From: Entophlyctis helioformis
Taxonomy: Eukaryota > Chytridiomycota > Chytridiomycetes > Chytridiales > Chytriomycetaceae
Length of the DNA: 64,000 nucleotides
Direction of reading: 5' to 3'
NCBI GenBank assembly: GCA_025526915.1
Contig: JAHLKH010000096.1
Span: 33,395-97,394, forward strand
Each line of letters begins with the position of its first letter. The first letter of the stretch is position 1. Shown here in pieces: positions 1 through 64,000 of this stretch. The position numbers were made by a program, and so were the translations under genes. The notes below the pieces were generated by a model. It was given only the letters and a program-made list of their open reading frames with translations. It was not told where the DNA came from and searched no databases.

Positions 1-351
1 AGCGCAGCAGACGATGCAGACGATGCAGACGAGAGCCATGGCTTTGACGATCTGAGCCGGCCGCCACTGCCAGACACCGAGCAGCCGCATCTTGATCTGC
101 CTGGGTCCAACCGCAGCCTGCTTGCGTTCTCGCGCTACAGCCAGCCGTCATCGATACCTGCCCTGGCTGGCATGGCCGGGATACCCGATCCTGCACAACA
201 CGAGCTGTTGCTCTCATCGACGCTCAGCGACGACTATGAAGACGAAGACGACGATGACGAGTACGAGGATGTGGACGTGGACGTGGATGTGGATGCACAA
301 CAGAGCACGGTGCGGTCACGGCCATCCAACTCGAGGAATCTGCCCGTGTGA
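1..351 (+). CDS. 3' end of an unidentified acidic protein (5' end outside window)
   Basis: Frame 1 is open from the first base to a TGA at 349-351, giving the last 116 residues of a protein that starts outside the window. It is rich in Asp, Glu, Ser and Pro. It has an acidic run (residues about 79-93 here) followed by alternating Asp-Val, and ends in a short basic Arg/Asn/Ser tail. I see no domain, membrane segment or catalytic motif, so I cannot name it. The codon choice (C/G in the third position) matches the window's real genes, which is why I prefer this frame to the overlapping ones. The duplicated ankyrin block begins about 150 bp downstream. Confidence 0.5.
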   Translation, partial: SAADDADDADESHGFDDLSRPPLPDTEQPHLDLPGSNRSLLAFSRYSQPSSIPALAGMAGIPDPAQHELLLSSTLSDDYEDEDDDDEYEDVDVDVDVDAQQSTVRSRPSNSRNLPV

Positions 352-503
352 TATGCGAATATACAGCAGTTGTGTTACACATATGGCGTGCCTTTCTCTT
401 CATGAGGCGAGTGGATGAGCGTGTGAGTGCCAGACAGACATATGGAAGGCAACTGGCGGCATGTGCGTGCAGGATCCATTGGGAGCTATCGAGGGCAGAC
501 TGA

Positions 504-1600
504 GCACACTGCACTTCCACTCTTGCCCGTCTGCATCCCTTGTTCGGCGTCGCCTTGCCTTGCCGTGCTGCTGTCCACTGGCGCGTCTGCCTTGCAACCA
601 TCGCGTCTGCACAAGACGCGCTCTGTCCGAGTCCACCACATGCCACTGCTGTGCATTGCACTCGCCAGATGCTCATCCTTCTCCATGCATCGCTCCTGCT
701 CCTGCTGCTGTCCACTCAGCCTGCCTTGCACTCGCCTCCAGTCTCTGTCTTGCCACTCTTGCCGGCTTTGCTCTTCCAAGCCTTGGTGGACGTGGCACTC
801 TGCGGCTCTTCCTTGTCGTCGCTTCCATCGCCATGCACAGCGACTGTCTCGACATCAGCATCAGCACTCGTGCCAGTATCGTCAGCCGCCCCATCTCTCT
901 CTGCCTCCTCATTCTCCCCAATCACGACGCAGACAGCACCGCTGTGTGTGAGTCTGTCGTCCACGTCCATGACACCAGTGTCCTCCATGCCGACTTGCAG
1001 AGCAGACAGTGCCGCCACAGCGAGTGTGGGCATATCCGTCGTGTCAACACGACCAGTGCGCGTTGTCTCGCTTGGCAGCGATCCTGGCATGGACAGCATC
1101 TGGTTGGCCGTCACACACCTGTGGCTTGTCAGGCAACGCCAGCTGGTGGGATGCAGCGACATCACGGACGCAAGGGACGCACTGTCAACGGCCCGTATCC
1201 ACGGCCGTTGGGTTCTTATGGCGTTTCGGCATTTATTGGAATCTTAACTGAACGATTGAAATCCATTACTACCAGCCCACGTTCTGGAACTTTCATTGCA
1301 CATAGCAACACTTGCACTGGACCACACTGTCCAGATCGAACAACTAGATCGCAATGGTTGGCAGATGGCGTGTCCTTCCAAGTCATGCCATTCGAGTCCA
1401 GCTGTGCTCATGGCCGCAATGCCACGCGTATCCTTTGACGGCGATACTGCTGCTGACGATGATGGCTCAGCCGATCTGGCTGCACTCTTGGCATGCGTGG
1501 CTGGAATGGTTGCAATGGTGCTTGCCACTGCGTCGACAGCCGAGATCGGCTTGGTCAAGTTGTGTTTGGTCTTGCTGGTCTTGTTGGTGATGGCAGGAAT
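504..1600. repeat. Duplicated segment L, copy 1 (paired with 12110-13060)
   Basis: This segment is nearly identical to 12110-13060 apart from small indels. In both copies it lies just beyond the 3' end of a minus-strand ankyrin gene. Both strands keep long open frames. The minus frame around 716-1165 gives an acidic Asp/Ala/Gly-rich polypeptide, and its differences between copies are mostly conservative (Asp/Glu/Asn). The plus frame over 540-1247 is Ser/Ala/Thr-rich. A shorter plus frame at about 1370-1640 contains a hydrophobic stretch and differs between copies by an in-frame 3-nt indel. I cannot decide which frame, if any, is translated. It is best read as part of the mobile duplication unit. 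Confidence 0.6.
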
Positions 1601-1613
1601 GTGCCATCCGACT

Positions 1614-2822
1614 TCATTGCTGAGACGACAGTGTCTTGACGAGTGAAACGAGACGCCTGACAGCAGCCGTGTTTCCGCTCGTAATAATCGCATCAATGAT
1701 GGAGTCACGTCGCACTCCAGAGAGACTCTTGACCAGAACAGTGGCGATCTCGTCGGTCTTGGCATTGATGATGGCATCGGCAGTGAAGCCTTCGGTGCGG
1801 TTGGCCAGAAGCCACTGGACGACGCGAAGGTGGCCATTCTCGGCAGCCATATCAATCGCATAAGTCGTGCATCCTTCCGTGCGGTTGGCATGAAGCCACT
1901 GGATGACGTGAAGATGTCCTTTCTCAGCTGCCAAATCCATCGCTCTTGTTGTGCATCCTTCTGCGGTTGGCATAAGCCAGATAACCAGATCCAAGGTGCC
2001 CGAGTCTGCAGCAAGATCCATGGTGCGTCGGTGCAGCGAACCTTGGGAAGCCGCAGCAGATACTGCACCATCTGAAGTCCACCGAAGAATGCAGCTAGGT
2101 TGAGGACAGACTTCTGCATTGTATCGGTGGCACACTCTTCGTGCTGGTTGAGCTGCTCGATCGTGACGAGCTTCTTGCCGAGGAGATGCTTGAGAAAGTC
2201 GACGCAGTTGCCCTTGACAGCCATGATGCCGAGATCAACGAAATCCCTCAGCGGCACAGCATCCAGCCACATCTTCTGCAGTGGGATGTATCGGATACAT
2301 CCATCGTCGAAACGCTCGCACAGTCGCTGGTACATGCCGATCGACTTGACATGCGCAAGGTCCTCGACTCCAGTCGACAGCAGGCAGCAGACCAAGATCG
2401 CCCTGCCAGTCCTGCTCGAAGCCATCGACCCACAGCGCTCGCTTGGCTGCGACGTCCATCTTGGCACATCGAGACGGCCGTGAAGGAAGCGAGTGAGCGG
2501 GCCAGCGTGCGAGGATGTCCCGGATCTCCTGCGGACACAGCAGCCAGTAGTCGGATGCCTGCTGAGCTCGCTGAGCGGCGAGTCTGGCTTGCGGCGACTG
2601 CACAACGACGCCGGCTTCCTTGAGTGCCGCTGACGGAACGGCTTGAACGAACGCAGCGACAATGGCTGCCAGCGAGTGGCCGGCAGTGACGAGGTCCTGC
2701 ACGATGGCGGCGGCCTTGGCTGCGAGGCTCTCCTGCTCTTGCTCATGGCCACCGTCCTCGTCGATGCTCAGCGACTGGCTTGTGCGACGGCGCTTTGTGT
2801 GTGTGCGGGTCTCAGGCGGCAT
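1614..2822 (-). pseudogene. Ankyrin-repeat protein, copy 1 (multiple frameshifts)
   Basis: This is a copy of the intact gene at 10407-11606. From the N terminus it has a basic KRRR-type start, a conserved helical region, an F-box-like motif (PQEIR followed by HAG and FLHG) and four or five ankyrin-type repeats of about 28 residues ending in VVQWL. Relative to the intact copy the frame breaks at about 2515, 2465, 2373 and 2025, each at a small indel. One repeat is shortened around 1965, and the usual stop is lost so the frame runs to 1614. Several independent breaks suggest decay, although single-base assembly errors also occur in this window. The start is taken by analogy with copies 2 and 3. 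Confidence 0.75.
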
Positions 2823-3093
2823 CTGTCCGAAAGTGTTTGTTGTTGTGGCGGCAACCACGACGCAGCTGCACAGATCCAAGTGGTGCGGCTGCTGGTCGCT
2901 GTGCTGCTCATGTGCTCGGCACTTGCCACGATCGCAGTGCCAGTGGCCGTGAGCATGCTGGCTGCTGGTGGATGCCGCATGCACACAGCCAGTGCACGGT
3001 CACCTCCAGCAGCTCGGCTTCAGCCGCAATGGCAGCGAGGCAGCCGAGCAGCGTGCAGGCAATCCCAATGCAGCAGGCGGCAGACGCAGCACC

Positions 3094-3693
3094 ATGACCA
3101 AGGCCGGATCGCTGATCGTGGCTGGCACGCAGCAGCAGCAGCAGCAGCAAGCAGCAGCAGGACCACTGACCATCCCAGAGAGCCGCGGCACCGACAGGTC
3201 TGTGGGATCGTCGCCATCACACGGCGGTGCAGCACTCCATCTGGCATCCAAGTCCGTCGCGAGCATCTCGCCGTCGGTGTCGCGGCAGCCGTCGCCGCCC
3301 AAGCCAGGCTCGCCAGGCAAGCCACCGCGCACACCGACGCTGGTCCAGCAGCGACCCAGAGCCGCGAACGAGTCGGCCGATGCCCACGCAGCAGCACAAG
3401 CAGCACAAGCGGCAGCAGCATCCAGCGACCAGCCCGCCAGCAGCATCGCGCTCGATGCCAGCAGCAGCCTGGCTGATGGAGCAGCAGCCAGGACGGCGCG
3501 GCAGCCAAGCCTGATGCCTCCGCAGCACGGCCAAGGGCAGCCGCAGCCAGGGTCACAGCCAGGGTCGCAGCCAGGGCAGCCCGCCGCGGCCCGAGCGCAG
3601 CAGTTCCGCACGGTGGCCACGGGCGAGCTGCGCATCACGTTCTTGAACGGCATGATGCAGTCGATCCCCATCGTGGTGGAGCAGCCGTGCTGA
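3094..3693 (+). CDS. Low-complexity Q/A/S/P-rich protein, unknown function
   Basis: An open frame of 199 codons starts at the ATG at 3094. It contains a Gln run near residue 12, Pro/Gly-rich and Ala/Gln-rich stretches and a Pro-Gly-Ser-Gln repeat. It ends with a less biased segment (LRITFLNGMMQ) that looks like folded protein, then TGA. The frame stays open upstream to about 2968, so a further 5' exon is possible. Its first 200 bp are part of the duplicated block. The second copy (11760-12095) is frame-broken at the Gln run and cut off at the duplication junction, so this is probably the parental copy. No known domain is recognised. Confidence 0.4.
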   Translation: MTKAGSLIVAGTQQQQQQQAAAGPLTIPESRGTDRSVGSSPSHGGAALHLASKSVASISPSVSRQPSPPKPGSPGKPPRTPTLVQQRPRAANESADAHAAAQAAQAAAASSDQPASSIALDASSSLADGAAARTARQPSLMPPQHGQGQPQPGSQPGSQPGQPAAARAQQFRTVATGELRITFLNGMMQSIPIVVEQPC

Positions 3694-4028
3694 GCGAGCG
3701 TGTGTCTCTCTGCTGTCTGTCTCTCTGCTGTCTCACACGCACTGCGAATGAATGCACTCGCCTGTCTCACGCCCCGCTCCCACCGGCCCTGCTCCCGTTG
3801 CCGCGCTGCTGTGTGGGTGACAAGCGACGCTCAGAGACCGTGACTCAGCAAGTGTCACGCTGACAAGCCCCGGTCTGCTGACCGTCTCCAAATCCCCATA
3901 AAGCGGCTCGTCTCCCGCGACTGCCAAGTGTCTCCCTTGTCTCACACACCACATTCACGCACACACCTGCCACTCGGCCCCCTCTCTGTCTCTCACACAC
4001 ACACACCCCGCACACACGCACACGCACC

Positions 4029-4397
4029 ATGACGCTCCTCGAGGACATTGGCGGCGAGGCTGCCGTCACCAAGGTCGTCGACGTCTTCTACACCAACCTG
4101 CTCAAGGACGACCGCGTGGCGCCGTTCTTTGCCAAGACCAACATGGACCGCCAGCGCACGATGCAGACAAAGTTCCTCATGCACGTCACCGGCGGCACGC
4201 CCTACAACGGCGCCAGCATGCGCAAGGCACACAGCCGCATGCGCCTGACCGACGAGCATTTCAACGTCGTGCTGAGCACGCTGGCTGCTGCGCTGCGCGA
4301 GTGCGGCGTGGCCGATGTCCACATTGCCCAGATTGCGGCCGTGGCCGAGACCACCCGCGACGACGTGCTTGGCCGCACGCCAGCCACCGACGAGTGA
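4029..4397 (+). CDS. Truncated hemoglobin, group I (2-on-2 globin), copy A
   Basis: A single-exon gene of 122 codons. The family binds heme and O2/NO and typically works in NO detoxification or oxygen sensing. Landmarks fit group I truncated globins: LLEDIGGEAAV at the N terminus, Tyr21 at the B10 position (VFYTNLL), Phe33/Phe34 at CD1 (APFF), Gln42 at the expected E7 site, a Gly-Gly pair (55-56) and the proximal His68 in RKAHSRM. Length matches the family (about 115-125 aa). A paralogue lies at 8185-8550. The upstream 90 bp are CA-rich, and a poly(A) signal follows at 4475. No targeting peptide is visible, so a cytosolic location is inferred. Confidence 0.93.
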   Translation: MTLLEDIGGEAAVTKVVDVFYTNLLKDDRVAPFFAKTNMDRQRTMQTKFLMHVTGGTPYNGASMRKAHSRMRLTDEHFNVVLSTLAAALRECGVADVHIAQIAAVAETTRDDVLGRTPATDE

Positions 4398-4474
4398 CGA
4401 GTGGCGAGTGACGCCTCGCCTTGCCTCGCCTCGTCTGCCCCATCCTCTCTTCCTAATGCTCCCCTCACATCGTC

Positions 4475-4480
4475 AATAAA
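4475..4480 (+). terminator. Poly(A) signal AATAAA of hemoglobin A
   Basis: A canonical AATAAA lies 78 bp after the hemoglobin stop codon and about 50 bp before the convergent stop codon at 4529, so the two 3' ends are nearly adjacent. Confidence 0.7.
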
Positions 4481-4528
4481 CAGCCACGATCCCACACACC
4501 AGCCTCTGTACACTGGAATGCCAGCCCG

Positions 4529-7450
4529 TCATGTGTATTCAAAAGTGCTGCTGCCACCACGGCCCGTGTGCGTGGCGATGTCTGCACTTGGCTGTGTCGG
4601 TCCTGCGGCTGCTGGTGGTTGTAGAATGTCTATAGGCGATGCTCCTGTTGCTGCTCCTGTTGCTCCTGTTGCTGCTCGTGCCAAACGAGCTGGATGCCGC
4701 CAACGTGCTCCGCCTGCAACATCGGCAAGCACCGCATCGAGAGGCGGCAGCTGTCGAGCATGTGCCGATGCAGAGAGTGGCCCTGCGTGTGCATGGAGCA
4801 GCGTGGCAGCAGCACCGTCCTTTGGTGGCCCTGGACCGCTGGTGCTCAGTGGCTGGCCGGTGTGTGCCTGCCATGGCCGAGAGAGCGGCGCCAATGGGAG
4901 ATCCACACGTGGCGGCGGCCATGATGCTGCTGGCATCGCTGGATCGTGGTGGACGGATGTGCGGCTGTGTGTCCATGGTTGGCTGTATCGATCCAGTGGT
5001 TGTGTATGCGAGGCGTGTCGGTAGTCTGGCTGCTGCTGCGGATGCTGTTGGTAGCCTGGAAGCTGGTGCTGGTGAGACACGGATGGTGGATCTGCCGGTG
5101 GTGGCTGGTGTGGCAGCGGGTGATAGCGGGGATATGCATTAGGTGGAGGCTGGTGAGGCAGGTGGGATGCATTAGGCAGAGACTGATGCTGCTGATGCTG
5201 GTGCGTGTAAGGATACGCACGGTGGTCATAGTGCTGCGACGCTGCTGGTGGATGCGCTGGTGGCCATGGAACGTGTGGAGCGTGTGGAGCGTGTGGAGCG
5301 TGTGGAGCGTGTGATACGCGGCTGTATGGCGGGGGATGTCCGGCATGCTGCCACTGGCTGGACGGCTGCGTGCTGTAGCCATACGCGGTCGGCGTGCCAG
5401 GCGAATAGCTCGCTGGAAAGCTGTATCGGTCAGAAGGCGATACTGTGGATGTTGTGGATGCCGTGGCAGGCATCGGTGTTGCTGCATGCAGTGGCAGTGT
5501 GTCGATGGATGGGCGAGGCGGCTGCTGGTGATCGTACTGTTGCTGCTGCTGCTGCTGCTGCTGTGGCAGATATGGGTTGTAGTGATGCGAGTGGTACGGC
5601 GCAGTGCTTGGCTGAGATGCCGATGGTGCATGTGGATGGTGTATGGATGCGAGTGCGAGTGCGAGTATGTGTGTTGTGAGTGTGGCTGCATCTCTGGATC
5701 GTGTGGCAGTTGCGTCTGGGATGGTTGCTGTTGCTGCTGCTGTTCATGCTCTTGCTGCTGCTCTTGTTGCTGCATGCATGCGTGAGCGGCTGCTTGACTG
5801 GCGAAGTGCTCTGATGGCCAGATGCTGGCCCAACCGTCACATCCATCCGCGATCCAGTCGTGTTGGGAAGATCCACATCGGGATGGATCTTGGACATGAT
5901 GGCCACCATCACATTGACCAGCTGGCTGTGGCGAACATTCGGTCCCATTGCGTTCTTGCGCGCCATAAAGTCGTCGCGCAGATCGGTGGTGACCCAGATG
6001 GTCCATCCAACGCCGTGTGGCGCACGCCGCAGCAGACGCTGCACCTCGTTGGCACCCAGCAGGGCTACCGGATTGATGCCGGCCGTCTCGTCCAACAGCC
6101 TGCGCAGATATGCGTCGTATGGATGCAGAAAGTGCTTTTTGAAGTCCTGGCGACGGTGTGGTGGTTGTATGCGGTGATGTTGTGTGGTTGTGAGTGACCG
6201 TCCAAGATGCGATGGCAGCAGTTGGATGCAGAGTGCACGGCAGAGTGTCAGCCAGCCAGCCAGACAGCCAGACTGAATGCGTCATACACAGGCACAGGCA
6301 CAGGCACAATCCAAGCAAGAGCCAGCCGTGGGATGGGTGACGCAGCATGGCAAAGCCACGATGACGCGGCGTGGCGTGATGTGGCGTGATATGGCGTGAT
6401 GTGATGTGGTGCGTGTGGATACAAGCATGCAGCCGCATCTGGGTGCTCGGCGGCAAGCAGGCCGCCCGCCACAGTGCGCGCCAATCTCGGCATCCACCGC
6501 AGCATCAATCAACCAACGCCACGATCAGCAGCCGACGCCGGCGGATCCCAAGTATGGACCCGGATGCAGGCCATCAATTCGTGCAGGTGGCCAAGTATTG
6601 CAATGCGCATACCGTCGGCAGCTTGAGGTTGTGCCGCAGCAGTCGGCGACGTCGCTGCCCGCCGCCGGCAGTCCCAAACGCCGCAGTCGGCTGTTGTTGG
6701 TCGTGGCCGCTGCTGGTGGCTGCGTCCATGTCGTCCTTGTCGTCGCTGTTGTTGGTGTCGTCGCTGTCTGAGGGGCTGTGTTGGTGTGGTTGCTGTTGTG
6801 GTTGCTGCTGTGTGTGGGCAGGCATGGCTGGCTGCGGCTGCGACCGCTGCTGCCGTCCAGATGCAGATGCTGGAGCCGGCGGCAGGCCGAGTGGTGCTGG
6901 TCCAACCGGCAGATTGCGCCAAGGCTCGATGGGTGGTGAGCCATGTCTTGGGCGAGGATGATCACGGGCAACGGTGTCGGTGCTGCTGCCCGTGTCGGTG
7001 CCGGTCCGCACGGCTTGGGGTGCCGGGAGTACCGCGGCACGGGAGGCGGCTGCTGGCGTGGGGGGCTGCCGAGGCGATGCGGCGCCGGCTGTGCCGATGT
7101 TCGTGATGCTGGTGCCGGTGCTGGTACCAGAGAGAGCCAGTGCCGGTGATGCTCGAGTGGGAATCAGCGTGTTGGTCGGGGTCGTCGGTATGGCAGCGAC
7201 CGGGCGTGGTTGCCGACGCCGACGCCGACGCTGGTGCCGACGCCGGTGCCGGATTGGCGGCCGGCGAGGGATCCTGGCGCACGGCTGCGGTGCTTGCGGT
7301 TGCGCCAGACGGTGTGGCTGCAGGAGCGTCGGTGGTGCTGTGGAGGTCGCTGCGGTGGTCGCTGCGGAGGTCATCGCCTGCGAGGCTGGCGGGCACAGAG
7401 TAGAGGCAGCAGAGGCAGCAGCAGCAGCAGGGGCAGCAGCCGTCATGCTC
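4529..7450 (-). CDS. Large Q/P/H/A-rich multi-exon protein, unknown function
   Basis: A minus-strand gene in at least three exons. The 3' exon (about 5780-4529) encodes a Pro/Gln/His/Tyr-rich tail with repeated His-Ala-Pro units (from the GTGTGGAGC repeat at 5271-5310) and ends in TAG/TGA-free sequence up to 4529. A middle exon starts after an acceptor at 6147 and encodes a compact, non-repetitive stretch of about 100 residues (HFLHPYDAYLRRLL, GVGWTIWVTTDLRDDF); this is the only part likely to fold. Upstream, about 7450-6613, is an Ala/Pro/Ser/Gln-rich region ending at a good donor (GTATGC at 6612), in phase with the middle exon. Exact joins between 5900 and 5700 and near 7190 are unresolved. 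The style suggests a nuclear regulatory protein, but I recognise no family. Confidence 0.5.
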
Positions 7451-8184
7451 TCGCTGGGTCGGCCGCACGGCGATTGGCGGCAGTTGCTGTGGGCGGGCGA
7501 GCGGGCGGGCAGGTTGGTTGGTTGCCCACCAGGCGAGACGGTGGTTTGTGCCGCGTGCGTGGCTCGTTGAACGGCGGCGCTGGCTCGCTGGTGGCAGGCT
7601 GCTGGCCGGTGGCAGGCTCGCTGGATTGACTCGTCTGTTGGCGAAAGAAGCCGTGGCGGGATCGGCTGGTCCACTCGCCCACTGGCCCGGCAGGTGCCAG
7701 ACCGCCAGCTGGCACGGCCAGAGAATTCTTCTTCTTCTCTTCTTCCGCGTCAGGAGAGCGGCCTCGTGGCGGGTGATTTGGTCAGCAGACCGGCTGCCAC
7801 GCGGACCGGCGCATCTCGTGGACGGCAGACGGCAGACGGTTTGCTGGGCCCGCGGTGGAGCGGCGTGGCTGCACACAGACCGGGCGAGTGGGCGAGTGGC
7901 AGGCAGGCACGCACGCACGCACGCTTTGACAGCAGAGGCTTTGGCAGCAGAGGCTTTGGCGGAAGAGACCAGCAGATGGCCGCCACTGCACGGCAGGCCA
8001 CTCGCAATGGCGCGATCTGCGTGTGTCCCAAGCCTTTCCACGCGCTGCTCGCTTCTTGCACTTCTTGCACTTCTTGCTTGTTGCACTTGTTGCACTTGTC
8101 GCCCTGCTCGGCGTGCGTCTCTCCAGCCCCACACCGCCGACCGTCTGCCACGCCGCGTGAGCCAGACGCAGCATCCCGCACGCC

Positions 8185-8550
8185 ATGACGCTGCTGGATG
8201 ACATTGGCGGCGAGGCGGCCGTTGCCGCAGTCGTCAAGCTCTTTACCGCCAACCTCGTCGGCGACTCGCGCATCGCACCGTTCTTTGCCAAGACCAACAT
8301 GGCGCGCCAGCGGGTGTCGCTGACCAAGTTCCTGGTGCATGTCCTGGGCGGCAAGCCGTACGACGGCGCCAGCATGCGGCACGCGCACAAGGGCCTCGGG
8401 CTGACCGACGTGCAGTTTGACGTGGTGCTCGAGTCGCTGGCCGATGCGCTGCGGACATGCGGCGTGTGCGAGGCGCACATTGCCCAGATTGCCGCCGTGG
8501 CTGACTCGACTCGCGGCGACGTCCTTTGCCGCACGCCTGCTGCCCCGTGA
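8185..8550 (+). CDS. Truncated hemoglobin, group I, copy B (B10 Tyr replaced)
   Basis: A single-exon gene of 121 codons, clearly paralogous to 4029-4397 and sharing MTLL, DIGGEAAV, APFFAKTNM, the AHIAQIAAVA block and the proximal His (RHAHKGL). The B10 position, Tyr21 in copy A, is Thr here (LFTANL), while CD1 Phe33/34 and Gln42 are kept. In group I globins the B10 Tyr hydrogen-bonds the heme ligand, so ligand affinity or chemistry should differ; that part is inference. It has two Cys in GVCEAH and LCRTP that copy A lacks or spaces differently. No canonical AATAAA is seen; AATAAG at about 8680 could serve. Confidence 0.92.
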   Translation: MTLLDDIGGEAAVAAVVKLFTANLVGDSRIAPFFAKTNMARQRVSLTKFLVHVLGGKPYDGASMRHAHKGLGLTDVQFDVVLESLADALRTCGVCEAHIAQIAAVADSTRGDVLCRTPAAP

Positions 8551-8805
8551 TGCGCGCAGTCTGCCGTGCGCGCAGTCTGCCGTGTGTGCGTGTGTGTGTG
8601 TGTCTGTGTGTGTGCATGCCTGCCCACTTGCCCACTTGCCCATCCACCTTCCTTCTCATCCACCGTCCTGTCCACCACAATAAGACGCCTTGTGCTGGCT
8701 TTCTTCTGGATCTGGTCGCGTCTGCACTGTGCCCAACAGCAACCACTACAGCAACAGCAACCACAACCACAACCACAACCACAACAACTGCAGCAACCAC
8801 ACGCC

Positions 8806-10135
8806 ATGGCCGCTTCACGAACGCCGTCGCTGCTGCAGCGGGTTGTGCGCTGCATGGACAAGATAGCGCCGCTGTCGCTCTCCGAGCCGTGGGACAACAC
8901 CGGCCTGCTCATCGAGGCTCCGTTCCCTCGGCCGCACGCCAACAGAGTGTTTCTGACCATCGACCTGACGCAGGCGAGTGCGGCCGGACCCTGCTGTGGT
9001 CGCTGTTGTGGTCGCTGCGGTCGCTGTGGTCGCTGTGCTTGTGCGTGTGCTGACCGTCTGCCTGCCTGCGTGGCTTGCCTCGCCCGCCGCAGGACGTGCT
9101 CGACGAGGCGCTGCTGGATCCCGCCGTCGGCGTCATTGTCGCATACCACCCGCCGCTGTTCCGGCCGTTCAAGCGGCTGGTGCTCAGCGACGACAAGCAG
9201 AGCATCGCCTTGCGCTGTGCTGCGTCTGGTGCGGATCCCTCCTTCCTTTCTTCGATGCGTGCATGCCTTCCTGCCTTTGTGCCCTCTTGGTTGGCCATAT
9301 GCCTGCACGCCTTGCATCTCGCTCACACAGCTTGTGCTTGCATCAGGCATCTCCGTGTTTTCGCCACACACGGCTCTCGACAGCTGCGTCGGCGGCATCA
9401 ACGACTGGCTGTCCAAGGGTCTCGGCCCCGGACGCACCGCTCCCATCACACTAAACGCCAACCCGCCGCCGGGCCAGGACGGCTGTGGCGTGGGCCGCAT
9501 GCACACGCTGGACGAGGCTGTTGCGCTGGACGAGCTCATCCGGCGCGTCAAGGTGCATCTGGGACTCAAGCATGTGCGGGTCGCTCGGTCGCCTGAGCAG
9601 ATGCGAGCAGCGGCAGACGCAAAGCTGGTGTCGACGATTGCCATCTGTGCTGGATCTGGTCGGTGCTGGACTGCGCATGCATCCCACTCACTTGCCAGGA
9701 TGGATCGCTGTGCACATGCCTTCCAGTGGTCATCCAACTGACTCTGGCTGACTCTGGCTGACTCTGGCTGGCTGCTTGGCTTTGCAGGTGCATCTGTCCT
9801 TGGCGGCGTGCGTGCCGATGTGCATCTGACGGGTAAATGCCCTTGACTGGCAGGCAGCACGAAGCGAGGCCGATCCAGTCTGACCAACAGCGCGCCACTC
9901 GCGTGTCTTTGTGGCAGGTGAAATGTCGCACCACGAGGTGCTTGCATCCACATCCAAGAGCACGAGCGTCATCCTGTGCGAACACACCAACACAGAGCGT
10001 GGATACCTGGCGCAAGTGCTCAAGCCGCGGCTGCTGTCGCTGCTCAAGGTGGACCATGGACTGGGAGTCGAGGCTGACTTGACGGTTGACGTGCTGGTCA
10101 GCCAATGCGACCAAGACCCGCTTGTGATTGTCTGA
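8806..10135 (+). CDS. NIF3: NIF3-like protein (NGG1-interacting factor 3 family, DUF34)
   Basis: Five exons: 8806-8973, 9093-9228, 9347-9658, 9788-9832 and 9918-10135. All phases agree. The protein has the family hallmarks: SEPWDNTGLL near the N terminus, VAYHPPLF, the GASVLGG/ADVHLTGEMSHHE segment with the metal-binding His pair, and a C-terminal ILCEHTNTERGYL motif. NIF3 proteins are conserved two-domain metal-binding proteins that form oligomers; their biochemical role is not settled (a GTP cyclohydrolase I type 2-like activity has been proposed). Intron 1 has a GC donor (CAG then GCGAGT), and the protein aligns only if it is used. Intron 4 contains CTGAC-like branch sequence. The intact ankyrin gene converges on it from downstream. 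Confidence 0.9.
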
Positions 10136-10406
10136 GGCGAGCGTGCTCGAGTCTGCAGTGAATAGAATGTCGGTCATATCACGTCTGTGTTGGCTGTGCA
10201 CATAATGGTGATGAGTAGGGTTGCTGTTGATGCACACACGCATGTGATGCTGGACGTCCAAGGGGCACTCTGTGAGTGAGGCGGCAACCCAACTCAGAGC
10301 GGTGCATCACGGTTGATGCTTCATTGGACGACAACATGCAGCACTTGAAGCATCCAGATAAAGTGGAGACAACCAAGGATTCATTGCACAGACAGCACGA
10401 CAAGGA

Positions 10407-11606
10407 TCACTTGGCGAGAGCCAGAAGACGTATGATTGCGTTCTTGTCACCGTAATCCATGATGTCGTCAGCAACCGCCTCGCGTCCTTCTGGTGTCAGA
10501 CTCTTGACTAGAACAGCAGCGATCTCGTCGGTCTTGGCATGTATAATGGCAATACTGGTGCATTCTTCAGTGCGGTTGGCCAGAAGCCACTGGACGACAT
10601 GGAGATGGCCATTCGCTGCAGCCTGCTCCAACGCATAAGTCGTGCATCCTTCAGTGCGGTTGGCATGAAGCCACTGGATGACGTGAAGATGGCCACACTG
10701 CGCCGTCCAATCCATCGCATTCGTCGTGCATCCTTCCGTGCGGTTGGCATGAAGCCACTGGACGACGTGAAGATGGCCCATAGATGCAGCAAGATCCATG
10801 GTGCGTGATGTGCAGCGAACCTCGGGAAGCGACAGCAGATACTGCACAATCTCGAGTCGACCGTAGAAAGCAGCAAAGTTGAGAGCCGAGTGGTCTCTCT
10901 CATTGATGGAACACTGGCTGTGTTTGTTGAGATGGTTGATCGTGACGAGATTGTTGCCGAGGAGATGCTTGAGAAAGTCGACACAGTTGCCCTCGACAGC
11001 CATGATGCCGAGATCAGCCATCGAGACTGTCGGTGTTGCATTCAGCCACATCTTCTGCATTGGGATGAATCGGATCTCGTCATCGTCGAAACGCTCACAC
11101 AGTCGCTGGTACATGCCGATCGACTTGACATGCGCAACGTCCTCGACTCGCAAGTCGACAGCAGGCAGCAGACCAAGATCGCCCTGCCAGTCCTGCTCGA
11201 AGCCATCGATCCACAGCGCTTGCTTGGCTGCGACGTCCATCTTGGCGACATCGAGACGGCCGTGAAGGAAGCGAGTGAGCGGGCCAGCGTGCTTGAGGCA
11301 CTCGTCTCGGATCTCTTGCGGACACAGCAGCCAGTAGTCGGATGCCTGCTGAGCTCGCTGTGCGGCGAGTCTGGCTTGCGGCGACTGCACAACGACGCCG
11401 GCTTCCTTGAGTGCCGCTGACGGAACGGCTTGAACGAACGCAGCGACAATGGCTGCCAGCGAGTGGCCGGCAGTGACGAGGTCCTGCACGATGGCGGCGG
11501 CCTTGGCTGCGAGGCTCTCCTGCTGCTCGTGGCCACTCTCCTCGTTGATGCTCAGCGACTGGCTTGTGCGACGGCGCTTTGTGTGTGTGCGGGTCTCAGG
11601 CGGCAT
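10407..11606 (-). CDS. Ankyrin-repeat protein, copy 2 (intact)
   Basis: The only uninterrupted member of the four close ankyrin copies: 399 codons from ATG 11606 to TGA 10407. Order of parts: a basic start (THTKRRRTSQ, a possible nuclear signal), an Ala-rich helical region, an F-box-like motif PQEIRDECLKHAG/LTRFLHGRL at about residues 90-115, a spacer, then five to six repeats of about 28 residues (consensus near [19 protein letters not shown]). These are shorter than canonical 33-residue ankyrin repeats. The frame stays open upstream to 12104, so a longer N terminus cannot be excluded; I chose the Met shared by copies 1-3. Such proteins are usually binding adaptors; an SCF-type link is speculative. 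Confidence 0.8.
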   Translation of the reverse strand: MPPETRTHTKRRRTSQSLSINEESGHEQQESLAAKAAAIVQDLVTAGHSLAAIVAAFVQAVPSAALKEAGVVVQSPQARLAAQRAQQASDYWLLCPQEIRDECLKHAGPLTRFLHGRLDVAKMDVAAKQALWIDGFEQDWQGDLGLLPAVDLRVEDVAHVKSIGMYQRLCERFDDDEIRFIPMQKMWLNATPTVSMADLGIMAVEGNCVDFLKHLLGNNLVTINHLNKHSQCSINERDHSALNFAAFYGRLEIVQYLLSLPEVRCTSRTMDLAASMGHLHVVQWLHANRTEGCTTNAMDWTAQCGHLHVIQWLHANRTEGCTTYALEQAAANGHLHVVQWLLANRTEECTSIAIIHAKTDEIAAVLVKSLTPEGREAVADDIMDYGDKNAIIRLLALAK

Positions 11607-11759
11607 CTGTCCGAAAGTGTTTGTTGTTGTGGCGGCAACCACGACGCAGCTGCACAGATCCAAGTGGTGCTGCTGCTGATCGCTGTGCTGCTCGTGTGCT
11701 CGGCACTTGCCACGATCGCAGTGCCAGTGGCCGTGGGCATGCTGGCTGCTGGTGGATGC

Positions 11760-12095
11760 CGCATGCACACAGCCAGTGGCACGGTCACCTCCAGCAGACC
11801 TCGGCTTCAGCCGCAACGGCAGCGAGGCAGCCGAGCCGCGTGCAGGCAATCCCAATGCAGCAGGCGGCAGACGCAGTGCAATGACCAAGGCTGGATCGCT
11901 GATCGTGGCTGGCACGCAGCAACAAGCAGCAACCGCAAGCAGCAGCAGGGCCACTGACCATCCCAGAGAGCCGCGGCACCGACAGGTCTGTGGGATCGTC
12001 GCCACCACACGGCGGTGCAGCACTCCATCTGGCATCCAAGTCCGTCGCGAGCATCTCGCCGTCGGTGTCGCGGCAGCCATTGCCGCCCAAGTGCG
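11760..12095 (+). pseudogene. Truncated copy of the 5' part of the 3094-3693 gene
   Basis: Matches the start of the plus-strand gene at 3094-3693 (MTKAGSLIVAGT is preserved). It loses the frame at the shortened Gln run, continues in another frame (SKSVASISPSVSRQP) and ends abruptly at about 12095, where segment L of the next unit begins. It is a by-product of the segmental duplication. Confidence 0.65.
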
Positions 12096-12109
12096 GTGTT
12101 CCATTGCAG

Positions 12110-13060
12110 CTCACTGCACTTCCACTCTTGTCCGTCTGCATTCCTTGTTCGACGTCGCCTTGCCTTGACATGCTGCTGTCCACTGGCGCGTCTGCCTTGC
12201 AACCATCGCGTCTGCACAAGACGCGCTCTGTCCGAGTCCACGACATGCCACTGCTGTGCATTGCACTCGCCAGATGCTCATCCATCTCCATGTCTCTCTC
12301 CTGCTCCTGCTGCTGTCCACTCAGCCTGCCTTGCACTCGCCTCCAGTCTTTGTCTTGCCACTCTTGTCGATCTTGCTCTTCCAAGCCTTGGTGGACGTGG
12401 CACTCTGCGGCTCTTCCTTGTCGTCGCTTCCATCGCCATGCACAGCGACTGTCTCGACATCAGCATCAGCACTCGTGCCAGTATCGTCAGCCGCCCCATC
12501 TCTCTCTGCCTCATCATCCTCGTCAAGCACGACGCAGACAGCACCGCTGTGTGTGAGTCTGTCGTCCACGTCCATGGCACCAGTGTCCTCCATGCCGACT
12601 TCCAGAGCAGACAGTGCCGCCACAGCGAGTGTGGGCATATCCGTCGTGTCAACACGACCAGTGCGCGTTGTCTCGCTTGGCAGCGATCCTGGCATGGACA
12701 GCATCTGGTTGGCCGTCACACACCTGTGGCTTGTCAGGCAACGCCAGCTGGTGGGATGCAGCGACATCACGGACACAAGGGACGCACTTGGCAACACCAA
12801 CACTGGACCACACTGTCGAGATCGAACAACAGATCGCCATGGTTGACAGATGGCGTGTCCTTCCAAGTCATGCCATTGGAGTCCAGCTGTGCTCATGGCT
12901 GCAATGCCACGCGCATCCTTTGACGGCGATACTGCTGACGATGATGGCTCAGCCGATCTGGTTGCGCTCTTGGCATGTGTGGCTGGGATGGTTGCAATGG
13001 TGCTTTCCACTGCTTTGACAGTCTAATCCAGATTGGCCAAGTTGTGTTTGGTCTTGCTGG
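12110..13060. repeat. Duplicated segment L, copy 2 (paired with 504-1600)
   Basis: Near-identical to 504-1560 except for a missing piece of about 100 bp around 12785 (matching 1185-1305) and small indels. Joined head-to-tail to the copy-2 ankyrin unit at about 12095-12110, it supplies the region behind ankyrin copy 3. A minus-strand frame (12321-13010) is open for 229 codons and is acidic in its second half; its plus-strand counterpart is also largely open. Confidence 0.6.
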
Positions 13061-13113
13061 TCTTGTTGGAGATGGCAGGAATGTGTCATCCAGCTTCATT
13101 GCACACTCAAAGA

Positions 13114-14314
13114 TCACTTGACGAGAGAAAAGACACGACGAATGGCGTCCTTGTTGCCAGATGTAGCTAAAGCATCAATGATGGAGTCACGTCGCTCTCC
13201 AGAGAGACTCTTGACCAGAGCAGCGACGATCTCGTCCGTCTTGGCCTTGATGATGGCATCAGCAGTGAAGCCTTCCGTGCGGTTGGCCAGAAGCCACTGG
13301 ACGACGTCGAGATGTCCATTCTCGGCAGCCATATCAATCGCATAAGTCGTGCATCCTTCTGTGCGGTTGGCATGAAGCCACTGTACGACGTGAAGAGAGC
13401 CGTTCTCAGCTGCCCAGTTCATCGCATTCGTCGTGCATCCTTCTGTGCGATTGGTGTGGAGCCAGATGACAAGATCCAAGTTGCCCGAAAAAGCAGCACT
13501 GTCCATCGCATCTGTTGTGCAGCGAACCTCGGGAAGCGACAGCAGATACTGCACCATCTCAAGTCGGCCATTCTCTGCAGCAAGGTTGAGGACGGATTCG
13601 TCTCTCTCATTGATGGTACAATCTTGGTGTTGTTGAGCTCCTCGATCGTGACGAGATTCTTGCCGAGGAGAAACTTGAGAAAGTCGACACAGTTGCCCTC
13701 GACAGCCATGATGCCGAGAACAACCATAGGCAGTGTCGGCGTTGCATCCAGCCACATTTGCTGCAGTGGGATGTATCGGATCCAATTATCTTTGAAACGC
13801 TCGCACAGTCGATGGTACATGCCGATCGACTTGACATGCGCAACGTCCTCGACTTCCAACTTGACACCAGGCAGCAGACCAAGATCGCCCTGCCAGTCTG
13901 CTGGAAGCCATCGATCCACAGCGCTTGCTTGGCTGCGACGTCCATCTTGGCGACATCGAGACGGCCGTGAAGGAAGCGAGTGAGCGGGCCAGCGTGCTTG
14001 AGGCACTCGTCTCGGATCTCTTGCGGACACAGCAGCCAGTAGTCGGATGCCTGTTGTGCTCGCTGAGCGGCGAGTCTGGCTTGCGGCGACTGCACAACGA
14101 CGCCGGCTTCCTTGAGTGCCGCTGACGGAACGGCTTGAACGAACGCAGCGACAATGGCTGCCAGCGAGTGGCCGGCAGTGACGAGGTCTTGCACGAAGGC
14201 GGCGGCCTTGGCTGCGAGGCTCTCCTGCTCTTGCTCGTGGCCACTCTCCTCGTTGATGCTCAGCGACTGGCTTGTGCGACGGCGCTTTGTGTGTGTGTGG
14301 GTCTCAGGCGGCAT
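13114..14314 (-). pseudogene. Ankyrin-repeat protein, copy 3 (two frame breaks)
   Basis: Same plan as the intact copy: basic start, PQEIR/HAG/FLHG motif, then repeats of about 28 residues ending with the [20 protein letters not shown] tail and TGA at 13114. The frame breaks at about 13900 (one base lost in the segment matching the intact copy's IDGFEQDWQ) and at about 13627 (one or two bases lost near KIVPSMRE). Otherwise all repeats are intact, so the gene is either recently broken or carries assembly errors. Its 5' flank ends only about 50 bp from the divergent E2 gene at 14518, and homology to the other copies stops at about 14465. Confidence 0.75.
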
Positions 14315-14517
14315 CTGTCCGAAAGTGTTTGTTGTTGTGGCGGCAACCACGACGCAACTGCACAGATCCAAGTGGTGCGGCTGCTGGTCGCTGTGCTGCG
14401 CGTGTGCTCGACACTTGCCACGATCGCAGTGCCAGTGGCCGTGAGCATGCTGGCTGCTGGTGGAGGCCGCCTTCAGCTTGCCCACTCCACCATCCTCCGC
14501 CTTTCCAACACGCCAGC

Positions 14518-15596
14518 ATGCCCGACACGAAGCGAGTCGAAAGAGAGATCCGGCAGTGCCGCGCAGACGCCGATGCCACGGTGACGGTGACGCCCGTCAA
14601 CGACAACCTGTGCCACCTCAAGGGCGTCTTCAAGGGCCCCGAGGGCACCGTCTACGAAGGTGCGCTCACCGCCCGCTGTCGCCGCCCTCTGCCTGCACTC
14701 GTCGCCTGCGTCTGTCGTCGGAGCTGGCAAGAAGGACAGCCAGCCGGACAGCCAGCCGGACAGCCTGCTGGTCCACCCGCCAGACTGCCTGTGCATCGGC
14801 GCCGTGCAGACGCCAGCGCCAGCCCGGCTGCTCCTTGCCCGCTGCCTCTGCCCGCCGTCCGAGCCACGGCGGCCGGTCTGCAAGACATGACGTGCTAACA
14901 CCAACTGCACCATCTGCGCCAACTGCGCCTCCTGCAACGGGCCTCCTCGACATGCCACAGGCGGCGAGTTCACCGTCGACATCCAGCTGCCCGACGAGTA
15001 CCCGTTCCGGCCGCCCAAGATGAAGTTCGACACGCCCATCTACCACCCCAACGTCTCGTCGCAGACCGGCGGTGAGTGGCCGCGATCGCTTGCGCATCCT
15101 GCTGCCGGCACGACTGACAGCGCGCCGCCCCTTTGCCAGCAATCTGCCTGGACATCTTGAAAGACGCATGGACGCCTGTGCTCACGCTCAAGACTGCCGT
15201 GAGCCGCATGCCCTTGCAGTCGCCCGCACCGCCATGGATGCTGTGCTAACGCCCCGCTCCGGCCCGCCTGCGCGCGCCAACCAGCTGATCTCGCTGCAGT
15301 CGCTGCTGTGCGATCCCGCGCCAAACGACCCGCAGGACGCGCAGGTGGCCAAACACTACCTCTCTGACCGGCCAGGCTTCGACTCCACGGCGCGGGCATG
15401 GACGCAAAAGTTTGCGGTGCCGTCGGCTTCGAATGCAAAGTCTGCGGTGCCGAATGACGAGATTGGCCTCAACCAGCAGGCCATTCAGCGGCTCGGGGAA
15501 ATGGGATTCGAGCGACACCTGGTGGTGCGCGCTCTCAAGCTGACGGATGGCGACGAGGGCCGCGCGGTTGAGGCGCTGTTGTCTGGTACAATGTGA
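14518..15596 (+). CDS. UBC1: Ubiquitin-conjugating enzyme E2, Ubc1/UBE2K type, with UBA domain
   Basis: Four exons: 14518-14659, 14961-15071, 15140-15198, 15285-15596. Phases agree. The UBC fold spans residues 1-150 with the HPN motif (IYHPNV) and catalytic Cys87 in AICLDILK. The C-terminal 40 residues form a UBA domain ([22 protein letters not shown]). This Class II layout is specific to Ubc1/E2-25K, which extends K48-linked ubiquitin chains and supports proteasomal degradation. Intron 1 (301 nt) has a GCTAAC branch site at 14894 and a tandem CAGCCGGA stretch. The gene starts about 50 bp from the ankyrin duplication edge, so its promoter may have been affected by the duplication. Confidence 0.95.
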
Positions 15597-15742
15597 TGGC
15601 GGCCGCGGCCGCTGCTGCCAGGTGGACGGGATCGGATGACAAGACGGATGAATGAATGGATGGAACATGCGGCGTGTATCTGACGATATTGGCACATGCC
15701 GGGCATCTGCCCTCTGGATGAGCAGCACCAAGCCGTGCACGC

Positions 15743-16729
15743 TTAGTCGGTCTTGTCCCTGCCAGCCGTGATCGGCGGCGCAATCAGGTGCGTGTGCACC
15801 CACGGCACAGCAAAGCGGACGCCTGCGGCAGCGACGACCAGCGCGAGCAGAATCGCTGGCAGGGTCGATGCAGGCACAGCGCCAAACAGACACGGCTCAA
15901 GCACTGCCGTTCACACCTGTGAGCTGTCGTGCACACACACAGACACACACGCGTATGACACGGCAGACGCCTACGCACCCATTCCAAACCTGACAGACTG
16001 CGCCGCCGGCTGCACGTCCGCCGCAGAGGCAGCCGTCGGCACGGGCACCCGCGTGCCAACCGCGCTGATCTTGACCAGCACGTCGCGACACTGTTCGATG
16101 CGATGCCCCTCGTTAGTCGAGCACACGGCCCAGCGACACTCGACGCAGACGAACCTGTGGCGTTGCGCATACAAGGCTCAGGCCAAAGTCTGTTGGATCC
16201 TGCACCGACCCGGTCAGTGCCAGCCACTGCTACCACTGCCGCCGTGCGTATGCATCGCATCGCAGATGCACTCACAGATGCTGGCCAGTTGATGCGTGCT
16301 TCGATGGCACCGAGGGCAGCTGCCACGGGCCACGGCCAGCCCGACAGCGCCGTCTCGAGCCCGCGCAACTCAAAGTACGTGAATGCGGCGGCTGCGGTGG
16401 ATGCGAGCGGCCATGTCTGCAGCCTCTGTGGCGGGAGGGCCGTGTAGGGCCACCTGAGCACAGGCCTGCACCATTGTCGTGTCAGCAGGCCATGCCATGC
16501 CATGCCATGCCATGCCATCCTTGCAAGTGTGCCAGCTGGCAGAGCGGCGACGGTCGTGCAAGATGGCGCCTCACCACGACTGCTCGAATGGAGCGGCGTC
16601 GACGGAAACGTCGCTCGAGGATGGCTGCAGAGGCAGTCGGATGACCAGCTTCTCTGCGTTTGCCTGCACTCGCAGCGGCATGCAGACAAGGACCATCCAC
16701 ATCAGCGCCGTCAACAGGGCTGCTGGCAT
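15743..16729 (-). CDS. Type I membrane protein with signal peptide, unknown family
   Basis: Reconstructed from five exons: 16575-16729, 16276-16453, 16155-16199, 15979-16090, 15743-15903. All phases close, giving 216 residues. A signal peptide (residues 1-23, MPAALLTALMWMVLVCM then VQA) is followed by a lumenal or extracellular domain of about 130 residues containing three Cys. A C-terminal transmembrane helix (STLPAILLALVVAAAGVRF) precedes a short tail ending GRDKTD. Introns carry CTAAC/CTGAC branch sites; intron 1 contains a GCATG-type tandem run. The topology resembles small ER-lumenal subunits (PIG-X or EMC accessory types), but I see no diagnostic motif and do not assign a family. Confidence 0.7.
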
Positions 16730-16930
16730 GGCTGCTGCTGGCAGCGAACGCGACCAAGATCGAAGACTCGGAAACTCTCAGCTACGTGTTCGTGTTGGAC
16801 GAGCTCGCCAACAGCCCCTCGGCAAGCCACCAGCTCGACCGCAACTCGCAGCACACTCGGCCAAGGAAACAAGTGACATAATAACCAGATTTATGCTCAT
16901 CACAGCATCGTGTCCACGGTGGCATCCAGG

Positions 16931-16990
16931 CCACCCATCCATCCACCCATCCAGTCCACCCATCCATCAACCAGTCCATCCACCCAAACA
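16931..16990. repeat. CCAT/CCAC-rich tandem repeat
   Basis: An imperfect run of CCATCCACC and CCAGTCCACC units fills much of the gap between the stop of PRMT1 (17013) and the start of the membrane-protein gene (16729). No other structure is seen there. Confidence 0.6.
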
Positions 16991-17012
16991 TTAGTGAGCG
17001 TGCGCCATGCGT

Positions 17013-18450
<1,438 letters not shown>

Positions 18451-18660
18451 GGCGGTTGTCGTGTGTCCGGATGTGCAGGCAAGAAAAAAAAAAACGTTGG
18501 TCGTGCCCAAACCATGCGCGGTGGCTCAGTCCGCACTGCTGCTTACCAAGCACGCTTCTGTTTATTCTATCTGCGTCTAGCTGCGTCTGGCTGCATCTGG
18601 CTGCATCTCTGCCTGGCGTGCCGCTGTGGCAGGCACCCCGGCTTGCCGACTCGGCGCGCA

Positions 18661-20530
18661 TCAGATGCCGTCGATGCATTTGAAGCGGGCAATCTTGCGC
18701 ATAGACTCCCAGTACACCTGCAGCTCTGTCTCGGACACAAAGATCACTGCTCCGTCTCGGGTCAGCATCCAATGCCACGCACCAGCCGTCACCGCTCGAC
18801 GGCCAAGAACGTACCGTCGCATCGAATCCGTGCAGGTGACTGGTAGCCTCGCATGGCAATCGTCCCTTGCCCCGGGTACGCAACAGCGCCGCCAGCGCGT
18901 CCAGCCGCTCCAAACTCGTGCACAGCGTCTCGCAGTCGCCATGCACCGTCGCCTGACCCAACCGTTGCAGAGGGCACGCCATTGCCGAGAAACGCCCGGA
19001 ATGTGATCTCGCCGCGCGGCACGTTGATGTCGCCCGTCACTTTGTACGCCCACAGCTCGAGCCTGCCATGCCGCTGCACGTACCGCAGCAGAATGACTTC
19101 GCAGCCATGGCCACCATAGCTGCCCACCCACAGCCGCGTCACGTCTGGGTACACGGGCAGCCGGGAAACCCGAGACCGTCTGGCCATTTCTGCGTCGGCA
19201 GCATGATCTGTGAACAGAGCGGGGTGTAGTACACGTCATCGACATGGCTTGCGTGCGTCTCGATGTTGGATGCAATGCGTTTACGGAAACATGTCTGCTC
19301 GCAGTCAATAGCAAGCACGGCGGGATGTGCTGACCGTCGTGTTGACGATGACCGTTGAGACGCGCTTGCATATGCCTGAGACGCCGACGAGCTCGCAGCC
19401 TGCAGCAGAGAGTCCGCCGAAGACAGCTGCTGCGATCCAGTTGGCGTTGATCCGACCGATGCTGCCTGTGCTGCATGCGGCTGTGCGGCTGTCGCTGCAA
19501 CGCCGCCGTCGTGATGGACTGCTGCAACGTCAATGCCGTGGTCTGCCCATGACTGTGCCAGTGTCGTGTCTGAGCCTTGCTGCACCGCCGACGGGTACGG
19601 CCAAAGCCCTGTCGCTGCATCTGGCGCGCCAAGCGGGAACTCTAAGCCATGCACCGTGTCAGACGTATCGTGCATCGCATCACATCCAAAACGGTCAACG
19701 CACCTTGCGATTGGATGCGTTGGACAAGCACCATGGGGTCCATGGGTGCCGGCTCGGGGATGTATCCAGAATCGTGCGCATGATGGACAGTGCGGAAGCT
19801 GATCCGATGGCTTGACCGATTCGCCCAATCCGTCTTGCGGCACCACGGCCCAACGGCCGTCGTGCTCGCATCGGATCTGGCCAGCGTCCCCGTAGCAGCC
19901 ACGAGCGTCTCTTCAAACACAGTCGAGCGACGCACGACCGTGACAAAGTCGTCGTCAACACTGATGAGGCGATTGATGCTCAGGGGAGACTCGGAGATGA
20001 ACGACCCGCTCGGCCCTGCATCAAGCGTCTCGCCGCGCAGAACGAGCCGCAGAGGCGATGTCGACGACACGTCTTGGCGTCTTGGGGCTGCACGACCAGG
20101 CGGGCCAGAAGCACGCCGCCGTTGAAGAATGGATAGTCGATGTGCCAGAGACCCAAGAGTGTGCCGTAGCGGCGTGCAACGGCGGCATAGACATCCTTGA
20201 CTTTGTAAAGCCAACCAGCCGGCCCTGTGCGACGAATGCGTACAGCGTGCGGAACGAGCAGGACGGTGGCGCTGGACTGCCGAGGCTGCTGCTCGCCCTC
20301 TCCCTGGCGTTGGCGTTGGCGTTGGCGTTGACAACGTCGGCAATCTGCGGACAGCTGGCGTTGCAGTAGTCGAGCCAAAGCAGGTCGTATCCGTCAACAA
20401 CGCCTTGCAGCGACCGGCTCGCACACGACAGTCTGGCCGCACTCGCCGGCGGCATGAACGACAGGATGAGCTGGATGCATTCGACGGGCAGTCCCGCAAG
20501 GGTTGCTTGGCCTGCACTTGTCGTCATCAA
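18661..20530 (-). CDS. FBXO31-like F-box protein (with apparent frame breaks)
   Basis: N-terminal F-box (LAGLPVECIQLILSFMP) followed by the FBXO31-type substrate domain: YGTLLGLWHIDYPFFNGG, GSYGGHGCEVILL, ITGD/VTGDINVPRGEITFRAF and a final exon FVSETELQVYWESM (18661-18746; preceding exon ends at 18815). FBXO31 is an SCF adaptor that recognises damaged or C-terminally amidated proteins. One intron after RIQSQ (donor GTGCGT, acceptor before FPLGAPD) is clear. The frame breaks near 20205, at about 20065 (a perfect 8-bp direct repeat, CCAAGACG twice; deleting one copy restores frame) and near 19165. These are either assembly errors or decay; conservation on both sides favours errors or recent loss. 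Confidence 0.7.
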
Positions 20531-20599
20531 GTTTGGTTGTTGGGGAAACCAGATCGCGTCATCCAGATCGCGTTGGAAAGTTTATTATACGCTCGCGTA

Positions 20600-23500
20600 T
20601 CACATCTGTGAGGCATAGTGGCCGCTGGCAATCTCGCGAATGACGGCAGCGTTGGCAGCGCCAGTCGCATCCACAAGCTCGCCAAACACAGAGCCAGCCC
20701 GGCCGAGCAGCACATGCGGCGCATCAAACTCGGCAATCTCGCCCTGGTCAAGCACAAGCACGCGGTCAAACGCCGCAATCGTGTTGAGACGGTGCGCAAT
20801 GCTCAGCACCGTCGTGTGGCAAACTGCGACCGGATCGACTCTTGGATGCGCTTGTCGGCCTCGGCATCCACCGACGCCGTCGCCTCGTCCATGATGAGCA
20901 CCTTGGGCCGCGCGAGAATGGCCTTGGCAAGACACAGCAGCTGGCGCTGGCCCATCGACAGGTTGGATCCGTTCTCCTCGATCGCCGCATCCAGCTTGTC
21001 TGTCTGCGCAGCCACGTAGTCCTTGAGACCCACGAGCGACAGCGACTCCCACAGCTGGTCGTCGGTGTATCCCGTCTGCAGCATGTCGAGGTTGGACCGC
21101 ACGGTTCCCTTGAACAGCACGGGCTCCTGCGGGATGATCTGCAGGCGAGAGCGCAGCGTCTTGAGGCCGAGCGTCGCAATGTCGCGGCCGTCGATGGTGA
21201 TGGATCCCTTGGATGCCTCCATGATGCGGAACAGGGCCGTCATGAGCGTGCTCTTGCCCGAGCCGGTGCGGCCGACGATGCCGACCTTTTCGCCAGGACG
21301 GATGTCGAGCGACAGGTTCTTGATGACGGCGTGGTCGGGACGCGAGTCGTAGCAGATCTGCAGGTCGCGGATGGCAAGTGCACCGGCAGTCGGCCACTCG
21401 TCCTTGGTCGAGGGTCGTTGGGCATCACGCGCGGTGCCTCACGAGGCAGCTCGTTGGCGTAGTGGTTGAGACGCTCGACCGAGTTGAACTGTCCATGAGA
21501 TGCGCCACGTTAGCGTCCATGAGAAGCAATCGTTCCAGCCACATCCATACCATGGCTTCGGCATTGGCCACTTGGATGAGCATGATATTGAGCGACTGGC
21601 TCAGACCCATGGCAGCTACAATCGATATGCCAGCAAATGCAGGTCCTCTGCCCGCGTCCAGTGTTGCCAGCAGAACCAAGGTGAAGGTGATGGTTGACGT
21701 GAGCATCTCTAGACGGATGCCGATCCAGATTGGCGCAGACTCGAGGAGCAGCATTGAGAGATTGGCGTGATCCATGCACTGCCGCTGCTGCTCGACAAAC
21801 TCGGCTTTGACGCCATACGCCTGAATGGTCGGGATGCCGTTGAGCGACTCTGAGACGTGCGAGTTGATTGGCGACTTCATGATGGACGACAGACGCTTGA
21901 GCTCGCGGTACGTGGACTGGAAGAAGCTAAAGATGAAGATGTACGCCGCAGCAAGCACTGCGAATTGCACTGTTTGCAAACAAACGGAGAGAGTGTGTGT
22001 TAGCATGCAAGGCAGCATACACGCATGGAGGTGCAGCTTACAGATGAGATATGGCGTAGAGGAAGCCACGATCGCAAGGCCAGTGACAAACTGCACGGCA
22101 AAGTAGAGAACCGTGACAATCGTGTTGCCGATGCTCAAGTCAAGGCTGCGGACATCGCCCGACATGCGATTGATGATGCGGCCGATGGGCTGGCCGTCAA
22201 AGAACGACATGGGAGCGTGCAGCAGGCCAGCCATGGCTGAATCGTGGAGGACAAGTGCCGCCTTGAGTGACCCGGAAAAGACGACCGTCATCAAGACTAA
22301 CGATGCGATTGTTCCAACCACACTCAGTCCAGCATACAGCCGGAAGTACAACGTGTTGCCTGTGCTCGACCACCAGGCAAGCGCAAGCTGGATGAAAACA
22401 ATCGACGAGCAAGAGAGCAAGATGGCAGCTGCCATCACGCCGACAAATGCTGTGCCACCGCCAGCAGCAAAGAATGCCTTGAACGTGTCGAGCTTGACGG
22501 CGCCAACGCGGCGGTCCTCTGCGATCGCCTGCTGCTCTTCAAACTCCTTGACAGCCTTGACCACAACCTCGTCCTCGTCCTTGTCCTCTTCGTTGTCCTT
22601 GCCGTCCTCGTCGTCAAAGTGGTAGTCCTTCATGATGCCAGAGAGAGCACTCTCTGGGACAGCCATGAGATCCTTGAACGTGCCCGTCTCGGCAACACGG
22701 CCATTGTCAAGCACGACGACAAAGTCGACCTTGGGAAGCAGGTGCAGCTGGTGCGTGACAAGCACGACCGTCTTGCTCTTGAGCGTGCCGCAGATGGCCT
22801 CGTCAAACACCTTCTTGCCAACGTGTGCATCGAGGGCGGCAATGGGATCGTCCAGCAGGTAGATGTCGGCGTCGCGAGCAATGGCACGAGCGAGTGCAAC
22901 ACGAGCCTTCTGGCCGCCAGACAGGTTGATGCCCTTCTCGCCAATCTGCGTGCCGAGACCGTTGGGGAGGATCTCGAGGTCGTGCTCGAGACACGAGGCA
23001 GACACGGCCTTGGCGATGTTGGGACGCACGGACTCGTCGCTGAACACAATGTTCTCCTCGATGGTGCCGGTCAGGATCCACGGCTCCTGAGCGCAGTAGG
23101 CGACGGATCCGTAGACGGACGACGAGCCGGCCGTCTTGCGCATGCCGCCAATGAGAGCAGACAGCAGCGACGACTTGCCCGAGCCGACAGAGCCAACGAC
23201 AGCAACAAGCGAGCCGCGCGGGATGGACAGGTTGATGTCCTCGAGCTTGAACGGCTCCTGCTTGTTCTGATCCTCGCTATCCGTCTTGGCTTCTTCCCAG
23301 GTGAACGATGCGCCATCCATAGCGATGGCAGGTCCATCACGGTTTTTCTGCAACGGTTGGCGACTGGTGACATCCTCTGGACCGACTTCAGGCGACAAGA
23401 GGAACGGCTCGACGCGCTTGTACGACACGTTGAACGCAGTGACCGATCTGTCCATGGGAAACAGCTATGAGTCGCGTACAGACCAAAGTGGAGCAGATCA

Positions 23501-24698
23501 CCAATGCGCACGTACGCAATGGTGTTGGGCAGATCGTTGAGCGGCATCATGAGGGTCTCAAACAGGCCAAAAGCAGCAAAAGGGACGTAGCTCTGCATGT
23601 TTCCGCCCAGTGCCGCATACGTGGCAAACGCCAGCACGGGGATCAGAATGCGCTGGATGTCCAATATGGCGCTGGCAAGAGTGAGCGTCGTGAAAAACAG
23701 CCTGGCGCTCTTGACTTGCTCCGAGCGTGCCTTGCCGACTCTCGCCTCAAACACCTCTTCGGTCGATCCAAACTTGACCATCTTGATGCCATGGAGGAAC
23801 TCGCGCACGAGCTTGATGCGACTGTCGAGTGCACGCATGTAGCCACCGATCGACGTTGAGAACTGGCTGCCAAACAGCGACTGCGCAAACGAGAGGACGA
23901 TGAGCGTGCCGACAGCAGCCCAGACGGCGTGCCCGAGCAACAGCCCGAGGAGCACGATGCTGACAATGATGTGGAGCGGCGATGCCCACATGGGCGTGAG
24001 CGTCCACGAAAAGAAGGATGCAAGCTGGTTTACGTCCGACGAGGCCATGTTGACCGTCTGCGCCTCGGGAAACGCCTTGCGAGCCGCGGGTGACAACACG
24101 AGCGCCTTTTCGTAGACCGCGCCGGTCAGGAGGGCGGTGATGCTGACCTGGAGGCGGAGAGCGAGCGTGGCCTCGAGGCGGTTGATGACCGACAGCACAA
24201 CCTGCAGGGCAAAGAAGATGAACGCCAGGCCCACGCCCGAGCGGATGGCCAGCGTTGGGTCGTTGCGATCGGCAATGTACTTGAGCACCTGAGGCAGCAG
24301 CCAGAACGGCGTGCCGAGCTGGATGGCGATCGACAGCAGTTTGACGGCAGCCAGAACGCCGAGCGACGCTGCGTACTTGCGCAGCAGGAACACGATCAGG
24401 CTTGGCCGCTGTGTGCCTTGCGGATCGGCTGCGTGCGCACGGGCAGATGTCCAGAAGCCGTCCATGCCGGCGGCGGCCGTTGCTGCCTGCATGGCGGTCT
24501 CCAGCGCCGGCAGATCCTGTGCGAGGGGTGGGCAATGCCGGTCAGCTGAGGGGACGGCAAGCTTTGTCTCCCAAACAGACGCACACTCTCGACGACCGGC
24601 CTGCGTCCACCACGGCGAAACAGCGGCGTCATCCACGAGACTGAGAGGAACGACCACCACAGCGCCATGCCACTCTGCGTCCTGCTGTCCTTGGCCAT
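20600..24698 (-). CDS. ABC transporter, subfamily C (MRP-type, full-size)
   Basis: Five exons: 24585-24698, 23516-24516, 22042-23447, 21551-21969, 20600-21488. Layout is TMD1-NBD1-TMD2-NBD2 without TMD0, after an ABCC-type lead-in (SVSWMTPLFRRG). NBD1 has Walker A GSVGSGKSSLL, signature INLSGGQKARV and Walker B LLDDP with Asp in place of catalytic Glu, the usual ABCC asymmetry. NBD2 has GRTGSGKSTLM, NLSMGQRQL and VLIMDEATASVD with Glu, then the switch His in SIAHRLNTI. ABCC pumps export conjugates and organic anions. Exon 5 has two apparent one-base deletions, near 21425 and 20825 (between the D-loop and the H-loop). Its start codon is 53 bp from that of BLOC1S1. Confidence 0.9.
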
Positions 24699-24751
24699 GA
24701 CGGGTTGCTGGATCAGGACAAGTGGAACCTTTTCCTTTTCTGGATCACGTC

Positions 24752-25487
24752 ATGCTCGCCAAGAAGCTTCGGCAGCACCAGGCGGCAGTCGCGGCAACAG
24801 CGGCGGCGGCAGCAGCAGCAGGCTCGCCTGGAAACGGTGCGAATCCTGGCATGTCCTGGCATGCCCTGGCATGGCACGCCTCCTTGCTGACCACATCTGC
24901 TGTTCCTGTTGCCGACAGACCCGGTGCAGAGCCTGGCCGAGCTTGTTTGTGATGCAAACAGCAAGAGGCAAGCGAGCTCGTTGGGTTGTGGCATGGGCGA
25001 GTGGCCGCCTAGCATGCTGACATGCTGACATGCGCTGGATGTCTGCAGCGTGTCCGCAGCGTTCTTGAATGAGAAGCAGATAGAGGCAGACACCAAGCGG
25101 CTGCAGGCGCAGCTCAAGATCTACGAGCGGCAGACCAGGCAGTGGCTGGATCTGATTGCACAGATCAACGGCTCGCTCAAGGTGCGCTTGCATTCGCGAG
25201 TGCAGCATGGCCCTGTCTGGCTATGCGGTGCGGTGCGGTACCATGCGGTGCGATGGCATGCTGACAGCGCGCATCCAGGACGTGGGCGACGTGGAGAACT
25301 GGGCAGGCATCATTGAGCGGGACATGCAGGAGATTGCACTGACCATCATCAAGGGTGCGTGGCGCCTGTTGCGCTTTCCAGCGCGCCGACTGTGGCTGAC
25401 ATTCGTGCATGTCCTGCAGCACAACCAGCACAACCAGCACAGCCAGCACAACCAGCACAGCCCGAGGCATCTCAAGGGACAGAATAA
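24752..25487 (+). CDS. BLOC1S1: BLOC-1 subunit 1 (BLOC1S1/GCN5L1 family)
   Basis: Five small exons: 24752-24836, 24919-24967, 25049-25181, 25279-25354, 25420-25487, giving 136 residues with consistent phases. Family landmarks are MLAKKLRQHQ at the start, the coiled-coil AAFLNEKQIEADTKRLQAQ, ERQTRQWLDLI and the signature GDVENWAGIIERDM. The last exon encodes an AQP repeat unlike the usual tail. BLOC1S1 is a coiled-coil subunit of BLOC-1 and BORC that acts in endosome-lysosome positioning. Intron 2 uses a GC donor (AG then GCAAGC). The TAA stop lies inside the poly(A) signal AATAAA (25483-25488). RIB7 converges with only 12 bp between the stop codons. Confidence 0.88.
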
Positions 25488-25488
25488 A
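25483..25488 (+). terminator. Poly(A) signal overlapping the BLOC1S1 stop codon
   Basis: GAATAAAG: the TAA at 25485-25487 is the stop codon and the hexamer AATAAA spans 25483-25488, so the 3' UTR must be very short and lies opposite the 3' end of RIB7. Confidence 0.65.
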
Positions 25489-25499
25489 GCTCTGTATAT

Positions 25500-26330
25500 T
25501 CACGCCGTCTTTACAACACTCGCCGCCATGACCATGTCTCGTCCAAACTGCTCGTAGACGACATCAGCCAGTCGCGGCATGTCGGCATGGTCTGCTCGTT
25601 GCGCGCTTGGTGGGCCTGCATCTGACGACATGCCCATGCCAGCAAGTGCGTGCACGCCAGATCCAAGGAGCATGGGGGCGACCGTCACAATCAGACGATC
25701 AATGGCAACAGCCTGGCTGGACAGGCATTCGCGGATGACTTGCGATCCGCCCTCGATCATGACGGAGCGGATGCCATGCCGGCTCCTGAGCATCGCCAGA
25801 GCAGCAGCTATATCGATGCGTCCTTGGGCATTGTGCGGGACCGTCACGACAACAGCGCCTCGCTCGGTCAGCGCCAATCGACGCTCGAGCGTCTGCGCGT
25901 CCGTGCTTTCCACCGTCAGAACGAGCGGCCGTCTGTCCATGGCCTTGCATGACAGCGGGCACTGCAGCTTCGAGTCCAGGATCACCGGCCGTGGATGGGA
26001 CGGCGGCGAGGCGTGGTGCGGCGGCGGGCCGCGGGTGACGAAGCGGGTCGACAGCGACGGGTTGTCGCACAGCAGCGTGCCGATCCCCACCAGGATGGCG
26101 TCGTGCGAGGCTCGCAGGGCATGTGTGAGCACCATCGAGGCTCGGCTGGAGAGAGCGACCTGCTGGCCCGGCCTGGCGATGAAGCCGTCCAGGGACTGGG
26201 CATAGGTGAGCGTCGTGAACGGCGCTGCTCGGCCGGCGGCTGCTTGTGCAGCATCCCACGGCTGCGGCAGATGGCGGCCCAGAAAGCCGAATGCGGCGTC
26301 TTCGAGGGCGGCTTGCTCGTTGTCGGCCAT
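25500..26330 (-). CDS. RIB7: Riboflavin pathway reductase (RibD C-terminal domain, RIB7)
   Basis: A single-exon gene of 276 codons. The RibD_C dihydrofolate-reductase-like domain covers nearly all of it: TLTYAQSLDGFIA, ASHDAILVGIGTLLCDNPSLSTR, PRPVILDSKLQCPL and the NADPH-binding VMIEGGSQVI. Fungal Rib7 reduces 2,5-diamino-6-ribosylamino-pyrimidinone 5'-phosphate with NADPH in the second step of riboflavin synthesis. The deaminase domain of bacterial RibD is absent, as expected for the fungal enzyme. I chose the Met at 26330 because homology starts soon after; the frame is open further upstream to 26534, but that sequence is Arg-rich and not family-like. It is divergent from the secreted-protein gene at 26699. 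Confidence 0.93.
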   Translation of the reverse strand: MADNEQAALEDAAFGFLGRHLPQPWDAAQAAAGRAAPFTTLTYAQSLDGFIARPGQQVALSSRASMVLTHALRASHDAILVGIGTLLCDNPSLSTRFVTRGPPPHHASPPSHPRPVILDSKLQCPLSCKAMDRRPLVLTVESTDAQTLERRLALTERGAVVVTVPHNAQGRIDIAAALAMLRSRHGIRSVMIEGGSQVIRECLSSQAVAIDRLIVTVAPMLLGSGVHALAGMGMSSDAGPPSAQRADHADMPRLADVVYEQFGRDMVMAASVVKTA

Positions 26331-26541
26331 CGGTGCAAGTTGCAAGTGCCGCAGCTGGGAAGTCGCACCGCAAGCCCGCCGTGACTGCGTCCTGCCTGGC
26401 GCTGGCGTCCTCGAGGCTCGACGTCCGCGGTGCCACGCTGCAGGTGACTCACCGTTGAGTCCCTGCCCCGACGCCACTGCGGCGCGCTCTTGTGTCTCGA
26501 AACGCCGTGTTTGTGTGTGCCACCCATCGCCCATCGGCCTC

Positions 26542-26548
26542 TATAAAA
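26542..26548 (+). promoter_or_regulatory. TATA box (TATAAAA) of the secreted-protein gene
   Basis: A consensus TATAAAA lies 151 bp before the ATG at 26699, in the 368-bp gap between divergent start codons. It is the clearest TATA element in the window and suits a strongly expressed secreted protein. Confidence 0.6.
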
Positions 26549-26698
26549 CACGAGCGGCCCCCTCGTTCCCGTCAGCTCCAGCTCACCGACTCTTCTGTAT
26601 TTACTCCCAGTCAATAGCAACCAGTGCGTCCCGCCTTTCCTCTTGCCGACCCATCGCCGCATCCACTGACGCCTGCCTGCAGCCTTCCTGTACCAAAC

Positions 26699-27427
26699 AT
26701 GCTCTTCAACAACGCCATCGTCATCGCCATCGCCGCCTTTGCCGCATCGCCTGTGCAGGCCCGTTTCGGCGGCGACAACAAGGTCCAGGCCGAGATTGCC
26801 GCTGCTGCCGACAACACCCTCTCGGGCGAGTCGATCAAGTTCAACCAGGCTGCCGCCGACCCGTGTGGCAAGCTCATCCACGCCGACAAGATCGCTGCCC
26901 GCAAGCCCGGCCCAGCGGCCATCAACGCCGCCCGCCTGTTTGTCCACGCCGAGAAGAACTTCAACCCCGACGTGGCTCCCTTCCTGCCCACGCTCTGCCA
27001 GGACCCCACGCTCCCCACCAACCCCGAGCTGCGCGGCATCCTGCCCAAGGTGTCTGACCAGCAGCTCAAGAAGCGCTTTGGTGCCGACGGCGGCCTGACC
27101 AACGAGACCGCCAACGCCGTCGCTCGCGAGTCGTTCCTCAACCCCATCAAGGACAACGCGGGCAAGTCGGTCGCGCAGCTGTTTGCCGAGAAGGGCTTCA
27201 AGGACTTTGTCGGCTCGGAGAAGTTTACGATTGGTGCCGTCGCGCCGCCTGCTGACAAGCCCGCCACGCCGCCTCCTGCCCCCGCTACTGGTGGCAACGC
27301 TGCTACTGGTGGAAACGCTGCCACTGGTGGAAACGCTGCCACTGGCAACGCTGCTGGTGCAGACAAGACCAAGAACGACCTCAAGTCGCTTGTTGCTCAG
27401 CTTGCTCAGCTCATCAACTCTCTGTAA
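26699..27427 (+). CDS. Secreted protein with C-terminal Gly-Asn-Ala repeat
   Basis: A single-exon gene of 242 codons. A signal peptide (residues 1-21, hydrophobic AIVIAIAAFAA then SPVQA) precedes a mature domain of about 155 residues, mostly helical and Ala-rich with two Cys (DPCGK and TLCQD), and a Pro-rich hinge. A low-complexity linker of TGGNAA repeats (at about residues 198-218) is followed by a hydrophobic, possibly amphipathic or GPI-like end (LVAQLAQLINSL). Codon use is strongly biased to C-ending codons, and a TATA box precedes it, both suggesting high expression. The plan resembles fungal secreted or cell-wall proteins, but I recognise no specific family. Confidence 0.8.
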   Translation: MLFNNAIVIAIAAFAASPVQARFGGDNKVQAEIAAAADNTLSGESIKFNQAAADPCGKLIHADKIAARKPGPAAINAARLFVHAEKNFNPDVAPFLPTLCQDPTLPTNPELRGILPKVSDQQLKKRFGADGGLTNETANAVARESFLNPIKDNAGKSVAQLFAEKGFKDFVGSEKFTIGAVAPPADKPATPPPAPATGGNAATGGNAATGGNAATGNAAGADKTKNDLKSLVAQLAQLINSL

Positions 27428-27495
27428 TGAATATCCAGATCAACTCCGATCCAACGCGAACGCATCTTGCTCAACAACACGCAACTCTTGCAGCA

Positions 27496-28736
27496 ATGCC
27501 GCACGCTCAGTCAGATACCGTCGCTGTGCGCATGGGCGAGACCGACCTCGCAGCCAAGACCGCCGCCATCGTGCAGGACCTCGTCACTGCCGGCCACTCG
27601 CTGGCAGCCATTGTCGCCGCGTTCGTTCAAGCCGTTCCGTCAGCGGCACTCAAGGAAGCCGGCGTCGTTGTGCAGTCGCCGCAAGCCAGACTCGCCGCAC
27701 AGCGAGCACAGCAGGCGTCCGACTACTGGCTGCTGTGTCCGCAAGAGATCCGAGACAAGTGCCTCAAGCTCGCTGGCCCACTCACTCACTTCCTTCACGG
27801 CCGTCTCGATGTCGCCAAGATGGACGTTGCAGCCAAGCGAGCGCTGTGGGTCGATGGCTTCGAGCAGGACTGGCAGGGCGATCTTGGTCTGCTGCCTGCT
27901 GTCGACTTGCGAGTCGAGGACGTTGCGCATGTCAAGTCGATCGGCATGTATCAGCGACTGTGCAAGCGTTTCGACGATGGATGGATCCAATACATCCCAC
28001 TGCAGCAGATGTGGCTGGATGCAACACCGACAGTCTCGATGGTTGTTCTCGGCATCATGGCTGTCAAGGGCAACTGCGTCGACTTTCTCAAGCATCTCCT
28101 CGGCAACAATCTCGTCACGATCAACCATCTCAACAAACACAGTGAGTGTGCCCTCTATATGAGAGACAACTCGGCCCTCAACCTTGCTGCAGATCATGGC
28201 CGACTCGAGATGGTGCAGTATCTGCTGTCGCTCCCCAAGGTTCGCTGCACACCTCGCGCCATGGACTGTGCTGCTTTTTCGGGCAACTTGGATCTCGTCA
28301 TCTGGTTCCACACCAACCGCACCGAAGGATGCACGGTGGATGCGATGAACTGGGCGGCCCAACGTGGCCATCTTCCTGTCGTCCAGTGGCTCCATGCCAA
28401 CCGCACCGAAGGATGCACAGCAGATGCGATGGATTTGGCGGCTCAGTTTGGCCATCTTCAAGTCGTCCAGTGGCTTCATGCAACCGCACAGAAGGATGCA
28501 CGACAGATGCGATTGACAAGGCGGCCGAGAATGGCCATCTTCACGTCGTCCAGTGGCTCCTTGCCAACCGCACCGAAGGCTTCACTGCCAAAGCCATCAT
28601 CAATGCCAAGACCGACGAGATCGCCGCTGTTCTGGTCAAGAGTCTTTCTGGAGAGCGACGTGACTCCATCTTTAATTCCATAGCCAGGTCTGGCAACCAG
28701 GCCGCCATCGTTCGCCTCTTTACTCTTATCAAGTGA
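27496..28736 (+). pseudogene. Ankyrin-repeat protein, copy 4 (single-base frameshift)
   Basis: The fourth close copy, in the opposite orientation to copies 1-3. It lacks their basic KRRR leader and instead starts MPHAQSDTV before the shared Ala-rich region (AAKTAAIVQDLV), PQEIR/HAG/FLHG motif and repeats of about 28 residues. The frame is intact to 28480, where one C is missing from the otherwise invariant CATGCCAACCGCAC; reading resumes in the next frame and ends with the usual [11 protein letters not shown] tail and TGA at 28736. A single lesion in a 413-codon gene could be an assembly error, so the gene may be functional. Confidence 0.75.
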
Positions 28737-28905
28737 TCCTCATCTTACAGCTCTCCAGTCGCATTCCAGCCATCTACAAGTCCTGTTGTGCAATGAACCC
28801 GCTCGCGCTTAACGTTGTGTTGAAAATCATCCCCGCACGTGCCAACGTCGCGACCAACCCAGCAGACCCCCGACCCGACAGCCAGCGATAAGCGTTCCCA
28901 GCAGC

Positions 28906-30995
28906 ATGAGCAAGCCGCAGCACACCACCTCTTCCGGCTGCCCTGTCCACAACCCCACCACCAGCGCCACTGCCGGCTTTCCTGGCCCCATGTGCGTGCT
29001 GCCTGCCATCGTCCATCTGCCCACCGCTCCGCCTGCGCAGATGGCACAGACTGACGCTGCCAACCACCTCTTTCCACGCATGCCTGCCAACCCTCTGCCC
29101 GCCATCTGCCCCGCCGACACAGCGTTCTGCAGGATGTCCAGCTTCTCGACAAGCTGGGCCACTTTGACAGAGTGCGTTGCTGTGTGTTGCAGAGCCGTGC
29201 CCGAATCTGCGACTGACCCACGGCCGGCAGGAGCGCATTCCCGATCGCGTTGTCCACGCAAAGGGCGCTGGCGCGCACGGCTACTTTGAGGTCATTGACG
29301 ACGTCTCGGCCATCACCAGCGCCAAGTTTCTGAACCGTGTCGGCAAGCGCACGCCCATCTTTGCACGCTTCTCGACCATGCTGGGCGAGCGTGGTTCCGC
29401 AGACACAACTCGCGATCTGCGTGGCTTTGCCGTCAAGTTCTACACCGAGGAAGGTGGGTTGAATGCATGCAAGCATACATGCACTCGTGCTCTGGCCTGC
29501 TGGCTGCCGGTGTTTTTGTCTGATGCTTGCAGTCGCCAGGCATCTGGGACATGAGTGGTAGCAACAGCCCCGTCTTTCACATCCGCGATCCTCTCAAGTA
29601 TCCTGTAAGTTGGCGTGCTGCTGGCATGGATGGTCTGCGCTGGATCGATATGCTAACAACGCCTGGCGACTGGCATGCGTCAAGGACCTGGTCCACACGC
29701 ACAAGAAGCACCCGCAGACCAACGTCTCGGACCCCGATGCCCACTGGGACTTTTTGGTCAGTCCAGGGGCGAGGCATTGTGCTTGATCGAGACTTGACTG
29801 ACATGGCCACGGCTGCAGTCTCTTGTGCCAGAATCCCTGCACCAGGTTGCATTCCTCCACTCTGATCGCGGCATTCCCAACGGCTACTGCCACATGAACG
29901 GCTACGCAGGCCACACGTACAAGTTTGTCAATGGCAAGGGCGACTACCGCTTTGTCAAGTTCCACTTCAAGACCAACCAGGGCATCCAGAACCTGGGCGA
30001 CGAGCAGGCGGCGCTGATTGCGGCCAACGACCCCGACTATGCGACACGCGACCTGTTCAAGCGCATTGCCAGGGCCGACTTTCCGAGCTGGACGCTGTCT
30101 GTGCAGGTCATGTCGCCCGAGCAGGCTGCCAGCTACCGATGGAACGTGTTTGATGTCACCAAGGTGTGGCCGCACAAGGACTTTCCGCTGCAGCCGCTTG
30201 GACGCATGGTTCTGGACCGAAACCCCGAAAACTGTAAGACGTCTCTAGCGTGCCTGTCCGCTGGACGATGCCTTGGCTACATGCTGACACGCGAGCCACG
30301 GATGCATGCCGTGACCAGTCTTTGCCGAAGTCGAGCAGGTGTCGTTCAGCCCGGCGAACCTGGTGCCGGGCATCGATGTGTCGTGGGACAAGGTGCTGCA
30401 GGGACGTCTGTTTGCATGCTCGGATGCCGCGCGATACCGGCTTGGCGCCAACTACATGCAGATCCCGGTCAATGCGCCGTTCACGACTCGCGTGCACAAC
30501 CACCAGCGCGACGGACTCATGACGATCAACAGCAACGGCGGGCCCGCGCCAGCGTACCATCGGCCCACGGACGAGTTTGAGGCGTCTGTTGTTGGATCTG
30601 CTGCTGTTGCTGTTGCCAATGCTGCCATTCCTGCCACTGCGGCCAGAGGCCGGCGTGGTTCGTACAGCAATGCGGGCGGCTTGGCGCGCGAGGGCGACGA
30701 AGGCACGGTTGGATCGCTCACCGTTGGAACGTTCCCGGGAGCCAAGGCGGGCAGCCACCAGGCCGTGCAGCGCCACCGCGTTGCAGCAGGCGACGAGGAC
30801 TTTGTGCAGCCCGGCGAGTTCTGGCGCCGTGTGCTCAGCGACGAGGAGCGCGAGCGTCTTGTTGCGCGCATGGCCGGCAGCCTGGCCAAGACCAAGCGTC
30901 CGATCTGGGAGCGCATGATCAGCATTGTGCGCAAGGCGGATGCGGGCTGGGCGGATGCGCTTGAGCAGGCGCTTGTTGTCAAGGCACGGGCGTGA
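28906..30995 (+). CDS. CAT1: Catalase (heme, small-subunit type) with proximal Tyr to Cys change
   Basis: Seven exons: 28906-29010 (donor uncertain), 29133-29171, 29231-29453, 29540-29604, 29685-29756, 29819-30233, 30319-30995. The distal catalytic His is present in [13 protein letters not shown] and the distal Asn in [25 protein letters not shown] and DPDAHWDF also match the family. The proximal heme-ligand site, normally Tyr in RLFxYxD, is Cys (codon TGC at 30417-30419, about residue 340). The C-terminal insert (about 30590-30770) is Ala/Gly-rich and longer than in typical small catalases. The last residues end VVKARA rather than SKL, so no clear peroxisomal PTS1 is seen. Catalase dismutates H2O2; the effect of Cys here is unknown. 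Confidence 0.92.
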
Positions 30996-31094
30996 CGGCT
31001 GGCTGCTGGCTCACTTGGCTGGCTTGGATGCGTGAATGAAACGTCGATCTGCCGATTGCCACGCCGAGCGTGCTTGCCGTGCAACCATCCAGGC

Positions 31095-32029
31095 ATGGCC
31101 GCAGCGAGCATGGCGGAGGCAGCCGAACAAACTTTGGGAGCGACCAGCGCGGGCCTCAAGGCAGCAGGCGCATCACAGCAGCCGACGCAGCCCACGCAGC
31201 CAGCGCAGCAGCAGCGCATTCTGCAGCGCAACCGCCGCGGCATCCGAGCCGAGGAGACGTTCCAGGACTGGCCCGACCAGCCCGACGACGCTGCCGGTGC
31301 GCCACGGTCTGTGCAGGACCGCATCCAGTCCCTGGTCCGCCGCAACCCGGCCGATGTCGACGGCATCTTGAGCCTGCCTGCGGGCGTCGACGAGAGCATC
31401 TGGCAGTACGAGCACCTCAAGTAGGCAGACGCACACATGCACACACATACACAAACACACAGCCGCAGACATCATGACTGACACGGGCTTGCAGACAGGT
31501 GTGTCTCGAGCTCAACGACCTGTTTGTGCGGCTCGAAGACGAATGCAGGCCGGCCACATGCCCCGACATGAAGGCCGGCGAGTGGATGTACCTGTGCGCG
31601 GCGCACACGACGCCCGCACCTTGCCGAGCACTCGACTACATTGGCCACACGATCGACCATGCGTCGGCGCTGCTCAACCAGGCCAAGCTGTTTCCGTCGC
31701 GTGTGTCGGTGCCCGAGACGTCGCTCAAGCAGCTCCACAACATTGCGCGGAGGCTCTACCGCATCTTTGCACATGCCTGGTACCACCACAGGGAGATCTT
31801 TGGCGAGTTTGAGGTGAGTGCTTGGAGCGCTCGGTTTATGATGTGACCTCTGGCAATGGATGGCGAGATCTGTGTGAATGGCTGGTTGGCTGATGGATGA
31901 CTGGTTGGCTGACGGATGGCTGGCTGTGGACGGCAGGCGACAACCCATCTGTACGCGCGGTTCTTGGAGCTGACGACCAAGCGGTCCAGCATGGTGTCCG
32001 AGAAGCTTGTAATAATCCCCTCGCAATAA
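31095..32029 (+). CDS. MOB4: MOB4/phocein family protein (STRIPAK component)
   Basis: Three exons: 31095-31420, 31495-31813, 31937-32029, 245 codons. The N-terminal 45 residues are Ala/Gln-rich. The MOB domain follows with Zn ligands in ECRPATCPDM and HTIDHA...HAWYHH. Segments IRAEETFQDWP, DESIWQYEHLKQVCLELN and LYRIFAHAWYHHREIF align with phocein rather than with Mob1 or Mob2. Phocein binds striatin in the STRIPAK phosphatase-kinase complex, which controls septation, fusion and vesicle traffic in fungi. The stop codon TAA (32027-32029) lies inside AATAAA (32025-32030), and the IQGAP start is only 157 bp further on. Confidence 0.93.
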
Positions 32030-32030
32030 A
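32025..32030 (+). terminator. Poly(A) signal overlapping the MOB4 stop codon
   Basis: CAATAAAA: the TAA stop is embedded in AATAAA, the same arrangement as in BLOC1S1. The next gene begins 157 bp downstream. Confidence 0.65.
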
Positions 32031-32186
32031 ACGGGATCGCTTCTTTTACAGTGCCCCGCTTTCCAATCGTGCCGCCGCCAACACCAAACTCCGACGCACA
32101 CCTGCACGCTGTCTGTGCCGACAACACCTGCCCCCCTCGCCCAACCTCCCCGCTTCCGTGTCAATAACACACAGACACTCGTTGGC

Positions 32187-35100
32187 ATGAGCGCACCGTT
32201 TGACGACCATGCTGGAGATGGCCATGGTAAACACAGCAGCAGTGCCCCCCACGTATAGATGGACGCACACACACAGATAGACATGGCCGTCTGCTGCCCT
32301 GGCGGCTGCTTTCTCGGCAAGACACGCAGCGGAGCATGCGACTGTCAGCCTGGAGCTGCTGCTGTTGGTCGCTGCCCAACGCCCCCCCTTGCTGTGGCGA
32401 CTGCGACCAACAACGCAAAGCAGGCAGTGTCGTGTGGCGTCCCCTGCCTGCCATCCACTGCGTCGGCACTTGAACTGACCGCCAACCTTTGTCCTGTGTG
32501 GACATGCACGCTCGCATAACACGGGTCCCTGTTGCTTCACCGCACCACCCCTGTCCTGTGCGACTCGGCCCAACCCAACCCAACCGGCGCTCGACGCTCG
32601 ATGCTCGACGCGACACTTGACCGCGTTCGGTTTGTTGTTGCGCTTGGGGGTGATGGACATCGGCTCCCACATGACCAGGCGGCCACGGCCGTCACAAGCT
32701 CAAGAAGAACGAAGACGGCCAGCGGGATGCGACATGGATGGAGCTCGAGCGCCACAAGCTGCAGGCTTATGAATATCTCTGCCATGTTGGCGAGGCCAAA
32801 GAGTGCGTTCTTGCATGCCAGCGTGCCGGCTGTGTGTGATGTGATGAACACGCACGCGACTCACACATGCATGGATGCTGTGCGCTGCGACAAACTGGTC
32901 CAAACGCAGATGGATCGAGGCGTGTATCGAGGACGAGCTGCCGCCCATTGACCAGTTGGAAGAGCAGATGCGCAACGGCATTGTGCTTGCGCGTCTCGCC
33001 AAGTTCTTTGCTCCCGAAGTCGTCAAGCGTATTTTCGAGGCAAGGCAGACACTCTCTCTCACCCATCTCTATCGTCCCATGATCCGTTCCTCTGCACTCG
33101 CACTCGCACTAACCGCCTCACCTGCCGCTGCCGCCGCTGCTGCCGCCGTTGTCGATGTGCCTGGATTGCACCACACAGGACACGTCCAAGCTGCAGTTCC
33201 GCCACTCGGACAATATCAACTACCTGTTCACGGCCATGCACAAGGCCGGCCTGCCCGACGTGTTTTTCTTTGAGCTGACCGACCTGTACGACAAGAAGAA
33301 CATCCCAAAGGTCATTTACTGCATCCATGCGCTCAGCCATCTGCTGGCCAAGAAGGGCATCACGCCCAAGATCAAGAACCTGGTTGGAAAGCTCGAGTTT
33401 ACGGGTACGTGTCTGCCGCATGCTCTGCCTCACCTCCTCGCCCATGTCGTGGCGATAACATGTCCTTGGCGGTCGAGCGTGGAGCTGACGCGAATCTCGC
33501 GTGCTGGCGGATGGGGCGGGCTTGTGGATACACAGATGAGCAGCTCGATGCGACGGTCCAGGGTCTTGAGGATGCCGCGGTGCCCATGCCGGCTTTCGGC
33601 AACATCCAAAACGCTTTGGCTGCCGAGCTCAACGAAGAGCCCGAGGAAACACCCGAAGAGAGTACGTGCCTGGTCGTTGTGATGGCGATGGCTCTCTGCC
33701 CAGCATATTTCGTGCTGTGTCTTGATTGACACGGCTCATTCATCCGTCCATGTACCTGTCTCTCTGTCTGTCTGCCCCGCTGCCCAGAGCGGAAACGGTT
33801 CCTGGCAGAGAACGAAAAGGCGATTGTCAAGTCGCAGGCGGTCGCACGCGGCCACCTGGTCCGCAAGCGCCACCAACAGCGCAAAGCCGAGCTGGCTGCA
33901 CACGAAAAAGACATTGTCAAGATCCAGGCTCTCTGGCGCGGACGCGGCGTGCGCAAAGAATACCAGAGCACGTTGACGCGCTTCAAGTCCAACGAGACGC
34001 TCTTTACCAAGGTGGGGCAGTCCCCACGCGTGCCATGTGGTGGGCTTTCCCCCTGGTTGGCTGACCACCGCCTGAGCGCGGCGTGTGTGCGTGGATTTGT
34101 GTGTAGATGCAAGCGCGATACAAGGCCAAGAAGCAGCGTCAGGACTATCTGAAGCGGCTCAAGTACCTCAATGCCAACGAGTCTGCTGCTGTCAAGCTGC
34201 AGGCTTGGTGGAAGGGCAACCAAGCCATGAAGCAGTACAAGGCGCTCCGTATGTCATTTTGATTGGATCTGCCACCATTGCTTGTGGAGCCATGTCGAGT
34301 GTCTGGCTGACATGTGTGGACGGCGTGCGTGGCACAGTCAACAGCAAGGACAGCGCTGATGTCAAGACGGTGCAGAGCTATATCCATCTGCTGGATGACG
34401 GCGTCAACGACTTTGACGAAGAGCTTGGTCAGTGGCTTGCCGACTGCGGCATCTGGCTCGACGTTGATGCTGACTATCCTCCACCTGCACGCGTCCCCAA
34501 CGCCTCTTCCCGCAGACGTGCAAAAGCTGCGCCGGCTCGTGATCAAGGGCATCCGCGAGAACCTGACTGACGAGCAAGAGCTCAACGAGCTCGACATGAA
34601 GATTGCGCTGCTTGTCAAGAACACCATCTCGCTCGACGAAGTCATCCACTTCACGTCCAAGAAGATGCGCGCACAGCTGGCCGAGTCTGCGGCCGCGCTC
34701 GAAAAGGAGGGCACGCACTGGACGCTCAAGGGCAGCGACAAGGAGACCAAGGAGCGCCGCCGCCGCTACGAGGAGCTCTTTTACCTGCTGCAGACCCAGC
34801 CCATCTACCTTGCACGGCTCATGTTCACCATGAACAAAAAGTTTGGCGCGGGTGAGACGCGGTTCCTTGAGCAGGTCGTTCTGACGCTCTACGGCTATGC
34901 GCAGAACACGCGCGAGGAGTACCTGTTCCTGAGCCTGATTGAGGTGAGTCGCGGCTGCCGGCGTGTGTCTGTTGTGCGACGCGCGTGCCTGCAAAGATGC
35001 TGACCTGACTGTCCTGCCACAGTCTGCCGTTCATCTCGAGCTGTCAGACATTAACAAGCTGGAAGAGTTTTGGCGCGACAATCCCTTTTTCATCAAGCTT

Positions 35101-37685
35101 GTGCTGCAGTACACTCGGTGAGTTTGGGAGAGGCCAACAGTGCCTCGTTTGCCATCTGCTCGAGTCGCTCCAGACACTCACTCGTGCGCTGTGACGGTGG
35201 CCGCGCGGTGCTGATGCAGCGGCGCCAAGGAGCGCCAGTTCCTCCGCGACCTTCTCCAGCCGGTGCTCAAGATTGTCATTGAGGACAGCTCGCTTGAGCT
35301 GGAGAGCGACGCCATGGCCATCTACAAGAACATTATCCGCGAGGATGAGCTCCGCACGGGCGAAAAGTCGACCCGCTCGTACGACGCGACACCCCAGCAG
35401 GCAGCACAGGACCCCGAAGTCCAGGAGCACCAAGTCAAGAGTGCGTGTTGCTGCGCGTTGGTGTGGATGCGCTGCTCTTGCGTCGTGCTGACCACCATGC
35501 TCAATGATTCTGCAACAGCGTTCCTGAGGCTCAAGGAGATTACCGACAAGTTCTTGACAGCCATTACTGGGTCGCTGAGCAAGATGCCCTACGGCATCCG
35601 CTACATTGCGCTCAAGATGAAGGAGAACATGAAGGTCTGTTGGGGAGTTGTTGTGTTCTTGGCGCGGTGCATGCATGGTGTGGCTGACCGTCTGCCCATG
35701 GCCAACAGAAAAAGTTCCCGGGTGCCACAAGCGACGAGGAGATTAACAAGATTGTTGGCAACCTCATCTACTACCGCTACATGAACCCGGCCATCATGTA
35801 TGTTTCTGCTGGGCAAGGCGATGGGGCAGCGACAGCCATCCACTGACACACCAGCCGATGCTGCAGTGCACCCGAGGCGTTTGATGTGATCGACACGGCC
35901 ATCTCGCCTGTGCAGCGCAAGAACCTCGCCGAGGTTGCCAAGATGCTCCACAACATCTCGCTCAACCGCGATCTCGGCACATCCGACAATGCTTTCACAA
36001 CGCGCGCGAACGAGTACATCAAGACAGCCGGCAAGCGGTTTGCACATTTCCTCAAAGAAGGTAGGGACGTTGGTGATTGGGGAATGGCTGCTCGCACTTG
36101 GCAAGCGACTGACACGCAACATGCAAACGCAACGACGACGACGACGACGATGGCAACCACACGACAGCGACCAATGTCGAGACGGCACAGGAGCACTTTA
36201 ACATGGACGAGTATGTCGAGTTTGGCCGCAACGAGAAGCCGATCATCTACATCTCGCCCGAGGAGGTCGTGCAGGTGCACCGCAACCTTGCCGAGAACAT
36301 TGACACGCTGGCGGTGAGCAAGGACGACCAGCTCCGCATTATCCTCAACGATCTCGGCACGCCACCTGCAGCGGCCGACGGCGTCACGCCCAAGGGTCCT
36401 GGCGGCGAAGTGGCGCTGACGCTGACGAACCGGTTCGCCAAGACCGAGGACGAGAGCGAGACGCGTCTGCGTCTGCTGGTCAACGAGACCAAGCGACTGC
36501 TGCTCACGATTATCCGGTTCACGACCGGCAAGAGCCTGCTGGACATTCTCGAAGCGCCGTCCAACGAGGCGCAGGAGAAGCTGTTTGGCGAGTACCTGGA
36601 CCAGGAGACGAAGCTGGCGTCGGAGAAGAAGGAGCGGACGCCGAGCGACAACAAGACCATGAGCGGCAGTCTGGGCAGCACGATGCAGCTCTCTGGGTCG
36701 CCGACCGGATCGCCCGAGGCGGCTTCGCCCGCCAGTCCGTCGTCTGCGGCCAACTACACGAGTGTCGTCACGCTCCTCAAGAATGCCGATGGATCCTTGT
36801 GGGTGGCGTGGCATGCATCTCTGCAACCACTCTGCCTGCACCGAGACTCACACACACCGTGTTGTACTGTTGCAGCATGACGTTCCTGCAGCTCAAGGTC
36901 AAGGCGCTTGAGAACATGGCGCAGATCGAGGCGGCCGGACAGGCGACCAAGGCCGACGGATACCAGTCGATGCTCAACGTGCTCGTGGAGGACCTGCTCA
37001 ACAAGCAGCGCCGCCGTGCGCAGCGCCGTCGCGAGTTCCAGTCGCTCCAAACGACGCTCGTCAACCTGGAGGAAAAGGCCAAGTTCATGGAGGAGCAGAA
37101 AAAGAGCTACCATGACTATATCGACGCGTGCATGGCGCAGCTCACGAACAAGAAGGGGTAAGCGAGGTTGTTTGTGTGTCTGTGTGTGTTTGTATCCTGC
37201 TCACACGACATGCCACGCCACACTACAGCAAACCCAAAAAGGCACCGCTCTTTTCCCGCCAGTACTACCACATGCGCGACCTCCAAAAGTCGGGCAAGGT
37301 GCCGCAGTTTGGCTCGTACAAGTACAGCGCCGCCGACCTGCACAAAAAGGGCGTGCTCATCTCCATCGACGACTACTCGCCCAAACAGTACGGCCAGATC
37401 ACGCTCACCATCTCGTCCGACGAGGCCGGCGTGTTCAATATCGAGGCGTCGTTCTTGGGCGTCAAGCTGTCCGAGAAGATGGAGCTGCGTCTCGAGGACC
37501 TGCTGCAGTCGCAGTACAGCAAGGTGGATGTCGTGACGCTGTTTGATATGGCCAAGGTCAATCTGAATCTGCTCATTTTCCTCATCAACAAAAAGTGAGT
37601 TGGCTGCGTGTGTGTGTGTGTGCGTGTGTCGACTAACGCGACGTGCACGCGACTGTAAAAACATCAACACAGATTCTACGTGTGA
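32187..37685 (+). CDS. IQGAP / Rng2-type cytokinesis scaffold
   Basis: Eighteen exons, all phases closing: 32187-32226, 32679-32802, 32910-33039, 33179-33404, 33536-33661, 33788-34011, 34107-34248, 34338-34427, 34516-34943, 35023-35117, 35220-35440, 35519-35634, 35709-35797, 35867-36060, 36168-36798, 36876-37157, 37229-37594, 37673-37685 (about 1178 aa). Calponin homology domain in exons 2-4 (LQFRHSDNINYLFTAM); IQ motifs in exons 6-7 (IVKIQALWRGRGVRK); GAP-related domain in exons 9-14 (YYRYMNPAI, APEAFDVID); RasGAP C-terminal domain in exons 15-17. It is shorter than animal IQGAPs (no WW or long coiled coil), matching yeast Rng2/Iqg1, which bind actin, calmodulin and Cdc42 and build the contractile ring. 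Intron 3 is GC-AG. The first exon and its 452-nt intron are the least certain. Confidence 0.93.
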
Positions 37686-37921
37686 TGTCGCTATTGCACA
37701 GCATCTTGCCATGCTTTCATCTTCTCGTTCGCTCTGTAGTTGCGGCAGTCCGCTGCTGCACACGCTGCTGCTCTCCTCTTCATGGAATGAAATGCCCATG
37801 GCGACACACAGATCTGCTGTTCAAGTGATTTTTAAGTGAATAGAAAGAGAGAGAGTTGGGGAATGGACACGCTGCAAGTGCATGGGGAGGAGCAGAAGCA
37901 GTGGCAGGGGAGCTTGGCGGC

Positions 37922-39513
<1,592 letters not shown>

Positions 39514-39905
39514 GGCGCTCGCTGGCGTGACTCACGCCGCGCTCGCTCGAGGCGGGAACAATTGTTTGCTCAGGCGTCACCTGGCGCTCGGCGTGACGTG
39601 CGGCAGGTGCACGGCGTCTGCGGCTGGCATGTGCGCTCGGCGCCTTCCTCGCCTTCTGCCTTCTGTGCCTTCCTCGCCCTCTGTGCCTTGCCCGCCGCCA
39701 AGACCTTCCTCGACGTTCCCGGCCTTGCCCGCATTGCCGCCACCTTGCTCGTGGCTCTGGTGCACACCCGCCGGCTCGATCGCACCGCATCTTCACTCCG
39801 ACAATCGCTGCCCATCGGCGGATCTGCCTGCATCGCACTCGAGCCTTCTCAATCCTCAATGGGCGGTCCGTTCATTCCCTCGCCTATTGCCAACCCTCTG
39901 CAGAC

Positions 39906-41315
39906 TCACATCTCGCCACACTCGGCAATCAGCACGGGCAGCTGGGGCCAGAGCGAGTGCCAGTCAGAGTGACAGCGACAAAGTGACAGTGCCACAGTGC
40001 CACAGAGCAACGGAGTGACAGACCGACGGCACCAGTCAGCTCGCGTCATCGTCACGCCAGCAGCCACGACGCCCCGCATCTCACCTTGGGCCGGTTGTTG
40101 GCGCCCGTGGGCACGTTCTCGATCTTGCGCAGCACCAGCAGGCCGTCAATGACTCGCCCAAACACCACGTGCTTGTTGTCCAGAAACTCGCACTTGGCGC
40201 AGGTGATGAAGAACTGCTCCATCGCGTCAGCTCTTGGACTCGAACAGCAGCTGCCAGCCAGCCCATGCACGCACCTGGCATCCGTTGCTGTTGGGCCCGC
40301 TGTTGGCCATGGACAGCAGCCCTGCCGAGCTGTGCTTGAGCTGAAAGTTCTCGTCCGCAAACTGCCCGCCGTAGATGCTCATGGACCCCGTGCCGTCGCC
40401 CTGTCGTCCATCCCAAACATCCGGCCACCCAGATCCAGATCCGTGGTGTTGGTGGTGGTGGTCAGTCTCGTGCTCGCCGTGTCTGCCCAACGCGCACATT
40501 GCATGCCCGTCTGCGTCGCTGCACTTGCTTTCAAAAAGTCGCCGCCTTGCACCATAAAGTCTTCATGCATGCATGTGTGTGTGTACACAGTGTTAGTTGG
40601 GATCACCGTGCCCGCCGTGTCCTGCTTGCCTCACCCTTGATGACTCTGTCCATGGCATCGCACCGCACGATCAACGTCAGTGGCCCATCCATCTGGCCGT
40701 CCATCGCAAGATCCACTGCCCGTACCTGTGGAACTGGCAGTTCTTGTATCCCTGCGGCACATCCTTGATTCTGCCCTCCGTCAACGTCAGCCTCGCTCCA
40801 CTGCAGACACCGATCTGGCACGCTGGCACGCTGACATGCTGGCTTGCTGACATGCTGGCTCGCTTACCGGTACTCGCCCGTACACAGCTGCCGAAAGTTC
40901 TCGGCCGTCTTGGGCACCACGTCCTTGAACAGCTCAAACTTGATGCGGCCAGCTGAGAGCAGGAGGGCGTGCATCCATGCCCATGCAGGCCGTCGTCCCA
41001 TGTCAGCCATGCACCTCGCACTCTTGGTTGCACTGCGCTGCACTGCACTACTTTGCGCTGCACCAAGCTGCGCTCCTCTCGTCGGCTGTACCTGGCTGGC
41101 CACCTGTCGTTGGCATTCTGGGGTCAGTCGAACAGGCGGCTGGGCAGCATCCGTCCAGTCAGGGGCGTGCATACCAATGGTGATGTCGAAAAAGACCTGT
41201 GCAGGGAAGCAGTGCCCGCCGACACATCGTCAGTCAGTCAGCCAGCCAGCCAGTCAGTCAGTGCAGCAAGTCCCGAGTATCCCAGCTGTGTGCAACGTAC
41301 GATGGGGTTCGACAT
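39906..41315 (-). CDS. PPIH: Cyclophilin H-type peptidyl-prolyl isomerase
   Basis: Nine exons: 41301-41315, 41175-41196, 40868-40952, 40726-40770, 40635-40645 (11 nt), 40529-40560, 40275-40400, 40085-40213, 39906-39941; 166 residues, all phases closing. It contains [23 protein letters not shown], split by the family's usual length, [15 protein letters not shown] with the catalytic Arg, [20 protein letters not shown] and the end [11 protein letters not shown]. CypH works in the U4/U6-U5 tri-snRNP. The Trp that binds cyclosporin (W121 of cyclophilin A) is Phe here ([12 protein letters not shown]), which may lower drug affinity (inference). The intron before GDGTG uses the GC donor AAA/GCAAGT. 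Confidence 0.93.
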
Positions 41316-41448
41316 TCGGTCGCCGACAGAGTTTGCGAGAAACCCGCGACAAGACCGGATCTGTCCAGCTTGAACTGCTGCAACACCGTGCCGACACCAC
41401 AACCACACGCAGGAAGAAAGGGAGGGTTCATTCGCAATGGCACACAAC

Positions 41449-43164
41449 TCATGATCTCGAGGGCAGGCTTTCAGCCAGAAACTTGCTGACCGGCTCGTCG
41501 TACCAGACCAGAAAGGGGTGACCGCAGGTGATGGTAAACGCTGTGTCGTTCATCCAAAATGTAACGTCGGCGGCGTGCGTGTCCTGCCACTGGGCTGCAT
41601 ACAGGACGTCTGTGCTGTACCCGTATTGGTGCACAAGCTCCTGCTTTACATCCACTTGACTCTCCTTGACCTCGACCTCGACCTTGACCTCGATCTTGAC
41701 TTCGACTTTGGCCGTGTTGGTTGCCTGGCTGGTCGCGTCTTGCACATTCTCGTCAAGCAACAGCTCGCTGGTCACCGGCTCGTCAGTGGCTGCCTTCGTG
41801 ATCTCCTCGGCAGCTCGGGCAGCGCCAGAGACTTTGGCACCATCCATCGGATCCTCGGTCGCCTGGCTGATCGCGTCTTGCACATTCTCGTCAAGCAATA
41901 GCTCGCTGATCACGGGCTCGTCAGTGGCTGCCTTCGCGATCTCCTCGACCTCGACCTTGACCTCGATCTTGACCTCGACTTCGGCCGTGTTGGTCGCCTG
42001 GCTGATCGCGTCCTGCGCATTCTCGTGAAGCAACAGCTCGCTGATGACCGGCTCGTCAGTGGCTGCCTTCGTGATCTCCTCGGTAGCTCGGACAGCACCA
42101 GAGACGTGTGCAACATCCATCGGATCGTCGATCGCCTTGTCAACGCGCTCAGTCTCGGGGGACGCGACGAGCACGGCAGCAGCATGGACTGGAGCGATCT
42201 GGCCAGCCAAGTCCATCACGCCGTTCTGAGACACTGCTCTGAAAGGACTGCATGCACACGACCCGTCCACAGACTCTTGAGGGGAGACGACCAGCTGATC
42301 AGCAGAAACCTGCGCAACAGGCGACACGCAACGCATCGTCTGTGTCTCCATATCCGTCGCGGTCGCCACGGTCTGCGTGCTCGTATCGCGTGCACTGATC
42401 GTCAACTGCGTGCCCACGTCACACTGCCAGTTCTCCGTCTGCATGGTCTTGCAGAGCATGTCCACCATCGTCTGCGTCGCCTTGGTGCTTGCCGTGCACG
42501 CTGTCTGTGTGCTCTGGTCGCTCGTGGGCGGCGGAGCGAGCGCCGACAGCACGCCAAACAGGCCGGTCAGGAGCCCAGCAGCGCGCGCAGCGATCGCGCG
42601 GCCTCGTGCACACGCCTCGACGACCGTCACGGCATCGGCCGGAAGACCGTGCACGGCACCGGCAGCGGACAGGCGGCTCCACTGCGTCTCGAGCCGCTCC
42701 TGGATACGCTCGAGGGTCGCTTGCCGCTGTTTCAGCAGCCCGATGACGTCCGTGTCTGCACCGTACTTGCCGTCGCTGGCACGACCGTCGTCGGCGTCCA
42801 GCTCGGTGCCAGCATCGGTCACGTCATCGCTGTCGTCGCTGCTGTCGTGGGTGGTGGCATAGTCGCCGTCGCCGTCGCTGTCGCACTCAAAGTCGCAGTC
42901 GTTGTCGTAGTCGAAGTAGCAGCAGTTGAAGTTGGTGTTGTTGTGGACTGTGTCCGGCTGCCTCGCCAGCCTATCGCAGCGCACCAGCAACTCCAGGACG
43001 CTTTGGATGAACAGCATGGCTACTCGCGAGTGCACTCGCCCAGACAGCCCAGCCAGTCCAGCCGTGAGCTTTTGCCAACTCGGCGGTAACTTGCATAACA
43101 CGACGTTGCCGCGACGACGCGTCCGCGTTTCCCGGTGATCATCTCCATCCACCCGTCCATCCAC
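41449..43164 (-). CDS. Acidic protein with TQT motif array and internal repeats, unknown family
   Basis: A continuous frame of 571 codons. Order: a short N-terminal helical segment, an acidic Asp-rich stretch (residues 84-128), a coiled-coil-like region (LLKQRQATLERIQERLETQW), then a Thr/Gln region with STQT, ATQT, STQT and ETQT motifs at 218-276. Three copies follow of a repeat of about 45 residues (EEITKAATDEPV, SELLLDENVQDA, then alternating Val-Glu-Val-Lys). The C-terminal 70 residues (VTFWMNDTAFTITCGHPF) look folded. Clustered TQT motifs are typical of dynein light chain LC8 (DYNLL) ligands. No enzymatic domain is seen. The start could instead be the internal Met at residue 50. Confidence 0.6.
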   Translation of the reverse strand: MDGRVDGDDHRETRTRRRGNVVLCKLPPSWQKLTAGLAGLSGRVHSRVAMLFIQSVLELLVRCDRLARQPDTVHNNTNFNCCYFDYDNDCDFECDSDGDGDYATTHDSSDDSDDVTDAGTELDADDGRASDGKYGADTDVIGLLKQRQATLERIQERLETQWSRLSAAGAVHGLPADAVTVVEACARGRAIAARAAGLLTGLFGVLSALAPPPTSDQSTQTACTASTKATQTMVDMLCKTMQTENWQCDVGTQLTISARDTSTQTVATATDMETQTMRCVSPVAQVSADQLVVSPQESVDGSCACSPFRAVSQNGVMDLAGQIAPVHAAAVLVASPETERVDKAIDDPMDVAHVSGAVRATEEITKAATDEPVISELLLHENAQDAISQATNTAEVEVKIEVKVEVEEIAKAATDEPVISELLLDENVQDAISQATEDPMDGAKVSGAARAAEEITKAATDEPVTSELLLDENVQDATSQATNTAKVEVKIEVKVEVEVKESQVDVKQELVHQYGYSTDVLYAAQWQDTHAADVTFWMNDTAFTITCGHPFLVWYDEPVSKFLAESLPSRS

Positions 43165-43256
43165 ACGCCATCCAGCCTGTCAATCCAACACAAACGCCTT
43201 CATTATCGTGCACTGGACACACACGCTTCTTCCAGTCCAAGACCGCACACTCGCGG

Positions 43257-46200
43257 CTAGGCTCGGAGCACAGGCCCACTATCACCTGCACCCGCACCCG
43301 CACCAGCATGCGCATCCGTGTTCGCAGACGTATCCGCAGACACCAGCACGCTCGGTGGCGCGACCACATCCGACTGCCGCGGTGTTGTGGATGTGCTCGG
43401 CCGCCACATGCCCTCTGTTGTCGCAGCGGTCTTGCCAGGTGTAGGCGTTGCGGCTGATGCCACGGACCCAGCCGGCTGCTGCAGCTGGCCCGGAGACCGC
43501 GGCGAATCGGCTTGCTGGCTGCCGGGCGACTCAATGAGCCTGTACCCATCGTCTGCATCCGTCTCGTTGGCGGAGATGGGGATACTGCCGTCTGCCGGTT
43601 GCGGCGCGGTCTGACATGCGCGCGCGTGGACGGAAGTGGGGTTTCAGTGTTAGCATCGTGTGACCATGTGGGGAGGGGCAGATGCACGGCGCCACATCAT
43701 CGTGGTGTGCAAGCAGTTACCCATTCTTTGCGTTTCGACGAATACCATGCCGACACGTTGGAGAACAGGCTGGATGCAGAGGCTGGCGTCCCCGGGGTCG
43801 CGACATGGGAAGAGGGGCACCGTCAGAACGCATGGTCAATGGCGTGCAACATGGAGGCAACGGGGCCCATACATGGTTGACCAGCCTGGTATTGTTGTCT
43901 ACCTTGGATCTTTTGCTGCTGGGCGGGATCGGATATGATGGTGACGGCGTCCGTGACCGAGGCTGCCACGGTGCTTGTCACGGTCGACGACGCGGTCGAG
44001 AAGGCGCGTCCAAACGTCGTGGGCAACGGTGCCATGGTCTTGCCGAGCTCTGTCAGACGCGCCGAGAGGTTGGTGGACATTTCGCCCAGCGTCGAGTAGC
44101 CGTGGAACGGATGGCCTGGACTGCGAGTGGCAACCGAGTCAGCCGGGTTAGGTCCAGCATGCTCGGCGGGTGATGGGAGGAGAGTTGTGCCTACTTGATC
44201 ATGCTCAAGGCATCTTGGTCGACGCCTTCACGCCAGATGCTGTAGCTGCGCGTGCCCTCCCAGGCCTTGACAAACTGCGCGCCATACTCGGACACATAGT
44301 CCACTTTGCCTATCAACGCCATGGGTCAAGGTCAGTCCGTCAGTCCGGCAGTCCGTCCGTCCGCCAGACACTCAATCGGCTGGCCTAGCATGCAGCCGCT
44401 GGCAGAGCCATCACATACGTGCACCGGTCTCGGGATTCACAGCTGGCTCTTGGATGTCGTACTGGATCGATGCAAACAGCTGCGTGAGATACGTCTCGAA
44501 CCGCGCTCGAATGTCTTCATCACTGCCCTCAAAGTCAATCTGCTGGCTGAACGTCATGTCATCTGGCATCGACCCATCCAATGTCAGCCATCCTCATCCT
44601 CGACTCTGCACGGCATCCAACGCACCCTCGGCAGACCATGTTGCCAGCACGGGCTTGAGCAGCTCTGCCATGCCACGTCAAGTCTGTCAGTCGGCGTACA
44701 CAGCAACACTGACACTCTCCCTTGGACAATGTCCGCTCCTCACCGTCCATGAACTTGCGATCGGCTGCAGTCAGATTGACCAGCTGCGTCACCTGCGGGT
44801 TGGTAAACTCGAGATTGCCATTGTCTGCCTGTGTGTGTATGCGATCAGCCCACGGCACGCATCCAACACGCTGACCCCATCCACCATGCATTCACGTACA
44901 TAGGCGACGGCATCAATGGCGCACGCCTTGTGGTGCGTGAAGATGGCGTTGCTTGTGCCGACAAGGAACGACTTGGTCACCGGCGACATGATGACATCAA
45001 TCTGCTGCAGCGGCACGTACGGCTGGAAAAAGGCTCCCTGTCGACGCAGCCATACATCCATCGATCCATCCATCGATCCATCCATCGATCCATCGATCCA
45101 TCCATCCATGTCAGTCACGCCGCATGGATGGGCTGCATAACTCCACGCAATGTAGACAGGGGAAAAAGGCACGGCAACGCACAAAGCCAAACACGCGCAA
45201 CGGATGGCCCAGCTGGCCCAGCTTGTACTTGTGCGACTCGGTGTTGTGCTGTCGGAGCAGCTCCATGGACCGGGCAGACGAAGTGAGCGAGATTTTCCGG
45301 CCGGCCGGCCGCCTGATCTCCCTATTGTCCAGCGCCGGCGAGCCAACGTCCTCCAGGTGGCGCAAGAGCTCCGGCACAAGCGAGATGAGGCCGTACTGGT
45401 ACCCAGACAGCCGCTCGACCTTTTGGCCGAAAAACAGCACGCGCTTGCCCAGAATGAGCAGCTTGAGCAGCTGCAGCGTCTTGTGTCTGAACTTGAACAG
45501 CAGCTCGCGCAACGAGATGCCCATGTACAGGGTTGCGTCTGTAAAAGGCATGCGCACGGACAGGTCGAGGCTCTCGTACAGCGTCTGCGCGATGGGGATC
45601 GTACCAGTGCACGTGTCAGTGAGGGTGTCGCGCATGATCGAACGTGGTAGGGGTCATTCAGCGGGAGGAACGTGAAAGGGAAGACTGCCGGCCCGGCTTA
45701 CGTCGAGGATCTCAATCTTGGTAAAGTCGCGCTGAGCGAAAAAGGCCTGTGTGACGAGGCCCAGCTTGCTGCGGATGGATCCAAGGATGGGCTGTGTTGC
45801 GAGCACCACGACCGCCTTTTGCACCTTGGTTCGCGTCACGTCGGCCGTCTTGTTGATGAGATCCTGCAAGACGATGGCATGGGCATCTTGCCCCTGGTCA
45901 GCAGTCCGTGTGGAGGTGTACGCGTGGAGGCGTACAGTGCGGCTGGTTTCGCTTGCCTTTGCATCAATCTGGCGGAAACACGCCAGACCAAAGAGCGTGG
46001 ACTGTGGATAGTTCTGCCATGCAGGCACGGGCGGCAGGTGGAAGTCTGTCCGGCGATCGCGCACCGCCAACTCAATGTGAGTCGCGTCTCTGGCAGGAAC
46101 GACAAGGCGCTGCCATGGCTGCACTCACAGATGAATTCCTCCTCCGTCGCTGGTTTGGTGCCATGCAGTCTCGTCAGCCACAGTGTCGCAGCATCAGCAT

Positions 46201-47054
46201 GGCGCGCATACAGAGGCAGGGCAGGTTACCATGCGCGCCGTCAGGAAGACACATGAATGGCTGTGGACATGGCAGCAATTGCGACGGTGAGCGTGAGCAC
46301 GGCCAGCCACGACGATGATGAGGACAGCAGCACGGACAGAGCGACGGGCAGACGTACCATGAATGACCACTCGTCGGGCAGATCGACGGCCATCTTGGTG
46401 TCGGTCGAGTCGGTAGTTCTGCGCGTGTGTGTGCTGTTGGGGAACGGCGGGTGCGCGTACTCGACCATCGGGCCGTTTCTGTTGGCAGCAAGCACGCATA
46501 AGTTGGCGTGAGCAGGCGCGGCACGTCAGATCCGATCGGCGACGGCACCAGACGGCCGCCACGCTGCGAGCAGCACTTGCCTGTGGTGGAACGCGACGCA
46601 CAGCACTGCGCGCATGGAGCAGAGGGGCCGCAGGCGTGCCGGTCAGCCAGCGACAGGCAGCAGGCGGCAGCAACGGGGCAGCCAGGCAGCCACGAGCAGA
46701 TGCAGCGAGCAACGCACCGTGCAGGATGATCTTGTCCGACGGCGGCTCGCCGCTGATGACCGAGAGGCGGCCAAACGAATGCTCGGCAGCCTCGAGGGCC
46801 ACCGTCGACGCCGTAGGCGCTGCTGCCGCTGTTGCCGCTGTGTCAGCCGACGGCAGGCTGGCCGCAGCCTGGACGGCCGCATCTGCATGCGCATCTACAT
46901 GCGCGTCGTGGCTTGCTGCTGCAGGCGTCTGTTGTTGCGTCTGAGCGTGTGTCTGGCTCTGAGCGTCTGGAGCGCCGAGCGCCTGCCCGGCGACAGCGGC
47001 ATCGGCGGCAGCCTGGACGGACGCAGCGACAGACGGCGGCGCTTGGCTGGACAT
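43257..47054 (-). CDS. AVL9: AVL9 homologue (DENN-type late secretory pathway protein)
   Basis: Fifteen exons reconstructed with all phases closing (773 aa): 46718-47054, 46581-46605, 46358-46478, 46230-46260, 45957-46045, 45702-45863, 45183-45584, 44899-45036, 44744-44828, 44626-44664, 44419-44562, 44195-44309, 43903-44120, 43721-43782, 43257-43610. Aligned segments include [88 protein letters not shown] and [12 protein letters not shown]. The N terminus is Ala-rich and the C terminus Ser/Pro-rich. Yeast Avl9 acts in exit from the Golgi/late exocytosis. Two introns have GC donors (45956 and 46580). Start codons of AVL9 and DSK2 are 131 bp apart, divergent. Confidence 0.92.
45055..45106. repeat. 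ATCC/GATCC tandem repeat in an AVL9 intron
   Basis: CCATCGATC and CCATC units repeat about seven times inside the 146-nt intron between exons 7 and 8 of AVL9 (45037-45182). A simple repeat of probably variable length. Confidence 0.7.
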
Positions 47055-47185
47055 TTGCTGCTGTTGCTGCTGCGTCTGTTACAACTGCGTGCTGCTTCCG
47101 TTACCAAAGCAGTGGCAAAGATTGCGCAATAGAGGCTCCTTTACCGACAACGGCCAACACCACCACCACCACCACCACCACCGAC

Positions 47186-49327
47186 ATGAGCGACCGCCCG
47201 GCTGCAGGCGCCATCACGGTGATTGCCCGGCTGACGTCGGGCGACAAGGTGCCCATCGCCGTGGCCGACGCCGCATCTGCCACCGTCGGCGACCTCAAGG
47301 ACCTTGTGGCCGCCGCCACGGCCCTGGCCCCGTCGTCGCTGCGGCTCGTGCTGCGCGGCCGGATTCTTAAGGACGACGAGGCGCTGCTGGCCGACTACGC
47401 CGTGGCCGACAACGACGTGCTGCACGTGGCCCGCACCGACGGCGGCAGCACCTCGGCGCCGTCGCCCGCCCCGCCGTCGCCCGCAACAGCAGCGTCCACG
47501 TCCACGACGGCGACGGCAGCGACGGCAGCGACGGCGGCGGCATCGCTGTTTGGCAGACCGTCGTCGGCTGCGTCGCCGTCTCGCTCGGCGGCGGCGGCCG
47601 CATCGTCGTCCAACACCGTGCCGACGCCCGGCATCTCGGGGCCGGCGCTCGCGGCGGGACTGGCCAACCCGGGCGGCGGCGGCGGCGGCGTCGGCGGCAT
47701 GCCCGACATGAGCGCGCTCATGGACAATCCGTTCATGGCGGCGCTGCTCGACAACCCCGAGTTCCTCAAGTCGATCCTCGAGGCCGATCCGCGGTTCAAG
47801 GCCATGACCGAGGTGCGTGTTCTGTGTGCGTGTTTGTGTGTTGGGCTGGCTGGCCAGGGTTGCTGACGCGTGCGTGTGCTTACCCGCGTCGCCTCGATCC
47901 TTGCGCAGGAGCATCCCGAGATGCGCGCGGTGCTGTCTGATCCCGACAGGCTGCGCGAGATGGGCCGCGCCATCCGCAACCCCCGCCTGGTACGTCTCGC
48001 TGTCCCTGCTGCCTGTCTGTCAGTCTGTCTGCTGACCCTGTGCCCGCGCTGGCTGCCACCGGCCACAGCTGCAAGAGATGATGCGCAACCAAGGTGCGTG
48101 CGTGTGTACTTGCCTGCCTGCCTGCCTGCCCTTGCAGCACACACGCTGACCTGCCGCCGCCTCCCAGATCGCGCCATGTCCAACATCGAGGCCATCCCGG
48201 GCGGCTTCAACTTCCTCAGTTCCATGTACAAAAAGTTTGAGGATCCGCTCAGCGCTACCGCGACCCCAGACCCGAGCACCGGTAAGAGCAGCGTGCCCGC
48301 CTAGCGTCCCTTGTGCCGATGTGCCGACGTGTCCCAGAATGCTCATTCTTGGCTCTGCAGACGAGGCCAACCGCCGGATGGCTGCTGCGCTGGGTGCCAC
48401 ATCCCCGTCGACGCTGGAAGCACCCAATGCATCTGCCTGCCGAATCCCTGGGAAGTGCACCGCAACACCAACACGAACGCGAACGCGAACCGTGCAGCAC
48501 AGTCTGGTGCGGCGACGCCTGCTGCTGCCGGTGTTGCTGGTGCTACCGGTGCTGCAGGCAATCCGTTTGGCGCGTTTGGGTTTCCGCCGTTTGGCCTGCC
48601 GCCTGCATCTGCGGCTCTGCGACCGGGGCCTGCGCTCAATCCGTTCATGATGTTCCCGCCACCGCCGTCAACGTCGACGTCCACTGCATCGTCCTCAGCA
48701 GCAGCGGGCTCGGCGAATCCGTATGGCGGGCCGCAGCAGCCGCCCAACATGGCCGCCATGATGCAGCAGCTGCAGATGATGGAGTCGATGTTTGCTCAGC
48801 GGGCGGGCCAACTGCCTTCGCAATCGCAACCGGCACAGGGACTGGGACAGGCGCCGAGTGGGTTCAACCCGTTCATGGGACTGTTTGGTGGCATGCCGCC
48901 TGCGTATGGCGCGAGTCCGTTTGCGGCCGGTGCGCACTCGGGTGCTGCGGCCACACCGTCCCTTCTACGCCTGCCGCGCCTGCTGCACCCCAGGAGTCGC
49001 TCGAAGACCGGTTCAAGGAGCAGCTTGCGGCCCTGCGCGACATGGGATTCACTGTGAGTCTGCGTCGCGGTGTATGCAACGGCATGTTGTGCACGCGTGG
49101 TGGGCTGACGCATGGGTTTGCGATGGTTGTGGTGGCACAGGACGTCGAGGCCAACAAGCGTGCTCTGCTTGCTGCTGTAAGTTGTTTGCTTGACAGTCTG
49201 CGTGTGTGTGTGCGTTGTCTGGCTTGGTTTGGGCAGTCTACTGAACTCTCTCCGGCCATGGCCGTTTGCGTGTGTCTGGCAGGGAGGAAACACCGAGGCT
49301 GCGATTGGATACCTGCTCGGCGCCTAA
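47186..49327 (+). CDS. DSK2: Ubiquilin / Dsk2 (UBL-STI1-UBA shuttle), two apparent frame breaks
   Basis: Exons 47186-47812, 47909-47989, 48069-48093 (25 nt), 48168-48281, 48361-49053, 49141-49176, 49283-49327. UBL domain at residues 8-80; STI1-type repeats (ALMDNPFMAALLDNPEFLKS, HPEMRAVLSDP, RDRAMSNIEAIPGGFN); a second Met/Pro/Gln-rich STI1 region; C-terminal UBA (LAALRDMGF, then DVEANKRALLAA and GGNTEAAIGYLLGA). Dsk2 carries ubiquitinated clients to the proteasome. In exon 5 the frame shifts at about 48432 (an extra TCTGC before the conserved LPNPW) and again at about 48950 (one base missing before TPAAPAAPQESLEDRF). Conservation on both sides suggests assembly errors, though real damage is possible. 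Confidence 0.9.
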
Positions 49328-49493
49328 GCGGTGTGAATGCAGGGTTAAACGATGAGTAGGGGCAGGAGCACTAGCAATGAAGACGAGATGACGATGGGCT
49401 TGGTGTGATGGCGTGTTTAATGGTCCATCCCATCCCGTCCTTCACGTCCTATCCCATCCTATCTCGCGACATCTCGGGGCAAGAGTTGGAGAG

Positions 49494-50810
49494 TTAGGCG
49501 GCAGCAAAGCGCTGAGCGGACCGGTCAAACAAAGAGTCCTTGAGGGCCAGATCGTGGAGCAGCGGGTGGCCGGGCGACACGATCCGCAGCTGCGAGATGT
49601 ACTGGTCGATGGCGTGTACCGGCTTTTGCAACGCGGTTGCGGCGACGACCAGGTTGGCGAGCGTGTCTGGGTCGTTTGGGTTCTGCGATCGCGCCAGGCA
49701 AGACGGCGATGTGAGACTGTGCGTGAGTGGCGACAGTGTTCAGGAAGAGGGAGGGAGGTGCAGGGCTGTACCTTGTCAAGGGCGTCCAGGAGGATCGCGT
49801 CGGCTCTGCAAACTGGCGCGACTGGATCTTGGAGACGGCCTTGCCCGTGAGCAGCTTGGACGTTATGGTGGCCGTGTTGGCGAGCTCCTCGAACACGTAG
49901 TAGGCTTCCTGGTACTTGTCGTTGCCGCCCTATGCACGATGCACGATGCACGATGTCCGTGGTCAGTTGGGCAGGAGCATAGCAACGCAGAGGGAGGCGG
50001 CGGCATCGTTACCGTGACGAGGTTCACCCACGACTCGATGAGCTGGGCGAGCGTGGCGTCGTCGGCCCACGCCTTGAAGGCCTTGATCTCCTTGCGGGCG
50101 AGATCGATGCGGTCGAGCTTGAGGTAGATCTGGACCGCCAGAGCAATGCTGCCAGCCATCGGGTGTCAGCCATGTAAATGCTCGGCGGTGTAAGAGGCCA
50201 GCGAATGCACAAGGAAAGACGCACCATTCGAGGTGCTTGGGGGCACGCACGAGCAAGCGCAACGCATCGTCGTAGCGGGCGAGGCTGGCAAAGATGGTGG
50301 CGAGCACCACGAGAGCGAGCGGGTTGGTCGCCAGCGGATCGGCGTGCAGCAGCGAGTCGGCCAGCGCGGTCGCCTCTGCAGCCACGGCGTCGCGGTCGGC
50401 GGGCGAGGCGCCGTGGGCGGAGAAGCGGGCCAGCAGACGCACGGCGCGCAGCTCGGGCAGCGGCTCCGAGTCGGCAATGTCGGACAGCACGAGGGCGTGG
50501 CGGCCCTGGGCGATATAGGCGCGGTTGAGCAGCACGCGGCGGTCCGTCTTGGCCAGCGCCGCCTTGGGCGTCGTCGCAGGGTTGGCGGCCTCGTTGAGCA
50601 CCTGCTGGTAGGCGCCGATGTAGAACTGGTTCTTGAGGGCAAGCGTCTCGTCTGTCGGCGGCGGTTGTTAGTCGTCCGTGTGTCAGTGGCAGTGGCAGTG
50701 GTGGTGGTGGTGGTGGTGGTTGTAGGCGGGAGGAGGCAGGCGCCACCACCACCACCACCAGCCACGAGCAGCAGCTGCTGCAGCACAGCGCACCTGCCGC
50801 CGTGTCCATC
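49494..50810 (-). CDS. COPE: Coatomer subunit epsilon (epsilon-COP)
   Basis: Five exons: 50795-50810, 50225-50651, 50013-50148, 49772-49929, 49494-49682. Typical epsilon-COP helical repeat protein: NQFYIGAYQQVLNEA, LLNRAYIAQGRHALVL, AVQIYLKLDRIDLARKEIK, DKYQEAYYVFEELA and PDTLANLVVAATALQKP, ending SAQRFAAA. It stabilises alpha-COP in the COPI coat for Golgi-to-ER retrograde transport. Exon 4 is one base short: a G is missing in AGAGCCGAC near 49810, and restoring it recovers the expected AEADAILLDALDK. A perfect splice frame on both sides argues for an assembly deletion. The gene is divergent from the ankyrin gene at 51003 (192 bp apart). Confidence 0.92.
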
Positions 50811-51002
50811 TCGCTCGACTTGTGTTCAACTGCGCACGAAATCTGCTTCAAATTCAGACGAAATCCTCTTAATTCCGCCGTGATTCGATTCCGATTCCGA
50901 CGCTTTGGACAGGCGGCGCACCGTGATCGTCCGATCGTCGCCTGCCCTTTGCCCGCTCGCCACAACGACCACGACCACAACCACGACGACTACGACTACG
51001 AC

Positions 51003-52948
51003 ATGCACCAACCAAACGACGCCAACGAACCCAGCGAACCCAACGGCCACCGCCTCGACCTGATGCAGCGGCTGTGGCGGCTGCCGTTCGAGCTGCGTGC
51101 CATCGTCTACGCCCACGCAGGCATCGCCACGCTGTTCCTGCACGGGCTGCTGCCGATGCCGCTCGACCGCCGCTCGCTGTCGCTGCTGTGGGCCGACACC
51201 ATCGCCAACAACCTGCTCGCCGTCGTGCCGCGCCTGCCGCCGCTGCAGCTGTCGTGGGAGCTGCTCTTTCTGCGTCCGTCGCCGTCGCCGTCCAACATGC
51301 TCACCGCGCTGCGCCTGCACCCGCTGCTCCTTGCCGGCGTCGCCCACCTGCTGCCGTCGCTGTCGGCTTCTTGGTCGCCTGACGCGCCAACAAGCTCAAG
51401 CTCAAGCCCGAGCACACAAGCCCAAGCACCGCAAGCACAAGCACCGCCGCCCCCGTTCCGCCCGGCATCGCAATCGCTGCGCTCTCGCCGTCGTTCCTGA
51501 TGACCGCCCTCAAGGCGCTGCTCGACATGCTCGCGCCGGCCACGCTCCCTGTCGCCCACTCGCTGCTCCAGACCGTGCTGATGCCCGCCATCGGTGGCCT
51601 GCACAGCACCGCCGAGACGGCCCCCGCTCCGGCCAACAGAGATCTGGCCTGGAACACGCTCGACTTTGCGGCTGCTCTGGGCCGTCTGGACGTTGTCCAG
51701 GCCATCCATCGAGCCGTCCCCGACATTGCGTCCTTTTACGCCTTCCACTGGGCCGGCAAGTACAACCACCTGGACGTCCTCCAGTTCCTTGCAGACCACG
51801 GCCTGGACCGCTTTGCCGAGGTCGCTGGCGCCATCGAGGGCGGCGCTCTGGATGCCGTCAAGTTCATCTACACGCGGTACCGCTCGCCGCCGCCGCACCA
51901 CGCCGTGCGCACGGCCATCCAGCGATCCCACCACCACGTCCTTGTCTGGCTGCTCGAGACCGATCCCAGGCTGGCATCGCACGAGGCATTTGCGCGCGTC
52001 AAGGACGACTGTGCCGAGTTTGGCAACGTCGAGTTTCTGGCGTACGCCTGCACCAACGGTATCGGCAGCACCAGCACGCGCGCGTCCAAAGCCATGGATC
52101 TGGCTGCCACGCATGGCCGGCTCGAGATGCTCGTGTGGCTGCATTTGCATTATCCGCATGGGTGCACGCGCATGGCCATGGATGCGGCGGCGTCGATGGG
52201 CCACATGGACGTGGTGCGCTGGCTGCATCTCAACCGGCAGGAGGGCTGCAGCCAGTCGGCCATGAATACCGCCGCGGCCCACGGCAACTTTCACATGGTG
52301 GTGTACCTGCACGAGAACAGGACCGAGGGCTGCACCGCGTATGCTGTCGACCGCGCAGCCGGCAACGGGCACACGGCGGTCGTCCGCTTCCTACTCGAGA
52401 ACCGCACCGAGGGATTCACCGAGGTCGCGTGCACCACTGCCGCGTCCAACGGCCACCTGGGCATCGTCCAGATGCTGTTTGAGCACTCGCGCGGCCGGTG
52501 GCGGCAGCATGCCGAGTACTTTGACGACACGTGGGTGGCGGCCATCGAGGCAGCGCGGCGGTTTGGCTACGCGCCGATTGTCGAGTGGCTTGTGGAGCGG
52601 CTCGACGACCACCGTCGCATCCAGCAGGAGCGGCTCGTGCGCGCGAGTCTGAGCGTGTCCACGGCCAGTGGATCGTTGCTGCTCAAGCGGCGCTCGTGGC
52701 AGTCGCAGCCCGCATCGCCCCGCTCTCCCACGTCGTCATCGCAAGACTCGCCATTTGCATTCAAGGCGGCCGCCCCGGCTGCCTCGGCTGCCGCTTCGCC
52801 GTCTCTCATGTCGTCGTTTGCTCCATCGCTGCCATCGTTGCCATTGCTGTCATCCAAGCGTCGGTCGTTCAAGTGGCTGACGCTGCCTGGCCACAAGAGC
52901 AAGAGCAAGAGCAAGAGCACAGCAGTGGCTGATGAAGCACACATCTGA
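51003..52948 (+). CDS. Divergent ankyrin-repeat protein with HAG/FLHG motif
   Basis: Two frames make up this gene. The 5' part starts at ATG 51003, with LPFELRAIVYAHAG and ATLFLHGLL, matching in layout the F-box-like motif of the four-copy family. The 3' frame (from about 51450, Met at 51500) carries ankyrin repeats such as LDFAAALGRLDVVQAIH, GRLEMLVWLHLHYPHGCT, GHMDVVRWLHLNRQEGC and NFHMVVYLHENRTEGC. It ends in a Ser/Ala-rich tail and a Lys-Ser repeat (KSKSKSKST) before TGA. The two frames must join across the Ser/Gln/Ala-rich stretch at 51380-51490, by an undetected intron or a frame error. The protein is diverged from copies 1-4 and sits outside their duplication block. Confidence 0.75.
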
Positions 52949-53084
52949 CACACGCGGTGCCTTGTAGTGATCTGAAGGATGGGCTATCAGAAATGAAGAT
53001 GCATGCATGAGCAGCACTTGACAGATGGTACTTGGTGCACAGGACGACGGCTGGGGCAATCCGCCTTGTGGTCTGCCAGGATTC

Positions 53085-53530
53085 ATGTATGGCATGCAAT
53101 CGCGGCTGAGTTGAGGGCGTGGACAGCCGCATCCAGCATGTGCTCCCAGTTGCTGCCGCGGTGGTTGGCGTACTTGGACAGCAGGTCCTTGAGTGTGCGG
53201 ATGGTGCGTTCGGACTGGCCGTCGGTCTCCTGGTGGCGGGCCGTTGCCATGACTGCTCAATGTCCAGCGCCGCACAGAGCGCCGTCCAGAAGGCAGACAG
53301 GAAGCGAGCGTCGCGGTCCGAGACGATAGACGACGGCAGGCCGTGGCCAGCAAGCACCCATCGGTTGAGGAACAGCGCGGCAAGGTCCTCGGCAGTCGCA
53401 TCGCGTCGCGTCGGCACGCACTTGACAAGCTTTGTCAGGCGATCCACAATCACAAACAGACGGCCGTCCGACATGGGCAGCAAGGCAATGTCGCACGCCA
53501 CAGACTGGAACGGTCGGCAGGGATGGGCAG
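53085..53530 (-). mobile_element. Ty3/gypsy integrase remnant
   Basis: Minus-strand reading recovers integrase core sequence: RPFQSVACDI, RLFVIVDRLTKLV, LPSSIVSDRDARFLSAFW and, after a one-base frame break at about 53250, ARHQETDGQSERTIRTLKD. The DRDARFLSAFW segment contains the second catalytic Asp. Only about 450 bp survive, without LTRs. It is related to, but clearly different from, the element at 60325-63130. It lies between the ankyrin gene and the damaged 5' end of NLE1. Confidence 0.85.
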
Positions 53531-53536
53531 CGGTCC

Positions 53537-53722
53537 AGCGCACGTTCATAGAGACCGAGACGTTCAACAAGCCCGCACTCAAGACCGCCACCGAGTCGCC
53601 GTTCCAGATCCTGCTTGCGTCGGGCGAGATCAGCAAGGTCGACGACGAGGTGCGCGAGCCTGTGCTCTCGGACACTGCGATCGTGCAGGTGCCGCTGTGG
53701 ATGGCTGCCACGGTGCCCAAGA
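53537..53722 (+). other. Orphan plus-strand coding-like segment
   Basis: An open plus-strand stretch of about 60 codons (FIETETFNKPALKTATES, SDTAIVQVPLWMAA) has the codon bias of a real gene. It starts exactly where the integrase remnant ends and stops at a CTGT microsatellite (53727-53776). I do not recognise the family. It may be an exon of a gene cut by the retroelement, or a leftover 5' exon of its neighbour. Confidence 0.3.
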
Positions 53723-53726
53723 TGCC

Positions 53727-53731
53727 AGCCT

Positions 53732-53762
<31 letters not shown>

Positions 53763-53776
53763 GGTCTGTCTGTCCA
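53727..53776. repeat. CTGT microsatellite
   Basis: TCTGTCTGTCTG repeats over about 50 bp, followed by CA-repeat sequence near 53875-53900. The region 53720-54120 otherwise shows no reading frame I can support. Confidence 0.8.
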
Positions 53777-54125
53777 TGGGTCTGTCTGTGCACGCATGTG
53801 GCGCTTGCAATGCACTTGCCCGCACTTGCTGCTCTCTGCCCGTCGCCCGTCTCGTCCGGACTCTTGCTCCGCACACACACACACACACAGACACACACAG
53901 CATGGCTGCTCAACGGCCACCATCACAGCCAGCCACGCAGCGTCCTGGCCTGTCCGCCACAGGGGCCCAGTGCCCAGCGACCCGCAGCCGCAGCCTCGCT
54001 CAGCAGTGCCCCGCCCACAGCGCACCCGCTCGACTCGGCTGGTGCTGCAACCAGCACACTGCTGGCACGGCGGCCTCACACAGCACTTCACCACCAAGCA
54101 CAACGACGACGACAACCACTGCTGG

Positions 54126-55800
54126 GATGACCCAATGCCGTACTCGTTCTCGGTCGACGACACAGACACCACCAACAGCCTCTTCTGCACGTGACCCGCT
54201 GCACAGCATCGCTGTCTGGTAAGCTCTCCTTCCGCCTGCCCATCTCTCGTGGCATGCTCTGCAAGAGTGCGTGCTGACTGCTCTGTGGGACAACCAACAG
54301 GCCACACTGAGGCGATCCTGTCCGTGTGCTTCAGCCCCGACGGCAAGTCGCTGGCGACGGGGTCGGGCGACACGACGGTGCGAGTGTGGGATCTGAACAC
54401 AGAGACGCCGCGCCACACACTCGCTGGCCACACCAACTGGGTCCAGATCGTTGCATGGTCGCCCGACTGCGAGTGGATCGCATCAGGCAGCATGGACTCG
54501 ACCGTGAGTTGGTTGTGCGCTTCCTGCTGTTGGGACGTTGGCACTGACCTGGCTGGATGGCATGCATGCGTGTGCACTTGCGCATACAGATCCGGTTGTG
54601 GAATGCGAAACGGGGTGTGGCATTCGGCGAGCCGCTGCGTGGACACACCAACTGCATCACCAGTATCGCTTGGGAGCCCATGCACAGGTGCGCCGTGACT
54701 GCCCCGATATCGCAGGCGAACGGCACAGCATGGACTGACATGGACTGACCTGTCCGTTCGTTTGCTCGACAGAAACATGGAATGCAACAGGTTTGCCAGT
54801 GCGGCCAAGGACAACACGGTCCGCATCTGGGACGCCACGTCGCGTCGTGTGCTCTTCTCGCTTGCACAGCACACGGCACCGATCATGTGCGTCAAGTGGG
54901 GCGGCGAGGGTCTCATCTACACAGCATCGCGCGACAAGTTGATTCGTGTCTGGGACAGCAATGATGTACGTCCCAGCCCTTGTTGCTCTGTCTCTTGTCT
55001 CCATACTCACGCGAGCCTGCCGACCAACCAGGGCAAGCTTGTGCGAATCCTCAAGGGCCATGCACACTGGGTCAACCACCTTGCACTCTCGACCGACTTT
55101 TTCCTGCGCACGGGTCCGTACGACCACACAGACCCGGTGTTTTCGACCAAGGAGGCAGCGTTTGAGGCAGCCAAGAAGCGCTACGATGCTGGCCTCGCTG
55201 CACAGGGCGGTATTGAGCGTCTTGCGTCGGGATCAGACGACTTTACCATGTTCCTGTGGGAGCCGACCAAGGCCAAGAAGCCCATCGCGCGCATGACGGG
55301 CCACCAGCAGCTCGTCAACCACATCTCGTTCTCGCCCGACGGCCGGCTGCTTGCAAGTGCCAGTTTCGACAAGAGAGTCAAGCTCTGGGAAGCCAACAGT
55401 GGAAAGTGAGTTGCTGTGTTTGTGCATGCACGCACATGTATTCACTCGCATGTATGCATGGTTTGTGCACGAGGCTGGATCTGACGCGTGGCGTGCAGGT
55501 TCATTACAACGCTCCGCGGACATGTCGGGCCGGTGTACCAGGTGTGCTGGTCGTCAGACTCGCGACAGCTGCTTCGGGATCGCGCGACTCGACGCTCAAG
55601 TGTGGGACCTCAAGACCAAGAAGATGAAGATGGAGCTGCCTGGACATGCTGACGATGTCTTTTCGGTCGACTGGTCGCCTGGCGGCGATCGTGTTGCCTC
55701 GGGCGGCAAGGACCGCATCCTCAAAATGTGAGTTGTCTGGATGGGGCGATGCGATGTGGCTCAGACTGACATGCTGCCGGTCCACAGATGGAGACATTAG
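54126..55800 (+). CDS. RSA4: NLE1/Rsa4 WD40 ribosome-assembly protein (5' end damaged)
   Basis: Visible exons: a 5' region from 54126, then 54301-54503, 54590-54687, 54773-54965, 55032-55405, 55499-55727, 55788-55800. The NLE domain is represented only by DDPMPYSFSVDDT, then TRCTASLSG leads into eight WD40 repeats (GHTEAILSVCFSPDGK, WVNHLALSTDFFLRTG, GHADDVFSVDWSPGG, end IWRH). Rsa4/NLE1 is a substrate of the AAA-ATPase Rea1 in 60S maturation. Problems: about 20 expected residues between SFSVDDT and TRCTASL are missing with a frame change, no convincing start codon is found, and exon 55499-55727 has two one-base breaks (near 55572 and 55603). An essential gene should not be broken, so assembly error or another intact copy is likely. 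Confidence 0.85.
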
Positions 55801-56043
55801 ACTGCTGTTGGAGGTGTGCCACTTGGCGCAATAAACCGTTCTGCTTCAGGCACTTGTGTGGAGTCATGCATTGTCGGTATCTGCCTGTGTTCGATTGCCA
55901 TGCCGACATGCTGCTTTGCACCAGATCGAGAATCTGACTGACGGTGAGCCACGGTCTCAACCTGCCGGATGGTGGCGTCTGCAAGTACTGACACTGTTGC
56001 TGCAGCACCACCGAGCGACAAGCGACAAGCAACGACCAACGAC

Positions 56044-59000
56044 CATGACCCTCAACGGCAAGGAAACTCCCCACGACGGGTCGCCACCACTAGCGGTTGC
56101 CGCCCCTGCTGCTGAGCACGCCGTGCACCAACGCGGAAACGCCTCCCTCCTTTGACGCCTCCTCGACGGCCATCACCAAGCCGCCTCGAGCCATCGCTGC
56201 TCCAAGTGTGGCCGCCATCAGCACCAAGAGCAAGCCGAGCAAGTGGTACGACCGTCTCATCTGTGGCAGGTGGCCCGACATCGGCCAGCAGGCAACTCCT
56301 GCCAAGAGTGCCTCGCCCTCTGTCTCGACCGTCGAGGATGACGAGCAGCGATCCGCTCCTCCAAACGCTGTGCCAATCAGCATCGATGTGGCTGAAGTCA
56401 ATGCCAACAAGGTGTGGCCGTGCACACACTGCCGTTGCTGCCGTTGCTTCCGCCGCCGCCACTGTTGTTGACTGACACACACACAGCTCCGCTCTGAGCT
56501 CGTGGTGATGCTCGAAGAGGAGGCTGCTCGCATCAAGACTGCCAATCCATCCAAGCATGAAGATCTCGTCAGTGCCATCGACGGGCATGTGGACAGGATG
56601 TTCGAGCTGCGGAGCCAGATCGTCGTGAGCAGCCGCATCGCTCCCCGCTGCTGTGGATGACTCGCTGGCCCAGGCTGCTCGAGTCGCTCCGACTGCGAAA
56701 GTGGATGCTGCCTTTAAGAGCTCAAGCGCGTTCTCGGATCGGCACTCGAGAAGAAAGAGATCATCACGGCCTATAGCTCGTTCCTCAAGGAGGTTGGCGA
56801 GGACGAGGTTGACATTGATGCAGCCACCGTCTCCAACATCGCCACGCTGTCGTCGTCCGTCGTCGAGTTTGTCGACAGGATCCACAAGGCTCCCAAGAAG
56901 ACCGACGGCAGCAGCTTCAAGGCCGTGACGCGCTTCCTCGCCACCAACAGCCTCGAAGTCATCTCGACTGTCATCTCTGCAGCCAAGGTTGCGTCGCAGT
57001 TTTTGCCGTTCCCATTCATTCACGACGCCATTGGCATCATCGACAGCATCTTCAGCAACATCAAGGGCGGCGTGGAAAGCATTGCCGGTCTGAAGAGCTT
57101 CCTGGACGACCTCAAGGAACTCAAGGCGATCCTTGCACCGATGGCCAACCAGCGGTTCTCTGCCGATGTGCGCGACAAGTGCGCTGAGCTGGTGGATCTG
57201 CTCAAGCAAGTTCAGGCGTGCATCCCGACTGGCAACAGCACAACCGTCAGCTGGTACAAGAATATCTCTGAAGCCAAGAAGGTTGCAGCCCAGATCACTG
57301 GATACAATAGCCGTCTTGCCAAGATCAAGGAGGTGCGTGACGATCGCTTTGCTCTCAGGGATCTGTGCACTTGGCTGACTGACACTCTCCACCCACCAGC
57401 TGATCTCGCTCGCCATGCAAGTGGACTCTGCTGTCATGCTGATGCACACGGCCAAGAAACTCAACCTGATCGACACCAAGACAGACAAGATCCTGCAGTG
57501 CGTCTTGCTGCCATTGGCTGCCACCACCACACCATTTCCATCCACTGACACGCGACGCTATACAGATACGTCCGTCCGCGTACTCTCCACCTTCGCCACG
57601 ACGACTTTCAAATCTCAGACGTCCCTGAAGACTCCAAGGGCACATTCACGGTGTACAAGGCCAAGATGGATGGCATGGATTTTGTGCTCAAGACTTTTAA
57701 GCAGCCATCCAACCCAGAGGCGATCGAGACTGAGGCACGCAAGTGGTTCAACATGAGCCACCCCAACATCCTTGATCTCACTGGCATCTGTCTCAAGGGC
57801 AAGGACGACCAGAAGCCATTCCTCGCCTTCCCCTTTGTAAGGGACGATCTTGAGTCCTTCATGGAAGCCCCTCCTCGTCTTTCCATGGACAATCGCATCT
57901 CCATTCTCATTCGTCTGGCCCGCGGTATCCAGTATCTGCACAAGTATGCACCTGATGCACCGATTGTGCATGGCTCACTGACTCTGAGCCATGTCCGCGT
58001 GGGTAAGTGTGCTGTGGATACACATTGGCTTTCATGTCAATGCATTGCTGGATTGTATGCAGATGGGCTGATTGAATGGCATGCCATGACAGAGGCAAAG
58101 ATGAATGATGCTCGCACTCTCAAGATCCGCAGTGTCAAGATTATGCCCAACATCACATCAGCTGGTGATGCCACGCAAGCGATGGACTCCCCCTTTCTAG
58201 CTCCTGAGGCTAAGTGGGATGGCTATGTTGCCAAGGAGCCACTCGACATCTATGCCTTTGGCATCATTGCCATGGCAGTGCTGTCGTCCAAGCTGCCGGA
58301 GCAGCTGGATCTGGAGGCAATGGAGAAGCCTGAAGGTGTCTCGGACCAGCTGTGGGGCATTATCAACAAGTGCCTATATCACGGGGTTGGTTCTCGGCCA
58401 AAGGCAGATGGCCTTGTGCAAGAACTACTCAAGGTTGCACCTCCCAAACCAGGCAAGTCTGTGATGCTGCCTGTAGCTGCATGATCTGGCTGTCCAGCAT
58501 TGAGCTGACTGAAAGAGACCTGAAATGGAAGCAGTCAACAAGGCCATGCTGCAGGCTGGCGCCACTGATCTGGAAACACTCTGCTTCTTGTTCCCTGAGT
58601 GGACCGATGACAGTGAGATCACCATCAACTCGACCAATGCCAATGGCGGAATGCTGCATCTGTTTGATGCTCATCTGGGACGCACCATCTCCACCTTCAG
58701 ACTTGAGTGGAATGCCAAGTTCCACTTGACAGCTCTGTGAGTGCAGTTGTGGTGTGATTGGATGTATGACGTCTGTGGACTGACAGAAGTGCTGTGTGTG
58801 TGCACTGCATGGACAGACGCCTGACTGGCTGTGGTCTCACTGGCATCATTCCCAAGGAGATTGGCAATCTGAGCATGCTGACTGAGCTGTGAGTTGGAGA
58901 AAGCTGCAAGTGTGTGAATGTGGTGGATGGCTAACACTGCTTCACATGGCTGAATGGACAGCTGGCTTGATCAGAATGATCTGGATGGCATCTCACCAAT

Positions 59001-60283
59001 GATCTGGAAACTGACAAAGCTCAAGTCACTGTGAGTGCTTTGATGCCACTGTGGATGGATGGATGGATGCTGATGCATACAAATCTACCAAACAGGCGGC
59101 TAGGACAAAACAAACTGAATGGATCCCTTCCAGTAACAATCAGACTGCTGAGGGACTTGGAGGAGCTGTGAGTGTGAAGCATAGTATGCACTAGCAGAAC
59201 AAGTGAGTTTGACTGACTGGGTGATGGATCACATGCGCAGTGATATCCAGGGCAATCAGATTGGAGAATTGCCAGAGGCTTTGTGGGATCTGCACAAGTT
59301 GACAAAGCTGTGAGTGGCAATGATGGAGAAGCAGTACTGATGAGGCTGCTTTGTTGGCTAACTATTGCATGATGGACAGGAATGTCTCTGATAATGGCAT
59401 CCAGGAAATACCAGAGGAGATTGGACAGTTGACAAGCTTGGAAGTGTTGTATGTCCAGACTGTGGATGGATGATGAAGTGGATTGGATGTGACTGCTGAC
59501 ATGGAGTGGATGCTGCAGGGAATCTGAGAAGCAACAAGCTGAAGAACTGCCTGAATCCATTGGCAAACTGGTGCAATCTGACTGAGTCTGTAAGTTCAAA
59601 CTGTGGATGGATGGTGAAGTGGATTGGATGTGACTACTGACATGGAGTGGATGCTGCAGGGATCTGAGAAGCAACAAGCTGAAGACACTGCCTGAATCCA
59701 TTGGCAATCTGGTCAATCTGACTGAGCTGTAAGTTCAAACTGTGGATGGATGGTGAAGTGATTGGATGTGATTGCTGACATGGAGTGGATGCTGCAGGAA
59801 TCTCAGTTTCAATGAGCTGAAAACACTGCCAAAATCTATTGGTGATTTGACTTGTTTGACCAGTCTGTAAGTTCCAACTGTGGATGGATTGTGAAGTGGA
59901 TTGGATGTGATTGCTGACATTGAGTGGATGCTGCAGGGATCTGTGGAACAACAAGCTGGAGACATTGCCTGAATCCATTGGCAATCTGATCAATCTGACC
60001 AGTCTGTAAGTGTCAACTGTGGATGGATGGTTAAGTGGATAGGATGTGATTACTGACATGGAATGGATGCTGCAGGGATCTGTATGACAATCAGCTGGAA
60101 ACACTGCCTGATTCCAATTGGCAATCTGACAATCTGACCAGTCTGTAAGTGTCAACTGTGGATGGATGGTGAAGTGGATTGGATGTGACTGCTGACATGG
60201 AATGGATGCTGCAGGCGTCTGTATGACAATCAGCTCACAGAACTGCCTGAATCCATTGGCAAACTGGTCAATCTGACTGAGCT
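56044..60283 (+). CDS. Four-helix-like domain + pseudokinase + LRR protein (MLKL-like plan), 3' end disrupted
   Basis: N-terminal helical region (about 56720-57497) with SQFLPFPFIHDAIGIIDSIF and LKSFLDDLKELKAIL, resembling MLKL/HeLo-type bundles. A protein-kinase fold follows (57560-58484): beta-3 Lys kept (MDFVLKTF), HRD replaced by VHGSL, no DFG, APE kept (LAPEAKW), so a predicted pseudokinase. A 61-nt intron (donor GTCTGT near 58462, CTGAC branch, acceptor near 58520) removes the apparent stop at 58482 and joins PPKPGK to PEMEAVNKAM. This leads to an LRR cap (LCFLFPEWTDD) and eleven LRR exons, each 68-72 nt and starting in phase 2: 58817-58888, 58962-59030, 59096-59167, 59241-59309, 59380-59448, 59519-59589, 59660-59728, 59798-59866, 59937-60005, 60076-60144, 60215-60283. 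The retroelement follows at 60325. The start codon is uncertain. Confidence 0.7.
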
Positions 60284-60324
60284 GTAAGTGTCAACTGTGG
60301 ATGGATGGTGAAGTGGATAGGATG
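59449..60324 (+). repeat. Tandem LRR exon-intron modules (about 139 bp each)
   Basis: Six consecutive units consist of one 69-nt LRR exon plus a 70-nt intron. Intron sequences are nearly identical between units (GTAAGTGTCAACTGTGGATG through TGCTGACATGGAATGGATGC then TGCAG). Period: 141, 138, 139, 139, 139 bp. The unit at 59519-59589 carries four one-base indels that destroy its frame. Confidence 0.85.
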
Positions 60325-60580
60325 TGTAACACTGGGCCTCCAGGCGGACTTGCCGGCTGGTTGCAGGGGCAGTGAGTATGCACGCGAGGAAGGGCGGGCA
60401 GACGACTTCATTGAGACATAAGCACAGACCTGGTTGCAGGGGCAGTGAGTATGCACGCGAGGAAGGGCGGGCAGACGACTGCAAGAACGGGGGCAACCAG
60501 AGCGGGGACGCGGCCGGGCGATGTCTGTCCGGTCACGTGGGTCACGTGGATCACGTGACCGCGACCGAGCATCCGTTACA
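60325..60580 (-). mobile_element. 3' LTR of a Ty3/gypsy element
   Basis: On the minus strand it begins TGTAACGGATGC and ends GTGTTACA, a 256-bp terminal repeat with the usual TG...CA ends and a 6-bp inverted TGTAAC/GTTACA terminus. Directly upstream (minus strand, 60581-60588) is the polypurine tract GGGGGGAG that primes plus-strand DNA synthesis. Inside are a direct repeat of about 50 bp (60358-60407 and 60430-60480) and three CACGTG boxes at 60533-60558. No second LTR is in the window. Confidence 0.85.
60531..60560. promoter_or_regulatory. Triple CACGTG (E-box) cluster in the LTR
   Basis: GGTCACGTGGGTCACGTGGA then TCACGTGACC: three CACGTG cores 11-12 bp apart, the last in the perfect palindrome GGTCACGTGACC-like context. 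CACGTG is the binding core of bHLH factors (Cbf1/Pho4/MITF-type). In the LTR this could drive element transcription. Confidence 0.5.
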
Positions 60581-63130
60581 CTCCCCCCAGCGTAGACAGC
60601 CACTTATAAGAAAGAAGAGTGGATGAACAGCGACTAGGGGATGCAGGGGCATTGCGCACACGAGAGGCAGAAGTGCGGGCAACAATGGACGCGTAGGACA
60701 CAGGACGGGGGCCGTGCGCTCAGAGCGACGAGGTGGGGCGGGATGGTTGAGAGGGGGAAGAGAAGAAAGAGAGAAGGAAGGAGGAGAAGAGGGAGGAGGG
60801 AGAGGAGGGAAAGATGGAGAGAGAGAGGGAGATGCGGGTGCAGCAGGTGCGATCGGCTCGTCAGCCGGAGCAGGTGCCGCGGGCGTGGCCGCGTATGGAG
60901 CAGAGGCCACTGGTGCAGGAGCAGGCGCAGTGCGCTTGCGGCGAGAGGACTTGGATGCCTTGGGCTGCGTGGGAGCAGGCGCCGCGGCAGGAGCAGGAGC
61001 AGCCGGTGCAGGGGCAGCCGGTGCAGGAGCCGCGCGCGTGGGCTGAGCCGGTTTGGGCGCCTTGCCTTTAGGCGCCTTGGACGGCCGAGCGTGGAATGCC
61101 TTGACGAGGTCCTGGGCCTTGCGCATGTCGGCGGCTGGGACCCATGTGTTGTCGTCGGCTGGATAGCCAACCCACTTGACCAGATACTCGATCTTGCCGC
61201 GATAAGTGCGCGAGTCGACGATCCGCTCGACCTCGTAGTTGTCCGACGTGCCGTCGTCGGCGTGGTACTCGGGGTCAGGCCGTGAGGGCACGTCCTTGCG
61301 GCCGGTAGGCGCAGACAGAGGGTCAACGTATGGGCAGATCCGGTCGGCATGGAACACGTTGTGGACGCGGTGCAGCGAGGCAGGCAGCGCGAGCGTGTAG
61401 TTGAGGCCAGATTCACCAGAGTCCAGGCTGGTGATGGCAAAAGGGCCGAGCCACTTGGCGGCCGTGAGCGGCGGGCGGTGCGAGTCCGCCGGCCAGGAGA
61501 TGCCCTCAGCGTTGAGGAGCACCATGTCGCCGACCTTGTACGCAGGGTGACGGCGGCGACGCTTGTTTGCCTGAACAGCCATGGCTGCCTGGGCTTTGCG
61601 CCGATTCAAAATGGCTGAGTCGCGAGCAGCGGCCATGTCCAGCAGCAGGTCGCGGGCCGCGGCAGACGGTGCCAGGGCCGGCTCAGACGGGAAGGACCGC
61701 GGGTGGCGGCCAAACGCCAGGAAGAAAGGAGCAAAGCCAGACGAAGCCGACGGCGCGCAGTTGAGGCCAAAGCAGGTGGGACCGAGCAGCACGGCCAGTC
61801 AGAGCCGTGGTAGTCGGCCGCCTTGGCGAGCGCATCCTTGATGGTGCGGATGCTGCGTTCGGCCAAGCCGTCAGTCTGCTGGTGGCGAGCCGTGCTGAGG
61901 TTCTGCTTGATACGGGCAGCGGTGCAGAGGCTCGACCAGAAGGCCGACAGCCAGCGGGCGTCACGGTCCGAGACGATGTCGACGGGAAGCCCTTGCCCGA
62001 GCAGACCCAGCGAGTCAGGAAGAGCTCGGCCAGCTCCTGGGCCGACGACGAGCGGCGGCACGGGAACGCGTCGCAGAGACCGGACAGGCGATCGACCACA
62101 ACCAGAGCAGCATCAAACGCATCGTCTTGTCCGCCCGCAGGCAGGAACATGACGTCCATGGCGACGCTCGAGAAGCAGTCGTCCGGGATCGCGAGTGGAT
62201 GCAGCAGGCCGTCAGGCCGGTGATTGGGCGTGCGGTGGCGCTGGCACACGTCGCATGAGGCGACATAGGCAGCAATGTCCTCAGACATTCTGGGCCAGAA
62301 GTACCGGTTCGACAAGCGGCTGGTGGTCCGCTGACGTCCCTGGTGCGCACCGAAGGGAGAGTCGTGGTAGTGGGCGAGCAGATCCGCGCGCAGAGACTGC
62401 GGCACATACAAGCGGTTGCCTTTGTACCACCACGCACCATCCAAGCACTCCATGTGCACTACGACCTTGCGGTCGGCCGGCGTGGCTGACGACGGGTCAG
62501 CCTTCCAGCCAGGCAGTCTGGAGGCGAATGGGTCGGCCGGCAACGCCGCACGCACGTCTTTCGCCCAGTCAGAGTCAGTGCGCAGATTGGCAGCACGGAT
62601 CGGGACAGGCGAGCGACAGTTTGTGCAGAGAGGGGCCTTTGAGGGATCGCGGGACAGCAGATCGGCCAGCGAGTTGAGCTCGCCAGGCACGTACTCATGG
62701 ATGTATCAAACTCCTGCAGAGACAGGACCCATCGAGCCTGCCGATCCGACAGGTGGGGCTGCGTGGCCAACCAGACCAGCGCCTTGTGGTCAGTGTGCGT
62801 GACAGAGCGCACACTGGACAGCAGATGACGGAAACGCGAGAAGAACTCCACGATGGCGAGCAACTCGCGTTCGTGGGTTGGATAGTTCATCTCGGCTGGG
62901 CTAAGCTTACGTGACCAGCAGGCCACCAGCTTCTCGCCATCTGGGTGGATCTGCGACAGGTAGCCGGCAATGACGTAGTTGCTGGCATCAGTGTAGACAT
63001 GCGTTTCCAGAGCCGGGTCAAAGAACCGCAGCTCGGTTGCCTTCAACACTGCCTGTCGCAGGTCTTCCACAGCCTGCTTTTGGGCAGGGCCCACTCCCAC
63101 TTGGCCAGTAGCTTGTATAGTGGCAAGCAC
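60551..63130 (-). mobile_element. Ty3/gypsy chromovirus pol, 5'-truncated and frame-broken
   Basis: Reading on the minus strand: RNase H domain (62700-63060: HVYTDASNYVIAGYLSQ, HTDHKALVWL), H2C2 zinc-binding integrase start (SCDVCQRHRTPNHRPDG), integrase core (AMDVMFLPAGG, DRDARWLSAFW, ARHQQTDGLAERSIRT), then a chromodomain (YEVERIVDSRTYRGKIEYLV) and an Ala/Pro/Lys-rich tail that reads through the polypurine tract into the LTR (stop at 60551). The frame breaks near 62690 (between RNase H and integrase), 62010 and 61797. Reverse transcriptase, protease and gag are missing: the element is cut off at about 63130. Chromodomain integrases target heterochromatin. Confidence 0.93.
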
Positions 63131-63434
63131 TTAGGGTTAAGGTCTGACAAAGTGTTTGAGATTTAGGGGGGTCATCCGCGTTTCACTGCCAGAGTCACTG
63201 CCAGCCAAATCACCTCCAGAATCACCTCCAAGTTTGGGCCAAAATAGGTCGCCGAAATCGATGACCCATCGAAGACAGAGTGCCGTTAGGGCACACAACC
63301 ATGGGAACATACCGCACCAGGTTAGGGAGAAAGCCCTGTAAATGCTCTTTGCAACGCACTAAACCTCAGGTCTCTACCATGCCTGCAGCCCCCACAGCCC
63401 CTGACGGGAGTTAGGGGGTCCAATTTCGCTCGCT
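63131..63434. other. Intergenic spacer, no gene seen
   Basis: AT-richer than its surroundings, with scattered TTAGGG words (63132, 63165, 63285, 63322, 63410) and short CACTGCCAG/CACCTCCA motifs related to the tandem repeat that follows. No open frame with coding character. Confidence 0.5.
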
Positions 63435-64000
63435 GCAATCACCTCCAGCTCGGCCGTTCCTCTCCAAGTTGCCCTTTCCTCGCTGGATTCACCGCTGGAT
63501 TCACCGCCAGACTCGCTGACCAGCCCATGCCGACTCGGACGTCTGCTGCTCTCAGACTGTAAGTGCAGCCATGGCTGCCCACATGGAGGCATTCCCACTC
63601 ACTCCATCTACCGCCTGCCAGAAAGCCGCACTCTCCAGCCCATCCGGTCACCTCCAGCTCGGCCTTTCCTCGCCAGCTCAGGCTTTCCTCGCTGGATTCA
63701 CCGCTGGATTCACCGCCAGACTCGCTGACCAGCCCATGCCGACTCGGACGTCTGCTGCTCTCAGACTGTAAGTGCAGCCATGACTGCCCACATGGAGACA
63801 TTCCCACTCACTCCATCTACCGCCTGCCAGAAAACCGCACTCTCCAGCCCATCCGGTCACCTCCAACTCGGCCTTTCCTCGCCAGCTCAGGCTTTCCTCG
63901 CTGGATTCACCGCTGGATTCACCGCCAGACTCGCTGACCAGCCCATGCCGACTCGGACGTCTGCTGCTCTCAGACTGTAAGTGCAGCCATGACTGCCCAC
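63435..64000. repeat. 209-bp tandem satellite repeat (about 2.7 copies, runs off the window)
   Basis: The anchor AAGTGCAGCC occurs at 63561, 63770 and 63979, exactly 209 bp apart, and flanking sequence is more than 95 percent identical between copies. Each unit contains an internal doublet GCTGGATTCACC / GCTGGATTCACC. The period is not a multiple of three and the open frames differ between units, so it is probably non-coding. Confidence 0.9.

Follow-up and report, generated by a model that had tools for sequence, protein, structure and literature searches.

A candidate LRR-gated, MLKL-like pseudokinase family in the chytrid Entophlyctis helioformis

Introduction

In animal MLKL, a helical bundle, a linker and a pseudokinase make up the whole protein, which terminates at the pseudokinase. 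Plant MLKL is not known to carry an LRR array. In fungi, MLKL-related bundles stand at the head of many NLRs, and NLR-type sensors are reported to use WD40, ANK or TPR repeats rather than LRRs (PMC9815663); the HeLo/HELL proteins and BaMLKL effectors have an MLKL-related bundle, sometimes with an extra N-terminal helix (PMC9815663, PMC12881547), and some fungal MLKL-related bundles are joined to a kinase or pseudokinase, HELL-kinase proteins included (PMC9815663, PMC12881547), MLKL-type bundles with kinases being known from fungi (PMC12881547). A 2010 survey found fungi to be almost without LRR receptors; it gives four LRR+kinase genes for Batrachochytrium and five from ascomycetes that resemble bacterial genes and form a group without introns, as we understand its remark on introns (PMC2939053). 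A survey of early-diverging fungi places MLKL homologues in Glomeromycotina only (PMC8778642). Neither an LRR-fused MLKL nor the present chytrid family was found described in the literature covered, which includes few subscription journals and some papers in part.

Here we describe a family in Entophlyctis helioformis that includes a gene for which a sequence-only reading had proposed an MLKL-like plan fused to an LRR array. Our results support that plan, with MLKL_N matches below threshold and structure models of low confidence. A chytrid family of MLKL-like proteins fused to LRRs would extend the known sensor/switch/executioner layouts by one more, and the origin of MLKL-type death could then be tested in a lineage of basal fungi.

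Results

The window, a stretch of 64,000 nucleotides, corresponds to C96:33395-97394 in the 29.6 Mb genome of the chytrid E. helioformis. A protein search identified its gene as BC831DRAFT_436610, represented by the database protein P0009 (796 aa). In the family of this gene, a disordered N-terminus is followed by a helical domain, a pseudokinase, an LRR cap and an LRR array, and the helical region, kinase and LRR array recognized earlier were recovered as exons in that order, all on the + strand. The N-terminal exon (56045..56412) is disordered, contains an SKWYDRLxCG-type motif and has a disturbed frame compared with the paralogues; the frame of the second N-terminal exon (N2, 56487..56660) closes at a stop at 56658-56660. 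Helical exon H1 (56718..57332) encodes a predicted MLKL_N-like bundle, and H2 (57400..57497) finishes the last helix of this bundle and adds a brace-like linker. Pseudokinase exon K1 (57566..58002) contains the beta-3 Lys (57690-57692) and has HGS in place of HRD (57969-57977), and in exon K2 (58063..58452) the stretch aligned with DFG is without Asp. After a probable intron placed from the paralogues (58453..58512) come the LRR-cap region P1 (58513..58736) and the LRR array (58817..60283), of which we read 10 units, each a 69- or 72-base LRR on an exon of its own. Pfam detects the kinase domain in the read-through frame of the window gene (PF07714, E=1.8e-12) and the LRRs of P0009 (LRR_8 at 4.2e-39).

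The sequence-only reading had invoked an intron that removes the stop at 58482. Paralogue L014 has an intron at this place and reads on past it, and P0009 also skips the stop, with borders other than 58453/58512. Provided that our borders are right, the intron is of the GC-AG type, the database model of the window gene splicing differently. Kinase and LRRs belong to a single protein in the database models of the window gene and its paralogues, as had been assumed.

The existence of paralogues elsewhere in the genome, a point raised in the earlier reading, is now established: a six-frame genome search that took exon H1 of L014 as query returned 28 matches, which we grouped into about 20 loci, each on a contig of its own. 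For 17 of the 20, the nearest contig end is no more than 15 kb away. The nearest paralogue of the window copy in the first search was on C184 (L009), with 94% identity over 1374 of 1401 bases. We retrieved 18 paralogue loci, leaving out C10. The first kinase exon was matched in 14 of these 18; L022, L023 and L026 gave no match to it, and L025 reaches a contig end. L022 (C318) and L023 (C27) are paralogues without kinase exons, in which the LRR cap directly adjoins the helical exons. The H2 linker exon is 93.9-100% identical in 15 of the 16 loci with a match and 81% identical in L011. L014, which encodes protein P0001, is intact and can be spliced into the LRRs without a stop.

The window copy itself shows signs of damage. 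Besides the stop at 56658-56660, which sits between N2 and H1, it differs from the paralogues by small indels, some of its LRR exons are offset in frame, and the 139-base tandem unit of its array ends abruptly at 60326. A chromodomain ORF on the reverse strand (60551-61798, 1.6e-17) lies 225 bases past this break and marks a Ty3/gypsy-type element (60327..61798, - strand; left border set by the end of the tandem unit), which is probably an insertion. The window copy is thus probably a decaying family member, or one bearing assembly errors. That the locus has become a pseudogene and lost any role is a probable explanation of the stop, the frame offsets and the array broken off next to a retroelement, although its indels could stem from misassembly; it would fit any reading of the family and does not apply to the family itself, in which H1, H2 and K1 are each one full-length tblastn piece in nine of the 18 paralogue loci, others having frame changes or being cut by contig ends. 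By eye, the LRR array of another member (L017, 4000-6180) likewise runs into apparent retroelement sequence. Upstream, the window gene has as its neighbour a WD40 gene (54699-55409, WD40 9.5e-29), which we take to resemble Notchless/NLE1.

In three protein searches, each scoring about 8,000 best word-sharing candidates, the relatives that have the helical domain came exclusively from E. helioformis and Polyrhizophydium stewartii, namely 19 proteins and P0020. The remaining listed matches, mostly carriers of LRRs or kinases, cover at most 31% of P0009 or at most 50% of the query region. The database model of P0020 (P. stewartii HK105_003092) places a class C GPCR (ANF_receptor, 7tm_3) and a family member with a shortened kinase in one protein; this joining may be a gene-model fusion. 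We built the family tree from 14 of the 19 proteins, excluding P0007 for its poor gene model and four more that were incomplete or nearly identical to another. This tree separates the two species with 100/99 support, and the family therefore expanded separately in both; P0013 forms a long branch. A motif of the SKWYDRLxCG / RLFGCxxPG type occurs at 56230-56290 of the window and in the N-termini of P0001, P0006, P0012, P0013 and P0016. Judged by eye, it is loosely kept across both genera within an otherwise disordered N-terminus, and perhaps serves in membrane anchoring or oligomerization.

The earlier description of a kinase that keeps the beta-3 Lys and lacks the Asp of HRD and of DFG is borne out by an alignment of 18 proteins. 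All 18 retain the beta-3 Lys, and 16 have the alpha-C Glu, with Asp in the other two; neither the HRD Asp nor the catalytic-loop Lys occurs in any of the 17 readable proteins, and none of the 18 aligned rows has an Asp in the DFG stretch. This loss of catalytic residues is common to both genera. When a kinase-only profile of eight proteins was compared with PDB sequences, the best matches were MET, 6lba (rank 3; presumably from Arabidopsis), SymRK and IRAK3, with human-type MLKL entries from rank 8 on. With a profile of helical domain plus kinase, 6lba came first among PDB sequences (E=7.1e-17), the aligned stretch being the kinase; no PDB match of this profile extended into the MLKL N-terminus, and adding the helical part brought no gain for the 471-residue MLKL chain (57.6 to 55.2 bits). 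In the literature 6lba is called an MLKL protein (PMC10881975).

For the helical domain, the sequence-only reading had named MLKL-NTD, HeLo and RPW8 as the profiles of interest. The first of these is indicated: Pfam gives sub-threshold matches to MLKL_N (PF22215) in 8 of 15 proteins (best 2.8e-4) and 6 of 10 fragments (best 3.8e-5), under the 27-bit cut-off wherever bits are given, and in none of five reversed-sequence controls. HeLo, HELL and RPW8 are all absent from the Pfam families shown for the helical domain. ATG17_like, matched by the window helical exon (Pfam 0.0016), was rejected as far under the cut-off and absent from the families listed for other members, and the sole match of this exon among PDB sequences, a ribosomal protein (E=0.43), was set aside as chance. 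Two AlphaFold models of low confidence (57.7 and 60.1) bear on the proposed helical bundle, the N-terminal region being predicted as all-helical. The predicted domain resembles RPW8-type CC-R (NRG1.1), Rx-CC and Cbl bundles, which are grouped near the top of the fold matches, Cbl-c level with CC-R and unrelated bundles at similar Z. Among the 50 Foldseek matches listed for these low-confidence models, mouse MLKL (4btf) is the only one long enough to span the helical and kinase domains. The VIA comparison of a 778-residue model lists kinase chains alone, without MLKL; it is uninformative on the bundle and excludes nothing.

Two further PF22215 matches in the genome lie elsewhere. The one on C57 was discarded, since by eye it sits in an apparent dynein heavy chain. 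The other, at C111:20426, belongs to a separate gene: L029 (C111:18500-27500) has at 1690-5823 an open frame of 1377 aa with C-terminal WD40 repeats. Its first 437 residues match MLKL_N weakly (0.0081), with no other family listed for them, and its TKL kinase domain (3.8e-30) reads HGN where HRD would stand but has a DMG motif. This gene may be the WD40-bearing equivalent of the LRR family.

The LRR arrays vary. From 59454 the window array is a tandem repeat of a 139-base exon+intron unit (6.3 copies, 86% matches). Exon divergence between units of the window and L009 exceeds intron divergence in 79 of 91 pairs (0.407 vs 0.242), and mean divergence across the full set of 125 72-base units is 0.298 for exons and 0.273 for introns. 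By locus, the exon excess is found in 7 of 10, clearly in L009 and L021, and exon divergence is the lower in L013, L015 and L018. Codons for exposed positions in the 125 units have a pN of 0.469 vs 0.194 elsewhere and a pN/pS of 0.82 vs 0.52, with the reverse order of pN/pS in L012; pS too is higher at exposed codons (0.570 vs 0.373). The pairs behind these figures are non-independent, some codons are near saturation, and intron conversion could contribute. We relied on the unconditional figures because pairs with an intron difference of at most 0.15 favour an exon excess by the very selection. Identity to the window changes abruptly between exons in some paralogues: L021 matches at 97/89% in N1/N2 but at 55/24% in K1/K2, and L011 at 86/79% in K1/K2 but at 33% in H1. 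Such exon-wise jumps suggest module exchange. The LRRs of L014 are best matched by plant LRRs (GSO1, E=1.1e-82). As to the signal peptide and the TM helix between LRR and kinase that mark LRR receptor-like kinases, a hydropathy scan of five proteins put the top 19-mers in the helical domain, kinase, LRRs or an Ala-rich stretch; values reached 1.92, within the helical domain in P0001/P0006.

Discussion

In design, these proteins resemble a sensor and a cell-death switch combined in a single chain. Our main reading is an LRR-gated, MLKL-like executioner receptor whose bundle most likely acts by oligomerizing and attacking membranes, and we give it a probability of about 0.52. Family proteins would be intracellular and receptor-like. 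Ligand sensed by the C-terminal LRR array would lift the inhibition of the bundle held by the pseudokinase, the catalytically dead kinase domain serving as the switch; the N-terminal bundle of MLKL_N/HeLo type would be the output, oligomerizing at the membrane, and membrane attack would lead to the death or walling-off of the cell, as for MLKL and plant resistosome CC domains. We infer sensing, switching, membrane attack, cell death and an immune or allorecognition role from the precedents of MLKL, HeLo and CC-domain proteins. A more specific and tentative version, which we hold at below even odds, is that a chytrid lineage seemingly almost devoid of NLR-type switches evolved a NOD-free, all-in-one immune or allorecognition receptor, with LRRs as sensor, a pseudokinase as switch in place of the NTPase and an MLKL-type pore-former, which expanded independently in the two genera and was diversified by tandem LRR exon+intron units and module exchange.

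It is unlikely, in our estimate, that the family is instead a scaffold or adaptor receptor in which LRRs, pseudokinase and bundle bring a signalling complex together, much as IRAK3 or Cbl-type adaptors do, and no membrane is attacked. IRAK3 and SymRK among the top kinase-profile matches, a Cbl-c bundle that scores equal to CC-R, and a highly conserved H2 linker that could be a docking surface are all consistent with such a role, but Pfam repeatedly gives MLKL_N and not Cbl_N, and the eight proteins scanned singly have no other signalling domain above the cut-off. Still less probable is an unrelated bundle, which would make the family an LRR-pseudokinase expansion whose N-terminus is of some other kind. 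HMM scores under the threshold, low pLDDT, unrelated folds at similar Z and PDB profile matches that stop short of the MLKL N-terminus would fit it, but several members agree on MLKL_N where the five reversed controls do not, and among the best fold matches CC-R, Rx-CC and Cbl bundles form a group.

The executioner-receptor reading can be set against the described systems. With animal MLKL the family shares a helical bundle, here a predicted one, the linker and a pseudokinase that has the beta-3 Lys and no HRD Asp, and it differs by a long N-terminal extension and by the LRR cap and array that follow the pseudokinase in the database models. Because LRRs are added and MLKL_N scores are sub-threshold, we withhold strict MLKL membership. 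Plant MLKL (6lba) heads the PDB matches of the helical+kinase profile, with the kinase as the aligned part, whereas no plant HeLo profile is among the matches of the chytrid helical domain. Plant LRR receptor kinases have the opposite domain order, and the chytrid family, with its helical N-terminus and missing catalytic residues, has a dead kinase in place of their active one. In fungal NLRs, WD40, ANK or TPR repeats stand behind NACHT or NB-ARC, whereas in the chytrid family LRRs stand behind a pseudokinase; neither NACHT nor NB-ARC was detected in the eight family proteins scanned singly, and exon-wise searches of the E. helioformis genome at E<=0.001 gave one NACHT place and no NB-ARC. Plant NLRs with an RPW8- or Rx-type CC share with the family an N-terminal bundle, predicted in the chytrid proteins, and a C-terminal LRR sensor, putative in the chytrid proteins, and the predicted chytrid bundle fold resembles the CC of NRG1.1 and Rx, the difference being that a pseudokinase occupies the place of the NB-ARC switch. 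The family would work like an MLKL/NLR hybrid.
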